From assembly GCA_031260295.1 (NCBI GenBank), contig JAIRKE010000001.1:124001-188000 (forward strand): a stretch of DNA of 64,000 nucleotides. Reading direction: 5' to 3'. Origin of the DNA: Azonexus sp. Lineage in GTDB: Bacteria > Pseudomonadota > Gammaproteobacteria > Burkholderiales > Rhodocyclaceae. The stretch's first letter is position 1. Each line of letters opens with the position of its first letter. The notes below the pieces were generated by a model that searched no databases, was not told where the DNA came from, and saw only the letters and a program-made list of their open reading frames with translations. Of this stretch, positions 1 to 64,000 are shown piece by piece. Made by a program: the position numbers and the translations under genes.

Positions 1-2
1 CT

Positions 3-542
3 TATGAGGCCGAGCAGGCAAAAAAACAGGCCGAGCAGGCAAGCAGGCTGGCAAGGTACGAGGCGGCGATCACGGCGGATAAGATGCAGAAACTTTCTCC
101 GGAAGAGCAGAGCTTGTTGAAAGAGGCAGGAAAGAAAACCATCGAATTTTTGAATAAAAATGCGCCAGATTACGTTAAAAACGGAGAGGTTTCGTTAGCG
201 ACGGTGATAGGGGCTGTAGAGTGGGTGGATAATAGAAAAAAATTAGATACTTTTTTTCAGTTTCTAGCCGAATCACTGGATGAGAATAAAATTGATAAAG
301 CCACATTTTTAATGATTGAAAGATATGCTCCTCAATTTTTGGCGCGTATCAGTAGTGTAGATGGTAATGAGATAAGTAAAGGAAAAAGTCCAAAGTTTTA
401 TCCTGGCCTCGTGGTTTTATATAAGAGCGAGCAGCTGGACGAAATATTGGCACAGCAGAAGGAAAAAATGGCACAGCAGAAGGAAATTCTTGAGGATCAG
501 GAATATGTGATAAAGTTTTTTAAGGCGGCATTAGGTAAATAA
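3..542 (+). CDS. Hypothetical coiled-coil protein, 5' end outside window
   Basis: The reading frame is open from base 3 with no stop before the first ATG at 84. The codons before that ATG give a repetitive Glu-Ala-Glu-Gln / Lys-Gln-Ala-Glu-Gln pattern typical of a coiled coil, so the gene almost certainly starts upstream of the window and 84 is an internal Met. The visible 179 codons end in another heptad-like stretch in which a Gln-Gln-Lys-Glu unit is repeated, followed by a short hydrophobic tail. The DNA is clearly richer in A/T than the genes that follow, which suggests acquired DNA. I do not recognise a family. It could be the C-terminal half of a larger surface, phage or defence protein. 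Confidence 0.6.
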   Translation, partial: YEAEQAKKQAEQASRLARYEAAITADKMQKLSPEEQSLLKEAGKKTIEFLNKNAPDYVKNGEVSLATVIGAVEWVDNRKKLDTFFQFLAESLDENKIDKATFLMIERYAPQFLARISSVDGNEISKGKSPKFYPGLVVLYKSEQLDEILAQQKEKMAQQKEILEDQEYVIKFFKAALGK

Positions 543-562
543 TCTGGGTCGCCACAGTCCGC

Positions 563-686
563 ATAGGTTGGTCTGAGCCAAGCGAAGCCCAACATCAACA
601 GCCATTCGGGACACTCCCATATAGCCCACGTAACCCAACGTGGGCTTCCCATTGTTGGGCTTCACCTGCGGTTCAGCCCAACCTAT
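563..686. repeat. Imperfect long inverted repeat with inner hairpin
   Basis: Bases 563-594 are nearly the reverse complement of 652-686; the arms begin ATAGGTTGG and end CCAACCTAT. Between them lies a perfect 7-bp hairpin, GCCCACG at 624-630 with CGTGGGC at 639-645. The arms carry a TTGGGCTTCG-like core that recurs at about 60378-60390. This looks like a dispersed non-coding repeat of the REP/BIME kind. It fills the gap between the AT-rich first gene and the DUF3597 gene; I see no gene in it. Confidence 0.6.
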
Positions 687-801
687 AACCAGCAAGCTCG
701 TAGGGTTGCGCCGATGCTATGCTTAAATGACGCTCCCGGCCGGTAGAGCCGGGATGTCGTTGCAATGCCGCATTCCTGCAAACTTCGTGAAAGGAAATGT
801 C

Positions 802-1209
802 ATGGGAATTTTCAGCAAAATCCTCGCCAAACTCGGATTTGGCGGCAGTGAAGCGGCTGCCGCGCCGGCTCAAGCGCCGGCCGCCAGTGCCACGCCGGCC
901 GCACCGAGTGCGCCAGTAGCTCCGGCAACCCCGGCGCCCGTGGCGATCAGCGCGGTCGATGTCGTGTCCAAGCTGGAAGGCATGGCCGCGAAAAATCCGG
1001 AAAAGCTGAACTGGAAAGTCTCGATCGTCGATTTGATGAAGCTGCTCGGGCTGGACAGCAGCCTCGCGGCGCGCAAGGAGTTGGCCGGCGAACTGGGTTG
1101 CCCGGCCGAGAAGATGGGGGATTCGGCGCAGATGAACATGTGGCTGCACAAGACCGTGTTGCGGAAACTGGCCGAAAACGGCGGCAATATTCCGGCAGAA
1201 CTGCTCTGA
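802..1209 (+). CDS. DUF3597 domain-containing protein
   Basis: A 135-residue protein. The N-terminus (MGIFSKILAKLGFGG) is followed by an Ala/Pro-rich linker (about residues 17-50). The C-terminal domain carries the DUF3597 hallmarks: GMAAKNPEKLNW, a LLGLDSSLAARKELA segment, and an ending with MNMWLH and AENGG. The ATG at 802 is preferred over one 25 codons upstream because AAGGAAA sits just before it and the upstream codons do not resemble the family. The family is widespread in proteobacteria and has no established function; it resembles small cytosolic helical proteins. A strong terminator follows. Confidence 0.85.
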   Translation: MGIFSKILAKLGFGGSEAAAAPAQAPAASATPAAPSAPVAPATPAPVAISAVDVVSKLEGMAAKNPEKLNWKVSIVDLMKLLGLDSSLAARKELAGELGCPAEKMGDSAQMNMWLHKTVLRKLAENGGNIPAELL

Positions 1210-1227
1210 GCATCGCGTATCGCCACC

Positions 1228-1252
1228 AAGGCCCGCCGAGCGGGCCTTTTTA
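1228..1252 (+). terminator. Rho-independent terminator after DUF3597 gene
   Basis: A perfect 7-bp GC stem, GGCCCGC at 1230-1236 and GCGGGCC at 1240-1246, with a 3-nt loop is followed by five T's. It lies 18 bases after the stop codon. Confidence 0.9.
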
Positions 1253-1295
1253 TTAACCTGGCAATCAAATTCCCATGCTTTTTCTGGTGCCGTTG

Positions 1296-1390
1296 GCCCC
1301 CACCCTAGCCCTCCCCCGTCCCCGATGGGGACAGGGGAGGGAACGAGGCTCCTTCCCCCGCGTGCGGGGGAAGGTTGGGATGGGGGGGCA
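1296..1390. repeat. REP-like GC-rich palindromic repeat
   Basis: An imperfect palindrome of about 95 bp. The outer arms are a CCCCCACCCTAGCCC-type sequence against GGTTGGGATGGGGG. Two inner hairpins are present, GTCCCCgatGGGGAC near 1318-1332 and a near-perfect CCTTCCCCCGC/GCGGGGGAAGG stem at 1351-1374. A related C-rich/G-rich element occurs at 31319-31352. It sits between two convergent genes, a usual place for REP-type repeats. Confidence 0.6.
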
Positions 1391-1413
1391 ATACAATCTA
1401 TTTGATTGCCGGT

Positions 1414-3318
1414 TTAATAACGGCTCAAAGCCCTGGCGATGAAGTGCCGGCCGACGCGCGGCTTGGGCACGCGCTGGTCGAACCAGGCGCGGACATCCTC
1501 GTCCAGCCCGAGGCCGTGCATGTAGTTGTACAGCGCCTTGTTCAGCGCCGGGCCGAGGCGGGCGTGGTCGACGCCGGTGGGGTCGATGAATTCGACGTCG
1601 TTGCTGGCGAAGCTGACCGACGGCAGCGGCTTGAGGCGAATGCCGTAGGCTGCCGGGTTCTTGCCGACCGGCGAATGCACGGTGCAGGAAAAACGGTGGA
1701 AAAAGCCGGATTGGATGCAGCCCTCGGCGAACAACTGGCGCACATATTCCAGCGCATCGACGGTGTCCTGCACCGTTTGCGTCGGAAAGCCGTACATCAG
1801 ATAGGCGTGAACCAAAATGCCGGCATCGCTGAAAGCGCGGGTGACGCGCGCCACCTGTTCGACCGAGACGCCTTTTTGCATCAGCTTGAGCAGCCGGTCG
1901 GAGGCGACTTCCAGGCCGCCGGAGACGGCGATGCAGCCGCTGTCGGCGAGTTGACGGCAGAGTTCCGGGGTGAAGGATTTTTCGAAACGGATGTTGCCCC
2001 ACCAGGAAATCGCCCGGTTGCGCCGCTGCAACTCGTCGGCCAGCGCCTTCAAGGCTTTCGGCGGCGCGGCTTCGTCGACGAAATGAAAGCCGCTCTGGCC
2101 GGTTTCGCCAATGATGGCCTCGATGCGGTCGACCATTAGCGCCGCCGGTGCGCCGTCGTATCGGTTGATGTAATCGAGGCTGATGTCGCAGAAGCTGCAT
2201 TTCTTCCAGTAGCAGCCGTGGGCCACGGTCAGCTTGTTCCAGCGCCCATCCGACCACAGCCGGTGCATCGGATTGAGCATGTCGAGCAGCGACAGGTAGC
2301 GATCGAGCGGCAGGCCGTCCCAGGTTGGCGTGCCGATTTCGGCGAAGGGAATATCGGGCTCGCCGCTGTCGAAATAGCCAACCTGGCCGTCGACGCGGGC
2401 GAAGGTACGTACCAGATCGCGCAGTGGCCGCCGGCCATCGAGATGTTCGAGCAGGGCGAGCAGCGGCCGTTCGCCGTCGTCGAGCGTCACGTAGTCGAAA
2501 TGACCGAACACGCGCGGCTCCTTCAGTTCGCGCAACTCGGTATTGACGTAACCGCCGCCGAGCACGGTGACGATGCCGGGGCGCGCGGCCTTGATCGCTT
2601 GCGCCATGCGGAAAGCCGCATAGACTGAGCCGGGGAAGGGTGCCGAGAGCAACACAAGGTCGGGTCGCTCGGCCTCGACGGCGGCCAGCGTCAGCTTTTC
2701 CAGCGTTTGGTCGACCAGCGTCGGCGGCGCAGCCAGCGCCTGGGCCAGTGGCTCGAAGGTCGGCTGGCTCAAGGCCAGCGATTCGGCGTAACGGACGAAT
2801 TCGAAACGGCTGTCGGCAGCGTCGCGCAGCACGTCGGCCAGATCGTCGAGGAACAGTGTCGCCAGGTGGCGCGCCCGATCCTGGATGCCGAGATTACCGA
2901 AGGCCCAGGCCAGCGGATCACCGCCTTCGTCATCGATGTAGACGTCGAGCGAGGCGAAGCGCGGACCTTCGGGCAGGAAGGCGCGGCTGGCGATACGGTA
3001 GCCCAGCGACGGGTCGCGCCCTTGCAAAAAGGCGACGGCCGGCGTCACGGCGGCCAGATAGCGGTCGAACTGCTCGGCAAAGGCGTGCAGGCTGGGCGAG
3101 CGTTTCTTCGCCGGCAGCGCCCGCACCTGCTCATGCAGCGCCCGCAGGCCATCCGGCGAGAACAGTTCGAGCGCCAGTTGCAGGGCGATGTCGCGCTGCG
3201 CCGCATGAATCCCCCGCGAACGCAGAAAGCCAGTCAGATAGGCGGTGGACGGATACGGCGCGTTGAGCTGCGTCATCGGCGGGATGAGCGACAGCACGCG
3301 GCGGGGACTATGTTGCAT
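1414..3318 (-). CDS. B12-binding domain / radical SAM protein
   Basis: 634 residues. The N-terminal half (about 1-300) resembles a cobalamin-binding Rossmann domain with a glycine-rich GGGYVNTE segment near residue 254. The second half is a radical SAM core with its [4Fe-4S] cysteines at C369, C374 and C377 (GCYWKKCSFC). This CX4CX2C spacing differs from the usual CX3CX2C but is seen in some B12/radical SAM subfamilies. Such enzymes use SAM and cobalamin for methylations or rearrangements at unactivated carbons. The substrate cannot be told from sequence, and no RiPP precursor or biosynthetic partner lies beside it. It is monocistronic, and the short region upstream separates it from the divergent PilJ-N-like gene. 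Confidence 0.85.
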   Translation of the reverse strand: MQHSPRRVLSLIPPMTQLNAPYPSTAYLTGFLRSRGIHAAQRDIALQLALELFSPDGLRALHEQVRALPAKKRSPSLHAFAEQFDRYLAAVTPAVAFLQGRDPSLGYRIASRAFLPEGPRFASLDVYIDDEGGDPLAWAFGNLGIQDRARHLATLFLDDLADVLRDAADSRFEFVRYAESLALSQPTFEPLAQALAAPPTLVDQTLEKLTLAAVEAERPDLVLLSAPFPGSVYAAFRMAQAIKAARPGIVTVLGGGYVNTELRELKEPRVFGHFDYVTLDDGERPLLALLEHLDGRRPLRDLVRTFARVDGQVGYFDSGEPDIPFAEIGTPTWDGLPLDRYLSLLDMLNPMHRLWSDGRWNKLTVAHGCYWKKCSFCDISLDYINRYDGAPAALMVDRIEAIIGETGQSGFHFVDEAAPPKALKALADELQRRNRAISWWGNIRFEKSFTPELCRQLADSGCIAVSGGLEVASDRLLKLMQKGVSVEQVARVTRAFSDAGILVHAYLMYGFPTQTVQDTVDALEYVRQLFAEGCIQSGFFHRFSCTVHSPVGKNPAAYGIRLKPLPSVSFASNDVEFIDPTGVDHARLGPALNKALYNYMHGLGLDEDVRAWFDQRVPKPRVGRHFIARALSRY

Positions 3319-3410
3319 GGCGCGAATGATAGGGGAAGCAGTCTGCTTGTAAAGAGCGTGTCATGTTCGGGTGGTCCAATGCCGGGAATTGTTTCCGATG
3401 ACATTGACCG

Positions 3411-4308
3411 ATGCGCCACTTTTCTTCTCTTGCCCTATTTTCCATTGTTTTCGCACTCATCCTCACGCCGGCGACTGCCGTGAGGGCAGCCGATTCTTCC
3501 ACGACCCTTCTGGCGCTCATCCTCGCGCCGGCCTCCGACGTAGCGGCGGTCGATTCCAGCATCGCCCAGGACATCGCCAGCGCTGGCCGCCTGCGGACGC
3601 AGTCGCAGCGCCTGGCCAAACTCTATCAACAGGCGGCGATGGATATAACTACCCAGGCCGCCAGGCACCAGATTGCCACCACCATCAGTGCAGTCGATGG
3701 CGAACTGGCGCGCTTGGCGAAATACGACCGGCTAGCCAATACGCAACGCCCGCTGGCGCGCAGCAAGGCACTCTGGCAGGAGCTACGGGGCGCTTTGAAC
3801 GAGAGTTACAGCCAGACCAGCAGCGAGCGGGTTAACCAGTTGGTATGAACTGACGCTGCATACCGGAAAACTGGCGATGCAGATCGAGGCCGCCGACGAA
3901 ACGCCGGTTGGCCGCTTGCTCGATCTATCATTGCGGCTCAACATGCTCTCCCAGCGGATGGCCCGGCTCTATCTGCTGGCCTACGCCGGAGACCGTTCGC
4001 AGAGCGTGTTGACCGACCTACAACAGGATCGCCTGGAATTCATCGCTGGCCTGTATGAACTCGAAACCGCCCGCGAGAACTCCCCGGACAGCCGCGAGGC
4101 AATCAGCCTGGCGAAAACCCAGTGGTTATTCTTCGTGCAGGCTATCGGTACCAGCCGTGGCGGCGAACGGCAGGCGAAGAACGTAGCGACGAGCAGCGAG
4201 CGGATTGCCCAGATGCTCAACGAGGTCAGCGCGCATTATGCCGATAGCTCCGCGCCGGGCCAGTTGGCAACCGACCAAGGAAAGTTGGCGGCCAGACAAA
4301 AAAAGTAG
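3411..4308 (+). pseudogene. PilJ-N-type sensor-domain protein, frameshifted
   Basis: Two open frames in adjacent phases (3411-3848 and the frame reading through 3877-4308) together give one protein of about 299 residues with two copies of the helical module of type IV pili methyl-accepting transducer N-terminal (PilJ-N) domains: LRTQSQRLAKLYQQAA in the first half and LRLNMLSQRMARLYL in the second. Frame 1 ends ...NQLV-stop. Dropping one G at 3842/3843 makes it read ...NQLYELTLHTGKLAMQIE, which joins the halves seamlessly. The gene is therefore disrupted by one extra base, or the base is a sequencing error. An N-terminal signal peptide is present, so the protein would be periplasmic. No HAMP or signalling domain follows. 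Confidence 0.75.
3453..3572 (+). repeat. 60-bp tandem duplication in signal-peptide region
   Basis: Bases 3453-3512 and 3513-3572 are diverged copies with a 60-bp period. They encode two successive 20-residue units, ALILTPATAVRAADSST... and ALILAPASDVAAVDSSI.... The duplication repeats the hydrophobic core and cleavage-like region of the signal peptide, giving two candidate cleavage sites. Confidence 0.7.
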
Positions 4309-4409
4309 CGCCCGATCTTCTGTCGAATGGCCGGCGGCGCGGCATGCTCGCCCGACAAGCGGCGGCGATTGCGGAAATCGGGATAGTCGTTGCTTATCCC
4401 CGAGAAAAT

Positions 4410-5432
4410 TCAGTAAAACAGCTTCATCAGGTCCAGCGTCGCGCTGTGGCCGACCTGGGCGCGGTTGATCGCCAGCCAGCGGCGTGCGTGCTCGCGCCCT
4501 TGGTCGCGCAGGCGTTCAAAGAACGGCAGGTTGACCGCCAGCTTGCTCTCGGCCGGCATCTGGCCGAGCAGGCCGTCGCCAGTGATGGCATGAAAGCGCA
4601 GGCGGCTGACGCGCCGCTCGAAACGGCCAAGTGGTAACAATTCGGGCAGCCAGTCGGGCAGCCAGGAATTACCAATCTGCTCACGCATGTGGGCGAACAT
4701 GCGCATTTCGCGCAGGAAGGTGGCATTGAAGGCCAGTTCGCCCAGGCGCTGCTTGATGTCGGCGGCGCTGACCGGCGTCTCGCTGTAATGCAGCGGCGCT
4801 AGCAGAATCAGCAAAATGTCGGCGGCGGAACATTGGTAGAGCAGCGGAAAGATGGCCGGATTGGCACTGTAGCCGCCGTCCCAGTAAGGCTCACCATCGA
4901 TGGTCACGGTGCGGTGGAGGGTCGGCAGGCAGGCCGAGGCGAGCAGGGCGTCGACGCTCAACTCGTGGTTGCGGAACAGGCGCAGCTTGCCGGAGTTGGC
5001 GTGAGTGGCGGCGATGAACAGCTTGACCGGGCAGTCGCGGCGTAGGCGGGCGAAGTCGAATTGCGCCTGCAACACGTCGCGCAGGGGGTTGAGGTCGAAG
5101 GGATTGATCTGTTCCGGCGACAGATGGGTGGTCCATTGCAACATCAACTTCAGCGCCGGCGCCATGCCGCCGGCTGCCTCGGCTGGCGGGGTGAACGGCG
5201 ACTGTCCGGCGATCGCCGTCCAGAAGCCGGCCAGGGTCTCGCGGGCGCCGTCGCGGCCGCCGGTCATCAGGCCGTGCGCCAGGCATAGGGCGTTCATCGC
5301 TCCGGCGCTGGCGCCGCTGACGCCCTCGAACGCCAGGTCGCTGTCGGCCAGCAGCGCGTCGAGCACGCCCCAGGTAAACGCGCCGTGAGCGCCGCCGCCT
5401 TGCAGGGCGAGGTTGAGCATGGGTTTGGTCAT
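4410..5432 (-). CDS. Patatin-like phospholipase
   Basis: 340 residues of the patatin/RssA fold. The oxyanion-hole motif GGGAHG is at residues 12-17, the nucleophile elbow GASAG has Ser42, and the catalytic Asp lies in the DGG motif at D185. The Ser-Asp dyad predicts lipid acyl hydrolase activity on membrane phospholipids. There is no signal peptide, so it is probably cytosolic or on the inner face of the membrane. It follows the CdsA paralogue by 58 bases on the same strand and may be the last gene of the phospholipid module starting at 11286. A poly-beta-hydroxyalkanoate depolymerase-like role is also known for some patatins, but the context favours lipid turnover. Confidence 0.85.
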   Translation of the reverse strand: MTKPMLNLALQGGGAHGAFTWGVLDALLADSDLAFEGVSGASAGAMNALCLAHGLMTGGRDGARETLAGFWTAIAGQSPFTPPAEAAGGMAPALKLMLQWTTHLSPEQINPFDLNPLRDVLQAQFDFARLRRDCPVKLFIAATHANSGKLRLFRNHELSVDALLASACLPTLHRTVTIDGEPYWDGGYSANPAIFPLLYQCSAADILLILLAPLHYSETPVSAADIKQRLGELAFNATFLREMRMFAHMREQIGNSWLPDWLPELLPLGRFERRVSRLRFHAITGDGLLGQMPAESKLAVNLPFFERLRDQGREHARRWLAINRAQVGHSATLDLMKLFY

Positions 5433-5490
5433 TCCTGAACGGTACTGGAAGATCGAGTGACGATGGTAGCCCGGTTGCCCTCGCCTGTCG

Positions 5491-6441
5491 TTACGGCACC
5501 CACCAGTAGCGCACGATGTGGAAAAAAATTGGCGCCGAGAAGCTGATGGAATCGACGCGATCGAGCATGCCGCCGTGGCCTTCGATCATCGCGCCCCAAT
5601 CCTTGAGGCCGCGGTCGCGCTTGATGGCCGAGAGCACGAAGCCGCCGAAAAAGCCGAGCACGTTGATGGTCAACGCCACCAGTGCGGCTTGCCAGGGGTT
5701 GAAGGGCGTGATCCACCACAGCCCGGCGCCGACGGCGGTCGAGGTCAGCACGCCGCCGATCAGGCCCTCCAGGGTCTTCGAGGGCGAAATTTCCGGCGAC
5801 AGCTTGTGTCTGCCGAACAATTTGCCCCATACGTACTGGAATACGTCGCTGGATTGAACGGTGAGCACGAGAAAAACGATGAGTTGCAGGTTACGCCCGG
5901 CGAAACCGGGAATCTCCAGCGTCAGTAAGGCGGGGACGTGGGAAATACAGTAGACGCAGATCATCAGCCCCCATTGCACCTTGGCGGCGCGTTCCAAAAA
6001 GCGGGTGGTGTCGGCCCCGAGGGTGGAGGAAATGGGCAGCAACAGAAAGGCGTAGACCGGGATCAGGATGGAAAAAAGGCCATACCAGTCGATTTCGATC
6101 AGCCAATATTGCAGCGGCAGAAAAAAGAAAAAACACCAAAGCAGGGCGCGATGGTCGCCCAGGCGCGTATAAGTGGCCGAGATGAATTCGCGCAGCGCCT
6201 GAAAGGAGATGAAAGCGAACAGGATGATGACGCCCTCCTTGCCGCCCCAGAAAGCCAGCGCCAGCGCGCCGATCATCCACCACCAGGCTTTGATGCGGGC
6301 GTTGAGGTTATCGACGACGCCGCTCGATTGGCCGGGTTGCAGCCGCCAGCGCAGCATGCCGCCGATCAGGCTGGCGACGGCCAAGGCGGCGAAGATGCCG
6401 CCAAAGAGGATGAACAGGGTATCCGTGGGGGTCATGGGCAT
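5491..6441 (-). CDS. ynbB: Phosphatidate cytidylyltransferase paralogue (YnbB-like)
   Basis: 316 residues with about eight membrane segments. The CTP-transferase signature is intact near the C-terminus: SAIKRDRGLKD then EGHGGMLDRVDS, carrying the KR...KD and HGG..DR residues. Family chemistry is CTP + phosphatidate to CDP-diacylglycerol at the inner membrane. The housekeeping cdsA is elsewhere (41299-42129), so this is a second copy. It starts 13 bases after plsC and belongs to the run of lipid genes that matches E. coli ynbABCD (YnbB is the CdsA paralogue there). The start is the first of two close ATGs (6441, 6435), and neither has a clear ribosome site. Confidence 0.85.
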   Translation of the reverse strand: MPMTPTDTLFILFGGIFAALAVASLIGGMLRWRLQPGQSSGVVDNLNARIKAWWWMIGALALAFWGGKEGVIILFAFISFQALREFISATYTRLGDHRALLWCFFFFLPLQYWLIEIDWYGLFSILIPVYAFLLLPISSTLGADTTRFLERAAKVQWGLMICVYCISHVPALLTLEIPGFAGRNLQLIVFLVLTVQSSDVFQYVWGKLFGRHKLSPEISPSKTLEGLIGGVLTSTAVGAGLWWITPFNPWQAALVALTINVLGFFGGFVLSAIKRDRGLKDWGAMIEGHGGMLDRVDSISFSAPIFFHIVRYWWVP

Positions 6442-6454
6442 GGCGCTAGAGAGA

Positions 6455-7081
6455 TCAGTCGGCTGGCGGGGCGAGGTCGAGCAGGGCTTGGCGGGCGCGG
6501 GCGAGGAAAGTGGCCTTGTCCTCGCCGCTTTGCCAGGTCAGGGCCGGGCCGAAGGTCAGCGTGCACAGTAGGGGCAGGGGAATCAGCGCGCCCTTGGGCA
6601 TGGCCCGGCCGAGATTCTCGATCCACACCGGGATCAGTTCGACCGCCGGGTTATTCCGGGCCAGGTGGAAAAGTCCGCTCTTGAAGGGCAGCAGGCCATC
6701 GCCCAGATTGCGCGTACCTTCGGGAAAGAGAATCAGCGATTCCCCGGCGGCCAGGGCCGCGCTCATGGCGGCGATGGGATCGACGGCGGGGTTGGCATGG
6801 CCGGCTTGACGGTTGATCAGCACGCCGCGCAGAACCCGGTTGATGAGATAAGTGCGCAGGCCGCCCTTCAGCCAGTAATCAGCCCCGGCCACCGGCCGTG
6901 TCCGTTCCCGGATGCGCTTGGGCAAGGTCGCCCAGATGAGTACGAAATCGCCGTGGCTGCGGTGGTTGGCGTAATAAACGCGCACCCGCTCATCGGGCAG
7001 GCTGCCCAGCCAGCGGGCGCGAACGCCGGTCAGGAGCTTGGCGAAATTACAGATGACGGCGGCGAGGATTTTCTCGATCAA
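6455..7081 (-). CDS. 1-acyl-sn-glycerol-3-phosphate acyltransferase (PlsC family)
   Basis: 208 residues. The acyltransferase HX4D motif is NHRSHGD (H40, D45) and the substrate-binding motif FPEGTR is at 119-124. An N-terminal hydrophobic stretch suggests membrane association. The family transfers acyl chains to lysophosphatidate or related lysolipids. The start codon is TTG at 7081, with GAGG eight bases upstream. It is placed 12 bases after the small membrane protein gene and 13 bases before the CdsA paralogue, so all three are probably cotranscribed. The reaction would supply phosphatidate for the cytidylyltransferase next door. Confidence 0.85.
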   Translation of the reverse strand: MIEKILAAVICNFAKLLTGVRARWLGSLPDERVRVYYANHRSHGDFVLIWATLPKRIRERTRPVAGADYWLKGGLRTYLINRVLRGVLINRQAGHANPAVDPIAAMSAALAAGESLILFPEGTRNLGDGLLPFKSGLFHLARNNPAVELIPVWIENLGRAMPKGALIPLPLLCTLTFGPALTWQSGEDKATFLARARQALLDLAPPAD

Positions 7082-7093
7082 AGGTCAGTCCTC

Positions 7094-7549
7094 TTATTGA
7101 CGGCTGGACAAAATAATCAGCAGCGCGATGAATATCAATGCCTGCCCAAACACCGCGATGATCTGGCGCGCATGCAGATGCCGCGTTGCCGTGACGCGCT
7201 CAAACATGGCGCGGCCTGGCGGCGCATCTTTTTTCAGCAGCGTTTGCAGCGCCCTATCGAAATCGCGCTGCGCCGGCGCGCAGTCCTCTGCGGGCAGCCG
7301 TGCCCAGGCGGCGAAGATGGGCCGGTCAAAAGCGAGTCGCCAGGCATACCAAGCTTGGCTGCACGCCAGCCCGAAACCCAGGCTGAACAGACAGACAAAT
7401 ACCGTATCGCTTAGGAAAGACCAGGCGACAGCGAAGCTGAGCAACAGCAAGGCAAGGCTCAAGGCATGGATTCGGCCGGCGGCCTCGCACAGGGCCAGCC
7501 CGAGCAAAGCCAGGTCGTGGTCGGGCACTGATTCAGCGGGCATGTGCAT
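7094..7549 (-). CDS. Small membrane protein in phospholipid module
   Basis: 151 residues of unknown family. Two hydrophobic helices are grouped near residues 30-65 (LALLLLSFAVAWSFL and VFVCLFSLGFGLAC) and a third at the extreme C-terminus (LIFIALLIILS). A soluble stretch of about 60 residues lies between, probably cytoplasmic or periplasmic and helical. ATG 7549 is chosen over an upstream start at 7609 because AAGGA stands six bases before it. The gene overlaps the end of the PAP2/phosphatase gene by 17 bases. Position inside the module implies a role tied to the same lipid pathway; nothing in the sequence gives an activity. Confidence 0.7.
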   Translation of the reverse strand: MHMPAESVPDHDLALLGLALCEAAGRIHALSLALLLLSFAVAWSFLSDTVFVCLFSLGFGLACSQAWYAWRLAFDRPIFAAWARLPAEDCAPAQRDFDRALQTLLKKDAPPGRAMFERVTATRHLHARQIIAVFGQALIFIALLIILSSRQ

Positions 7550-8930
7550 GGCGTAATCCTTGGCGAAATGCTTCGAGGCAGGCGATGCTTGCCGCGCCCA
7601 GGACGACATGTGGCCGCGCCGACTGGAGCTGCTGGACGGCCTCCTGAACGCTCCTCGTTTGATCCGGCACGGCGCACAGCCAGGCCGCCGCTACGCTGGC
7701 GCTGCGCGATACACCCAGGGCGCAGGCGATCCAGATTGCGCCATCCGGCTGGGCGCGTTGCAGCGCCGCCAAGCGGCGCACGGCGTCTGACAGGCTGGCG
7801 GCCGACACGGGCGTCAGGTCGAGGCAGGGCAGGCCGATGTAGCTTGCCGCCGCAGGCAGGCGGGGGGCGGGCAGTTCGGCGGTCAGATCGAACAGCGCCG
7901 CCTGGCCGCCGCGCTGTTTAGCCCAGGCGGCGAATTCGTTTGCCGTCGGCAGCCGCCCGAGCCAGACGCCATCGCCGATTGAGCTAGGCGCGGGCGCGCG
8001 CCGCGTCCACAGCCGCGAATTGATCCACGCCGCCAGCGTGTAGGGCGCGAACAGCCAGCGCGCCGCCAGCGCATGCCACCCTTCATGTTTCTGAAAGCCT
8101 GCCGCGCCGGCCCAGGCGTAATTGAACGCCACCAGCGCCAGCGCCAGCGCCGGCCAGCACAGCAAGAGGCCGATGCCGCCGAGCGCAGTACCTGATGACA
8201 GCGCGGCGGCGCAGAACAGCGCCGCGCCGAGGAAATAGCGCAGAGCCAGCGCCGGACGCCGCACCTTGGCCTTGCGCAATGGCGATTTGCCTTGCTCTGG
8301 CCAGAGCCAGAGACAGAACAGCCCGACGGCGAATCCCGTCGGCAGGTCGATGAAATGATGCTGCCAGGTGGTGAGCACCGACAGGCCGATCAGCAAGGCC
8401 CAGGCGTGAATCAGCCAGCGCACGGGGCCGGCGGCGACAAACGCGGCGAATTGCCGCCAGATGATGACGAGCAGCGCGATATGCAGCGAGGGGGCTTGGT
8501 TGTAGGGCAGATCGAAATTGGCCAGCGCGGCGAACAGTGCGCCGGAAACCCCCTCGACCGGCGGCCGCACGAAGCTGAAATGCAAAGGCCACAGCAGAAA
8601 GCAGGCGATACAGATGATCTGTGCGCTCAACAGACGCAAGCCAAGGCGGTTGGTTGCCTGCTTGTCGCGGCAGCAGAGAAATGCCAGACCGTAGAGCAGG
8701 TCGATCGACCAGTAGGGAATGATGGTCCACGGCCAGAAGGGAATGCCGCGCTCCCAGGCGAAAACCAGGCTGCCGACGCCGGAGGAGGCAGCCACCTGCG
8801 CCGCGTGCTGGTTGGCGAAGCCGTAGGTGAGAAAGAAAAACGGTCCGAGAAAAATCAGCCAGAGCAGGCCGCGCCCGAAGGCGGCGGGCAGCCAGTGGGT
8901 ATTTTCATCCTCGGCCGTGATCGCGGTCAT
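7533..8930 (-). CDS. ynbD: PAP2-type phosphatase / dual-specificity phosphatase fusion (YnbD-like)
   Basis: About 465 residues from ATG 8930. The N-terminal two-thirds is polytopic and contains a PAP2/inositolphosphotransferase-like core with PSLH (about 147-150) and HHFIDLPTG (about 191-199). The C-terminal domain carries the cysteine-phosphatase loop CALGVSR (C403 to R409, CX5R). This architecture matches E. coli YnbD. Lipid phosphate or phosphoester transfer at the membrane is expected for the first domain; the second could dephosphorylate a lipid headgroup or a protein. The ATG overlaps the stop of the upstream hydrolase/methyltransferase gene as ATGA, which decides the start over 8972. 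Translational coupling is likely. Confidence 0.85.
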   Translation of the reverse strand: MTAITAEDENTHWLPAAFGRGLLWLIFLGPFFFLTYGFANQHAAQVAASSGVGSLVFAWERGIPFWPWTIIPYWSIDLLYGLAFLCCRDKQATNRLGLRLLSAQIICIACFLLWPLHFSFVRPPVEGVSGALFAALANFDLPYNQAPSLHIALLVIIWRQFAAFVAAGPVRWLIHAWALLIGLSVLTTWQHHFIDLPTGFAVGLFCLWLWPEQGKSPLRKAKVRRPALALRYFLGAALFCAAALSSGTALGGIGLLLCWPALALALVAFNYAWAGAAGFQKHEGWHALAARWLFAPYTLAAWINSRLWTRRAPAPSSIGDGVWLGRLPTANEFAAWAKQRGGQAALFDLTAELPAPRLPAAASYIGLPCLDLTPVSAASLSDAVRRLAALQRAQPDGAIWIACALGVSRSASVAAAWLCAVPDQTRSVQEAVQQLQSARPHVVLGAASIACLEAFRQGLRHAHAR

Positions 8931-10678
8931 GGGTTCAGCCGGCGCGCCAAGGAAACGGTGAAAATGCCCCATTCGTCGATGCGCTGGTCGATTTTCTCGA
9001 AACCGGCGGCGGCGACCAGTTGATCCATTTCCGCCTGGGTGCGGCGGCGCATGACCCAGGCTTGGCCACCCCGGTGGCTGGTGAGCGCGCGGGCGATCAT
9101 TTCCAGTTGCGGGTGCCAGGGCTGCCCGGTGTAGATCAGGTAGCCGCCGGGTTCGATGGCGTCGGCCATGCCGGCCAGGGAAGTAGCGACGGCATCGTTG
9201 TCCGGAAACAACTCGTAGAGGCCAGAGACGATACCGACGGTCGGCTTGGGCGAGACAGCGGCGATGCTGGCGCGGTCAAAGGCATCGCCCTGGACGAAAT
9301 GGGCGATGTCGGTCATGCCTTTTTCGGCGATCAGCGTTTGCCCCTGGCGCACATTGAGTTCGCTGAAATCACGCAGCAGGATGGATTCCGGGCGTGGGCC
9401 GCGATCGAGGGCTTCGAGTACGTAACGGCCATGACCGGCGGCGATGTCGAGAACACGCAGGGGCCGCCCTTCGTCGCGCAGCCGCTCCAGCGCCGTGCGC
9501 AGCAATTCCTCGATATGCAATTTGCGTTGACGAATACCCTGCCAGCCGATGGCGTCGAGATACTTGCGGTCGATGGCGCGGCCAAGGGGCCCCAGGCCGG
9601 CGGGGGTATTACGATAAACGTAGTCGAGCGTGCTGCCGGAATCGAAGCCGGTGGCGTGGCCGAGGGCGACGCCCTTGGAAAGCAGCTCGCCCAGCTTCAT
9701 GTTGGCCCGGTAGATCGCCCAGTAAAGCCCTTTTGGACTGAGCGCCGGCAGCGGGCAGGCGAGTGCCTGGGCTTCATCGAAAGTTGCCCCTTGACGGTGG
9801 GCCTGGCGCAGATCGGGCCGCGACCAGGGCGCGGCGAACTGGCGCAGGATGAAGTCGCGGGCTTTGTCGACGGCTTGCTGGCGATCCTTTTCGCCGAACG
9901 TATCGTGGTAGAAGCCGTCGAGAACGTGTTTCTCCTTCTCCGTCGTTCCCAGACGAGCGAAGAAATCGTGCTGCGGGCCGTGGTGCACCACCCAGTCGGC
10001 GCCGGAAATCAGCAACTGGGTTGGGATGGTGATGGCCTGGGCGTCGGCGACCACCCGTTCCGCCGCTTCATAGAGGGCGAGGAGAATATTGACCGAGATC
10101 GGCCGGGTAATCAGCGGATCGCTGTCGTAGGAAGCCTGGCGTTCAGGATCGTGGGTCAGGAATTTCGACTTGACGTAGCTGTTGACGAAGAAATTGCCGC
10201 GCAATTTTTGCTGCAACTTCAAGCCAGGCCGGGCGAAAGGCACGTACAGCTTGACCTTGAAGGCCGGTGAGGCCAGCACCAGGCAGCGCACGCGCGGCGC
10301 GTAATCGTGCGCCCAGGTCGAGATGAGCACGGCCCCGACGCTCTGAGCGAGCACGGCTATGTCCTGTTCGGCTATGCCCCAGGTATCCCGCAGATGCTCG
10401 ATGAAGGTTTGCACGTCGCGCACCGAATGGGCGAAGCTCGGCGAATAACCGCGAGGGCCGGGCGAACAACCGTGACCGCGAGCGTCCCAGGCGTAGAAGT
10501 CGAAGTCCGGCAGATTCAGTTCGTCCGCCAGATGTGCCATGCGTCCGCCATGTTCGTGGCCACGGTGGAACATGACCACGGCGCCGCGGCGCGCCGGATC
10601 GGTAGCGGGCCAGCGGCGGTAGAACAGGGATTCGCCGTCATGCGTGGAAAAGCGATGTTCTTCGACGGGTCGTGTCAT
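8927..10678 (-). CDS. ynbC: Alpha/beta hydrolase - class I methyltransferase fusion (YnbC-like)
   Basis: 583 residues from ATG 10678, nearly the length of E. coli YnbC. Residues 1-280 form a monoacylglycerol-lipase-like hydrolase: nucleophile in AQSVG (S113, a variant of GXSXG), acid in SGADW (D228), histidine in GFYHD (H258). Residues 400-583 form a SAM-dependent methyltransferase with motif I VLDIAAGHGRY at about 409-419. One protein may therefore both cleave an acyl ester and methylate a product or headgroup; the substrate is unknown. The open frame runs on to 11119, but ATG 10678 overlaps the upstream stop as ATGA and the extension is Arg/Pro-rich shadow sequence. It is translationally coupled on both sides. 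Confidence 0.85.
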   Translation of the reverse strand: MTRPVEEHRFSTHDGESLFYRRWPATDPARRGAVVMFHRGHEHGGRMAHLADELNLPDFDFYAWDARGHGCSPGPRGYSPSFAHSVRDVQTFIEHLRDTWGIAEQDIAVLAQSVGAVLISTWAHDYAPRVRCLVLASPAFKVKLYVPFARPGLKLQQKLRGNFFVNSYVKSKFLTHDPERQASYDSDPLITRPISVNILLALYEAAERVVADAQAITIPTQLLISGADWVVHHGPQHDFFARLGTTEKEKHVLDGFYHDTFGEKDRQQAVDKARDFILRQFAAPWSRPDLRQAHRQGATFDEAQALACPLPALSPKGLYWAIYRANMKLGELLSKGVALGHATGFDSGSTLDYVYRNTPAGLGPLGRAIDRKYLDAIGWQGIRQRKLHIEELLRTALERLRDEGRPLRVLDIAAGHGRYVLEALDRGPRPESILLRDFSELNVRQGQTLIAEKGMTDIAHFVQGDAFDRASIAAVSPKPTVGIVSGLYELFPDNDAVATSLAGMADAIEPGGYLIYTGQPWHPQLEMIARALTSHRGGQAWVMRRRTQAEMDQLVAAAGFEKIDQRIDEWGIFTVSLARRLNP

Positions 10679-11286
10679 CGGGATACGGCCTCCAGACCGC
10701 TGCGGATGCGATTGAAAGTATTGAGCAGGATGGCGACGGCAGCCGCCGGGAAGAGCCAGAAGATCCAGCCCGGCAGGCTGCCGGCCAAGCCCAGCCAGAG
10801 GCCGAGGGCACCAAAGAGAAAGGCGCGGTCGCTCTTGCCCATCGGGCCATCGTACTGGCGGGGCGCGCCGATCATCGGGCCGAGCGCGCCGGCCATCTCG
10901 GAAACGGCAGCCAGGAAGATGACGCCGCCAACGCTGCCCCAGCCGAGCGGCGCGATGAGGACGAAAGGCAAATACAGCGCGGCGTCGGAAAAAACGTCGG
11001 ACAGTTCGTTGAGGTAGGCACCGAGCGCCGATTTCTGGCCGAATTCCCGGGCCAGCATGCCGTCGATGGCATTCAGCGCCATGCGCAGGAACATCCAGAG
11101 CGGCATTAGCAAGAACCATCGCGGTTGTCCGGGGCCGAAAAAGAACAGAAAGCCGCCCAGCGCCACGGAGACGAACATGGCGAACAGAGTCACGGCATTG
11201 GCGGTGACGCCGGCCTGGGCCAGAAGCCGGGTGAGCGGCCGAAGTATCCCCTGGAACCTGGATTTCAACTGATAGATGGTCAGCAT
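10675..11286 (-). CDS. ynbA: CDP-alcohol phosphatidyltransferase family protein (YnbA-like)
   Basis: 203 residues and about five membrane segments. The CDP-alcohol motif is present but altered: N72-x2-D75-G76-x2-A79-R80, then G89-x3-N93-x3-D97. Two of the four usual aspartates (first and third) are Asn. Normal family members move a phosphatidyl group from CDP-diacylglycerol to an alcohol such as glycerol phosphate, serine or inositol. The substitutions may mark a different substrate or metal use. It is the first gene of the ynb-like module, starts 21 bases after the parE stop on the same strand, and overlaps the next gene by ATGA. Confidence 0.85.
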   Translation of the reverse strand: MLTIYQLKSRFQGILRPLTRLLAQAGVTANAVTLFAMFVSVALGGFLFFFGPGQPRWFLLMPLWMFLRMALNAIDGMLAREFGQKSALGAYLNELSDVFSDAALYLPFVLIAPLGWGSVGGVIFLAAVSEMAGALGPMIGAPRQYDGPMGKSDRAFLFGALGLWLGLAGSLPGWIFWLFPAAAVAILLNTFNRIRSGLEAVSR

Positions 11287-11307
11287 GGGCGAGTGGAAAT
11301 CAATGCG

Positions 11308-13257
<1,950 letters not shown>

Positions 13258-13360
13258 GCGTGGCTTCGGGGGTAGGGTCGCGGATCGGCGGAGCGCGGTC
13301 CGTCGCCGATTTTACCGGTTTCCCGGAGCCGCGTCGGATTCAGGCCTCCGGCATAACCGA

Positions 13361-13729
13361 TTAGAGCAGTTCCGTGTCGTCGTGCGCGTAGGGCGGAGCG
13401 CAGCAACACAGGATATGCAGCGGCTCGGCACCAGTGTTCTCAATGCAATGCGGTGTACCGGGCAGGATGGCGACACTGTCGCCAACGCCGACCGGGAACC
13501 GTGACTCGCCCAGCGTCATCAGCCCCTGGCCGCGGGTGATGTGGTAAATCTCCTCGCTGCGCTGGTGGCGATGCAGCAGCGTGCTCACACCCGGCAGCAC
13601 AACCGCTTCGGCCAAACTTTGGTGGCGCAACGCATCGCGGTCAGGGTGCAGCAATTCACGGATTTCCGAGCCGTCTTTGGTGATGCAGGCGGCCACCGCG
13701 GCGCGCGATTGCAGGATACCGCGCGCCAT
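13361..13729 (-). CDS. Cupin domain protein
   Basis: 122 residues forming a single cupin barrel. Motif 1 lies around HRHQRSEEIYHITRG, with the metal-binding His pair and Glu, and motif 2 around PGTPHCIENTG. Mononuclear metal binding is likely; functions in the family range from isomerases to dioxygenases and storage proteins, so no activity is assigned. A CCC run near the C-terminus is unusual for the family. The ATG is two bases after the stop of the 44-codon gene upstream, which places it third in an operon with the DnaQ/GIY-YIG fusion. Confidence 0.8.
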   Translation of the reverse strand: MARGILQSRAAVAACITKDGSEIRELLHPDRDALRHQSLAEAVVLPGVSTLLHRHQRSEEIYHITRGQGLMTLGESRFPVGVGDSVAILPGTPHCIENTGAEPLHILCCCAPPYAHDDTELL

Positions 13730-13731
13730 AG

Positions 13732-13866
13732 TCAGGGCTTTTCCGCCTGATGCTCAGACAAGATTGGCAGCACCGGTTGGTCGACGTGGCGTACCTCTTC
13801 GCTGGCACCGTAATTGGTAAGCGGGGCACGGATGATTTCCTGCGCGGCGAGGATCGGATTGCTCAT
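13732..13866 (-). CDS. Small 44-residue protein between nuclease and cupin genes
   Basis: A 45-codon frame beginning MSNPILAAQEIIRAPLTNYG and ending SEHQAEKP. Its ATG at 13866 overlaps the stop of the DnaQ/GIY-YIG gene as ATGA, and its stop is two bases before the cupin ATG. Both junctions are what translational coupling produces, so it is probably a real gene. There is no hydrophobic segment and no recognised motif. The sequence is consistent with a small soluble or partly disordered protein. It may work with the cupin; that is inference from position only. Confidence 0.6.
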   Translation of the reverse strand: MSNPILAAQEIIRAPLTNYGASEEVRHVDQPVLPILSEHQAEKP

Positions 13867-15230
13867 GATCGGCATAGCGGTTGCAGGCGGCCGACCAGCT
13901 TGACGAGCAGCTTATAGATGTCGCGTTCGAAAGGCGGCCGGGCGCCTGCCTGTAATTCGTGCAATTCGGTCTCGCTGCGAGCCGTGCCGAGGTAGCGCCA
14001 GCCGTCGATCAAGTGGACTTCGCCACCCTCGCGAATGATCCCCAGTCCCGGGAACGGCCAGGAAACCAGCTTCAGCCGGCTGAGCGCGCCGACCAAGCGC
14101 ATGCTGTGCCGGGCGAACGGCTCGTGGCCGACGCAGGCGCCCTTGCAGCGTTTCCCGGCATAGGCCGGGCAGGGCTGGCCTATGGTGCGTGGTGCCAGCC
14201 CGAGCAAGGCATCGCATAGTTGGTGGCCGGCCGCCAGCGTGCGCAGCACCGTGGTCGCCTCCTTGGGCGTCTTGAACAGGCCGTAGCAGGCACTGTGCAC
14301 GCCGAAATCGTGCTCGGCCGCCATGGCCAACTGCGGCCGCAGCCAGCCCTCGCCCTCGTCGACCAACGTCCAGGTACAGGTTTCGTCGGGGCGCCGCGGC
14401 AGGCGGTTATGGTCCGGTTGCAGGCGCTTGATCAGCAGTGCTTCCTGCAAGCCCGCGCCGACTTCGCCGGCGGTCTCGATCCAGTCGATGCGCCGCACTT
14501 CCAGGGCCAGCGCCATTTCCCTCGCCGTCCGACGATCGGCGGCGAAATGCGACAGTACCCGCTGGCCAATGTTCTTGGCCTTGCCAACATAGAGCAGCCG
14601 CTCGTCGTCGCCGTAGAACAGATAGACGCCGGGGCCGTCCGGCAACTCGTCGACCAGTGCCGGGTCCAGATGCGGCGGCAGGGTGGGGTTGGCGTTCTGT
14701 TCCCGCAGCGCTGCCGCGATGCGTTCGTGGTCAAGATCGGCGTGGATTTTCTGCCAGAACTGGTGGATCAGTTGGGCGTCGGCCAGCGCCCGGTGGCGGG
14801 CGTCGGCGGCCAGGCCGTGGCGCTCGATCAACGTATCGAGATTGTGCCGCCGCTGCTCGGGAAACAAGGCCCGCGACAGCTTGACGGTACATACCACCGG
14901 CGCCCGGAAGGCGATGCCGAGACGGCGGAACTCGTTCCTCAGGAAGCCGTAATCAAAACGTGCGTTGTGGGCGATGAACAGCCGGCCGTCGAGGCGGCGC
15001 AGGGTTTCCTCCGCCACCTCGGCGAACGACGGGGCGGCGGCGACCATGGCGTTGCTGATGCCGGTCAACTGCTCGATGAAGGGTGGAATGGGCACACCGG
15101 GATTGACCAGTTGCTGCCACTCGCGCACCTCCCCATCAGCGTCGACCTCGACGATGCCGATTTCGGTGATGCGGTCCCGGCTGGCGGTGGCGCCGGTGGT
15201 TTCGAGATCGACGAAGGCGAGGGGACGCAT
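13863..15230 (-). CDS. DnaQ-like 3'-5' exonuclease fused to GIY-YIG endonuclease
   Basis: 455 residues. An N-terminal DEDD exonuclease domain shows DLETTG (D8, E10), a second acidic region at HNARFDYG and a late RHRALADA motif. Residues from about 197 form a GIY-YIG nuclease like that of UvrC/Cho, with GVYLFYG at 201-207 and LYVGKA at 213-218, and continue into a UvrC-like region with PCPAYAGKRCKGAC. This architecture occurs as a stand-alone Cho-type repair nuclease in proteobacteria. A role in excision-type DNA repair or editing is likely. The stop overlaps the start of the small 44-codon gene. Confidence 0.88.
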   Translation of the reverse strand: MRPLAFVDLETTGATASRDRITEIGIVEVDADGEVREWQQLVNPGVPIPPFIEQLTGISNAMVAAAPSFAEVAEETLRRLDGRLFIAHNARFDYGFLRNEFRRLGIAFRAPVVCTVKLSRALFPEQRRHNLDTLIERHGLAADARHRALADAQLIHQFWQKIHADLDHERIAAALREQNANPTLPPHLDPALVDELPDGPGVYLFYGDDERLLYVGKAKNIGQRVLSHFAADRRTAREMALALEVRRIDWIETAGEVGAGLQEALLIKRLQPDHNRLPRRPDETCTWTLVDEGEGWLRPQLAMAAEHDFGVHSACYGLFKTPKEATTVLRTLAAGHQLCDALLGLAPRTIGQPCPAYAGKRCKGACVGHEPFARHSMRLVGALSRLKLVSWPFPGLGIIREGGEVHLIDGWRYLGTARSETELHELQAGARPPFERDIYKLLVKLVGRLQPLCRS

Positions 15231-15352
15231 GGGCAGGAGTGGTGAACGCGGGCGGCCGATGTTAGCGGATTTTGCCTTGTCAAGCGCCTAGCCCGAAGTC
15301 GTTTCGGAGGATGGCTTTCCTCCTTTTCGCCTTGTCGATGCTGACCAGAAAC

Positions 15353-17218
15353 CTACCGGGGTGTGTTGCGATTTGCCTTCCTTGCCAGATCGTCACGCCA
15401 TTGCTTCAAATGTTTCCGGATGGCTTCCGGGGCTTCCATTTGCGGCAGCGAATACCGTTTCTCGGCGGCCGGCTCGCTGTCCTCTTCATCTTTCAATTTG
15501 GCCGATACGGCAGCCTGTTTGGCGTTGTTTTTGTCTTCCCATTCCTTGACCAAGCCGCTTGCCTTGGCGAAAGCGTCTTCAAAGGATTTCGAGGAGGGCA
15601 GGGATTCCTTGAAAAAAGCGCGGCCGAAATAGGTGAAATCGTTTTCGTCGGCACAACCGAACGACGGCCGATCGGCGCGGGCCGCCGTGATCAACAGGGT
15701 TCCCGGATCCTTCAGCGTCTCCATGAAACTGCCGGAATAACAAGCCGAGATCACGACGACTTTCCAGCGAATCCCTGATTCCTTCAGCAACGAAGCCAAT
15801 TCGGCTGCGCTTAGATCGGGGAGTTGCATGCCATTCAGGCCGAGCCTCAAGGTGCCTTCTTTTGAGCCGTGGCTGGTCAGGTAAAGAAACAGAATATCGC
15901 GATCCTTATCCATTTTCGCCGCGATTGCCGAGACAGCCTTGCGAATGCTCGTGACCGTGGCCAATGGAGTGGAACCGGCCGTATTCCGGCTGTTGATCAG
16001 GCTGATGGCGTGATTTCGGGCACCGAACTCTGCTTCGAATTGGGCGCGGACAAAATCGATCTCTCGCCGAAATACCTCCTGTCCGCCATCGCCGGCGATA
16101 CCCAGGAAATACAGGTTGATCGCTTCCCCGGACCTCGGCTCCAGTTTGCCGAGCGCGCGGTCAAGTTGCTCCACCTCGGTATAGAGCGCGCGTTCGACAT
16201 TGGCCTCGTTCCGGCGCGACTCCTCTTCCACTTCTTTCTTCAAACGCCCATATTCCCACCGCCCACTTTTCTGGGTTTCCCCGTCGCTCAGGGGTTTGGC
16301 ATACGTGAGAGTGCCTTGACCCTCGTACATGCCGTAGCTGAATTCGCCCTCGTAAACATCGCCGTTGGCGAAATTAAAAACTCCCTGGCCGTGCGGTACC
16401 CAATTCTGCATCTCTCCCACATATCGGGAGCCATCTGCTTTGCGGGTGGTAGCCTTGCCAACCATTTGGCCGGCCTTGAACTCTCCCTCCCAGGTATTGT
16501 TTTCCGGGTCGGTGTATTTGCCATGTCCCTCGGGCTGCCAATTGCGAAACTCGCCTTCCAGCTTGCCGCCATCGGGATTGGTGATCGCGCCGTGTCCTTG
16601 GAAACTCCCGTCGGCAAATTGGCCCTCATAGGTAGGACCGTTGGGAATCGTATAGCGGCCATCGCCATCAAATTCACCGCGCACGAACTCGCCCACATAG
16701 ACTCGTCCATTTTTCTGGCGTAGTTCCCCTTTTCCCCAGAATTGTCCTTGGCGGAATTCACCCGTGTATTCCTGTACCGATGTTACGAAGTGTCCCTGTC
16801 CGTGATACAGGTTTTTCTGGAATTCTCCTTCGTAAACGTTGCCGTTGTCCTCAAACCGACCATGACCATCCAATAGGCCCGAACGTGCCTGGCCCTGGTA
16901 GAGGCCGCCGCTATTCGTTTTCAGGATCACCGTGCCGGATGGCATTCCTTGTTCGAAATCCCCTTCGATGACATCGCCGGTCGGATAATTGAAACGTCCT
17001 TTGCCCGAAAACAATCCATTTGCGAAGCTGCCAGAGTAGGACGCCCCATTGCTCCATTCGATACGCCCTTCGCCCTGGAGCATTCCTCCAACTACTGGCC
17101 CCCAGTAACGCCCTCCGTCCGGTGTGATGAGAACGGGTGGTTCATCTGCTGCATAAATGCCAAGTGGCATAATGGCAAGGGCGACAATCCAGCTTGTTGC
17201 GATGAGATGCTTGTTCAC
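15353..17218 (-). CDS. MORN-repeat protein with C13-family (legumain-like) cysteine peptidase domain
   Basis: 621 residues. A signal peptide (about 1-23) is followed by about twelve MORN repeats from 36 to 310, each with the Y.G.F..G...G.G pattern. A charged helical linker spans roughly 320-360. The peptidase domain follows, with His in LTSHGSKEG (H450) and Cys in ISACYSG (C493), the dyad of the caspase/legumain clan. Export to the periplasm is likely. MORN arrays usually bind membranes or proteins, so this may be a tethered protease. It is monocistronic. The substrate is unknown; the closest annotated name would be C13 family peptidase. Confidence 0.85.
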   Translation of the reverse strand: MNKHLIATSWIVALAIMPLGIYAADEPPVLITPDGGRYWGPVVGGMLQGEGRIEWSNGASYSGSFANGLFSGKGRFNYPTGDVIEGDFEQGMPSGTVILKTNSGGLYQGQARSGLLDGHGRFEDNGNVYEGEFQKNLYHGQGHFVTSVQEYTGEFRQGQFWGKGELRQKNGRVYVGEFVRGEFDGDGRYTIPNGPTYEGQFADGSFQGHGAITNPDGGKLEGEFRNWQPEGHGKYTDPENNTWEGEFKAGQMVGKATTRKADGSRYVGEMQNWVPHGQGVFNFANGDVYEGEFSYGMYEGQGTLTYAKPLSDGETQKSGRWEYGRLKKEVEEESRRNEANVERALYTEVEQLDRALGKLEPRSGEAINLYFLGIAGDGGQEVFRREIDFVRAQFEAEFGARNHAISLINSRNTAGSTPLATVTSIRKAVSAIAAKMDKDRDILFLYLTSHGSKEGTLRLGLNGMQLPDLSAAELASLLKESGIRWKVVVISACYSGSFMETLKDPGTLLITAARADRPSFGCADENDFTYFGRAFFKESLPSSKSFEDAFAKASGLVKEWEDKNNAKQAAVSAKLKDEEDSEPAAEKRYSLPQMEAPEAIRKHLKQWRDDLARKANRNTPR

Positions 17219-17378
17219 GAATATGCCTTTGTATTAATTGACCATTAACGCGCTGTCCATTTTAAGGCGGATGGCTGCCGCCAGGGTCAGGTGCTGGCTT
17301 TCCCCGGGAACCAACGGCGGTTCTCGCCGTCCACACTCCGGCAGGCTGGGGCTGTCCCATGCCGTTGAAAGGTAAACG

Positions 17379-18710
17379 ATGTCTTTTGACCGAACGATTC
17401 AAGGATTCTTGGCCATTTCGTCCAGTTTTTTGTTTGCCGTCAGCACCGACGCCGCCATTGCCGCTCCATCGGGCAAGGCCGTCGCCCGGCCGGCGAACGT
17501 CGAATCCATCGTCCTCGGCATGGGCTGTTTCTGGGGCGCGGAAAAGCGCATGGCGGCGATTCCCGGCGTGCTCGACGTCGAAAGCGGCTACGCCAACGGC
17601 GAGGTGCCAGGCACCTATGAGGCTGTGCTGGCGCATGAGCGGCTGGTACAGCAGGGCAAGACCACGCTACGCAATCACGCCGAGGTGATCAAGGTCAGCT
17701 TCGATCCGGACAAGGTCGATCTCGAACAGGTGCTGATCCAGTTCTGGGAAAACCACGATCCGACCCAGGGCAACCGCCAGGGCAACGACATCGGGAGCAA
17801 TTACCGCAGCGCCATCTATACCAGTAGCGACGCCCAATTGGCCATCGCCCACAAGACGCGGGATGTGTACCAGGGTGCCTTGTCGGCCCAGAAGCACGAT
17901 CGGATCACCACCGAGATTGTCCCCTTGAAGACCTATTTCCGGGCCGAGGAATACCACCAGGATTACCTGGCGAAGAACCCGGATGGCTATTGCGGCCTGG
18001 GCGGCACCGGCATCAAGTATCCGCTGGCCGCCACGGCTGCCAGCAGTTCGCCGGCGGCGGCGAAAGCGCCACGGTTGGATGGCAAGGCGCTCGATTTCCA
18101 GCGCCAACTGGTCGTGTTCGAGGCCGAGGACTGTGCCTATTGCAAGAAATTCAAGGCCGAGGTGCTCGACCGCTGGCAGTCGCCGGTGGCCGTGGCCCGT
18201 ACCCTGAGTACGGAGTCCCCTTCAGGTTGGGTGCTGGAAAAAACCTTGTTCGCGACACCAACCATCGTGCTGTTCGAGAAGGGCAGGGAAGTCTCCCGCT
18301 ACACCGGCTACAACGGCGAGACGGTTCGTTTCTGGAAATGGTTGGGTTTCCATCTGTTAACGTCGGCGCAGCAGAAAATCGCCTTCGAGCAGGGCACCGA
18401 ATATCCGGGAACTGGCTCGCATCTCGACGAAAAGCGCCCCGGCACCTTCGTCGATCCGATCACCGGCGCGCCGCTGTTCCGTAGCAACGCCAAGTTCGAC
18501 AGCGGTACCGGCTGGCCCAGCTTCTTCAATCCGCTGCCCGGCGCGTTGACGCTGCATGAAGACGACAGCCACGGCATGCGCCGCGTCGAAGTGCGCAGCG
18601 CCAGTTCCGGCATCCACCTCGGCCACGTTTTCGACGACGGCCCGCCGCCGACCGGCAAGCGCTATTGCATCAACGGCAATGTGCTGAAGTTCGTGCCGGA
18701 TAAAGATTGA
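17379..18710 (+). CDS. msrAB: Peptide-methionine sulfoxide reductase: MsrA-thioredoxin-MsrB fusion
   Basis: 443 residues with an N-terminal signal peptide (about 1-29), so probably periplasmic. MsrA (about 42-215) has the catalytic GCFWG (C50), the EYHQDYL segment and a resolving GYCG (C205). A thioredoxin-like middle part (about 240-325) has CAYC (C252, C255). MsrB (about 330-443) has GTGWPSF, GIHLGHVF and the catalytic RYCIN (C430), and lacks the zinc-site CXXC pairs. It reduces S- and R-methionine sulfoxide in exported proteins. In Neisseria PilB the thioredoxin domain comes first; here it is in the middle, so each reductase can be recycled by the same internal domain. A hairpin terminator follows. 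Confidence 0.9.
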   Translation: MSFDRTIQGFLAISSSFLFAVSTDAAIAAPSGKAVARPANVESIVLGMGCFWGAEKRMAAIPGVLDVESGYANGEVPGTYEAVLAHERLVQQGKTTLRNHAEVIKVSFDPDKVDLEQVLIQFWENHDPTQGNRQGNDIGSNYRSAIYTSSDAQLAIAHKTRDVYQGALSAQKHDRITTEIVPLKTYFRAEEYHQDYLAKNPDGYCGLGGTGIKYPLAATAASSSPAAAKAPRLDGKALDFQRQLVVFEAEDCAYCKKFKAEVLDRWQSPVAVARTLSTESPSGWVLEKTLFATPTIVLFEKGREVSRYTGYNGETVRFWKWLGFHLLTSAQQKIAFEQGTEYPGTGSHLDEKRPGTFVDPITGAPLFRSNAKFDSGTGWPSFFNPLPGALTLHEDDSHGMRRVEVRSASSGIHLGHVFDDGPPPTGKRYCINGNVLKFVPDKD

Positions 18711-18755
18711 TGCTTTTGGCGATCTGACGGCAACAGGGCAGGGTGGTGGCTCTGC

Positions 18756-18780
18756 TTTGTGGTGTCGCGCCACAAATTAT
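18756..18780 (+). terminator. Hairpin downstream of msrAB
   Basis: A perfect 7-bp stem TTTGTGG (18756-18762) and CCACAAA (18770-18776) with a 7-nt loop, followed by a weak T-containing tail. It sits 46 bases after the msrAB stop. A moderate terminator is likely; it also marks the junction with the cassette tract. Confidence 0.5.
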
Positions 18781-18802
18781 CTTAAACGAGGCTATTTGGA
18801 CT

Positions 18803-18864
18803 GCCTAACGCCTAAGCTAACCGGCTGCCGCGTAGCGGCGCAGTCCGGGATGCGATAGTTAGAC
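18803..18864 (-). other. attC recombination site of an integron-type gene cassette
   Basis: Read on the minus strand this 62-bp site starts GTCTAAC (R'', fits RYYYAAC) and ends GTTAGGC (R', fits GTTRRRY). Between them are inner arms CCGGACTGC and GCAGCCGG, complementary apart from one extrahelical A, and a central GCCGC-TAC-GCGGC hairpin. A bulged base in one inner arm is the standard attC feature. The TAA stop of the adjacent minus-strand gene lies inside R'', as is usual for cassettes. The folded bottom strand is what IntI recombines. No integrase gene is visible in the window. Confidence 0.8.
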
Positions 18865-19359
18865 ATCGGGGCATAGCCAGTCGATGACCTTTAGGCGAAA
18901 GCGCTCAAGCTCATTCAGGGCTTCCGAGAGACGGCGAAAATCTTCAGCGAATGACTCGGGGAGCAATTCTTCTTCCTCTTCTTCTCGTGCCCCCTTTGAT
19001 GCTCGAAGCCGTGAATTTTCACGCAGCAGTCCAGAGCGTCCTTCAACGCTGATCCACGATGCATATTTTGAGTGCACCATTTCATTCCGCCGTTCACCCA
19101 GCTTCCAGAGTTCATTCATGAGCTTGTGAAATTCTGCTTTGGCCGTGTAATCAGGATTGCAGAGCAGATCGACAAACCGCGCGAACAGAACGTCCGTCGT
19201 CTTGACACGCTGGGAATACTGAAGTTCGTTGACCAAGATGCGAACGGCTTCATCGTCAGCCTTTGCCATGAGCACAAGGAGCCTAGTGAGCGCAGTCTCG
19301 ACGTGCTGGAATGTGACGATGAAGCGGCCAAGCTCTTGGTGGGAAGCAGATGCGTTCAT
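18859..19359 (-). CDS. Cassette-encoded HEPN-like protein
   Basis: 166 residues, predicted mostly helical. The segment RRNEMVHSKY contains R91-x4-H96, the RX4-6H motif of HEPN ribonuclease or nucleotide-binding domains, in the expected position after two helices. A run of six acidic residues lies near 125-130. The stop codon falls inside the attC R'' box, and the ATG (19359) lies a few bases inside the cassette after GTTAGGC at 19373-19367. HEPN proteins are common as toxins or defence RNases, but many are unassigned, and no antitoxin partner is visible in this cassette. A non-catalytic HEPN-fold protein is the main alternative. Confidence 0.65.
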   Translation of the reverse strand: MNASASHQELGRFIVTFQHVETALTRLLVLMAKADDEAVRILVNELQYSQRVKTTDVLFARFVDLLCNPDYTAKAEFHKLMNELWKLGERRNEMVHSKYASWISVEGRSGLLRENSRLRASKGAREEEEEELLPESFAEDFRRLSEALNELERFRLKVIDWLCPDV

Positions 19360-19562
19360 GTGAGAGGCCTAACTATATTTGGACGATTGTTTAAGGGATT
19401 CTGTTGTTGCACGAAATAGAAAAAACCCAAAGTATCGGCGATTGTTGCACCAACTAGCCCTACACGATTTTCGCCGCCGACAAGGTACGCTACTACACTG
19501 GCAACGAATCCGAGTAGCAGACCGAGCCACCAATAATTTTTGAAAATTAAGTGCCGAGTCAT
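19356..19562 (-). CDS. Small cassette membrane protein
   Basis: 68 residues from ATG 19562, beginning MTRHLIFKNYWW. It has two hydrophobic helices (LGLLLGFVASVVAYLVGG and VGATIADTLGFFYFV) and a polar C-terminus. The last codons run through the cassette boundary GTTAGGC and overlap the start of the HEPN-like gene by four bases (ATGA). The longer frame to 19820 overlaps the lipoprotein gene and is rejected. No family is recognised. It may share a cassette with the lipoprotein gene 31 bases upstream. Confidence 0.5.
   Translation of the reverse strand: MTRHLIFKNYWWLGLLLGFVASVVAYLVGGENRVGLVGATIADTLGFFYFVQQQNPLNNRPNIVRPLT
19367..19397 (-). repeat. Cassette boundary sequence, attC-like R' box
   Basis: The minus strand reads CCTTAAACAATCGTCC then AAATATA and GTTAGGC. 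It shares the CCTT..AACA.TCGTC.AA...TAGTTAGGC pattern with 20096-20126 and the same R' box as the attC at 18803. No R'' box or inner arms could be found upstream, so this is either a degenerate or very short site. Confidence 0.5.
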
Positions 19563-19593
19563 TGTCTGTGGTGAGTTGTATGGATAGGCATTG

Positions 19594-20082
19594 TCAATAG
19601 CATGACGTCGTGACAATGCTTCCAATGACTGTAGATGTGCAATTGGTAGAGCGTTTAGCAGCCGCCGCCCGCTCCTCTTGTGCGGCAGCTTGCCGTCGCT
19701 GCGCAGTTGCCTGCTCTTGCATAGCTCTTGTGCGTTCAAGTTCAAGAGAAAAACGCACGTCTGTCTCTCGTCCGAGAACTCCATCGGGTCGATTGAACGT
19801 GAATTGCTGTGAAAGCCCATACCTTGCGAAGTCTGCTCTCAGCGACGTTATTCCCGCTGTCGCGCCACTCGCCCACTGAACTCTGGTGCCAGCGATATCC
19901 ATGAATCCGCGCTTCTTGTCCTCTTTGGAAACGTCGTAATAGAGCGTATATGGGGTGTATCCGATTCGTTGCCCTCCCTGGTAAAGGACGGCACCTGGAG
20001 GATCGGAATTGTAGGTGACGCTCAACTGCGAAGCGCAGCCAGAGAAGAGCAGAGCTGCGATAACGGAAAGAATGCGGATCAT
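19594..20082 (-). CDS. Putative lipoprotein with PEGA-like N-terminal segment
   Basis: 162 residues. A type II signal peptide with lipobox LLFSGC (Cys16) is followed by a stretch SVTYNSDPPGAVLYQGGQRIGYTPY, which resembles a PEGA-domain beta module. A helical Gln/Ala/Glu-rich region and a C-terminal pair of cysteines (NCTSTV...TTSCY) complete the protein. It should be anchored to a membrane on the periplasmic side. It begins 14 bases inside the boundary GTTAGGC at 20102-20096, as cassette genes do. The function is unknown. Confidence 0.65.
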   Translation of the reverse strand: MIRILSVIAALLFSGCASQLSVTYNSDPPGAVLYQGGQRIGYTPYTLYYDVSKEDKKRGFMDIAGTRVQWASGATAGITSLRADFARYGLSQQFTFNRPDGVLGRETDVRFSLELERTRAMQEQATAQRRQAAAQEERAAAAKRSTNCTSTVIGSIVTTSCY

Positions 20083-20095
20083 ATTGCGCTCCTAT

Positions 20096-20126
20096 GCCTA
20101 ACTACAATTAGACGACTGTTCCAAGG
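20096..20126 (-). repeat. Second cassette boundary sequence, attC-like
   Basis: The minus strand ends in GTTAGGC and is preceded by GTCTAAT four bases away, so on the plus strand it reads GCCTAAC-TACAA-TTAGAC, a short inverted pair of R-type boxes. It is clearly related to 19367-19397. The distances between the three boxes at 18803, 19367 and 20096 are 564 and 729 bp, normal sizes for cassettes. Confidence 0.5.
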
Positions 20127-20180
20127 AAAGTTGGCGCAGGCTTGGCTGCGAACTCATGCCGACCATCAGATGCCTCTTTG

Positions 20181-20236
20181 ATGTCACTTATAGCAGCCAA
20201 AATTTACTATGAAACAACGGAAATGTCACTTATAGC
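20181..20236 (+). promoter_or_regulatory. Direct repeats upstream of Xre regulator
   Basis: ATGTCACTTATAGC occurs twice, at 20181-20194 and 20223-20236, exactly 42 bp apart (four helical turns). Shorter CTCATAGAG repeats follow near 20259-20281. The repeats lie just before a helix-turn-helix gene, so they are candidate operators for it. Confidence 0.4.
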
Positions 20237-20307
20237 GCGTGCTGTTATCGCGCGTGGCCTCATAGAGGGGGCACTCATAGAGTTGCTGCTCTTTGAGAAG
20301 GAAAGAC

Positions 20308-20562
20308 ATGTCCCTCGACCCGCGAAAACGCTTTGGCCTGAAACTGGTAGAGATCAGGCGAACCAAGGGTTGGTCGCAGGAGCGGTTGGCGCTGGAGAGC
20401 GGTTTGGCGCGCAGTTATCTTGGTGAGGTTGAGCGCGGGCAGCGCAATATTGCGCTGCTGAACATCTTCAAACTGGCGGAAGCCTTGGAGGTGGAGCCTT
20501 CCGTGCTCATGGAGCCGCCCGTGCATAGACGGGAACCGGCACCGCAGCCTGCGGTGTTGTGA
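20308..20562 (+). CDS. Xre-family transcriptional regulator
   Basis: 84 residues consisting essentially of one HTH_3 domain: FGLKLVEIRRTKGWSQERLA, then LARSYLGEVERGQRNIALLNI, matching the five-helix lambda-repressor fold with the recognition helix around SGLARSYLGEVERG. The short tail is Pro-rich. ATG 20308 follows GAAGGAAA at good distance, preferred to 20293. It is a small DNA-binding protein of the controller/antitoxin type and probably autoregulates through the repeats upstream. It is next to the cassette tract and may be part of the mobile region. No restriction enzyme or toxin partner lies beside it. Confidence 0.85.
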   Translation: MSLDPRKRFGLKLVEIRRTKGWSQERLALESGLARSYLGEVERGQRNIALLNIFKLAEALEVEPSVLMEPPVHRREPAPQPAVL

Positions 20563-20883
20563 GTCACTCCGGGCTGAAGCCCGGAGCTTCCTCGCCACGA
20601 GTTTGGGGTGCCTTTGGCACCGAAATCACGCTTTGCTCGCTTGACCCCGGCCTGAAGGCCGGGGCTTGCACTTGCGCCGTGGTGATGGCAAACGCAGGGC
20701 AGTGAGGCTGCTCTGGCGCTCGATGGGTATCAACGCATCTCATGAAATGGGGCGCTGGATTGTGGGGGCATCCCTTGTGGTCGCCCTTTGCCGGAGTGGA
20801 TTGCTCGTTCGTCGAAACCACGGTCAAAGCTGCCCCTGCGCTCGGGTACAATGTCGGCCTTCCCGCCTTACCCGAGTTCCTCC
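20563..20883. repeat. Intergenic region with three hairpins before purL
   Basis: Two perfect 8-bp hairpins share a TGAA loop: CTCCGGGC/GCCCGGAG at 20567-20586 and CCCCGGCC/GGCCGGGG at 20645-20664. A third hairpin, GGTGCC/GGCACC with a TTT loop, is at 20607-20621. They resemble REP-type or IS200/IS605-end palindromes. A TACAAT -10-like hexamer at 20847-20852 lies 32 bases before the purL ATG, without a good -35. No gene is seen. Confidence 0.5.
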
Positions 20884-23800
20884 ATGGCCGACATTCTTTG
20901 CCTCAAGGGCGACACCGCCTTTTCCGCCTTCCGTTTGCAACGCCTGCGCGCCCGCCTGGTCGCGGTCGTGGCGGACATCGAATCGGTGGTGGCCGATTAC
21001 TGGCACGTGGTGGCGCCCAAGCGCGCCCTGAGCGCCGATGAGCGGGCCAAGCTGGCGCAATTGCTGGAGGAGCGGCCGGCGGGCGAGGAGAGGGGAGAAC
21101 TGTTCCTGGTCGCGCCGCGCATCGGTACCATTTCGCCGTGGTCGTCGAAGGCCACCGACATTGCTTTCAACTGTGACCTGGAGCCGGCCCTTGAGCGCAT
21201 CGAGCGCGTCGTCGCTTTCCATGTCGTGCTCAGGAACGGCCGAGCGCTGACGGCCGCCGAGAAAAAAACAGTTGCCAGCCTGTTGCATGATCGCATGACC
21301 GAGTCGGTGCTGGCGGATTTCGCCGAGGCTGGCGAACTGTTCCGCCATTTCGCGCCGAAGCCGCTGGCGACCGTTGACGTGCTGGCCGGCGGCAAGGCGG
21401 CGTTGGTCGGGGCCAACACCGCGCTGGGCCTGGCGTTGTCCGAGGACGAGATCGACTATCTGCTCGATATCTTCACCAAGGCCGGCCGCAACCCGACCGA
21501 TGTCGAACTGATGATGTTCGCTCAGGCCAATTCCGAACACTGCCGGCACAAGATTTTCAATGCCTCGTGGGTAATCGACGGCGAGCAGAAGGACAAGACG
21601 CTGTTCGGCATGATCCGCGAGACGCACCAGGCACACCCGCAGGGCACGGTGATGGCTTATGCCGACAATGCCTCGATTATCGAGGGGGCGACGATCCAGC
21701 GCTTCTACCCAGACGCCGACCAGGGCTATTCCTACAAGGAAGAACTGACCCACATCCTGACCAAGGTCGAGACGCACAACCATCCGACGGCGATTTCGCC
21801 CTTTCCCGGCGCCGCGACCGGCAGCGGCGGCGAAATCCGCGACGAGGGCGCCACCGGCAAGGGCTCCAAGCCCAAGGCCGGCCTGTGCGGCTTCTCGGTT
21901 TCCAACTTGAACATCCCCGATGCAGTGCAACCGTGGGAAAAAACCTACGGCCGGCCGTCGCGCATCGCCTCGGCGCTCGACATCATGATCGAAGGCCCGA
22001 TCGGCGCTGCCGCTTTCAACAATGAATTCGGCCGGCCCAATCTGACCGGCTATTTCCGCACCTACGAACAGGACGTGAACGGCACCGTGCGCGGCTATCA
22101 CAAGCCAATCATGATTGCCGGCGGCCTGGGCAGTATCCAGGCCGGTCAGTCGTTCAAGGAAGAGACTTTCCCGGTCGGCACGTTGTTCGTGCAACTGGGC
22201 GGTCCCGGCATGCTGATCGGCCTGGGCGGCGGTGCCGCCTCGTCGATGACTGCCGGCGTCAATGCCGAAGATCTCGACTTTGCCTCGGTGCAGCGTGGCA
22301 ACCCGGAAATCCAGCGCCGTGCCCAGGAAGTCATCGACCGCTGCTGGCAGATGGGGGCCAACAACCCGATCCTGTCGGTCCACGACGTCGGCGCCGGCGG
22401 CGTTTCCAACGCGCTGCCGGAACTGGCCCACTCGGGCAGCGTTGGCGCCAGGTTCGAACTGCGTGCAGTACCGATCCTCGAACCGGGCATGTCGCCAGCC
22501 GAAATCTGGTCGAACGAAGCGCAGGAACGTTACGTGCTGGCCCTTCCGCCCGGCCGCATCGGCAAATTCCAGGCGCTGTGCGAGCGCGAGCGTTGCCCGT
22601 TTGCGGTGGTCGGCGAAGCCACCGGGGACGGCCACCTGACCGTTACCGACCGCCACTTCAATGTCAATCCGGTGGACATGGAGATGGAGGCGCTGCTCGG
22701 TAAGCCGCCGCGCATGACCCGCGATGTGACCTCGCGGCCGTCCAGCTTCGTGCCTTTCGACGCCGTATCGGTTGAACTGAAGGACGCCGCTTACCGCCTG
22801 ATGCGCCTACCAGCCATCGCCGACAAGACTTTCCTGATCTCCATCGGCGACCGCTCGGTCGGCGGCATGACCGCCCGCGACCAGATGGTCGGCCCGTGGC
22901 AGGTGCCGGTGGCCGACGTGGCCGTGACCACGATGAGTTACCAGGGCTATCGCGGCGAAGCCTTCGCCATGGGCGAGCGCACGCCGCTTGCCGTGCTCGA
23001 CGCGCCGGCCTCCGGCCGCATGGCCATCGGCGAGGCGCTGACCAACTTGGCCGCCGCCGACGTCGGCGATCTCGGTAAAGTCAAGCTCTCGGCCAACTGG
23101 ATGGCGGCGTGCGGCGTACCGGGCGAGGATGCCCGCCTGTACGCCACCGTCGAGGGCATTTCCAAGTTGTGCCAGCAAATCGGCGTCTCGATTCCGGTCG
23201 GCAAGGATTCGCTGTCGATGCGTACCGCCTGGGAAGAGGTGACAGAAGCGGGCGGCGAGCAGAAGCAGGTGGTGTCGCCGCTGTCGCTGATCGTCACGTC
23301 CTTCGCCGCCGTCGACGACGTGCGCCGGACGCGGACACCGCTGTTGGTGACCGGCCAGGGTGAAAGTGAAATTCTGCTGCTCGACCTCGGCCAGAATCGC
23401 CTCGGCGGCTCGGCACTGGCCCAGGTTTACAACGCCACCGGCAGCGAGGCGCCGGATGTGGACGATCCGGCGCGGTTGAAGGGCCTGTTCGACGCGGTGC
23501 AGAAGCTCAACCGTGACGGCTTGCTGCTGGCCTACCATGACCGCTCCGATGGTGGCCTGTTTGTGGCCGCGGCCGAGATGGCCTTCGCCAGCCGCCGCGG
23601 CGTCACGCTCGATCTCGATGGCCTGTGCTACGACCCGTTAGCCGGCGACATCGACGGGTCCGAAAAACGCCCCGACCTGATGGCCGGCCGCGATTTCGAG
23701 AACTGCGTGCGGGCACTGTTCAACGAGGAACTCGGTGCCCTGATCCAGATTCGCCGCGTCGACCGCGAAAAGGTGACTTCGGTATTGCGTGCCCTGCGCG

Positions 23801-24828
23801 TGCCCTACCACTTTGTTGGCTATTTGAATGAGTGGGATGAGATTCGCGTCATCCGCAACGCCCGCAAGCTGCTGCGCGAAAAGCGCGTCGACCTGCAACG
23901 CGCCTGGTCGGAAACCAGCTACCGGATGCAGATGCTGCGCGACAATCCAGCCTGTGCCCAGCAGGAATTCGATCGCATCCTCGATACCGCCGATCCCGGC
24001 CTGACGCCGAAGCTGACCTTCGACCCGCAGGACGATTTCACCCAGGTCTACAAAGACGTCAGCGGCCGGCCACGCATCGCCATCCTGCGCGAGCAGGGCG
24101 TCAACAGCCATTACGAAATGGCCGCCGCCTTCGACCGCGCCGGCTTCGCCGCCGTCGACGTCCATATGAGCGACATCCTGGCCGGCCGCGTCAGTCTCAA
24201 GGATTTCAAGGGCCTGGTCGCCTGTGGTGGCTTTTCCTACGGCGACGTGCTCGGCGCCGGCCAGGGCTGGGCCAAGACCATCCTGATGCACGATGGCTGC
24301 CGCGACGAATTCGCTGCCTTCTTCAATCGCCAGGACACTTTCGCGCTGGGCGTCTGCAACGGCTGCCAGATGATGAGCGCGCTCAAATCCCTGATTCCCG
24401 GCGCCGAGCATTGGCCGGCCTTCCGCCGCAACGCGGTTGAGCAGTTCGAGGCGCGTTTCGTGATGACCGAGGTGCTCGATTCGCCGTCGATCTTCTTTGC
24501 CGGCATGGCAGGCTCGCAGATTCCCATCGTCGTCTCGCACGGCGAGGGCAGGGCGGTGTTCGGCGATGTCGGCGACCCGGCGAAATGCCTGGCAGCCGCC
24601 CGCTATGTCGACAACAAAGGCGAACCGACCGAGGTTTATCCTTACAACCCAAACGGCTCACCGGACGGCCTGACCGCCGTGACCACAGCTGACGGCCGCT
24701 TCACGATCATGATGCCGCACCCGGAGCGCGTCTTCCGCAGCGTGCAGATGTCCTGGCACCCGGAGAACTGGGGCGAGGATTCGCCGTGGATGCGCATGTT
24801 CCGCAATGCCCGTCGCTGGGTTGGCTAG
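20884..24828 (+). CDS. purL: Phosphoribosylformylglycinamidine synthase
   Basis: 1314 residues, normal length for the large single-chain PurL of proteobacteria. An N-terminal PurS-like part is followed by the FGAM synthetase core with the signature [15 protein letters not shown] and a [22 protein letters not shown]-binding region. The C-terminal class I glutaminase domain (from about residue 1040) has the nucleophile Cys in GVCNGCQ and the His in PHPERVFRS. It converts FGAR, glutamine and ATP to FGAM in purine synthesis. ATG 20884 gives MADILCLKG, the family N-terminus; the upstream frame to 20788 is not family-like. Confidence 0.96.
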
Positions 24829-24848
24829 ACCTGGTAGTAGCCAGCAAG

Positions 24849-24875
24849 AAGGGGACGCTACGGCGTCCCCTTTGC
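24849..24875 (+). terminator. Hairpin terminator after purL
   Basis: A perfect 8-bp stem GGGGACGC (24851-24858) and GCGTCCCC (24863-24870) with loop TACG, followed by TTTG. It lies 22 bases after the purL stop and between convergent genes. Confidence 0.65.
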
Positions 24876-24903
24876 GTTGGGCCGGGTGAAAACCGGCCGG
24901 CGT

Positions 24904-25251
24904 TCAACGATCCTGATAGGCGCGCAGCTTGTCGAGTTGGACCACCAGTTGGTGCGAGGCTTCGCTGAGTTCCGGCAGCAACAGGTCGGCGGAATTGCCG
25001 AGGCCGCTGTTGCTGAGTTCGACGATTTCGTTGGCCAGCCGGTGGAAACGGTCGTCGATGGCGAGCAACTGCTGGAAATCGGCTGTGCTGGCGGCGGCGT
25101 ATTCAGTTTTCCGCAGAGCGGCGGCGAGGGTACAGCCGCGATGCTCGGACAGCGGCATGTCGGCGTAAGCGCCGCCGGCGAAGGCGTTGATGAACTGGCG
25201 TCGCCAGTGGTTGTGCTGGCGGATGGCGGCGTCGATGTCGATGCGCGTCAT
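24904..25251 (-). CDS. Stand-alone CZB (chemoreceptor zinc-binding) domain protein
   Basis: 115 residues from ATG 25251, with GGAGA nine bases upstream. The helical pattern of a CZB domain is visible: AIRQHNHWRRQF near the N-terminus (His/Trp), then SEHRGCTLAAAL with the conserved Cys, and DDRFHRLANEIVEL with a further His. These residues form the zinc site that senses hypochlorite or free zinc in chemoreceptors and diguanylate cyclases. Here the domain is alone, without an output module. It may act with a partner protein in trans. The upstream extension to 25419 is not CZB-like. Confidence 0.7.
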   Translation of the reverse strand: MTRIDIDAAIRQHNHWRRQFINAFAGGAYADMPLSEHRGCTLAAALRKTEYAAASTADFQQLLAIDDRFHRLANEIVELSNSGLGNSADLLLPELSEASHQLVVQLDKLRAYQDR

Positions 25252-25529
25252 GGGCGAAATTCTCCGGTGGATGGTGAGCGAGGGCCGCGAAAAAGAGGCC
25301 ATCGCCCCGCGTGAGACCGGATTATGCCGCAGAGCGCGGTTTTCGGTCAGCGGCCACACACCGCAATTGCTTGAACTGCGGCAACCCACACATGCCGGAA
25401 ATCGAGGAGGTCGCGACATATCGTCGGCACCGCTGGAAGCGGCGAGGGGACGGCAAACTACGGTATCATTAGCGACTTTTGGCAGGCCGCTACTGGCCGT
25501 CCTGAACGACTTCGAAGGATTTTTCCGTC

Positions 25530-27422
25530 ATGTTCGACGCAGTCCGCAATAACAGAATGATCACCCAGGCGATCCTCGGCCTGATCGCCATCACCTTCGC
25601 ATTCTTCGGCCTTGAGTCGTATGTCCGTAATTCGGGCTCGGCTGACACCGTGGCCAAAATTGGCGACGTGAAGATCGACCAGCAGCAGTTCCAGCAAGCC
25701 CTGCGCGAGCAGCAGGAACGGCTGCGCACCCAGCTTGGGGGGCAGTTCGACGCCAAGCTGTTCGATACGCCGGAGGCGCGCAAGGCGATTCTCGACGACC
25801 TGATCAACCAGCGCCTGCTGATGCTGGAAGCGAACAAGCGTCGCCTGTTCGTCAGCGATGACGCAGTCCGCCACATCATTCTCGGTATCGAGGCTTTCCA
25901 GGTCGACGGCCAGTTCTCCAACGAACGCTACGAAGCGGCGCTGCGCGGCCAGGGCATGACGCCGGCCGGTTTCGAGGCGCAACTACGCCAGGATCTGACA
26001 TTGCAACAACTGGTCGGCGCCGTGGCCCGTTCGAGCATCACCGCCAATACCGTGCTCGACCGTGTTCTGGCGCTACAGACCGAGCAACGCGACGTTTCGG
26101 AAGTGCGCCTAGCCCTCGAAGACTACTTGGGCAAGGTCAAGCTGGCCGACGGCGCGGCGAAGAAGTACTACGAAGAGAACAGCGAGCAGTTCCGACTGCC
26201 CGAGCAGGCGATGGTCGAGTACGTAGTACTGTCGATGGAGACGCTCGGTGGCCAGATGACGGCCAGCGAAGACGAGATCAAGGCCTGGTACGACAGTCAC
26301 CGTGCGCAGTTCGAGCGGCCCGAGGAGCGCCGCGCCAGCCACATCCTGATCGCCTCGGAAAAGCTTGGCATCGACAAGGCGCGGACCAAGGCCGAGGAGG
26401 TATTGGCCGAGGTGCGCAAGAACCCGGGCAGCTTCGCCGAACTGGCCCGCAAGTATTCCGACGATCCGGGTTCCGCCGGCAAGGGCGGCGACCTCGATTT
26501 CTTCGGCCGCGGCATGATGGTCAAGCCGTTCGAGGATGCCGCCTTTTCCTTGGGAGAAGGCGAGATTTCCGACGTCGTCCAGTCCGATTTCGGTTTCCAC
26601 ATCATTAAGCTGACCGGCATCCATGCCGCCAAAATCAAGCCGCTGGCCGAAGTTCGCGGCCAGATCGAAGCCGAAGTGAAGAAGGCCGCCGCCGCGCGTA
26701 AATTCGCCGAAGCCGCCGAAACCTTCAGCAACACCGTCTACGAGCAAGCCGACAGCTTGGCTCCAGTGGCCGAGATGTTCAATCTCAAGGTCGCCCGTTC
26801 CGGCTGGCTGGGGCGCCAGGCCGATCCGACCAACGGGCCGCTCGCCAATGAAAAGCTGCTGGCCACGCTGTTCAGCGAAGATTCGATCAAAAACCGGCGC
26901 AACACCGAAGCCGTGGAGATTGCGCCAAACACCCTGGTTGCCGCCCGCCTGGTCGATTACAAGCCGGCAACGCTGCAGCCCTTTGAAGGCCTGCAAGCCA
27001 GCATCGAGACCCTGCTGCGCCGCCAGGAGGCTCAAGCGCTGGCGGTCAAGGACGGTGAGGCCCGCCTCGAAGCGCTGCAAAAAGGCGAGGACAAGTTGTC
27101 CTGGAGCGCCGGCAAGGTAGTATCGCGCATGGACACGCGCCAGATTTCGCCGCTGGCGGTGCCGGTGATCTTCCGCATGAATACCGAGCCGCTGCCGGCC
27201 TTTGCTGGCGTCGAGCTGCCCGGCGCCGGCTATGCGCTGTACCGCCTCAACCGCGTCGAAGCCGGCGCAACGGTCGACGCCGCCAGCCGCAAGGCAGCCC
27301 AGGGACAACTGGCCAACCTGGCCGCCCAGGAGGAAATCCGCCTGTATCTGGCAGCCCTGCGCGAGCGCTACAAGGTGCAGATCAACCTGGGCGCGCTGGA
27401 AAGCCAGGCTGGGCGGGAATAA
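25530..27422 (+). CDS. ppiD: Periplasmic folding chaperone / peptidyl-prolyl isomerase PpiD
   Basis: 630 residues. A short cytoplasmic start is followed by one membrane anchor (about 15-33, AILGLIAITFAFFGLESYV), then a SurA/PpiD N-terminal chaperone region. A parvulin domain lies at about 265-360, with RRASHILIAS, FAELARKYSDDPGSAGKGGDL and FGFHIIKLTG. A second degenerate region continues to the C-terminus. It is anchored in the inner membrane facing the periplasm and helps newly exported proteins fold as they leave the Sec channel. A TATCAT hexamer at 25464 may be its -10. Confidence 0.92.
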   Translation: MFDAVRNNRMITQAILGLIAITFAFFGLESYVRNSGSADTVAKIGDVKIDQQQFQQALREQQERLRTQLGGQFDAKLFDTPEARKAILDDLINQRLLMLEANKRRLFVSDDAVRHIILGIEAFQVDGQFSNERYEAALRGQGMTPAGFEAQLRQDLTLQQLVGAVARSSITANTVLDRVLALQTEQRDVSEVRLALEDYLGKVKLADGAAKKYYEENSEQFRLPEQAMVEYVVLSMETLGGQMTASEDEIKAWYDSHRAQFERPEERRASHILIASEKLGIDKARTKAEEVLAEVRKNPGSFAELARKYSDDPGSAGKGGDLDFFGRGMMVKPFEDAAFSLGEGEISDVVQSDFGFHIIKLTGIHAAKIKPLAEVRGQIEAEVKKAAAARKFAEAAETFSNTVYEQADSLAPVAEMFNLKVARSGWLGRQADPTNGPLANEKLLATLFSEDSIKNRRNTEAVEIAPNTLVAARLVDYKPATLQPFEGLQASIETLLRRQEAQALAVKDGEARLEALQKGEDKLSWSAGKVVSRMDTRQISPLAVPVIFRMNTEPLPAFAGVELPGAGYALYRLNRVEAGATVDAASRKAAQGQLANLAAQEEIRLYLAALRERYKVQINLGALESQAGRE

Positions 27423-27433
27423 GGTCTCGGTTG

Positions 27434-29029
27434 TTACGGCAGATAGAACGCAAGGAACGGCTCGCCATTGAATTGCCCGCTGGTGACCTGGGTTGCGGTC
27501 GGTAGCGCGGATTCCGGCAAGGTTCTGGCGATGGTAGCCTTGATGACGACATAGGCGGGTCGGGGCAGGGCGGCGATGGCATCGCCGTCGCGGGGGAATC
27601 GTGGGGCGAGATCGGCGTTGGCGTTGACCAGGTATTTGATTGCCGCGCCGTCGCGCGTCATGCCGAACAGCGCGAGCGTGCCCGGCTGCGTGCGCCGCTG
27701 TGTTTCCACGGCCGCGACAAAATCGGAACTGTCCTGCTTGCGCAAGGTTTCGGGTTCGATGACGAGCACCGCGGCGCTCCACAGCGCGAGCGCGGCGACG
27801 TAGGCGTAGATGACACCACGCTGCGGCGCCGTGACCTTGATGCGCGTGAGCAGGGCGCCGATCTGCAAGGCGGCGAGGACTGCGCAAGGAAGGATCAGCG
27901 ACAGATCCCGATACTCGCTGCGGCGCTGGATGAGGACGAGCGCCGCGATCAGCAGCAGCGGCATCACGGCGAACAGGCGTTCGAGCGCGGCGCGCAGCCA
28001 GCGCAGTTCACGCGATCCGGCTTCGGCCCACGGATAGGCGGCGATCGCGGCCAGCGCTGGCGTGGCCGCGAGAATGTAGCGTGCCTTTTTCGTTTCCGGT
28101 ACGGAAAGACCGGCCAGTATCAGCAGCGCCGACGCCGCGAGGGCAAGTACGAGTTGCAGCGCTGCGCTTCGCGGCTGTCGCAGCAGCGGGCGCACGAGCA
28201 GCGCCAGTGTTAGCACGGCCAGCGGATAGCTCAACGCGTAATTACCGAACGAACTGGTGAAATAGTAAAACGGCCTTGACCCATCCTGCGCTTCGAGGCG
28301 GCCGGCGACCTGCATGCGCACCACCTCCCGCACGAAATCGGCGCCGTGCTGCCAGTAGGCGAGCGCGAGCAGGGCGAGCCACAGCAGCGCCAGCAGTAAT
28401 GCCGCCTTGATGGCGAAATGCAGTAGCGAGCGCCACTGCGAACTCAGCGCGTAGTAGCTGATGACGGCGCTGGCGGGAATCACGATGCCGAGCGGGCCGC
28501 GCACGCAGAAACCGAGAACCAGCACGAGCGGCAGCCAGCACCGCAGCCGAGGTTGCGCCGCGCGGTCCGCGCTGTACGCCAGATAGAAGGCCAGCAGCGT
28601 GAGCGTCGCGACCATCTGGTCGAGCGAGATGGCGCGCGCCTCGGCGAGGAAGGTCACCGTCATTACTTGCAGGCACAGCGCCAGCCGCGCCCAGTCCTTG
28701 GAGTGGGGCGCCAGCAGGCGATACAGGATGACCAGATTGAGCGCGGCGGCGAGCGCGGTCGGTAGCGCGGCGCTGAAGCGGGTGACGGCCCCGAAAGGCA
28801 GCGAAAAGAGCGCGATCAACAGCGTTCCGGTTACCGGATAATCGGGATAGGGTTCCCCCCAGGTGGTCGGAAACCAGCTTGGGCCGTGCCGTAGCATTTC
28901 CTGCGCGAACACCGCGAAACGGCTTTCAAAACCGATGAAGGGTTGCTGCCACAGTCCGGCCATGAACAGCAGCAGGCCGATGCCGCCGAGCAGCCAGCTC
29001 TCGCGACGAATCGCGGCGGCGTCGCTCAT
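27434..29029 (-). CDS. arnT: ArnT-like glycosyltransferase (GT39/GT83), lipid A L-Ara4N transferase
   Basis: 531 residues with about 11-12 membrane segments. The first periplasmic loop after helix 1 carries the conserved acidic region [14 protein letters not shown] and later [16 protein letters not shown], as in ArnT/PMT enzymes that use polyprenyl-phosphate sugars. The soluble C-terminal domain is short. It would transfer 4-amino-4-deoxy-L-arabinose from undecaprenyl phosphate to lipid A in the periplasmic leaflet and so reduce its negative charge. The ATG overlaps the arnC stop as ATGA. Assignment is by pathway context as well as fold; other GT39 enzymes look alike. Confidence 0.8.
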
Positions 29030-30030
29030 GAGCGGGATGGCGCGATGGCGTCTGGTTGCGGTTCGCTCCCGGCGCCGTGCTCGACAACTTGATCGATGAT
29101 TTCCTCGATGATGAAGCGCGGACGCGCCCGCACGTCGGTATAGATGCGCCCGATGTATTCGCCCAGGAGGCCGAAGCTCATGAATTGCGCGCCGATGAAA
29201 ATGAACAGGATGGCGAATAGCGGGAAGACGCCGCCCACGCCCCAGGCCGCGCCGTAGATGATGCGCAGCGTCAGCAAGAGCAGCGCGAACAGCGTGCCGG
29301 CCGCCGCGATGGCGCCGCCGACAAAGGACAACAGACGCAGCGGCGCGGTCGTCATCGCGGTCAAGAGATCAAATTGCAGATTGATCAGCTTGAACACGCT
29401 GTACTTGGAATCGCCGGCGGCGCGCTCCTCGTGCCGCACCGGGATTTCCGTGGTGTGGCGCGCAAACGAATTGGCCAGCATGGGGATGAAGGTGCTGCGT
29501 TCGTCGCAGCGCAGCATGGTGTCGACGATGTGGCGGCGATAGGCGCGCAACATGCAGCCGTAATCAGTCATCTGTACCCCGGTGGCGCGGCGCACGAAAC
29601 CATTGACGACGCGCGATGCGAGGCGGCGGAACAGGCTGTCCTGACGCAACTGGCGCACCGTGCCGACCACTTCGTAGCCTTCCTCGGCGGCGCGGATCAG
29701 CTTCGGAATCTCTTCCGGCGGGTTTTGCAGATCGGCGTCGAGGGTGACGATCAAATCGCCGCGCGCCCGCGAGAAACCCGCCATCACCGCCGCGTGCTGG
29801 CCGTAGTTGCGATTCAAAATGACGCCGACGAACAGCGGGTCGGCCGCTGCCGCGCGGATGAGTTCGGCGGAATCATCGCGGCTGCCGTCATCGACGAGAA
29901 TGATCTCGGCGGGCAGGCCGAGTTGCTGGACCACGGCGCGGCAGCGTTCGCACAACGCTGGCAGGTTGTCCTGCTCGTTGTAGACGGGGATGACGATGGA
30001 CAGGAATTCAATACGGTGTGGGCGCGGCAT
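29026..30030 (-). CDS. arnC: Undecaprenyl-phosphate 4-deoxy-4-formamido-L-arabinose transferase
   Basis: 334 residues. A GT2 domain (about 8-235) begins [17 protein letters not shown], with VDDGSRDDS, the DXD-like [11 protein letters not shown] and a late GCMLRAYRR region. Two C-terminal membrane helices follow. It joins UDP-L-Ara4FN to undecaprenyl phosphate at the cytoplasmic face. ATG 30030 is supported by AAGG upstream and gives the family N-terminus; the frame continuing to 30471 is antisense shadow of arnB. The arnB stop lies five bases upstream and arnT overlaps downstream. Confidence 0.88.
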
Positions 30031-30035
30031 GGGGA

Positions 30036-31196
30036 TTACCTTGTTGTGAGCACAGTGCGCATGGCCTGGACGACGCGCTCGACGTCGGCGGCGGTCATGT
30101 CGGGGAAGAGCGGCAGCGAGCAGATGCGCGCGGAGTTCCACTCGGTGTTGGGCAGCGCATGGGGCAGGGGAGCGCCGGATTTTGCGTGCAACTCCCGGTA
30201 GTATTTTTGCTGGTGCACGGCGCGGAAGTGGATGCCGCAGCCGATGCCCTGGGCCTTCATCGCTTCGATGAAGGTGTCGCGTTCCGGCACGCGCACGACG
30301 AACAGATGCCAACTGTGTTTGTGCGGCCAGGCCGGAGCGGCCAGCGGCTGTACCTGCGGCTGCTCTTGCGATAACTCGCGCAGCAACTCGTGGTAACGCG
30401 CGGCGAGTTCGGCGCGGCGCGCGTTGATGCGGTCGAGCCGCGCCAACTGGCTCGTGGCCAGCACCGAGCACATATCGGGCAGGTTGTACTTGAAGCCCGG
30501 CTCCATCACTTCGGCCTGCGGGTTGCGCCCCTGCGTCGCGCGGTCGTAGGCATCGACGCCCAAGCCGTGGAAACGCAGCCGGCGCAGCTTGGCCGCCAGT
30601 TCGTCGTCATCGGTGACGAGCACGCCGCCCTCGGCGGCGGTGACGTTCTTGATTGCCTGCAACGAAAAGATGCTGTCGGCGCCGCGCCCGACCGGGATGC
30701 CCTTGTAGAGCGTGCCGAGCGCGTGAGCGGTGTCCTCCAGCAGCGGGATGCCGTGCGCGGCGGCAAGCGCGCGGATGGGGTCGAGATCGAGCGGCGCGCC
30801 GGCAAAATGGACGGGGATGATCAGTTTCGTGCGTGGTGTGATGGCGCGCTCGATGGCGTCCGCGGTCGTCATCAGGTTGTCGCGGTCAACATCGACATAG
30901 ACCGGCGTCGCGCCGAGCAGCGTGATCAGGTTGACGGTCGATACCCAGGTCAGCGATGGCGTGATGACCTCCGCGCCGGGGCCGATTCCCTTCGCCAGCA
31001 GGTAAAGATGCAGCGCGGCGGTGGCAGAGGACATCGCCACGGCGTGACGCGCGCCGGTCAACTCGCAGAACGCGGCTTCGAGCGCGGCGGTCTTGGCGCC
31101 GGTGGTGATCCAGCCGGAATTCAAGACCGCGGTGACGGCGGCGATGTCATCGGGGCTGATCTGCGGTCGGCAGAAGGGCAGGAAGGTTTCTGACAT
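30036..31196 (-). CDS. arnB: UDP-4-amino-4-deoxy-L-arabinose-oxoglutarate aminotransferase
   Basis: 386 residues of the DegT/DnrJ/EryC1/StrS aminotransferase family. SSATAALHL near residue 56 binds the PLP phosphate, [10 protein letters not shown] holds the Asp that contacts the pyridine ring, and [15 protein letters not shown] has the Lys forming the Schiff base. It transfers an amino group from glutamate to UDP-4-keto-pentose to give UDP-L-Ara4N. It is the first gene of the leftward arn arm. A second arm with arnA-arnD-arnE-arnF starts on the other side of asmA. Confidence 0.9.
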
Positions 31197-31318
31197 GGGC
31201 TTGGGGTCCGTCGATCAAAACGGCGGCAGTGTAGCGAATTCCCGGCTGCCGCGCACGGCTGGGACGGGAATCCAGGGCGCTTGCATAAATGCGTGTGTCA
31301 TTGAGTGGGGCGCGGTGT

Positions 31319-31352
31319 AGCCCCCCTTGCCCCGTTTGGCGGGGAGAGGGGG
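31319..31352. repeat. REP-like GC-rich palindrome between arnB and asmA
   Basis: CCCCCCTTGCCCCG is followed by TTTGG and CGGGGAGAGGGGG, an imperfect palindrome related to the C/G-rich repeat at 1296-1390. A separate stem GCGGCAG (31223-31229) / CTGCCGC (31246-31252) lies nearer arnB. The asmA stop is 54 bases further on. Confidence 0.45.
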
Positions 31353-31405
31353 TGCGTTCTGCCCTTGGTGGAGCCTCAAGCATCGGGGAATAACGAGCGA
31401 GAGGG

Positions 31406-33517
31406 CTATTTTTTGAACAGCCCCTTGATGGCGCTGCCGGCCTTGCCGGTGACTTCCTTTGCTTTGGCCTTGGCGGCTTCCGCCGTCAGGCTGGCGAATT
31501 CGAGATTGTAGGAAAGATTGTCGAAGGGGCCGGAGAGGCGCACCGGGATGGTGATTCCGCTCAGGTATTCGAGATCCTTGCCGCCTTGTCCGCCGGCGGT
31601 CGGCACCACGGTGGCTCTGGCCAGATAGTTGATCCGGCCTTCGCCGATGTCGATGTCGCCCGCGCCGGTCAGGCGGATGAAGGGTGATTTCATGCTCAGG
31701 TCGTCGTTGCGCGCAACCCCCCTGGCGATGCGGAAGGAGGCCGTGAGTTCGGAAAAATCCGTCTTGTCGGTCTGCCTCGCCTTCTGGCTGGCGTCCTTCC
31801 GGGTGGAAAACAGCGCCTTCGTCTCGCGGAAGGTTCTGGCGAGGTCGATGCCCTTGATGGCGCCGTTGCGTACATTCAGGCTGGCCGTGCCGGCCAGTCC
31901 TTTCTTCATCGCCGTTACGGTATTGCCGGCGGTGGTGATGTCGAGCGCAAGGCTGCCACGGCCTTCCAGCGCGTTCATGTCGAGGGCATCCTGCATCAGC
32001 GGATTGAGGCTCACGTCGACAAGATTCAGCTTGGCCGCTACCTGATTGGTGTTGGCGTCCAGCGACAGCGTGCCGGCCAGGCTGCCATTGTAGAGTTGCG
32101 CCGTCGGCGCGAGGTCGAGCCGGCCATTGGCGAGTTTGATTTCCAGGCGTACCTGGCTGGCCTTCACATTGGCCGCTTGCAATTGGCCGACCTTGAGAAC
32201 GCCGTTGGCGGAAAGGCCCTTGAGCGCGGAAAAGTCGAGGGGCGAGTCGATGGACGATTCCGCCGCCGGCTGGCCGCCGCCCTTGCCGGGCGCGGCCTTT
32301 TTGGGCGGCAGGTATTTGTCGATATTGAGTTGGTCGATATCGACATCGAAGCCGAGCGCGAGCGGGGAGAAGCGGGAAATGTGGAGCTTCGCGGCGATGG
32401 CGCTTTCGTCCAGTTTGCCGTTGAGGTCGGGCAGTTCCAGAATCTGCTTTTCCAGATTGGCCGTTACTGGCGAGGTCAGCGCGCCCTTGAGCCTCATGTC
32501 GCCCTGACGCGCATCGAAGTCGATGGCTAGCTTGCCGATGCGCAGGATCCGTCCTTTACCCTCCAGGCCGGTCAGCGCGATCTTGGCCTCGAGTTGGCGC
32601 TGCGCGCCGTTGAGCTTGAACATGGCATGCGCCGCCGCGCCGCTCGCCTGATCGGCCGCCAGTTCGAGCCTGGGCGCCTCCAGCTTGGCCGCGAAGGGGT
32701 CGCCCGCAGCCTTGCCCTGTACCGTCAGCGCGAGGCCGTCGACAGAGACTTCGCCGGCGCCGCCCAATTGCAGGGCCGTCGCGGTCAGCGCCAGATCAAG
32801 CCCTTTCATCTCGGCGGCATCGCCGGTCAGATGCAGGTCGAGTTTGGCGAGGGCGACATTTTTCTGGTCGAGGTCGTAGCGATATTCGCCTTTCGCGGCA
32901 AACTGCGCCGCCAGCAGCGGATTCTTGCTCGAGAGCTGTAGCGAAAGATCGAAGCGGTCGCTGGCGGCATTCGCCAAGCGGCCGGTTTTCAAATTGAGCG
33001 CGGAGATCGTCAGTTCCTGCCCGGCCTCTTCGTCCCGCCAACCGAATTCGCCATTGATGATGCGCACGCCGGCGAGTTCGAAGCGCGGCATCGGCGCATC
33101 ATCCTTCTCGCTCTTCTCGTCCACTCCCAGCAGGTCGTCGATATTCATGCGCCCGTCCTTGGAGCGCACCAGTTTGGCTTTGATGCCATCAAGCTCGACG
33201 CTATCCACCACCACCCGTTTCGCCAGGAGCGGCCACAGGCGCAAGGAAATGCGGGCGCCCTCCAGCGAGGCGAAAACCTGCTCGCTCTGGCGTTCCGACA
33301 GCGTGGCCTGGCCCAGCCGCACACTGATGGAAGGGAAAAAGGAAAGCGCCAGATCGCCCTCGATTTTCAGGCTGCGCTGGGTCTTTTCCTGTACCAGTTG
33401 GGTGATTTCGCCTTTCCACCGATTGGCATCGAAGGTGGCTGCGATGAATACGGTAACCACCGCCAACACGGTGACCAGTCCAGCCAACCCCCAGGCGAGG
33501 ATTTTCCGAATCTTCAT
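31406..33517 (-). CDS. asmA: AsmA family protein
   Basis: 703 residues. One N-terminal membrane helix (about 7-29) is followed by the conserved FDANRWKGEI / LSFFPSISVRLG region and a long beta-rich body. The C-terminal AsmA domain is near 520-680, with SPFIRLTGAGDIDIGEGRINY. AsmA-like proteins are large periplasmic bridges related to eukaryotic lipid-transfer proteins and influence phospholipid delivery to the outer membrane and assembly of outer-membrane proteins. ATG 33517 is chosen because AAGGAG is seven bases upstream, while GTG 33523 would be too close. It is placed between the two arms of the arn cluster. Confidence 0.9.
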   Translation of the reverse strand: MKIRKILAWGLAGLVTVLAVVTVFIAATFDANRWKGEITQLVQEKTQRSLKIEGDLALSFFPSISVRLGQATLSERQSEQVFASLEGARISLRLWPLLAKRVVVDSVELDGIKAKLVRSKDGRMNIDDLLGVDEKSEKDDAPMPRFELAGVRIINGEFGWRDEEAGQELTISALNLKTGRLANAASDRFDLSLQLSSKNPLLAAQFAAKGEYRYDLDQKNVALAKLDLHLTGDAAEMKGLDLALTATALQLGGAGEVSVDGLALTVQGKAAGDPFAAKLEAPRLELAADQASGAAAHAMFKLNGAQRQLEAKIALTGLEGKGRILRIGKLAIDFDARQGDMRLKGALTSPVTANLEKQILELPDLNGKLDESAIAAKLHISRFSPLALGFDVDIDQLNIDKYLPPKKAAPGKGGGQPAAESSIDSPLDFSALKGLSANGVLKVGQLQAANVKASQVRLEIKLANGRLDLAPTAQLYNGSLAGTLSLDANTNQVAAKLNLVDVSLNPLMQDALDMNALEGRGSLALDITTAGNTVTAMKKGLAGTASLNVRNGAIKGIDLARTFRETKALFSTRKDASQKARQTDKTDFSELTASFRIARGVARNDDLSMKSPFIRLTGAGDIDIGEGRINYLARATVVPTAGGQGGKDLEYLSGITIPVRLSGPFDNLSYNLEFASLTAEAAKAKAKEVTGKAGSAIKGLFKK

Positions 33518-33569
33518 GAACACGCTCCTTCGTCACGGCTATTGCGATTTTAATTTTTCCGCCGCCGGT

Positions 33570-33597
33570 TTGTCAGGCTGACGCCGCGTAGTACACT
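33570..33597 (+). promoter_or_regulatory. Sigma-70 type promoter for arnADEF
   Basis: TTGTCA (33570-33575), a 16-bp spacer, and TACACT (33592-33597). It lies 35 bases before the arnA ATG in the divergent gap between asmA and arnA. Confidence 0.55.
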
Positions 33598-33631
33598 GCC
33601 CGCCTTTCCTGAGCTACCGAGGACTTCACAC

Positions 33632-35611
33632 ATGAAAACAATCGTGTTCGCCTATCACGATTTTGGTTGTAGCGGAATTCGCGCGTTGCGCGCGGCGGGT
33701 TTCGACATCGTGGCCGTATTCACGCACCGTGACAATCCTCAGGAAAATATTTTCTTTGAATCGGTGGCGCGACTGTGCGCGGAACTGGATATTCCCGTGC
33801 ATGTCCCGGATGCCATCGACCATCCGCTGTGGCAGCAGCAGATTGCCGCGCTGGCCCCCGATTTTATCTTTTCGTTCTACTACCGCCAGTTGATTCCGGC
33901 GTCCATCCTGGACCAGGCGAAGAAGGGCGCGTTCAACCTGCACGGCTCGCTGCTGCCGCATTACCGTGGCCGCTCGCCGCTGAACTGGGCGATGCTGAAC
34001 GGCGAGCAGGTTACCGGCATTACCCTGCATCACATGGTCGAGCGCGCCGATGCCGGCGACATCGTCGGTCAGGTCGAGGTGAAGATCGAGCCGGACGACT
34101 ACGTGCAGCAAGTGCATCGCAAACAAGTGACGGCGGGGCAGCAACTGCTGGCCGAGTGCCTGCCCGCCATCGCCGCCGGCAACGCGCCGCGTACCGCGCA
34201 GGACATCAGCAAGGGCAATTACGTCGGTCGCCGCCACCCGGAAGATGGCGCGATTGATTGGAGCCTGAGCGCCACGGTGGTGCGCAATCTGGTGCGCGCC
34301 GTCGCCCAGCCGTTCCCCGGCGCGTTTTCTTATGCCGGCAGCCGCAAGATCATCGTCTGGGAGGCCGATGTCGTCGAGATGAAACCGGCGCAGACGCCCG
34401 GCACCATCCTGTCGACGCAGCCCTTGACCGTGGCCTGCGGGCAGGGCGCGCTGACCATCCGGGTCGGTCAGGTTGATGGCGGCATCTGCCAGTCCGGTCC
34501 GCAACTGGCGCGCGAATTGAACCTGGTCGATGGTATCCGCCTGGGCGCGATGGCGATGCCCGCGCCGCGCCGCCAGCGGCTGCTGATCCTCGGCGTCAAT
34601 GGCTTCATCGGCAATCATCTGACCGAGCGCCTGCTGGCCAGCGGCAAATACGAAGTGTATGGCATGGACCGCAGCAACACGGCGATCTCGCGCCTGCTCG
34701 ATCAGCCGCACTTTCATTTCCTCGAAGGCGATATCACCATTCACCGCGAATGGCTTGAATATCACATCAGCAAGTGCGACATCGTGCTGCCGCTGGTCGC
34801 CATCGCCACGCCCATCGAATACACGCGCAATCCGCTGCGCGTCTTCGAGCTGGATTTCGAGGAAAATCTCAAGATCATCCGCGATTGCGTGCGCTTCAAC
34901 AAACGGGTGATTTTCCCCTCCACCTCCGAGGTCTATGGCATGTGCCAGGAGGATGAGTTCGACGAGGACAACTCGTCGCTGGTGCTCGGGCCGATCAACA
35001 AGCAGCGCTGGATTTATTCCGCCAGCAAGCAATTGCTCGATCGCGTCATCTGGGCCTACGGCGATCGCGGCCTGCGCTTCACGCTGTTCCGTCCGTTCAA
35101 CTGGATGGGGCCGCGCTTGGACAGCCTGGATTCGGCGCGCATCGGCAGCTCGCGCGCCATCACGCAGTTGATCCTGAACCTGGTCGAAGGCACGCCGATT
35201 CGCCTGATCGACGGCGGCGAGCAACGCCGCTGCTTCACCGACATCGCCGACGGCATCGACGCGCTGTTCCGCATCATCGAGAATGACAAGGACGCCTGCA
35301 ACGGCAAGATCATCAACGTCGGCAATCCGCAAAACGAGGCCAGCATCCGCGAACTGGCGGAAATGCTGCTCGATGCGTTCAACAAGCATCCGCTGCGCGA
35401 CCGCTTCCCGCCGTTCGCCGGCTTCAAGGTAATCGAGAGCAGTTCCTATTACGGCAACGGCTATCAGGATGTGCAGTTCCGGCGGCCGAGTATCCGCAAC
35501 GCCAACCGTTATCTCGGCTGGCAGCCCAGCGTGCCGCTGCGGAACACCATCGAAACCACGCTCGACTTCTTCCTGCGTTCGGCCATCGCGGAAACGGAAG
35601 CGGGCCGTTGA
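33632..35611 (+). CDS. arnA: Bifunctional UDP-L-Ara4N formyltransferase / UDP-glucuronate decarboxylase
   Basis: 659 residues, like E. coli ArnA (660). The N-terminal formyltransferase (about 1-300) has [19 protein letters not shown] with the Asn and His of the active site, and an Asp in [11 protein letters not shown]. The C-terminal SDR domain (about 313-659) has [10 protein letters not shown] for [12 protein letters not shown] (Ser/Glu) and [11 protein letters not shown] with the YxxxK pair. It oxidatively decarboxylates UDP-GlcA to the 4-keto-pentose and also N-formylates UDP-L-Ara4N, feeding ArnB and ArnC. It is the first gene of the rightward arm and overlaps arnD by TTGA. Confidence 0.95.
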
Positions 35612-36531
35612 GCGCCGTCGCGCAGGCGCCGCAGTTACCATTGCTGCCGGTCGGCCTGCGCGTCGACGTCGACACCTTTCGCGGCACGCGCGACGGCGTG
35701 CCGGCGCTGGTCGAGTTATTTGCCCAACATTCGGTGCGCGCGTCTTTCTTCATGAGCGTCGGTCCCGACAACATGGGGCGCAATCTGTGGCGGCTCCTGC
35801 GCCCAGCCTTTCTCGCCAAGATGCTGCGCTCGAAGGCGGCCAGCCTGTACGGCTGGGACGTGCTGCTGCGCGGCACGGCGTGGCCCGGCCCGGTTATCGG
35901 TGATTGTCTGCGCGATTGCGTGCGGCTGCCGCATGACGCCGGCCATGAAGTCGGCCTGCATGCTTGGGATCACTACAGTTGGCAAATGCACGTCGATCGC
36001 TATTCACAGGCGATGCAGGCGCGGCATATCCAGCTTGGCTTCGACAAGCTCGGGAATATCCTAGGCTGCGCGCCCCAGTGCTCGGCCACTGCCGGCTGGC
36101 GCAGCAATGAAGCCACGCTGCTCGCCAAGCAGGCATTCCCGTTCGCCTACAATAGCGACTGCCGTGGCACCGCCGCATTTCGTCCTGTCGTCGCTGGCCA
36201 AGTGCTGATACCGCAGATTCCGGTGACACTGCCGACCTACGACGAGCTGATCGGCCGCGACGGCGTCACCGACGCCAACTACAACGCCCGCATCCTCGAC
36301 CGCATGGTTCCGGGGCGGCTCAACGTCTACACGATTCACGCCGAAGTCGAAGGCATCGCGCTGCGCGAGCGCTTCGCCGAACTGCTCGATCTCGCGCGCG
36401 AACGCAACATCTGCTTTCAGCCGCTCGGCGATCTCGATCTCGGCGCGCTGCCGCAATACACGCTCACGCGCGGCGAACTGCCGGGGCGTGAGGGTTGGCT
36501 GGCCGTGCAAGGCGACGCCGCAGCGGTATGA
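35608..36531 (+). CDS. arnD: 4-deoxy-4-formamido-L-arabinose-phosphoundecaprenol deformylase
   Basis: 307 residues of the polysaccharide-deacetylase (NodB) fold. The metal site is suggested by [12 protein letters not shown] (Asp pair) and [11 protein letters not shown] (His residues); a later IHAEVEG supplies the remaining conserved His. It removes the formyl group from undecaprenyl-P-L-Ara4FN before flipping. The start is TTG 35608, which overlaps the arnA stop as TTGA. No other in-frame start closer to the family N-terminus is visible. The stop overlaps the arnE ATG. Confidence 0.9.
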
Positions 36532-36878
36532 ATCCCTGGTTCGCCATCGCCGGGACGATTGTGCTGACGGTCGTTGGGCAACTGCTGCAAAAGCGCGTGG
36601 CGCTGCGTTTTGGCGCGGCGGAGCGAGGTTCCGCGCTGTCCTTCTATCTGCGCGCCTCCGATTTCTGGCTCGCCTTGCTGTGTCTGGCGGGCGCGATGGC
36701 GCTGTGGCTGGTGGCGCTGGCGAGCTTCGAGGTGAGCAAGGCCTATGCGCTGCTCGGCATCAATTATCTGCTGGTGCCGCTCGCCGCCATCTGGCTGTTC
36801 GGCGAGCGCCTGTCGGCGCGTGGTTGGCTTGGCGCACTGCTGGTCTGCGCCGGCGTATTCCTGATCGGTCGGAGTTGA
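36528..36878 (+). CDS. arnE: Undecaprenyl-phosphate-L-Ara4N flippase subunit ArnE-like
   Basis: 116 residues, four membrane helices of the small multidrug resistance/EamA type, with YALLGINYLLVPLAAIWLFGE matching the fourth-quarter signature of this family. It probably pairs with the next gene to move undecaprenyl-P-L-Ara4N across the inner membrane. ATG 36528 overlaps the arnD stop as ATGA; the longer frame from 36495 is ignored. Confidence 0.8.
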   Translation: MNPWFAIAGTIVLTVVGQLLQKRVALRFGAAERGSALSFYLRASDFWLALLCLAGAMALWLVALASFEVSKAYALLGINYLLVPLAAIWLFGERLSARGWLGALLVCAGVFLIGRS

Positions 36879-36883
36879 TCCCG

Positions 36884-37285
36884 GTGCCGCGCGTTCACCG
36901 CCTCCTGCGGCCGGGCCTTGCGCATGCGGTGGCCAGCGTGCTGCTGGTCAGCATCGCGCAACTGGCGCTCAAGCGCGCCGCAACCGACCTGCACGACATC
37001 ATCGCCACGCTGTCGCTGGCCACGCTGTTGGCGCATGGCACGGCGGTGATCGCGCTACTGCTTGGACTCGCCTGCTACGCGGCGTCGATGCTGCTGTGGC
37101 TGCGCGCGCTCCATGAATTGCCGCTCAGCGTAGCCTATCCGCTGCTCGGGCTCAGTTATCCGCTGGTCTACCTCGGCGCGTTGTTGCTGCCAGGCTTCGA
37201 GGATGCGCCGAGCACCATGCGCCTGCTTGGCATTTTGCTCACGCTGTTGGGCATCGCGCTACTGGCGCCGCGGCCGGTACGCTGA
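36884..37285 (+). CDS. arnF: Undecaprenyl-phosphate-L-Ara4N flippase subunit ArnF-like
   Basis: 133 residues, four membrane helices of the SMR/EamA type (HAVASVLLVSIAQLALKRAA, then LSVAYPLLGLSYPLVYLGALLLPG). It is the likely partner of ArnE. The GTG at 36884 is chosen because GGAG (36871-36874) is nine bases upstream. A TTG at 36875 overlapping the arnE stop is the alternative and would add three residues. The very long frame that reaches back to 36488 is a shadow of arnE. It is the last gene of the rightward arn arm. Confidence 0.75.
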   Translation: MPRVHRLLRPGLAHAVASVLLVSIAQLALKRAATDLHDIIATLSLATLLAHGTAVIALLLGLACYAASMLLWLRALHELPLSVAYPLLGLSYPLVYLGALLLPGFEDAPSTMRLLGILLTLLGIALLAPRPVR

Positions 37286-37333
37286 TCCGCCAGACTTGCT
37301 GTTTCCTGCCCGAAATGTTTGTTGAACTTCCGC

Positions 37334-37356
37334 TCAGGCTGGGAAGACGCTACAAT
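37334..37356 (+). promoter_or_regulatory. Candidate promoter and leader of rpsB operon
   Basis: A good -10 TACAAT at 37351-37356 with a weak TTCCGC 17 bases upstream. It leaves a leader of about 150 nt before rpsB, long enough to hold the S2 autoregulatory site known for rpsB-tsf mRNAs, though no specific fold was confirmed. Confidence 0.45.
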
Positions 37357-37511
37357 TGAAAGGCTTTTCCCGGCGCTCATGCTCGGGAAGGCGGTTGCCG
37401 GCGTAATGTCGGCAGCGAAATCCACACATCCGCCGATTAAGGGTGTGCGCCAGAACAACAGAATGGCGTGCGTTTGCGGCGGGTGGCGGTTCAACCCTTA
37501 AGGAGTTTTAC

Positions 37512-38258
37512 ATGTCCGTTACCATGCGTGAAATGCTGGAGGCCGGTGTTCATTTCGGCCACCAGACCCGTTTCTGGTCCCCCAAGATGGCTCCGTACAT
37601 CTTCGGTGCCCGCAACAAAATCCACATCGTCAATCTCGAAAAGACCCTGGCCAAGTACAACGAAGCCATGTCTTTCGTGAAGAAGCTGGCCAGCAACCGC
37701 GGTAATGTCCTGTTCGTCGGCACCAAGCGCCAGGCCCGTGAAATCATCGCCGAGGAAGCGCGTCGCGCCGGCGCCCCGTATGTCGACCAGCGCTGGCTGG
37801 GCGGCATGCTGACCAACTTCAAGACGGTCAAGACCTCGATCAAGCGCCTGAAGGAGATGGAGCTGGCCGTCGAGGCCGGCGAACTGGAAAAGATGTCGAA
37901 GAAGGAGGCGCTGACCTTCCGTCGCGAACTGGACAAGCTGCAGAAATCCATCGGCGGCATCAAGGACATGGCCGGCCTGCCGGACGCCATTTTCGTCATC
38001 GACGTCGGCTACCACAAGATTTCCATTACCGAAGCCGAAAAGCTGGGCATCCCAGTCGTCGGCGTGGTCGATACCAACCACTCCCCGGACGGCGTGGCTT
38101 ACGTCATCCCGGGTAACGACGACTCTTCCCGCGCCATCCAGTTGTACGCCCGTGGCGTGGCCGATGCCATCCTCGAAGGTCGCAGCCATGTCGTCCAGGA
38201 AATCGTCGCGGCTGGCGATGACGAGTTCGTCGAAGTTCAGGAAGAGGCCGCACAGTAA
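37512..38258 (+). CDS. rpsB: 30S ribosomal protein S2
   Basis: 248 residues, full length. N-terminal [20 protein letters not shown] and the S2 signature around [19 protein letters not shown] are intact. It is part of the 30S subunit platform region and needed for S1 binding. ATG 37512 follows AAGGAG at seven bases. It is the first gene of the large operon running to about 52.2 kb. Confidence 0.97.
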
Positions 38259-38315
38259 AGCGGTGACGGCGGAGCCTGTGGGCTTCGCCGGTTTCATAAG
38301 CTCAGGAGAATGAAT

Positions 38316-39215
38316 ATGGCGGCAATTACCGCAAGCATGGTGGCCGAACTGCGCGGCAAGACCGACGCGCCGATGATGGAATGCAAGAAGGCCCTGACCG
38401 AGGCCGATGGCGATATGGCCAAGGCCGAGGAAATCCTCCGCGTCAAGCTGGGCAACAAGGCCTCGAAGGCTGCTTCCCGTATCGCGGCCGAAGGCATCGT
38501 CGCCGTCAGCATCGCCGCTGATGGCAAGGTCGGCGCGATCATCGAAGTCAATTCAGAAACCGATTTCGTCGCCAAGAACGACGATTTCATCGCGCTGACC
38601 AATGGTTGCGCCAAGCTGGTTGCCGACAAGAATCCGGCTGACGTTGCCGCGCTGTCGGCGCTGCCGATGGGCGAGGGTACCGTCGAATCGACCCGCACCG
38701 CATTGGTTGGCAAGATCGGCGAGAATATGTCGATCCGCCGCTTCGTCCGCTTCGAAGCCAAGGGCAGGCTGGTTTCCTACATCCACGGTGGCGCCAAGGT
38801 TGGCGTCGTCGTCGATCTGGTCGGCGGCGACGAGCAGTTGGGCAAGGATCTGGCGATGCACATCGCCGCTTCCAAGCCGAAAGCGCTCGACGCCTCCGGC
38901 GTCTCGGCCGATCTGCTCGACACCGAGCGCCGCGTCGCCATCGAGAAGGCCCGCGAATCCGGCAAGCCGGAAAACATGCTGGAAAAGATCGCTGAAGGCA
39001 CGGTGCAGAAGTACCTGAAGGAAGTCACCTTGCTCGGCCAAGTCTTCGTCAAGGCCGCCGACGGCAAGCAGACTATCGAACAGTTGCTGAAGGAGAAGGG
39101 CGCTTCCGTCGCTGGCTTCACGCTGTTCGTCGTTGGCGAGGGCATAGAGAAGAAGGTCGACGACTTTGCCGCCGAAGTTGCCGCCCAAGCCGCCGCTGCC
39201 GCCGCCAAGAAGTAA
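38316..39215 (+). CDS. tsf: Translation elongation factor Ts
   Basis: 299 residues. The N-terminal UBA-like module [21 protein letters not shown] is followed by the EF-Tu-contacting core with [11 protein letters not shown]. It exchanges GDP for GTP on EF-Tu. Of two close ATGs (38310, 38316) the second is at the right distance from AGGAG and gives the family N-terminus. The Ala/Lys-rich C-terminus is a little longer than in E. coli. It lies between rpsB and pyrH as in most bacteria. Confidence 0.96.
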
Positions 39216-39232
39216 TCCGCAAGGAAAAGCCG

Positions 39233-39949
39233 ATGACCGCACCCAAATACAAGCGCATTCTCCTGAAGCTCTCCGGCGAGGCCCTGATGGGCAACGACGC
39301 CTACGGCATCAACCCGCAGACCATCGCCGGGATTTGCCAAGAGATCAAGGCGGTTGCCGATTTGGGCGTGGAAATCGGCGTCGTCATCGGCGGTGGCAAC
39401 ATCTTCCGTGGCATGGCCGGGACGGCCACCGGGATGGATCGCGCCACCGCGGATTACATGGGCATGCTGGCCACGGTAATGAACGCCATGGCGCTGTCCG
39501 ACGCGATGCGTCAATGCGGCCTGAATGCCCGCGTACAATCGGCCCTGAATATCGAGCAGGTCATCGAGCCGTACATACGTGGCAAGGCGATCCGCCATCT
39601 CGAAGAAGGCAAGATCGTGATTTTCGGCGCCGGTACCGGCAACCCCTTCTTCACCACCGATACCGCCGCCGCGTTGCGCGGCTCGGAAATCGGCGCGGAA
39701 ATCGTGCTCAAGGCGACCAAGGTTGACGGTATCTACACGGCCGATCCAAAGAAGGACCCTGCCGCGACCCGCTTCGACAGGATCAGCTTCAACGAAGCGA
39801 TTGCAAAAAATCTTGCGGTCATGGATGCGACCGCCTTCGCGCTGTGCCGCGACCAGAAACTGCCGATCAACGTGTTCTCGATCTTCAAGGCCGGGGCGCT
39901 CAAGCGCGTGGTCTGCGGCGAAGACGAAGGCACGCTGGTCTATTGCTGA
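39233..39949 (+). CDS. pyrH: UMP kinase
   Basis: 238 residues of the amino-acid-kinase fold: [13 protein letters not shown] at the start, [10 protein letters not shown], and [13 protein letters not shown] near the end. It phosphorylates UMP to UDP, and the bacterial enzyme is a hexamer under GTP/UTP control. It is 17 bases from tsf and 12 from frr, in the standard order. Confidence 0.96.
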
Positions 39950-39961
39950 GGAGGACGACAG

Positions 39962-40519
39962 ATGATTGCCGAAATCAGGAAAAACGCCGAACACAAGATG
40001 CAGAAATCCCTGGAGGCGCTGAAAACCGACCTCCTGAAAATTCGTACCGGCCGTGCCCATATCGGCCTGCTCGACCATGTCCAGGTCGATTACTACGGCT
40101 CCATGATGCCGGTGAATCAGGTCGCCAACATCACCCTGGTCGATGCCCGCACGCTAGGTGTCCAGCCTTGGGAAAAGAACATGGTCGCCAAGGTTGAAAA
40201 GGCCATCCGCGATTCCGACCTCGGCCTCAATCCGGCCACCCAGGGCGAGCTGATTCGCGTGCCGATGCCGGCCCTGACCGAGGAGCGTCGGCGCGAGATG
40301 ACCAAGGTCGTCAAGAACGAAGGCGAGGGCGCCAAAGTGGCGATCCGCAACCTGCGCCGCGATGCCATCACCCACCTCAAGGATGCGCTGAAGAAGGGTG
40401 AGATTCCCGAGGACGACGAGCGCCGCGCCCAGGACGACATGCAGAAGCTGACCGACAAGTACATCGCCGAAGTCGACAAGATGCTCGCCCACAAAGAGGC
40501 CGAGCTGATGCAGGTCTGA
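39962..40519 (+). CDS. frr: Ribosome recycling factor
   Basis: 185 residues, exactly the family size. L-shaped tRNA-mimic protein; [21 protein letters not shown] and the C-terminal [14 protein letters not shown] helix are characteristic. With EF-G it splits post-termination ribosomes. It is preceded by GAGGA and placed between pyrH and uppS. Confidence 0.96.
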
Positions 40520-40547
40520 TCGCCGTCCGCAGCTGACCTCCAGCCGC

Positions 40548-41306
40548 ATGGCGATTTTTTCCAGTTCGACGCGACAGGTACCCGAGGCGGTGGCCGTGCC
40601 GCGCCATGTCGCGGTGATCATGGACGGCAATGGGCGCTGGGCCAAGAAACGTCTGCTGCCGCGCGTTGCCGGCCATATCAAGGGCGTCGAACTGGTGCGC
40701 GAGATGGTCCGCGCTTGTCTTGAGCGCGGCATCGACTTCCTGACACTGTTCGCCTTTTCCTCGGAAAACTGGCGGCGGCCGCAGGAGGAAGTCACGCTAT
40801 TGATGCAGCTATTCGTCAAGGCCCTGGAGCAGGAGGTCGAAAAGCTGGGGCGCAATGGCGTGCGTCTGCGCGTCATCGGCGACCTGCCGCGTTTTGGCCC
40901 ACAGTTGCAGGAACTGATCTGCCGCGCCGAGGAAAAAACCGCCGGCAACAGCCGCCTGACGCTGACCATCGCCGCCAATTACGGCGGCCGCTGGGACATC
41001 ATGCAGGCCGCCAACCGCTTGGTGCAGTCCGCGCCGGAACGGTTCGGAGCATGGACCGAGGCCGATCTTGAACCTTTCCTGGCGATGCATTTTGCCCCGG
41101 AACCCGATCTGTTCATCCGCACCGGCGGCGAGGAACGGATCAGCAATTTCCTACTCTGGCAACTGGCCTATACCGAACTCTATTTCACGCCCACCCTGTG
41201 GCCGGATTTCAACGCCGCCGAGTTTGACAAGGCCATTACCTCCTTCCAGAAGCGCGAGCGGCGTTTCGGCCGGACCAGCGAGCAGTTGACGGATTCCAAT
41301 GCTTAG
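40548..41306 (+). CDS. uppS: Undecaprenyl diphosphate synthase (cis-prenyltransferase)
   Basis: 252 residues. [16 protein letters not shown] holds the catalytic Asp and the diphosphate-binding loop; [11 protein letters not shown] and [15 protein letters not shown] complete the family motifs. It adds isoprene units to farnesyl diphosphate to make the C55 lipid carrier used for peptidoglycan, O-antigen and the arn pathway in this window. The stop overlaps the cdsA start by eight bases. Confidence 0.95.
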
Positions 41307-42129
41307 AACGCGCGTCATCACGGCGCGGGCCCTGATGGCATTGCTGCTGCCCAGCCTGTTCTGGTTGCCGCAGTCCGCCTGGGCGCTGCTGGTCGCCCTG
41401 TTCATCGGCATTGCTGGCTGGGAGTGGGGCGGGTTGCTCGGCTGGAAGGCGCTGGCGCGTATCGTTCTTGGCGTGCTGACCGCGCTTGTTTGTGCTGCTC
41501 TGTCTCTGGCCGATCCGGCCGCCATCGGCGCCGCCGGATTCGAGCCGGGCCAGCCCTGGGTGCAGGTCTTCTATGGGTGCGCGGTGTTGTTCTGGGGTCT
41601 GCTCGTGCCGTTCTGGCTGCGCGGCAAATGGCAGCTCGGCGGCATCGCCGGGCTGCTGGTCGGGGCCGTGGTGCTGCTGCCGGCCTGGTTGGCGGCAGTC
41701 CAGTTGCGGGCGCTTGGGCCGGGTGTCCTGATCGCTGTCTTCGCCGTCGTCTGGGCGGCCGACACCGCCGCCTATTTCGCCGGTCGCCGCTTCGGCAGGA
41801 ACAAGCTGGCGCCAGCCATCAGTCCCGGAAAAACGCGGGAAGGCGCCTATGGCGCGGCGGTTGGCGTGCTGTGCTACGGCCTTTTGGTCGGCCATTTCTT
41901 CTTCGCCACGCTGATGCCTCTGCCGTTGTGGATTGTTGTGTTGCTGGCGCTGACCGCGCTCAGCATCATCGGCGACCTGTTCGAATCGCTGTTGAAGCGT
42001 AACGCCGGCATCAAGGACAGCAGCAACGTGCTGCCCGGCCACGGCGGCGTGCTCGACCGCATCGACAGCCTGACCTCGACGCTGCCCGTTGTCGCCGTAC
42101 TGTGGCTGTTTTTCCTGCGGGACGCCTGA
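41299..42129 (+). CDS. cdsA: Phosphatidate cytidylyltransferase (housekeeping)
   Basis: 276 residues with about eight membrane helices and the CTP-transferase signature near the C-terminus: [15 protein letters not shown] then [13 protein letters not shown]. It forms CDP-diacylglycerol for all phospholipids. Position between uppS and dxr is the standard one, which marks this as the housekeeping copy, in contrast to the paralogue at 5491-6441. Start ATG 41299 overlaps uppS, and the stop overlaps the dxr ATG as TGATG. Confidence 0.94.
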
Positions 42130-43316
42130 TGCGGCAGAACATCACCGTGCTCGGTTCGACCGGCTCGATCGGCGCCAGCACGCTCGACGTCATCCGCCGC
42201 CATCCCGAACGCTATCGTGCCTACGCCCTGTGCGCCCACAGCCAGGTCGACAAATTGTTCGCGCAATGCCTGGAATTCCGGCCGGCTTTCGCCGTTGTCC
42301 GCGACCCGGCGCTGGCCGCCGATCTGGCCGAGCGTTGCCGGGCGGCGGGTTTGCCGACGCTAGTCCGCCACGGCGTCGAGGCGCTGGTCGACCTGGCGGC
42401 CGCGCCGGAAGTCGATGCCGTAATGGCCGCCATCGTCGGCGCGGCCGGCCTGGAGCCGACCCTGGCTGCCGCCCGGGCTGGCAAGAAGGTGATGCTGGCC
42501 AACAAGGAAGTGCTGGTGATGGCTGGCGAGTTGTTCATGCGCGCGGTGCGCGAACACGGCGCGATGCTGTTGCCGGTCGACAGCGAGCACAACGCCATTT
42601 TCCAGTCGCTGCCGGCGGATTTCAGTCGCGGGCTGGCAAGCTGCGGCGTGCGCCGCATTTTGCTGACGGCCTCCGGCGGCCCGTTCCGCAACACGGCGCT
42701 GGCCGATCTGTGCCATGTGACGCCGGAGCAGGCTTGCGCCCATCCCAACTGGGTCATGGGGCGCAAGATTTCCGTCGATTCGGCGACGATGATGAACAAG
42801 GGGCTGGAGGTCATCGAGGCTCACTGGCTGTTCGCCGCGCCGCCGGACATGATCGAGGTGGTCGTGCATCCGCAAAGCGTGATGCACTCGGCCGTGCAGT
42901 ACAACGATGGTTCGCTGTTAGCGCAGTTGGGCAACCCCGATATGCGCACGCCGATTGCCTACGCGCTGGCCTGGCCCGAGCGCATCGAGGCGGGCGTTGA
43001 GCCGCTCGATCTCTTTGCAGTCGGCCGTCTCGATTTTCAGCCGCCCGATCTTGAGCGTTTTCGCTGTCTGCAACTGGCCTACGACGTATTACGCGAGGGT
43101 GGCACTGCGCCGGCCATTCTCAATGCCGCCAACGAAGTCGCGGTGGCCGCCTTTCTCGACCGGGCTTTGCCTTTCCTCGCCATCGCCCGCCTCAACGAAG
43201 CGGTGTTACAGGCCGTTCCGGCCGGCCCCGAAGGCAGTCTCGATGACGTGCTGGCCGCCGATGCGGCGGCCCGCCGTTACGCCGGGCGGATGATCGGGGA
43301 AGGTTGTTTCGCGTGA
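42129..43316 (+). CDS. dxr: 1-deoxy-D-xylulose 5-phosphate reductoisomerase
   Basis: 395 residues. NADPH-binding [17 protein letters not shown] opens the protein. [23 protein letters not shown] and the ASGGPF / [13 protein letters not shown] segments form the active site with its metal ligands. It makes 2-C-methyl-D-erythritol 4-phosphate in the non-mevalonate isoprenoid pathway, upstream of the uppS substrate. ATG 42129 shares bases with the cdsA stop; the frame from 42102 is not needed. Confidence 0.96.
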
Positions 43317-44680
43317 GCGAGTTTCTGTTCTATCTGGCCGCCTTCGCGGTGGTCCTCGGCGTCCTGATCGTGGTTCATGAATATGGCCATTACGTCGTGG
43401 CGCGCCTGTGCGGCGTCAAGGTGCTGCGCTTTTCCATCGGCTTTGGCCGGACGATCTGGCAGAAGCAACTGGGACGCGATGGCACCGAATGGGCGATCAG
43501 CGTCTTTCCGCTCGGCGGCTACGTCAAGATGCTCGACGAGCGCGAAGGCGATGTGGCGCCGGAAGAAGCGCACCGGGCCTTCAACCGCCAGTCGGTCGGC
43601 CGGCGCAGCCTGATCGTCGCCGCCGGGCCGGCCGCCAATCTCCTGCTGGCCATTGTGCTCTACTGGGGCGTCTTCATGCATGGCAGCAACGAATTGCTGC
43701 CGATTCTCGGCACGCCGCCGGACGATACGCCGGCGGCCATGGCGGCCATCGTCAATGGCGAACAGGTGCGCAGTGTCGACGGACAGCCGGTGGCGACCTG
43801 GGGCGACCTGCGCTGGTTGTTGCTGCGAAGTGCCATTGACCATGAGAGCGCCGATCTGGAGGTCATCAACGAACGGGGGGAAATCGCGGTGCGGCGTCTG
43901 TTCCTCGCCGCAGCCGGAGAACAGGGCTGGGAAGGGGATGCCTTGGAGCGCCTGGGTGTCGTCTTTTTCCGCCCGCAGCTACCGGCGGTCATCGGGCGAA
44001 TGGTGGCGGACGGACCGGCGGCCCGGGCCGGCCTGTTGCCGGGCGATCATGTGCTGGCGCTCGATGGCCGGCCGATTGCTCTGTGGCATGAGTTGGTCCT
44101 GCATATCCGCGAAGCGGCCGATCGGCCGGTACGCGTCGAGTTCATGCGCGACGACCGGACCATGACCGTCGAGGTCATTCCGGAAACTGTGACCGAGCGT
44201 GGCCTGCGGGTAGGGAGAATCGGCGTGGCGGTGGCAGACGGCGAAGGGGAGCAGCGCGAGGTCCACAGCTTTGTCCGCTATGGCTTCGTCGATGCCGGGC
44301 GCAGGGCCTTCGGTGAAACCTGGGATAAATCGGTATTCATCCTGGTCATGCTGGGGCGCATGCTGACCGGCGAAGTCTCGTGGAAAAATCTTTCAGGGCC
44401 GGTGACGATCGCCGACTATGCCGGGCAGTCGGCCAAGCTCGGCCTCGATTACTACGTCAAGTTCATGGCCTTGGTCAGCATCAGCCTGGGCATCATGAAC
44501 CTGCTGCCCATCCCGGTGCTGGATGGCGGGCATTTGATGTATCATGCGCTCGAAGTCGTCAGGCGCAAGCCGCTCTCCGAGCGCGCCATGGGGATTGCCC
44601 AGCAAGTCGGGATTTCCCTCTTGTTAGCCCTGATGGCTTTCGCATTTTTTAATGATCTGAACCGCCTGTTCTCGGGCTGA
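43313..44680 (+). CDS. rseP: Site-2 protease RseP
   Basis: 455 residues, polytopic. The zinc motif HEYGH is in the first membrane helix and the third ligand lies in [13 protein letters not shown] near the C-terminus. Between them are two PDZ-like regions, the second starting near [18 protein letters not shown]. It cuts anti-sigma factor RseA and signal-peptide remnants inside the inner membrane. GTG 43313 overlaps the dxr stop as GTGA and gives [11 protein letters not shown]; the TTG at 43304 is an alternative. It is followed by bamA. Confidence 0.94.
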
Positions 44681-44683
44681 ATA

Positions 44684-46990
44684 ATGAATCGATCCCTGCT
44701 GTCCGCCTTGGTTGCCAGCCTGTTTGCCGTTCCGGCATGGGCATTTGAACCTTTCGCCGTCAAAGATATCCGCGTCGAAGGCATACAGCGCACGGAGGCC
44801 GGCACGGTTTTCAGCTACCTGCCGGTCAAGGTTGGCGACATGCTGACAGAGGAAAAGTCGGCCCAGTCGATCAAGGCGCTGTTCGCCACCGGCTTCTTCA
44901 AGGATGTCCGCATCGAGGTGGAAAACGACGTGATGGTCGTCGTCGTCCAGGAGCGGCCGGCGATTGCCCGGATCGACTTTGTCGGCATGAAGGAGTTCGA
45001 GAAGGACGCCATCATCAAGGCGCTCAAGGATACCGGCATCGGCGAAGGGCGCATCTTCGACCGGGCGCTGCTCGACAAGGCCGAGCAGGAACTCAAGCGG
45101 CAGTACCTGTCGCGCGGCAAGTATGCGGCGAACATCACCACCACGGTGACACCGCTGGAACGCAACCGGGTCGGCATCAATTTCAACATCGACGAAGGCG
45201 AAGCGGCCAAGATCAAGCAGATCAACATCGTCGGCAACAACGCCTTCACCGAGAAGACGCTGCTCGGCCTGTTCGAGCTGACAACGCCGGGCTGGATCAC
45301 CTGGTATACCAAGAACGACCAGTATTCCCGTCAGAAACTGGCGGCCGACCTGGAAAAGCTGAAATCCTTCTATATGAACCAGGGCTTTCTGGAGTTCGCC
45401 GTCGAATCGACGCAGGTTTCCATTTCGCCCAACAAGCAGGATGTGTTCATTACCCTCAACATCAACGAAGGCGAGCGTTATCAGGTGTCGTCGATCAAGC
45501 TGGCCGGCGATTTCTCGGTGCCCGAGGAAGAACTGAAAAAGCTGGTGACGGTCAGGCCGGGCGACATTTTCTCGCGCGAGCGGTTGAACAATTCCACCAA
45601 GGCGATCGGCGAACGTCTTGGCAAGGAAGGCTACGCCTTTGCCAACGTCAACGCGGTGCCCGAGGTCGACAAGGACAAGCGCCAAGTGGCGTTCACCATT
45701 TTTGTCGATGCCGGCAAGCGGGTCTATGTCCGGCGCATCAACGTCACCGGCAACACCCGGACCCGCGATGAGGTGGTTCGCCGCGAGGTTCGCCAGATGG
45801 AAGGCGGTTGGTACGACGCGGAACGCATCACCAATTCGAAGGAACGCATCGACCGGCTCGGCTACTTCACCGATGTGGCGGTCGAGACGCCGGCAGTGCC
45901 CGGCACGGCAGACCAGGTCGACGTCAACCTGAACGTCACCGAGAAGCCGACCGGTAACCTGATGCTCGGCCTCGGCACCTCCAGTACCGACAGGCTGATC
46001 CTTTCAGGCGCCATTACCCAGGACAATTTCATGGGCAGTGGCAACAACGTCGGCATCCAGGTCAACTCGGCCAAGTCGCAGCGGACCTATGTGCTGTCCT
46101 ACACCAATCCCTATTTCACCATCGACGGCGTCAGCCAAGGCTTCGATATCTATCACCGCACGGTCGACACTAGCAGCACGGAACTGGCCTACTACAAGTC
46201 GGCTTCCACCGGCGCCGGATTCCGTTTCGGCTTCCCGATCGGCGAAAAGGAGTCGCTCGGGATCGGCCTCGGCATCGATACGACATCCATCACGGTCGAT
46301 GGCAGCAGCCCGAAACGCTACCGCGATTTCGTCGGCTACCCCGGATCCAGATCGGACAGCAATCTGACCCTGCCGCTGACCCTGAGCTGGACCAGCGACG
46401 GCAAGGACAGCTTCTTCTTCCCGACCAAGGGCACCTACCAGAGGGCGGGGATTGAGGTTGCGCTGCCGGGCGGCGACTTGCAGTACTATCGTGCAACCTA
46501 CCAGTTGCAGCATTTCTTCCCGCTGAGCCAGCGCTTCACCCTGATGTTGAATGGTGAATTGGGTTATGCCAACGCGTACGGCAGTACCGACGAAGTGCCG
46601 TTCTACAAGAACTTCTATGCCGGTGGCGTCAATTCGGTGCGTGGCTACAAGGCTTCCAGCCTCGGTCCAGTCGACTATTCGACCGGCGACAACGAACGCC
46701 TGGGCGGCACCCGCCGGGTCGTGGCCAATGCCGAACTGCTGTGGGCCTTGCCGGGGATGGAGAAGAGCGTCCGCATGGGCTGGTTCGTCGATGCCGGCCA
46801 GGTTTTTGGCAAGGACCAGGACGGCAAGAATCAGAATTTCGACCTGGGCGATCTGCGTTATTCGACCGGTTTGTCGGCCGCGTGGATTTCACCCATCGGC
46901 CCGCTCAAGTTCAGTTTTGGCGTACCGCTCAACAAAAAGACAGGGGACAAGTCCGAGTTGTTCCAGTTCCAGTTGGGTACCACTTTTTGA
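44684..46990 (+). CDS. bamA: Outer membrane protein assembly factor BamA
   Basis: 768 residues. A signal peptide (about 1-21) is followed by five POTRA domains (about 22-420) and a 16-strand Omp85 barrel. The barrel carries the conserved GGVNSVRGY loop near 645, and the protein ends with the aromatic residue of the outer-membrane insertion signal (QFQLGTTF). It is the central subunit of the machinery inserting beta-barrel proteins. It lies three bases after rseP. Confidence 0.97.
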   Translation: MNRSLLSALVASLFAVPAWAFEPFAVKDIRVEGIQRTEAGTVFSYLPVKVGDMLTEEKSAQSIKALFATGFFKDVRIEVENDVMVVVVQERPAIARIDFVGMKEFEKDAIIKALKDTGIGEGRIFDRALLDKAEQELKRQYLSRGKYAANITTTVTPLERNRVGINFNIDEGEAAKIKQINIVGNNAFTEKTLLGLFELTTPGWITWYTKNDQYSRQKLAADLEKLKSFYMNQGFLEFAVESTQVSISPNKQDVFITLNINEGERYQVSSIKLAGDFSVPEEELKKLVTVRPGDIFSRERLNNSTKAIGERLGKEGYAFANVNAVPEVDKDKRQVAFTIFVDAGKRVYVRRINVTGNTRTRDEVVRREVRQMEGGWYDAERITNSKERIDRLGYFTDVAVETPAVPGTADQVDVNLNVTEKPTGNLMLGLGTSSTDRLILSGAITQDNFMGSGNNVGIQVNSAKSQRTYVLSYTNPYFTIDGVSQGFDIYHRTVDTSSTELAYYKSASTGAGFRFGFPIGEKESLGIGLGIDTTSITVDGSSPKRYRDFVGYPGSRSDSNLTLPLTLSWTSDGKDSFFFPTKGTYQRAGIEVALPGGDLQYYRATYQLQHFFPLSQRFTLMLNGELGYANAYGSTDEVPFYKNFYAGGVNSVRGYKASSLGPVDYSTGDNERLGGTRRVVANAELLWALPGMEKSVRMGWFVDAGQVFGKDQDGKNQNFDLGDLRYSTGLSAAWISPIGPLKFSFGVPLNKKTGDKSELFQFQLGTTF

Positions 46991-47005
46991 TTCAGGAGTG
47001 TCATC

Positions 47006-47509
47006 TTGAAAGCTAAGTCTCTCATTATTGCCGGATTGTTGTCGGCGTTGTTCGTTACCGGTGCCGTTGCTGCCGAGTTGAAGGTCGGTTATGTCAATAC
47101 CCAGCGCATTTTCCGCGATGCGCCGGCAGCCCAGAAGGCGGCCAAGAAGCTGGAAAGTGAGTTCTCCAAGCGCGACCAGGATTTGCAGCGCATGGCCAAA
47201 CAGTTGCAGGGCTTGCAGGAGAACCTGGAGAAAAACTCGGTGACGATGGCGGAAAGTGACCGGCGCGCCAAGGAGAAAGAATTCGGCGAGTTGTCGCGCG
47301 AATTCCAGCGCCGCCAGCGCGAGTTCCGTGAAGACCTGAACCTGCGCCAGAACGAGGAAAACGCCGCGGTGATCGAAAAGGCCAATCGCGCCATCAAGCA
47401 GATCGCCGAGACCGACAAGTTCGATCTGATCCTGCAAGACGTAGTCTGGGTCAGCCCGCGCCTGGACATCACCGACCAGGTGATCAAAGCGCTTGCCGAA
47501 GGCAAGTAA
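47006..47509 (+). CDS. skp: Periplasmic chaperone Skp/OmpH
   Basis: 167 residues. A signal peptide is followed by [19 protein letters not shown] and a long charged coiled coil, the jellyfish-like tentacles of Skp, ending in a short beta region. It carries unfolded outer-membrane proteins to BamA. The start codon is TTG 47006, placed eight bases after AGGAG; no ATG is available at the family position. The stop overlaps the lpxD ATG (TAATG). Confidence 0.92.
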
Positions 47510-48552
47510 TGCCTGATCCGGCGGGTGTGGTTCTTTCGCTGGCCGACATCGCCGCCCGCCTGGGCGGCGATGTGCTTGGCGACGCGCAAACGCGCATCCA
47601 CCAGATTGCCCCGCTGACTTCGGCCGGCGCGGGCGAGATCGGTTTTCTCACCAACCTGAAGTACCGCGACCAGTTGCAGACGACGCGTGCCTCGGCGGTT
47701 ATCCTGGCACCGGAATTCGCCGATGCGGTCAGCCTGCCGCGCATTATCTGCAAGAATCCTTACGCCTATTACGCACGCTTGGCGGCCTTGCTCAATCCGC
47801 CGGTGGCCGCTATTCCTGGCGTCCACGCCTTGGCCGACTGCGCGTCGCCGGTGCCGGCCAGCGCCCGTATCGGTGCCCATGTCAGCATCGGCGCCGGGGT
47901 AGCGTTGGGCGAGGGCGTCGTGATTCATCCTGGCTGCGTCATCGGCGACGGTGCCGCGATCGGCGACGGCAGCGTGCTGTATCCCAACGTCACCGTCTAT
48001 GCCGGCTGCCGCATCGGCAGCCGGTGCATCCTGCATTCGGGCGCGGTGATCGGTGCCGACGGTTTCGGCTTCGCGCCGGATGGCGGGCAGTGGGTCAAGA
48101 TTCCGCAGATCGGCCGGGTCATTGTCGGCGACGACGTCGAGATCGGTGCCAATACCACCATCGACCGTGGGGCGCTGGACGACACTCTGGTCGGTGATGG
48201 CAGCAAGATCGACAACCAGGTTCAGATCGCCCACAACTGCATCATCGGCCGCCATTGCGTGATCGCCGGCAGCGTCGGCATGGCCGGCAGCGTCACCTTG
48301 CACGACAACGTGATCCTCGGCGGCGCGGCGATGATTTCCGGGCATGTCAGCATCGCGTCCGGCGCGGTGATTTCCGGCGGCTCGCTGGTGATGAAGAACA
48401 TCACCCGGCCGGGGCGGTACACCAGCGTGTTCCCGCTCGAGGAGCACAGCCGCTGGGTGCGCAACGCAGCGCATGTTCGCCATCTGGCCCGGCTGGCCGA
48501 GCGCGTATCTGAACTTGAGAAAAAGCTTAAAGAAACAAATATAGAAAGTTGA
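47509..48552 (+). CDS. lpxD: UDP-3-O-(3-hydroxyacyl)glucosamine N-acyltransferase
   Basis: 347 residues. An N-terminal uridine-binding domain is followed by a left-handed beta helix of hexapeptide repeats (about 100-300), with the catalytic His in [10 protein letters not shown], then a C-terminal helix. It adds the N-linked 3-hydroxyacyl chain, the third step of lipid A synthesis. The last codons and the short gap to fabZ are conspicuously A-rich compared with the rest of the operon. Confidence 0.95.
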
Positions 48553-48556
48553 TTAA

Positions 48557-48991
48557 ATGGACATTCATGAAATTCTTGAACACTTGCCGCACCGCTACCC
48601 GTTTCTGCTGGTGGATCGGATCGTCGCCATCGAGCCGGGCAAGTTCATTCATGCCTACAAGAACGTCTCGATCAACGAGCCGTATTTTGTCGGTCACTTT
48701 CCGCATCATCCGGTGATGCCCGGCGTGCTGATCACGGAGGCGCTGGCCCAGGCCGCCGGCATCCTGTCGTTCAAGACCCTGGAAGCCAAGCCGGACCTCC
48801 ATTCGCTGTTCTATTTCGTTGGCATCGACGAGTGCCGCTTCAAGAAGCCGGTCATGCCGGGCGATCAGTTGCACCTGCACGTCGAAATGCTGCGCCAGAT
48901 GCGCGGTGTCGGAAAATTCAAGGCGGAAGCCAAGGTCGACGGCCAGATCGTCGCCGAAGCCATGCTGATGTGCGCCAAGCGGGATATTTGA
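48557..48991 (+). CDS. fabZ: 3-hydroxyacyl-ACP dehydratase FabZ
   Basis: 144 residues, one hot-dog fold. The catalytic His lies in [13 protein letters not shown], followed by the Glu in [10 protein letters not shown]. It dehydrates 3-hydroxyacyl-ACP in fatty acid synthesis and so competes with LpxA/LpxD for the same acyl donors, which explains its place between those genes. It is one base from lpxA. Confidence 0.96.
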
Positions 48992-48992
48992 C

Positions 48993-49763
48993 ATGATCCA
49001 TCCGACCGCTATCGTCGACCCGGCCGCCCGGATCGCCGCCAACGTCAAGATCGGCCCCTACAGCATCATCGGGCCACATGTCGAGATCGGCGAAAACACC
49101 GTGATCGGGCCGCATGTGGTGATCAGCGGCCACACCCGGATCGGACGCGGTAACCGCATCTTCCAGTTCAGTTCGCTGGGCGAGGCGCCGCAGGACAAGA
49201 AATACGCCGGCGAGCCGACCCGCCTGGAAATCGGCGACCGCAACACCATCCGCGAGTACTGCACCTTCAACCTGGGCACGGTCCAGGACGCTGGCGTTAC
49301 TCGCATCGGCGATGACAATTGGATCATGGCCTACGTCCACATCGCCCATGACTGCCAGGTCGGCAACAAGACCATTTTCGCCAACAACGCCCAACTGGCC
49401 GGTCACGTCGTCGTCGAGGATTGGGCCATTTTCGGCGGCTATACCGGCGTCCATCAATTCTGCCGGATCGGCGCCCACGTTATGACTGCGGTCGCTACCG
49501 TCGTCTTGCATGATGTGCCGCCTTACCTGATGGCGGCGGGCAACTCTGCCCAGCCCTATGGCATCAACGTCGAAGGCTTGAAGCGTCGTGGCTTCAGCGC
49601 CGATTCGCTGTTGGCCCTGAAGCGCGCCTACCGGACACTGTACAAATCGGGCCTGCTGCTTGAGGAAGCCAAACAAAAACTCGCCGAGGACGCAAAGACG
49701 CAGCCGGATGTGCAGCGTTTCGTCGATTTCCTCGAAGTATCAAAGCGCGGCATCATCCGCTGA
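48993..49763 (+). CDS. lpxA: UDP-N-acetylglucosamine acyltransferase
   Basis: 256 residues. A beta helix of hexapeptide repeats is visible from residue 2 to about 185, with the catalytic His in [12 protein letters not shown], followed by a helical C-terminal domain. It catalyses the first step of lipid A synthesis. Length and order (fabZ-lpxA-lpxB) are standard. Confidence 0.96.
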
Positions 49764-49764
49764 C

Positions 49765-50910
49765 ATGGGTAGAGCTGTACGGATTGCCATGGTGGCCGGG
49801 GAAGCCTCCGGCGACCTGCTGGCCAGCCACCTGATCGCCGCGCTCAAAGAGCGCTTGCCGGAAGCCGAATTCTTCGGCATCGGCGGCCCGAAAATGCAGG
49901 GGCGGGGCTTCGATGCCTGGTGGCCGCTGGAGAAACTGGCGGTCATGGGCTACGTCGATGCGCTGCGTAATTACCGGGAGATTGCCGGCATCCGGCGACG
50001 CCTGAAAAAACGCCTGCTCGATCAGCGTCCCGATATCTTCATTGGCGTCGATGCCCCCGACTTCAATCTCGGACTTGAAGCCGACCTGAAGGCCGCCGGC
50101 ATCAAGACCATCCACTACGTCAGTCCGTCGATCTGGGCATGGCGCGGTGGCCGGATCAAGAAAATCGGCAAAGCCGTCGACCGCGTGCTGGCGCTGTTTC
50201 CGATGGAGCCGCCGCTGTACCAGAAAGCGGGCATCCCGGTCACCTACGTTGGCCATCCGCTGGCCGACATCATTCCGCTGCAAACCAGCAAGCCGGCCGT
50301 GCGCGAAACCTTGCAGATTGCCCGCGAGGCGCCGGTGTTCGCGCTGCTGCCGGGCAGCCGGCAAGGCGAACTGGCGCTGATGGCCGATATTTTCGTGCAG
50401 ACCGCCCAGCGGGTCCGGGAACACCTACCCGAAGCGCTGTTCGTGGTGCCGTTGGCGACGCGCGAAACGCGCCTGCAATTCGAAGCGGCGATTTATCGCC
50501 AGCAGGCCGCCGATGTGCCGTTCCGCCTGCTGTTCGGCCACGCCCAGGACGCCCTCGGCGCCGCCGACGTATCGCTGGTCGCCAGCGGCACGGCAACGCT
50601 CGAAGCGGCGCTGCTCAAGCGGCCGATGGTCATCACCTATAAGGTCACCGGTACGACCTACTGGATCGCCAAGCGCCTGGTACGCCATCCTTTCGTCGGC
50701 CTGCCCAACATCCTGGCCGGCCGCGAGGTGGTGCCGGAAATACTCCAGGACGACGCTACGCCGGAAAATCTGGCGGCCGCCCTGGTCAAGCTGTACGAGG
50801 ACAAGGAGAACGCGCGCGCCGTCGCCGACGCCTTCACCGACATCCATCTGCAACTGCGCCAGAACACAGCGGAGAAGGCCGCCCAGGCGGTCATCGAGTG
50901 CCTGAGCTAA
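49765..50910 (+). CDS. lpxB: Lipid-A-disaccharide synthase
   Basis: 381 residues, GT-B fold. The N-terminal [33 protein letters not shown] and the C-terminal [17 protein letters not shown] are family hallmarks. It condenses UDP-diacylglucosamine with lipid X. ATG 49765 is one base after the lpxA stop; the longer frame from 49660 is read inside lpxA and is rejected. The end overlaps rnhB by 13 bases. Confidence 0.95.
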
Positions 50911-51482
50911 TCATCCCCCCCGGCCTCGTCTGCGGCATCGACGAAGCCGGACGCGGGCCGCTGGCCGGCCCGGTGGTGGCGGCGGCGGTGATTCTCGATG
51001 CGGCGCGACCGATTTCGGGTCTTAACGATTCCAAGAAACTGAGCGAAAAGAAACGCAACGAACTGGCGGCGCTGATCCGCGAGCGTGCCATCGCTTGGGC
51101 GGTGGCCGAGGCCAGTATCGAGGAAATAGACCGGCTCAATATCCTGCACGCCACGATGCTGGCCATGCAACGGGCCGTTGCCGGCCTCGCCGTGGCGCCG
51201 GAGCGGGCGCTGGTGGACGGCAACCGCTGCCCGAGCTTGCCGATTCCCGCCGAGGCGGTGGTCAAGGGCGATGGCAAGATCGCCTCAATCGCCGCCGCCT
51301 CGATTCTCGCCAAGACCGTGCGCGACGCCGGCATGCTGGCCTTGCATGCTGCTCATCCGCAATATGGTTTCGACCGCCACATGGGCTACCCGACGGCGGC
51401 GCACCGCGCTGCGCTGGAAATTCACGGCGCTTCGCCCGCGCATCGGAAGAGCTTTGGACCGGTAGCGAGATGTCTGTCATGA
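50898..51482 (+). CDS. rnhB: Ribonuclease HII
   Basis: 194 residues. The [11 protein letters not shown] motif carries the first two catalytic acids; [12 protein letters not shown] and a later DGNRCP and [14 protein letters not shown] follow. It cleaves RNA in RNA-DNA hybrids, including single ribonucleotides. The start is GTG 50898 within the end of lpxB. The stop overlaps the next gene. Confidence 0.93.
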
Positions 51483-52246
51483 AATTGATCCGCTCGCGCG
51501 ACAACGCTTTCTTCAAGCAGCTCAAGCGCCTTGCCGAATCGGGGCGTGAGCGGCGCAAAAGTAACCGGACATTGCTCGACGGCGTGCATCTGGTCGCCGC
51601 CTATGAAGCGGCGCACGGCCCGGTGGAAACATTGGTGGCGGCCGAGTCGGCGCTCGGCAGCGGCGAGATCGGCGATTTCGTCGGCGGCCGCGACATCGTC
51701 GTGCTGGCCGACAGCCTGCTGCGCGATCTCGGCCTGGTCGAGACGCCGAGCGGCCTGCTGGCGGTAGTGCCGCTGCCCGCCACGGCAGGTATTCCGCAGG
51801 CGGATGCCGACGCGGTGCTGCTCGACGGTGTGCAAGACCCCGGCAATGTCGGTGCTTTGCTGCGTACCGCGGCGGCGGTGGGGATTCGCCAGGTCTTGCT
51901 GTCGCCGGGCTGCGCTGCGGCATGGTCGCCGAAAGTATTGCGCGCCGGGCAGGGCGCTCATTTCGCCTTGAGCATCTTTGAGGAAGCCGATCTCCCGGCC
52001 TTTCTCGCCGCCTATCGCGGCACCGCCGCCGTCACCTGCCTCGATGGCGCCACCTCGCTCTACGATGCGCGCTGGAACGGGCCGCTGGCCTGGGTGTTTG
52101 GCGCCGAAGGGCAGGGCGTGCGGCAGGAACTGATCGAGCGCGCCGGGCTACGCATCCGCATCCCGATGCCGGGCGCCGTCGAGTCGCTCAACGTCGCGGC
52201 CGCCGCCGCCGTCTGCCTGTTCGAGGCGTTGCGCCGCCGGCTGTAA
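51479..52246 (+). CDS. TrmH/SpoU-family RNA 2'-O-methyltransferase
   Basis: 255 residues. The N-terminal substrate-binding part ([17 protein letters not shown]) is followed by the knotted SPOUT domain with motif 1 [16 protein letters not shown], motif 2 [10 protein letters not shown] and motif 3 [18 protein letters not shown]. It methylates ribose in rRNA or tRNA; the exact position cannot be assigned. ATG 51479 overlaps the rnhB stop as ATGA; an ATG three codons earlier (51470) is possible. It is the last gene of the large operon. Confidence 0.88.
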
Positions 52247-52273
52247 CGTCAAACTCGAAGCGGGCGAGCGCGT

Positions 52274-52302
52274 GGATTGTTTCCAATCGAGCCGTTATAG
52301 TC
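52274..52302 (+). promoter_or_regulatory. Candidate promoter of glycolipid operon
   Basis: TATAGT at 52297-52302 with a weak TGGATT 17 bases upstream, 28 bases before the glycosyltransferase ATG. Confidence 0.35.
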
Positions 52303-52330
52303 CGCGCTTCCCTCAAACCGGAGTATCCCC

Positions 52331-53464
52331 ATGTCTGCCGCAAAAAAGATTCTTCTTCTGAGCGTTTCAGCCGGGGCAGGGCATATGCGCGCTGCCGAAG
52401 CCTTGCATCAGTGCGCGCAACGGCAGTTTCCCGAGGCGCGGACGTTGCATCTCGATGTCATGCAATATGTCACCGCCGCCTTTCGCAAAATCTACACCAG
52501 CGGCTATATGAAGCTCGTGACCGCCAGCCCGACGATGTGGCGGCTGCTTTACGAAAAATCGGACGAGGCCGATCCGCGTTCGCCGATGCAGAAGCTGCGC
52601 CGCGCCAGCGAGCGGCTCAACACCAAGGCGCTGCTGCGCGCGGTGAAGGAATTCGCGCCGGATGCTGTGATCTGCACACACTTTTTGCCCGCCGAATTAC
52701 TGATGCACGAGATTCGCCGCCAGCGCATTAATTTGCCGGTGTGGGTGCAGGTGACGGATTTCGACCTGCATCGCATGTGGATCATGCCGCGCATGACGGG
52801 CTATTTCGCGGCCAATGAAGAAATCGCCGCGCGCATGCGGCAGTTGATCGAGCCGTCGGCGCAAATTCATTGCACCGGCATCCCCATCATGCCCGCTTTT
52901 GGCGATGCGCCCGACGCGCTAGCGGCGCGGCAGCAGTTCGGACTCGATCCCTCGCGCAGCATGGTGTTGCTGATGGGCGGCGGCGCTGGCATGGGCGGGC
53001 TGGATGAGGTGGCGCGCGCCCTGCTGGCGATTGAACACGATTTTCAACTGGTCGTGCTGGCCGGCAAGAATCAGGAAACCTTGCAGGCGCTGCAAACGCT
53101 GGCGGCGCAACATCCGGGGCGGCTGATTCCACTGGGTTTCACCGATCAGGTGCATCGTCTGCTGGCCTGCGCCAGCTTCGTCGTCACCAAGCCGGGCGGC
53201 CTCTCCACCTCTGAATCCCTGGCGCTGGGCGTGCCGATGATCGTCAACAGCCCGATTCCCGGACAGGAGGAGCGCAATGCCGACTACCTGCTGGAGCAGG
53301 GCGCGGCGCTCAAGGCAGTAGATGAAATCGCGCTGGCCTGGCGCGTGCGCCGCCTGTTGAGCGAACCCGGCTTGCTCGACGCCATGCGTGAGCGCGCCGC
53401 CGCGCTGGGCCGCCCGCAGGCCGCCCGTGATGTGCTGCGGGTCGTGCTCGGGCAGCTTGCATGA
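52331..53464 (+). CDS. MGDG-synthase-like glycosyltransferase (GT28)
   Basis: 377 residues, GT-B fold. The N-terminal half matches the MGDG synthase N-domain (LLLSVSAGAGHMRAAEAL, then TDFDLHRMW). The C-terminal half has the UDP-sugar donor site GGGAGMGG and VTKPGGLSTSESLALGVPM. Relatives are monogalactosyl- and processive glucosyl-diacylglycerol synthases, so the likely product is a glycosyl-diacylglycerol in the inner membrane. Such lipids replace phospholipids in some bacteria under phosphate limitation. It is the first of three overlapping genes; the stop overlaps the next ATG as ATGA. Confidence 0.85.
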   Translation: MSAAKKILLLSVSAGAGHMRAAEALHQCAQRQFPEARTLHLDVMQYVTAAFRKIYTSGYMKLVTASPTMWRLLYEKSDEADPRSPMQKLRRASERLNTKALLRAVKEFAPDAVICTHFLPAELLMHEIRRQRINLPVWVQVTDFDLHRMWIMPRMTGYFAANEEIAARMRQLIEPSAQIHCTGIPIMPAFGDAPDALAARQQFGLDPSRSMVLLMGGGAGMGGLDEVARALLAIEHDFQLVVLAGKNQETLQALQTLAAQHPGRLIPLGFTDQVHRLLACASFVVTKPGGLSTSESLALGVPMIVNSPIPGQEERNADYLLEQGAALKAVDEIALAWRVRRLLSEPGLLDAMRERAAALGRPQAARDVLRVVLGQLA

Positions 53465-53952
53465 GCAACGCCTTGCCGCGCCGTCCGGCGGCAATCGCGC
53501 TGACCCTCGCGGGCGTCTTGCTGCTGGCGTATTTTTTCGCCAATGTCGAAATCCAGATCGAAGGCGGCGCGGGCTGGGCGGCCAATCTGCCAACCTGGCG
53601 CATCGAAAGGCACTGGCTGCTCGATATTTTCTGGGGTGGCCGGCCGATGACCGGCTATCACGCCTGGGTTTTTCCCTGCGTGGCGCTGTTCTTTCATTTT
53701 CCGCTGCTGTTCATGGGGCATTTTTCCTGGCAGGCCGAGGCGCGGGTGATTGCCTGCATCCAGATTTTCTGGATCGTTGAGGATTCTCTCTGGTTTGCCC
53801 TCAATCCCGCTTTCGGTCTGGCGAAATTCAATCCGCGCGACGTGCCCTGGCATATTCACTGGTGGGGGCCGATGCCCGCTGATTACTGGACCTTCCTGGG
53901 CGTGGCGCTGCTATTGTTCACATTTTCCTGCTGGCCTGAGCGGCAACGATGA
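53461..53952 (+). CDS. Membrane protein in glycolipid operon
   Basis: 163 residues with about four hydrophobic helices (IALTLAGVLLLAYFF, AWVFPCVALFFHFPLLFM, VIACIQIFWIVEDSLWF, WTFLGVALLLFTFSC) and many Trp and aromatic residues near the membrane surface. I do not recognise the family. Both ends overlap neighbours by four bases (ATGA), so its product is probably made in step with the glycosyltransferase and the phosphatase. A transporter-accessory or lipid-binding role is possible but not shown. Confidence 0.75.
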   Translation: MSNALPRRPAAIALTLAGVLLLAYFFANVEIQIEGGAGWAANLPTWRIERHWLLDIFWGGRPMTGYHAWVFPCVALFFHFPLLFMGHFSWQAEARVIACIQIFWIVEDSLWFALNPAFGLAKFNPRDVPWHIHWWGPMPADYWTFLGVALLLFTFSCWPERQR

Positions 53953-54542
53953 AAACCCTCATTTCTGCTTTCCTGTTGAGTCTGGCGCTGATTTCCCCTG
54001 GTGTGGCGCAGACCGCGCCGCCGCTGGCCGAGGCGACGCCGGGCGTGGCCCCGCGCCCCGCTGAATGGGCCACGCCGGTCGACCCGAGCCGCAATCTCTA
54101 TCAGATCACGCCTTGGCTGTACCGCAGCACCCAGCCCGAACAAAGCGATGCCGCGTGGCTGAAAAAACTGGGCATCCGCACCATCATCAATTTCCGCGCC
54201 AATCACAAGGACGAGGATGTGCTCGACCTGACCGGCGTCAAGCTGGTCAGTATTCCGATAGATACCTGGAATATCGGCGACGAGCAGATCATCAGCGCGC
54301 TGCACGCCATCGAAGAAGCGAAACAAGAGGGGCCGGTGCTCATCCACTGCCTGCATGGCGCCGACCGCACGGGCACGGTGGCGGCCATGTACCGCATCCT
54401 CGAACAGGGCTGGACGCGCGAACAGGCGCTACGCGAACTCAAACAGGGTAACTACGGATTCCGTGCCATGTGGGTGAATATTCCGCGCTATATCGAGCGG
54501 GCGAATATCGAAAACCTGCGCACGCGGCTGGCGCGAGAGTAG
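53949..54542 (+). CDS. Secreted dual-specificity / tyrosine phosphatase
   Basis: 197 residues. A signal peptide (about 1-20) is followed by a compact cysteine-phosphatase domain. The P-loop HCLHGADRTG gives CX5R, and an upstream FRANHKDED region may supply the general acid. It is likely periplasmic, where lipid phosphates such as phosphatidylglycerol phosphate, inositol-like lipids or undecaprenyl pyrophosphate are more plausible substrates than phosphoproteins. It is the last gene of the three-gene unit. A comparable cysteine-phosphatase domain occurs in the YnbD-like gene, also beside lipid genes. Confidence 0.82.
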   Translation: MKTLISAFLLSLALISPGVAQTAPPLAEATPGVAPRPAEWATPVDPSRNLYQITPWLYRSTQPEQSDAAWLKKLGIRTIINFRANHKDEDVLDLTGVKLVSIPIDTWNIGDEQIISALHAIEEAKQEGPVLIHCLHGADRTGTVAAMYRILEQGWTREQALRELKQGNYGFRAMWVNIPRYIERANIENLRTRLARE

Positions 54543-54551
54543 AGCTAAAGA

Positions 54552-55370
54552 CTATCGCAGCTTCAGTTCCTGCAGGATGGTGGTCGAGATTTCCTCGATC
54601 GACTTGGTGGATGAATCCAGCCAGCGGATGCCTTCGCGGCGCATCATCTTCTCGGCTTCGGCGACCTCGAAGCGGCAATTGGGCAGCGCGGCGTATTTGC
54701 TACCGGCGCGTCGTTCCTCGCGAATCTGGTGCAGGCGCTCGGGTTGAATGGTCAGGCCGAACAGCTTGCTGCGGTGCCGTTCCAGCGTGCCGGGCAGGCG
54801 GCCGCGATCGAAATCCTCGGGAATCAGCGGAAAATTGGCGGCTTTCAAGCCGAACTGCATAGCCAGGTACAGCGAGGTCGGGGTTTTGCCGCAGCGCGAT
54901 ACGGCGACCAGGATGACATCCGCCTCCTCTAGGCCGTTGTCGGTGATGCCATCATCGTGGGCCAGCGTGTAATTGATGGCCTCGATGCGCTTCTTATAAT
55001 CGGAACTGTCGGCCGTGCCGTGCGAGCGGCCGACGGTGTGGCTGGATTTGACGCCTAGTTCGGCCTCCAGCGGCGCCAGGTAGGTGTCGAAGTAGGACAG
55101 ACAGAAGGCGTCGGCCTGGTGGACAATGGCCGCCAGCGACTGATCGACCAGTGTCGTGAATATGATCGGTCGCATGCCGTCGGCCTCGCCCTGGGCGTTG
55201 ATGTGGGACACCGCATTCTGGGCCTGCTCGATGCTGTCGAGGAAGGGGATGCGGATTTGCTTGAACTCGATATCCTCGAACTGCGTCAGCAGGCTATGGC
55301 CGAGCGCCTCGACAGTCAGGCCGGTACCGTCGGAGATGAAGAAGACGGTGCGTTTGATCGGATTGGGCAT
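54552..55370 (-). CDS. ppsR: PEP synthase regulatory protein (kinase/pyrophosphorylase)
   Basis: 272 residues of the DUF299 family. The P-loop-like [14 protein letters not shown] near residue 157 binds ADP, and the N-terminal [15 protein letters not shown] is conserved. It inactivates PEP synthase by ADP-dependent phosphorylation and reactivates it by pyrophosphate-forming dephosphorylation, setting the pyruvate/PEP balance. It is divergent from the regulator-ppsA unit beside it, the usual partnership. Confidence 0.93.
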
Positions 55371-55433
55371 AGTTCAGGCGGAACGGAAAGGCTGAGGCCG
55401 CCGATTCTAACCGCTACTGCGCCATCCTGATGC

Positions 55434-55494
55434 TTGCGGCTTGCTTGGGCGTTGGCTAAAATATTTCGGTCTTACCAATCAAATTGGTCTTACC
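55434..55494 (+). promoter_or_regulatory. Promoter with tandem GGTCTTACC operators
   Basis: TTGCGG (55434-55439), a 17-bp spacer and TAAAAT (55457-55462) form a promoter. GGTCTTACC occurs at 55468-55476 and 55486-55494, 18 bp apart; the second ends one base before the ATG. Flanks (ACCAAT, AATTGG) extend both toward the AATTGGT-n3-ACCAATT type bound by PdhR/LldR-like FCD regulators. This predicts autoregulation by the downstream GntR protein. Confidence 0.65.
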
Positions 55495-55495
55495 T

Positions 55496-56254
55496 ATGGC
55501 GAACAAACTGCGGGTTCCGCGACTATCCGATGCCGTTGCGGCGTCGCTGGAGCGCCGCATCCTCGAAAGCTCGCTGAAACCGGGCGACCGGTTACCGCCG
55601 GAGCGCGAGCTGGCCGCCGAGTTTGGCGTGTCGCGCCCGAGCTTACGCGAGGCGATCCAGAAGCTGGCCTCGAAAGGCATGGTGCAGAGCCGCCAGGGCG
55701 GCGGCACCTATATTACCGATAGCCTCGATTCGTCTTTCTTCGATCCCTGGCGCGACATGCTCGGCAGCCACCCGGAGCTGCGCGAGGACATGCTCGAATT
55801 CCGCCATATGCTCGAAGGCCAAGCCGCCGCCTGGGCCGCCGAGCGGGCCACCGAGGCCGACCGGCAACGCCTGGAGAGGGCTTTCGCCGAGTTGCGCAAC
55901 GCTTTCGAAAGCGACGACGCAGAACAGCGCTCGGCGGCCGACATCGCCTTCCACCAGGCCATCGGCGATGCCGCCCATAATGCCTTGCTCGGCCACCTGT
56001 CGACGGCGCTGCTGCGCCTGATGCACGACAACATTCGCCTCAACCTCGGCGAACTGAAGGCCATCCCGGCCGCCAATGTGCTGCTGATGAACCAGTACGG
56101 GGCGATCTACAAGGCCATTGTCGAGCGTAAGCCGCAGGTGGCCCGCAGCGCTGCCGAGACACACATCGATTTCGTCCGCGAGACGCTGGCCCAGTCGTTG
56201 CGTTCCGCCGCTCGGCGCGAGACCACCGAATTTTCACCTTCCGTATCCGTTTGA
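55496..56254 (+). CDS. FadR/PdhR-type GntR transcriptional regulator
   Basis: 252 residues from ATG 55496. A winged-helix GntR domain is at about 5-73 (LKPGDRLPPERELAAEFGVSRPSLREAI). An FCD ligand domain follows (about 90-235), whose metal/ligand residues include Asp and His in ADIAFHQAIGDAAHN and a late ETHIDFV. Ligands in this subfamily are usually carboxylates such as pyruvate or lactate. It is 33 bases upstream of ppsA and on the same strand, so it may report pyruvate to the gluconeogenic switch. Two operator-like sites cover its own start. Confidence 0.88.
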   Translation: MANKLRVPRLSDAVAASLERRILESSLKPGDRLPPERELAAEFGVSRPSLREAIQKLASKGMVQSRQGGGTYITDSLDSSFFDPWRDMLGSHPELREDMLEFRHMLEGQAAAWAAERATEADRQRLERAFAELRNAFESDDAEQRSAADIAFHQAIGDAAHNALLGHLSTALLRLMHDNIRLNLGELKAIPAANVLLMNQYGAIYKAIVERKPQVARSAAETHIDFVRETLAQSLRSAARRETTEFSPSVSV

Positions 56255-56287
56255 TTTTTTAATTCGACCCCACTGAAAGGAATCCGC

Positions 56288-58663
<2,376 letters not shown>

Positions 58664-58682
58664 GCGGAAAGGACACCCATCC

Positions 58683-59186
58683 ATGCGATTCATCGGCTTT
58701 CTTGGCATCTTTGCATTGATCCTCGTAAATATTTTGGGATTTGTGCTCACTTGGCATGAACGCGACTTAAAAGGCCTTGCGCTCATGTTGTTCATGGCAG
58801 TGATGCTGGCTTTCTTCGCCTTCATTCTGTGGCGGGGCGCGAGGCTTGAACGCGGCGCCGATCAAGGCATGCTTGCCGTGGGCTGGGCTGGTCAGCCCGT
58901 GGGCTCCTTCTTTCGGAGCGTCGTCGCACGATCTCGTGAAGGTGGCATCTTCCTCGTAGGTGCTGCCGCCTCTGTCATATTCGCTGTGCTGTCGTTCCTT
59001 TGCCCAGACGTTGTGGGCATTTCTCCTGCCAGGGCTTCAGCCCACGCCGTGTTGTTCGGTATATGGCCCGTAACATCATTCGTTTGGTACGTAAAAGTCT
59101 GCGGCCCAACTTTCAAGCCATCCGCCCTCAACTCTATCCTTGTTCTTCTAGGAGCAGGTTTTCCCTTCTATCTTGCGTATGGGTAA
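58683..59186 (+). CDS. Hypothetical four-helix membrane protein
   Basis: 167 residues. Hydrophobic helices are at about 5-22, 32-50, 88-107 and 122-137, with a further one near the C-terminus. There is no signature motif. It starts 19 bases after the ppsA stop and might be read through from it. The end lies about 12 bases from the presumed right end of the IS110 element; the reading frame has a normal stop, so it appears complete rather than cut. Confidence 0.7.
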   Translation: MRFIGFLGIFALILVNILGFVLTWHERDLKGLALMLFMAVMLAFFAFILWRGARLERGADQGMLAVGWAGQPVGSFFRSVVARSREGGIFLVGAAASVIFAVLSFLCPDVVGISPARASAHAVLFGIWPVTSFVWYVKVCGPTFKPSALNSILVLLGAGFPFYLAYG

Positions 59187-59198
59187 ATCCAGGACCGT

Positions 59199-60450
<1,252 letters not shown>

Positions 60451-60458
60451 CAACATGC

Positions 60459-60488
60459 TTGACATCATGATGCGCTAACATCATGATG
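60459..60488 (+). promoter_or_regulatory. vapBC promoter with twin palindromic operators
   Basis: TTGACA (60459-60464), a 17-bp spacer and CATGAT (60482-60487). The self-complementary decamer CATCATGATG occurs twice, at 60463-60472 and 60479-60488, 16 bp apart, covering the -35 and -10. This is the layout expected for repression by an antitoxin-toxin complex. Confidence 0.65.
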
Positions 60489-60524
60489 ATCTGATGCTGC
60501 GGTGCCAAGTTTATGGAGGATCCC

Positions 60525-60791
60525 ATGCGCACGACCATTGACATTCCCGAACGCGAACATGCGCTCTATACCAGTTTGGCGCGTGCGCAGCGGACGAGTT
60601 TCAACAAACTGCTGCTGGATTTGGCCCGGCAAGGTCTGGAATCGAATCACCGAATCGCCGAAGCTGCGCCCGCCTACCGGGTCGATCCGCAGACCGGCCT
60701 TGGCGTATTCCGTTCCGGCCGACCGGTCACGCTCGACGATGTCAAGGCGCTCGAAGACGATGACGACTCTCGTGCTCGCGAGGCGCTATGA
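60525..60791 (+). CDS. vapB: VapB-type antitoxin
   Basis: 88 residues from ATG 60525, with GGAGG eight bases upstream. The N-terminus MRTTIDIPEREHALYTSLA resembles a ribbon-helix-helix DNA-binding domain. The rest is charged and probably disordered until bound, ending in an acidic EDDDDSRAREAL tail. It should neutralise the PIN toxin encoded next and repress the operon through the palindromes upstream. The stop overlaps the toxin ATG (ATGA). Confidence 0.8.
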   Translation: MRTTIDIPEREHALYTSLARAQRTSFNKLLLDLARQGLESNHRIAEAAPAYRVDPQTGLGVFRSGRPVTLDDVKALEDDDDSRAREAL

Positions 60792-61207
60792 GCGCGTGCC
60801 TGCTGGATGCCAATGTGTTGATTGCCTTGTTCGATGCTGATCATGTGCATCATGCGGTCGTGCGCGACTGGTTCATCGCATTGCGCGACGAATTCGCCAC
60901 TTGTCCGATCGTCGAAGGCGCTCTGACGCGCTGGATCGTGCGCATCGAGGGTCGTTCCGGCACCGCCGCCGCGCAGCGTGAACTGAAGAAGCTCGCCACC
61001 GATTCGCGCCACCGTTTCTGGGCCGACGATCTTGCCTACGCGGATATCGAGTGGCAAGGCGTGCTCGGCTACGGCCAGGTCACCGACGCCTACCTCGCCG
61101 CGCTGGCGCGCAAGCACGGTGGCCGGCTTGTGACGATCGATCGCGGACTTGCCGCATTGCATCACGATGTTGCCGAACTGATTCCAGACACGATTACCTT
61201 GGCCTGA
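60788..61207 (+). CDS. vapC: VapC-type PIN-domain toxin
   Basis: 139 residues. PIN-domain acids are in LLDANVLIALFD (Asp), PIVEGALTR (Glu), VTDAYLAALA (Asp) and LVTIDRGLA (Asp), the four metal-binding positions of VapC RNases. It would cut tRNA or rRNA when released from its antitoxin. All catalytic residues appear intact, so the pair should be functional. It is overlapped by the antitoxin gene by four bases. Confidence 0.85.
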   Translation: MSACLLDANVLIALFDADHVHHAVVRDWFIALRDEFATCPIVEGALTRWIVRIEGRSGTAAAQRELKKLATDSRHRFWADDLAYADIEWQGVLGYGQVTDAYLAALARKHGGRLVTIDRGLAALHHDVAELIPDTITLA

Positions 61208-61414
61208 GCAAGTGCAGGGCGGATCAGGCTCACGCGAGGGCGCGAAGGAAAGCTCCGGCTTGTTTTCTTCGCATTCTTCGCGGCTTCGCGTACATCCTGG
61301 CTGGCGCGCAGGGAGTTGACGCGGATAACAGTTTCTACCCGATAGATACGGAGCAGCGATACGCTGATGCTTTACCCAATAATTTTCTATTTCATTGGGT
61401 AATTTCGCAGCGGT
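61208..61414. other. Intergenic region between vapC and msbA
   Basis: About 200 bases between convergent genes. The first half holds a CGCGAAGG...TTCGCGGCTTCGCG-type dispersed repeat fragment. Near the msbA end is a hairpin TACCCAAT (61373-61380) / ATTGGGTA (61394-61401) with a 13-nt AT-rich loop, possibly a bidirectional terminator though without a clear T-run. No gene is seen. Confidence 0.4.
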
Positions 61415-63241
61415 TCAAACCGTGGACGATGACTCGGGTACGACATCTTCATCATCCGCCTCGGCGAATTTCATGGCGTGCAGCCGGGTGTAGTAGCCGT
61501 TCAAGGGCAGCAATTCGCTGTGCGTGCCGCGTTCGACGATGCGCCCTTGATCCATGACCAGGATCAGGTCGGCGCGCTCGATGGTCGACAGGCGGTGGGC
61601 GATGACCAGCGTGGTGCGGTTGCTCGTCATGTTTTCCAACTCGACCTGGATGTGGCGTTCCGATTCGGTATCGAGGGCCGAGGTGGCTTCGTCGAGGATC
61701 AGCAGCGGGGCGTCCTTGAGGATGGCGCGGGCGATGGCCAGGCGCTGGCGCTGGCCGCCGGAGAGCATGATGCCGTTTTCGCCGATCAGGGTGTCATAGC
61801 CTTGCGCTAGGCGCTCGATGAATTCGGCGGCGTTGGCGGCGTTGGCGGCTTGTTCGATGTGTTGACGCGGCAGGCTGGCGAGGTCGCCGTAGGCGATGTT
61901 GTTGGCGATGGTGTCGTTGAACAGCGAGACTTGCTGCGTGACCAGCGCGATGTGCTGGCGCAGGTTGCGCAGGGTGTAGTCCTGAACATCAACGCCGTCG
62001 AGCAGAATCTGCCCCTGCTCGTGGTGGTAGAAGCGCGGGATCAGGTTGGCCAGCGTCGATTTGCCGCTGCCGGAGCGGCCGACCAGCGCCACCATCTGCC
62101 CCGGCTCGGCGATGAAGTTGATGTTTTGCAGCACCGGCTGTTCGGTATCGGGATAGGTGAAATTCAGGTTGCGCACTTCGAGCCGGCCGATGATTCGCTC
62201 GCGCTCGACGGTGCCTTGGTTGTTTTCCGGCTGTTCGTCGAGTTGCGAGAAAATACTTTCGGCGCCGGCCAGCCCCCGCTGGATCGTCGCGCTGACTTCC
62301 GACAACTGGCGGATTGGCTTGGGCAACATGCCGGCGGTGGTGATGTAGGCGACTAGCTCGCCGGCCGAGGCGTCACCGCGCAGGAACAGCACCAGGAACA
62401 GGATCACCGACATGCTGGAGAAGGTGATGAATTGCAGCAGCGGCGTAAAGGTCGAGGAGGTCTTGACCATGCGCAGTTGCTTGACGGTGTTTTCCGCGCT
62501 GGCCTTCCTGAACCGTTCCGCTTCGTAATCTTCGCCGCCGAAGCTGCGTACGACGCGATAGCTCTGGATGGTTTCCGAAGCGATGTGGGTCAGGTCGCCC
62601 ATCGCCGCCTGGATTTTCCGGGCCTGCTTGCGGAAGCGGCGGCTGGCGTTGTTGACCGTGAAACCGATGATAGGCAGCACGCCGACGATGACCAGGGTCA
62701 GCTTCCAGTTCATCCACAGCAGGTAGCCGAACAGAAAGACCACGGTCAGCCCCTCGCGGATCACGATCTTGATAGCGTCGGTGGCGGCGCCGGTGACCAT
62801 GGTGACGTTGTAAGTGATGCGCGAGATCAGGTGGCCCGAGTTGTTCTGATCGAAATAGCGGTTGGGCAGCTTGAGCAGGCCGTCGAACAGCGCCCGCCGC
62901 AGGTCGTCGATCAGGCCGAGCGAGACGCGCGCCAGATAATAATTGCCTAGAAAGGAACCGAGACCCTGCCAGGCGATGATGATGAGCGTCAGGATCGGCA
63001 CGCCGTACATCAGTTCGACGCGGCCGATCAGTGGGAATTCTTGCTGGCCGACGCCGGCCGGCGCGTTCAGGCCATCGACGAAGTATTTGAGAATCACCGC
63101 CAGCATCGGCTGGGCCGAGGCGAAGATCACGTAACCGAACAGGCTGACCAGGAACAGGCCGATGAAGGGACGAAGGTAGCGCAGCAGCCGGAAGTAGATT
63201 TTCAGCGACGAATCGTGCGAAGAACGGGCTGCTTGCGGCAT
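61415..63241 (-). CDS. msbA: Lipid A export ATP-binding/permease protein
   Basis: About 608 residues from ATG 63241. Six membrane helices (about 20-325) are followed by an ABC ATPase: Walker A GRSGSGKST, signature LSGGQRQR, Walker B LLILDEATSALD, and the H-loop in VIAHRLST. It flips core-lipid A to the periplasmic leaflet of the inner membrane, after the lpxD/A/B enzymes of this window and before ArnT can act on it. The frame extends to 63664, but the extra sequence is not family-like. An ATG at 63295 is a less likely alternative start. Confidence 0.9.
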   Translation of the reverse strand: MPQAARSSHDSSLKIYFRLLRYLRPFIGLFLVSLFGYVIFASAQPMLAVILKYFVDGLNAPAGVGQQEFPLIGRVELMYGVPILTLIIIAWQGLGSFLGNYYLARVSLGLIDDLRRALFDGLLKLPNRYFDQNNSGHLISRITYNVTMVTGAATDAIKIVIREGLTVVFLFGYLLWMNWKLTLVIVGVLPIIGFTVNNASRRFRKQARKIQAAMGDLTHIASETIQSYRVVRSFGGEDYEAERFRKASAENTVKQLRMVKTSSTFTPLLQFITFSSMSVILFLVLFLRGDASAGELVAYITTAGMLPKPIRQLSEVSATIQRGLAGAESIFSQLDEQPENNQGTVERERIIGRLEVRNLNFTYPDTEQPVLQNINFIAEPGQMVALVGRSGSGKSTLANLIPRFYHHEQGQILLDGVDVQDYTLRNLRQHIALVTQQVSLFNDTIANNIAYGDLASLPRQHIEQAANAANAAEFIERLAQGYDTLIGENGIMLSGGQRQRLAIARAILKDAPLLILDEATSALDTESERHIQVELENMTSNRTTLVIAHRLSTIERADLILVMDQGRIVERGTHSELLPLNGYYTRLHAMKFAEADDEDVVPESSSTV

Positions 63242-63413
63242 GAGGAGCTTTCGGGTGCGGCCGGAGGGTGAAATCGGGAGGCAAAAGTTTAGCATGGCGC
63301 TATTCCGCCGCTTCTCCCAGCGCAAGGCAGGTAGAACCCGCGTTTTTCTCAGGCGGCCCAGATAGAGCAAGATTGGGCGCCTGTTCGGACGCCGACCAGG
63401 GCTGCCTGTCTGC

Positions 63414-63869
63414 TCAGCGCTGCTTGAAAGTCTTGTGGCAACCCTGGCAGGCGTCGTATACCGCCTGGTAGGGGGCATCCAGTTGTTTGTGATCTTTCGT
63501 CTGCGCGGCCGCCAACAAGGCATCGGTGGTGGCGATGAAAGCCTGTCTGTCCTGGGCGAATTTTTCCGGCTGCCGCCAGACTTCCGCTGTCGCCTTGGTC
63601 GGAGAGTAGTTGGTATCCGGTCCGAAATGTGCCCACGGTGCGTCGCGCCGGGCGACCAATTCATTGGCCAGGGTCAGGAACTTGTCGGCATCATAAGTCT
63701 GGCCACGCAACATCACGCCCATCGGCTCGAAGCTGCGGATCATGGCCTTGAACGCCTGCTGCCGGGTCTTCACCGGTTGGCCCGGGCGGGTGTCTTCGAC
63801 CTCGCCGGAACAGGCGGTGAGCAGGGTGGTAGCGGAAAGGAGCAGGGCGGCATACAAGGCGAAGCGCAT
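63414..63869 (-). CDS. Lipoprotein cytochrome c' family protein
   Basis: 151 residues from ATG 63869. A lipobox LLTAC (Cys20) indicates membrane anchoring. The body is a four-helix bundle with a single haem site near the C-terminus, CQGCHKTFKQR (C141, C144, H145), as in cytochromes c', which bind NO or O2 at a five-coordinate haem. The upstream frame to 63962 is not used, since ATG 63869 directly precedes the signal sequence. Its role may be gas binding or redox in the periplasm. Confidence 0.85.
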   Translation of the reverse strand: MRFALYAALLLSATTLLTACSGEVEDTRPGQPVKTRQQAFKAMIRSFEPMGVMLRGQTYDADKFLTLANELVARRDAPWAHFGPDTNYSPTKATAEVWRQPEKFAQDRQAFIATTDALLAAAQTKDHKQLDAPYQAVYDACQGCHKTFKQR

Positions 63870-63981
63870 GGTCGGGGCAGGGGTCGGAATGGTGAGGGGA
63901 GGCGCATTATACGGGTCTGCCGTACCGTCGCTACAGCGCCTGCCTCCGCCGGTATGGCACAATTGTCCGGGCAGCGTAGCC

Positions 63982-64000
63982 GGAGAAACGGTGGCATTCA
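63982..64000 (+). other. Possible start of a plus-strand gene at window edge
   Basis: GGAGA at 63982-63986 is followed four bases later by GTG at 63991 and three sense codons before the window ends. This is too little to name or confirm a gene. Confidence 0.2.

What the first reader, a model, noticed from the sequence alone, without database searches (positions are those of the whole stretch)
18803..20126. Integron-type cassette tract (attC plus related boundaries) with no integrase in view
Seen: a 62-bp minus-strand site with R'' GTCTAAC, R' GTTAGGC, complementary inner arms with one bulged base, and a central hairpin. The TAA stop of the adjacent gene lies inside R''. Two further GTTAGGC boundaries occur 564 and 729 bp away, each followed within about 20 bases by a start codon, and the two share a 30-bp pattern. 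Known: these are attC and cassette features. Inferred: this is a cluster of attC sites lacking an integrase (CALIN) or the edge of a chromosomal integron. The two degenerate boundaries lack inner arms and may represent worn or unusual attC forms.
Basis: partly seen in the sequence, partly recalled or inferred. Interest (0 to 1): 0.8.

Follow-up and report, generated by a model that had tools for sequence, protein, structure and literature searches.

The report
Integron cassettes with attI-type boundaries
A short run of accessory genes in a bacterial chromosome is bounded by one normal gene-cassette site and two fragments that match the integron's own capture site (attI), which suggests that remnants of a gene-capture platform become scattered along with the genes it moves.

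Summary
The attC at 18803-18864(-) is real: a covariance model of eight other clade attCs, window site excluded, finds it at 39.1 bits, E=1.3e-9. The genome is not integrase-less: a complete intI lies on another contig. The two 'degenerate boundaries' are not worn attCs. Both match the L-spacer-R core of this clade's attI and are the two best such matches in the window (34.6 and 24.4 of 35.3 bits; next 13.1). Site 3 is identical over 22 nt to an attI in a congener. Neither has an R'' box within 150 nt, a detectable outer attI half or a detectable intI relic beside it. Order: attI core - two small genes - attI core - one gene - attC. The first cassette thus has an attI core where attC should be, like the 'Delta-attI-type' cassettes described from class 1 and 2 integrons (PMC12901181). 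Other attI relics in this genome, some with intI stubs, form an apparent decay series. I read the tract as a relic of eroded integron platform(s) with a Delta-attI-type cassette: a variant of a known kind. Activity and exact history are untested.

The parts
18803..18864 (-). attC site (R'' GTCTAAC, R' GTTAGGC) ending cassette B
   Evidence: covariance model R1 without this site: 39.1 bits, E=1.3e-9; 6 of 7 R''/R' Watson-Crick matches
18859..19359 (-). cassette B gene, 166 aa, no family match; stop codon inside R''
   Evidence: found in 1 of 76 genus genomes (own)
19367..19387 (-). site 2: diverged attI core (L-spacer-R), ATCGTCCAAATATAGTTAGGC
   Evidence: 24.4 bits, second best of all positions in the window with the 21-nt profile; 85% over 20 nt to two congener attIs; no R'' within 150 nt
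19356..19562 (-). cassette A second gene, 68 aa, membrane-like by eye; reads through site 2 and overlaps the cassette B start codon (ATGA)
19594..20082 (-). cassette A first gene, 162 aa, lipoprotein-like by eye, weak PEGA match below cut-off
   Evidence: PEGA E=0.061; found in 1 of 76 genus genomes (own)
20096..20116 (-). site 3: attI core GTCGTCTAATTGTAGTTAGGC, outer boundary of the tract
   Evidence: 34.6 of 35.3 bits; identical over 22 nt to the attI of G013:C86, 95% over 20 nt to the genome's own attI at C60

Best explanation
The tract is the remnant of an integron insertion between msrAB and purL. Reading on the minus strand it is: attI core (20116-20096), cassette A (a 162-aa and a 68-aa gene, no attC), attI core (19387-19367), cassette B (166-aa gene), attC (18864-18803). 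The two cores keep the L and R boxes that an integron integrase is known to bind (crossover after the G of GTTAGGC, established for this family), but no outer half of attI and no intI is detectable. Cassette A is therefore a Delta-attI-type cassette, with an attI remnant in place of attC. The most likely history is insertion of one or more integron platforms at this locus and loss of intI by stepwise deletion from the integrase side; relics at other stages are scattered over the genome. Shown: the anatomy, the likeness of the sites to attI, intI elsewhere in the genome, the scattered relics. Inferred: the order of events, the platform origin, and that the C60 integrase can act on these sites in trans.
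For: attC confirmed by a model that leaves it out. Sites 2 and 3 are the two best attI-core matches among all window positions on both strands. Site 3 is identical over 22 nt to attI at G013:C86 and 95% over 20 nt to the own attI next to intI, the latter independent of how the attI set was chosen. No R'' within 150 nt of sites 2 or 3, one at the true attC. Complete intI at C60:255-1199, E=1e-139. Apparent decay series in the own genome: complete intI (C60); attI plus intI leader and the start of intI (C5, C53); attI core plus leader up to the intI start (C69); a core by eye with an intI N-terminal relic (C28); outer attI half without leader (C71, C17); core only (window, twice). Congener G013 has one complete intI and further attI copies with stubs or leader. 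Around the attI-like sites, 26 of 26 attC matches lie on the cassette side and the same strand, in 18 of 29 loci, the window attC counted twice. Delta-attI-type cassettes are recorded in class 1 and 2 integrons, and those tested were excised by IntI1 (parts of PMC12901181).
Against: No empty site or close strain is held, so the insertion is not seen directly. Nothing of intI, its leader or the outer attI half is detectable left of site 3. Site 2 is diverged: without its R box it scores 13.3 bits against 12.9 for the best background position, so it leans on standing next to GTTAGGC. The reversed control patterns matched relatives more often than the real ones: 18 against 9 over 41 genomes at 2 mismatches and 74 against 26 over 76 genomes at 3 mismatches, both my sums of the tables; pattern hits in other genomes therefore count only with independent support. 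In the own genome it was 0 against 5, 0 against 4 and, at 3 mismatches of the first pattern, 9 against 7. Promoter-like sites in the tract are at chance level (1 found, 1.1 expected), so how the genes are expressed is unexplained.
Confidence: 0.72

Rival explanations
1. The two boundaries are attC sites that lost their inner arms and central hairpin.
For: They end in GTTAGGC like this clade's attCs, and a start codon follows closely.
Against: No RYYYAAC box within 150 nt upstream of either; the attC model gives no match there at E up to 10; the 14 nt before GTTAGGC match attI, exactly so at site 3.
Confidence: 0.04
2. The cassettes were inserted by IntI at pre-existing genomic target sites (attG) that happen to resemble the attI core, with no platform ever present.
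For: Only the core matches; no outer half, leader or intI is detectable. Insertion of cassettes at attG sites is described (passages of PMC12444791 and PMC12901181).
Against: Identity over 22 nt at site 3 is more than a chance target would be expected to show (inference). At the comparable leuA locus of G073 (core 8 nt after the leuA stop, then cassette and attC) none of 29 other genomes read has the core within 300 nt after leuA; their best match is 10 of 15 nt, so there it seems to have come with the cassette. Two such sites 729 bp apart are hard to get this way.
Confidence: 0.12
3. Two complete integron platforms were inserted one after the other at the same place, and both lost intI and the outer attI half, so no Delta-attI-type cassette was ever mobile here.
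For: Eroded platforms are present in this genome and in G013.
Against: Needs the same truncation to the core twice, once inside an array; the 68-aa gene runs straight through site 2, and no intI or leader match was found on its intI side.
Confidence: 0.12

Closest known systems
[quoted passage not shown] Gonzales Machuca 2026, PMC12901181)
   Same: A cassette whose 3' boundary is a fragment of attI instead of attC; an attI-orf-attI arrangement is also recorded there.
   Different: Here chromosomal, in a genus with Azonexus-labelled members, with genes of unknown function, with both L and R boxes kept (about 21 nt) at both ends of cassette A, and without intI at the locus.
CALIN (cluster of attC sites lacking an integron integrase; IntegronFinder, PMC9024848, passages read)
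   Same: Cassette DNA with attC and no adjacent intI; here in the middle of a 321-kb contig, so not a contig-edge artefact.
   Different: Only one attC; the other boundaries match attI, which the paper says IntegronFinder does not detect outside class 1.
Xanthomonas chromosomal integrons with inactivated or deleted intI (PMC12444791, passages read)
   Same: Loss of intI with cassettes left behind; CALINs away from intI.
   Different: There intI sits downstream of ilvD with few exceptions; here the DNA after intI differs in each of 11 genomes compared, the own one and 10 relatives.

Membership tests
attC site (18803-18864) | R'' RYYYAAC and R' GTTRRRY, complementary | tested here: met
   GTCTAAC/GTTAGGC, 6 of 7 Watson-Crick matches
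attC site (18803-18864) | Fits the sequence-structure profile of clade attCs | tested here: met
   39.1 bits, E=1.3e-9, full length 1-57; five pairs marked non-standard
attC site (18803-18864) | Bottom-strand folding and recombination by IntI | not testable with these tools
   DNA fold energy not better than shuffles (z -0.47); activity needs an assay
attC site (boundaries at 19367 and 20096) | An R'' box upstream of R' | tested here: not met
   none within 150 nt at either
attI (sites 2 and 3) | L and R boxes at clade spacing | tested here: met
   24.4 and 34.6 of 35.3 bits
attI (sites 2 and 3) | Outer half of attI | tested here: not met
   site 2 and site 3: left-block P=0.07 and 0.45; extension P=0.065 and 0.156
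attI (sites 2 and 3) | Adjacent intI | tested here: not met
   no tblastn match within about 1.4 kb on the intI side; complete intI is on contig C60
Delta-attI-type gene cassette (cassette A) | Cassette without attC, ending in a partial attI | tested here: met
   site 2 at its 3' end; no attC match between 18864 and 20096 at E up to 10 with a clade-specific model
Delta-attI-type gene cassette (cassette A) | Excised or inserted by an integron integrase | not testable with these tools
   needs a recombination assay
CALIN | At least two attC sites without intI (IntegronFinder 2 default) | tested here: not met
   one attC; the paper notes that single-attC cases can be real
attG insertion | Left boundary native in relatives without the cassette | tested here: inconclusive
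   no empty msrAB-purL site found; at the comparable leuA site 0 of 29 other genomes carry it

The most novel reading that the evidence does not exclude
In this lineage the attI core itself travels. Cassettes ending in an attI L-R core (rather than attC) are mobilised in trans by the one intact integrase, through double-strand recombination, and are deposited beside core genes, while whole intI-attI platforms also relocate between chromosomal loci and then erode. The genome-wide pattern would be a dispersed integron that spreads its own capture sites.
Probability: 0.15. Interest if true: 0.72.

Novelty: new variant of a known kind. Interest (0 to 1): 0.42.

Why it matters
IntegronFinder looks for intI and attC and does not detect attI outside class 1 (passage of PMC9024848). 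Here attI cores mark cassette boundaries and probable old platform sites that such a scan would miss, and relics in the same genome show intI loss at several stages. They make the Delta-attI-type cassette, which the paper I read reports from class 1 and 2 integrons, a candidate feature of chromosomal integrons. A platform followed by different DNA in each of 11 genomes compared raises the testable question of how platforms move.

Tried and rejected
Worn attC: rejected. Rfam search of 17800-21200: two sub-threshold matches (CRISPR-DR29 27.4 bits against gathering 39; L2 leader 21 against 37.8), taken as chance. Cassette gene functions: no Pfam, NCBIfam or PADLOC match for the 166-aa protein, no plasmid match, no confirmed viral-contig relative, no PDB sequence match, and a structure model too poor to use (mean pLDDT 47.7). 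Its RNEMVH stretch recalls the HEPN Rx4H motif from memory only; not claimed. The 162-aa protein has one plasmid relative, 31.9% identity over 69%, hypothetical, and a SufA match far below cut-off. Empty-site comparison at msrAB-purL: purL matched in 32 of 40 genomes; I fetched 20 upstream stretches, some short; msrAB was there in 2, with unrelated gap contents, so uninformative. Gapped extension of sites 2 and 3 into the outer attI half: not significant. Alignment A2 contained a wrong stretch for L041 and was dropped in favour of A3.

Limits: the A3 set includes attIs found with a pattern drawn partly from the window sites; the outer half, leader and intI stubs of those attIs, and the direct BLAST of site 3 against the intI-adjacent C60 attI, do not depend on that choice. 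The whole-genome attC search scored only 150 candidates per genome, so its counts may be low. Six of its 25 matches in the own genome and one of 24 in G013 were in the model's own training set.

Full report
The finding. This is in the sequence. The boxes start at 18803, 19367 and 20096, that is 564 and 729 bp apart.

The attC. I built a covariance model from eight attC sites: six from the window's own genome, one from congener G013 and one from locus L090, with the window site left out. It finds 18803-18864(-) end to end at 39.1 bits, E=1.3e-9 in the window, where the next match has 14 bits, and E=5.9e-8 across the genome. At E up to 0.1 the model gives 25 matches in this genome, six of them training sites, and 24 in G013, one of them a training site, over many contigs; only 150 candidates per genome were scored, so these counts may be low. 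Plain folding energy does not single the site out (z -0.47).

Integrase. The genome has a complete integron integrase on contig C60 (TIGR02249, 465 bits, E=1e-139), with its attI next to it. The tract lacks intI locally, not genomically. It lies in the middle of a 321-kb contig, so it is not an array cut by a contig end.

The two other boundaries. I aligned ten attIs, window sites excluded: six beside complete intI (C60, G013:C143 and named records L083, L085, L086, L098) and four beside a truncated intI or its leader (C5, C53, G013:C86, G013:C172). Scored with this profile, the L-spacer-R part (21 nt) has its two best matches in the window at 20096-20116 (34.6 of 35.3 bits) and 19367-19387 (24.4); the next has 13.1. 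Site 3 is identical over 22 nt to the attI at G013:C86, over 21 nt to that at G013:C172, and 95% over 20 nt to the own attI at C60. Site 2 is more diverged (85% over 20 nt). Without the R box site 3 still stands out (23.5 bits) and site 2 hardly does (13.3 against 12.9). Among 35 GTTAGGC boxes in the stretches examined, sites 3 and 2 rank first and third for the 14 nt before the box; the C5 attI is second. The outer half of attI is not detected at site 3 (P=0.45) or site 2 (P=0.07), nor by gapped extension (P=0.156 and 0.065). No R'' box lies within 150 nt upstream of either. They match attI cores, not worn attCs.

Anatomy. On the minus strand: core site 3; a 162-aa gene; a 68-aa gene that reads through core site 2 and whose stop overlaps the next start (ATGA); a 166-aa gene whose TAA lies in R''; attC. 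The model finds no attC between site 3 and the final attC; it is clade-specific, so another attC type could escape it. The tract has 52% GC against 62% for the window. The 166-aa and 162-aa proteins are each found in 1 of 76 genus genomes, this one.

Other relics. In the own genome attI-like sites occur with a complete intI (C60), with the intI leader and the start of intI (C5, C53), with the leader up to the start codon (C69), as a core by eye with an intI N-terminal relic (C28), with the outer attI half but no leader (C71, C17), and as core only (window, twice). C53 has GTTCAC in place of the R box. At 3 mismatches the pattern alone gave 7 sites against 9 for its reversed control in this genome; C17 and C53 rest on the outer half and leader, not on the pattern. 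G013 has a complete intI plus attI copies with stubs or leader at C86, C172, C90, C94 and C31, partly judged by eye, and a core-only site at C178. Beside these relics lie alaS, priA, a phosphomannomutase gene, hemB and a squalene/phytoene synthase gene with a tRNA-Leu. Around the attI-like sites, 26 of 26 attC matches lie on the cassette side and same strand, in 18 of 29 loci, the window attC counted twice. Of the sites listed, only the window's two lie in one tract.

Controls against me. Reversed patterns matched more often than the real ones over the relatives: 18 against 9 in 41 genomes and 74 against 26 in 76 genomes, both my sums. Pattern hits outside the own genome therefore count only with outer half, leader, intI or attC beside them. 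In the own genome these two searches gave 0 control matches against 5 and 4 real ones.

Do the cores arrive with cassettes? At G073:C15 a core stands 8 nt after the leuA stop, followed by a cassette and attC. None of the other 29 leuA loci read has it within 300 nt after the stop; their best ungapped match is 8 to 10 of 15 nt (30 loci read of 69 genomes with a match). So there the core seems to have come with the insertion, against a native attG target. Intergenic DNA changes fast, so this is support, not proof.

Platform position. In 11 genomes compared (the own one and 10 of its IntI relatives), different DNA follows the intI stop codon; the flanks of up to 1500 nt share no BLAST match with one another at E 1e-3, while the intI genes are 80-89% identical over their last 800 nt in 55 pairs. 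Neighbours include genes for a threonyl-type tRNA synthetase, tgt, DAHP synthase, an endonuclease III-type protein and an enoyl-CoA hydratase. In Xanthomonas, by contrast, intI sits downstream of ilvD with few exceptions (passages of PMC12444791).

Known kind. Of PMC12901181 I read the abstract, most of the introduction, the results section on identification and the first part of the discussion. It describes gene cassettes whose attC is replaced by an attI fragment (96 in 1,685 class 1 and 14 in 57 class 2 integrons), names Partridge 2009 as an earlier source, and reports excision of the tested ones by IntI1 and insertion into attI1 like canonical cassettes. It also recalls that canonical cassettes with a Delta-attI upstream were not excisable, which could apply to cassette B here. 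My searches for chromosomal cases or multiple attI sites (listings, with passages of two more papers) showed none, but they cover only open-licence papers.

How it works, most likely. Inferred: an integron platform with cassettes entered the msrAB-purL interval; the intI side was lost down to the attI core; cassette A carries an attI core in place of attC. The C60 integrase could in principle bind L and R at sites 2 and 3 and recombine them with the attC hairpin, or cores with each other; this is untested. Expression is open: promoter-like matches are at chance level.

Organism. The best IntI relatives are metagenome bins labelled Azoarcus, Azonexus, Burkholderiaceae, Betaproteobacteria and others. 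G013's intI contig has the same length (10,029 bp) as a record labelled Azonexus sp. isolate Pmx449_bin29, so a Rhodocyclales relative is likely (inference).

Noticed in passing
window 20293-20562(+), repeats at 20181-20194 and 20223-20236: A small HTH gene resembling restriction-modification controller proteins (PADLOC Control_protein E=2e-22) with two identical 14-nt repeats ATGTCACTTATAGC upstream, which recall C-box operators from memory; its neighbours are purL and the cassettes, and it sits divergent to the cassettes where intI would stand.
   Followed up: partly
11 loci with intI (L005, L083-L091, L098): The intI stop codon is followed by different DNA in each of these genomes, the own one and 10 relatives, as if the platform relocates.
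   Followed up: partly
L031 (G013:C178) 1380-1990: A core attI-like site plus a small membrane-like gene lies between two copies of about 65 bp of a uvrD-like 3' end (by eye), the far copy slightly diverged, as if an insertion had duplicated or brought a gene end.
   Followed up: no
window 15353-17218(-): A 621-aa protein with MORN repeats and a Peptidase_C13-type domain.
   Followed up: no
window 17379-18710(+): A fused MsrA - thioredoxin-like - MsrB protein; the interval between it and purL has unrelated contents in the two relatives compared.
   Followed up: partly
L020 (G000:C69) 7014-7790: A toxin-antitoxin-like gene pair (by eye) ends right before an intI leader and attI core, a possible second attI-ended cassette.
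   Followed up: no
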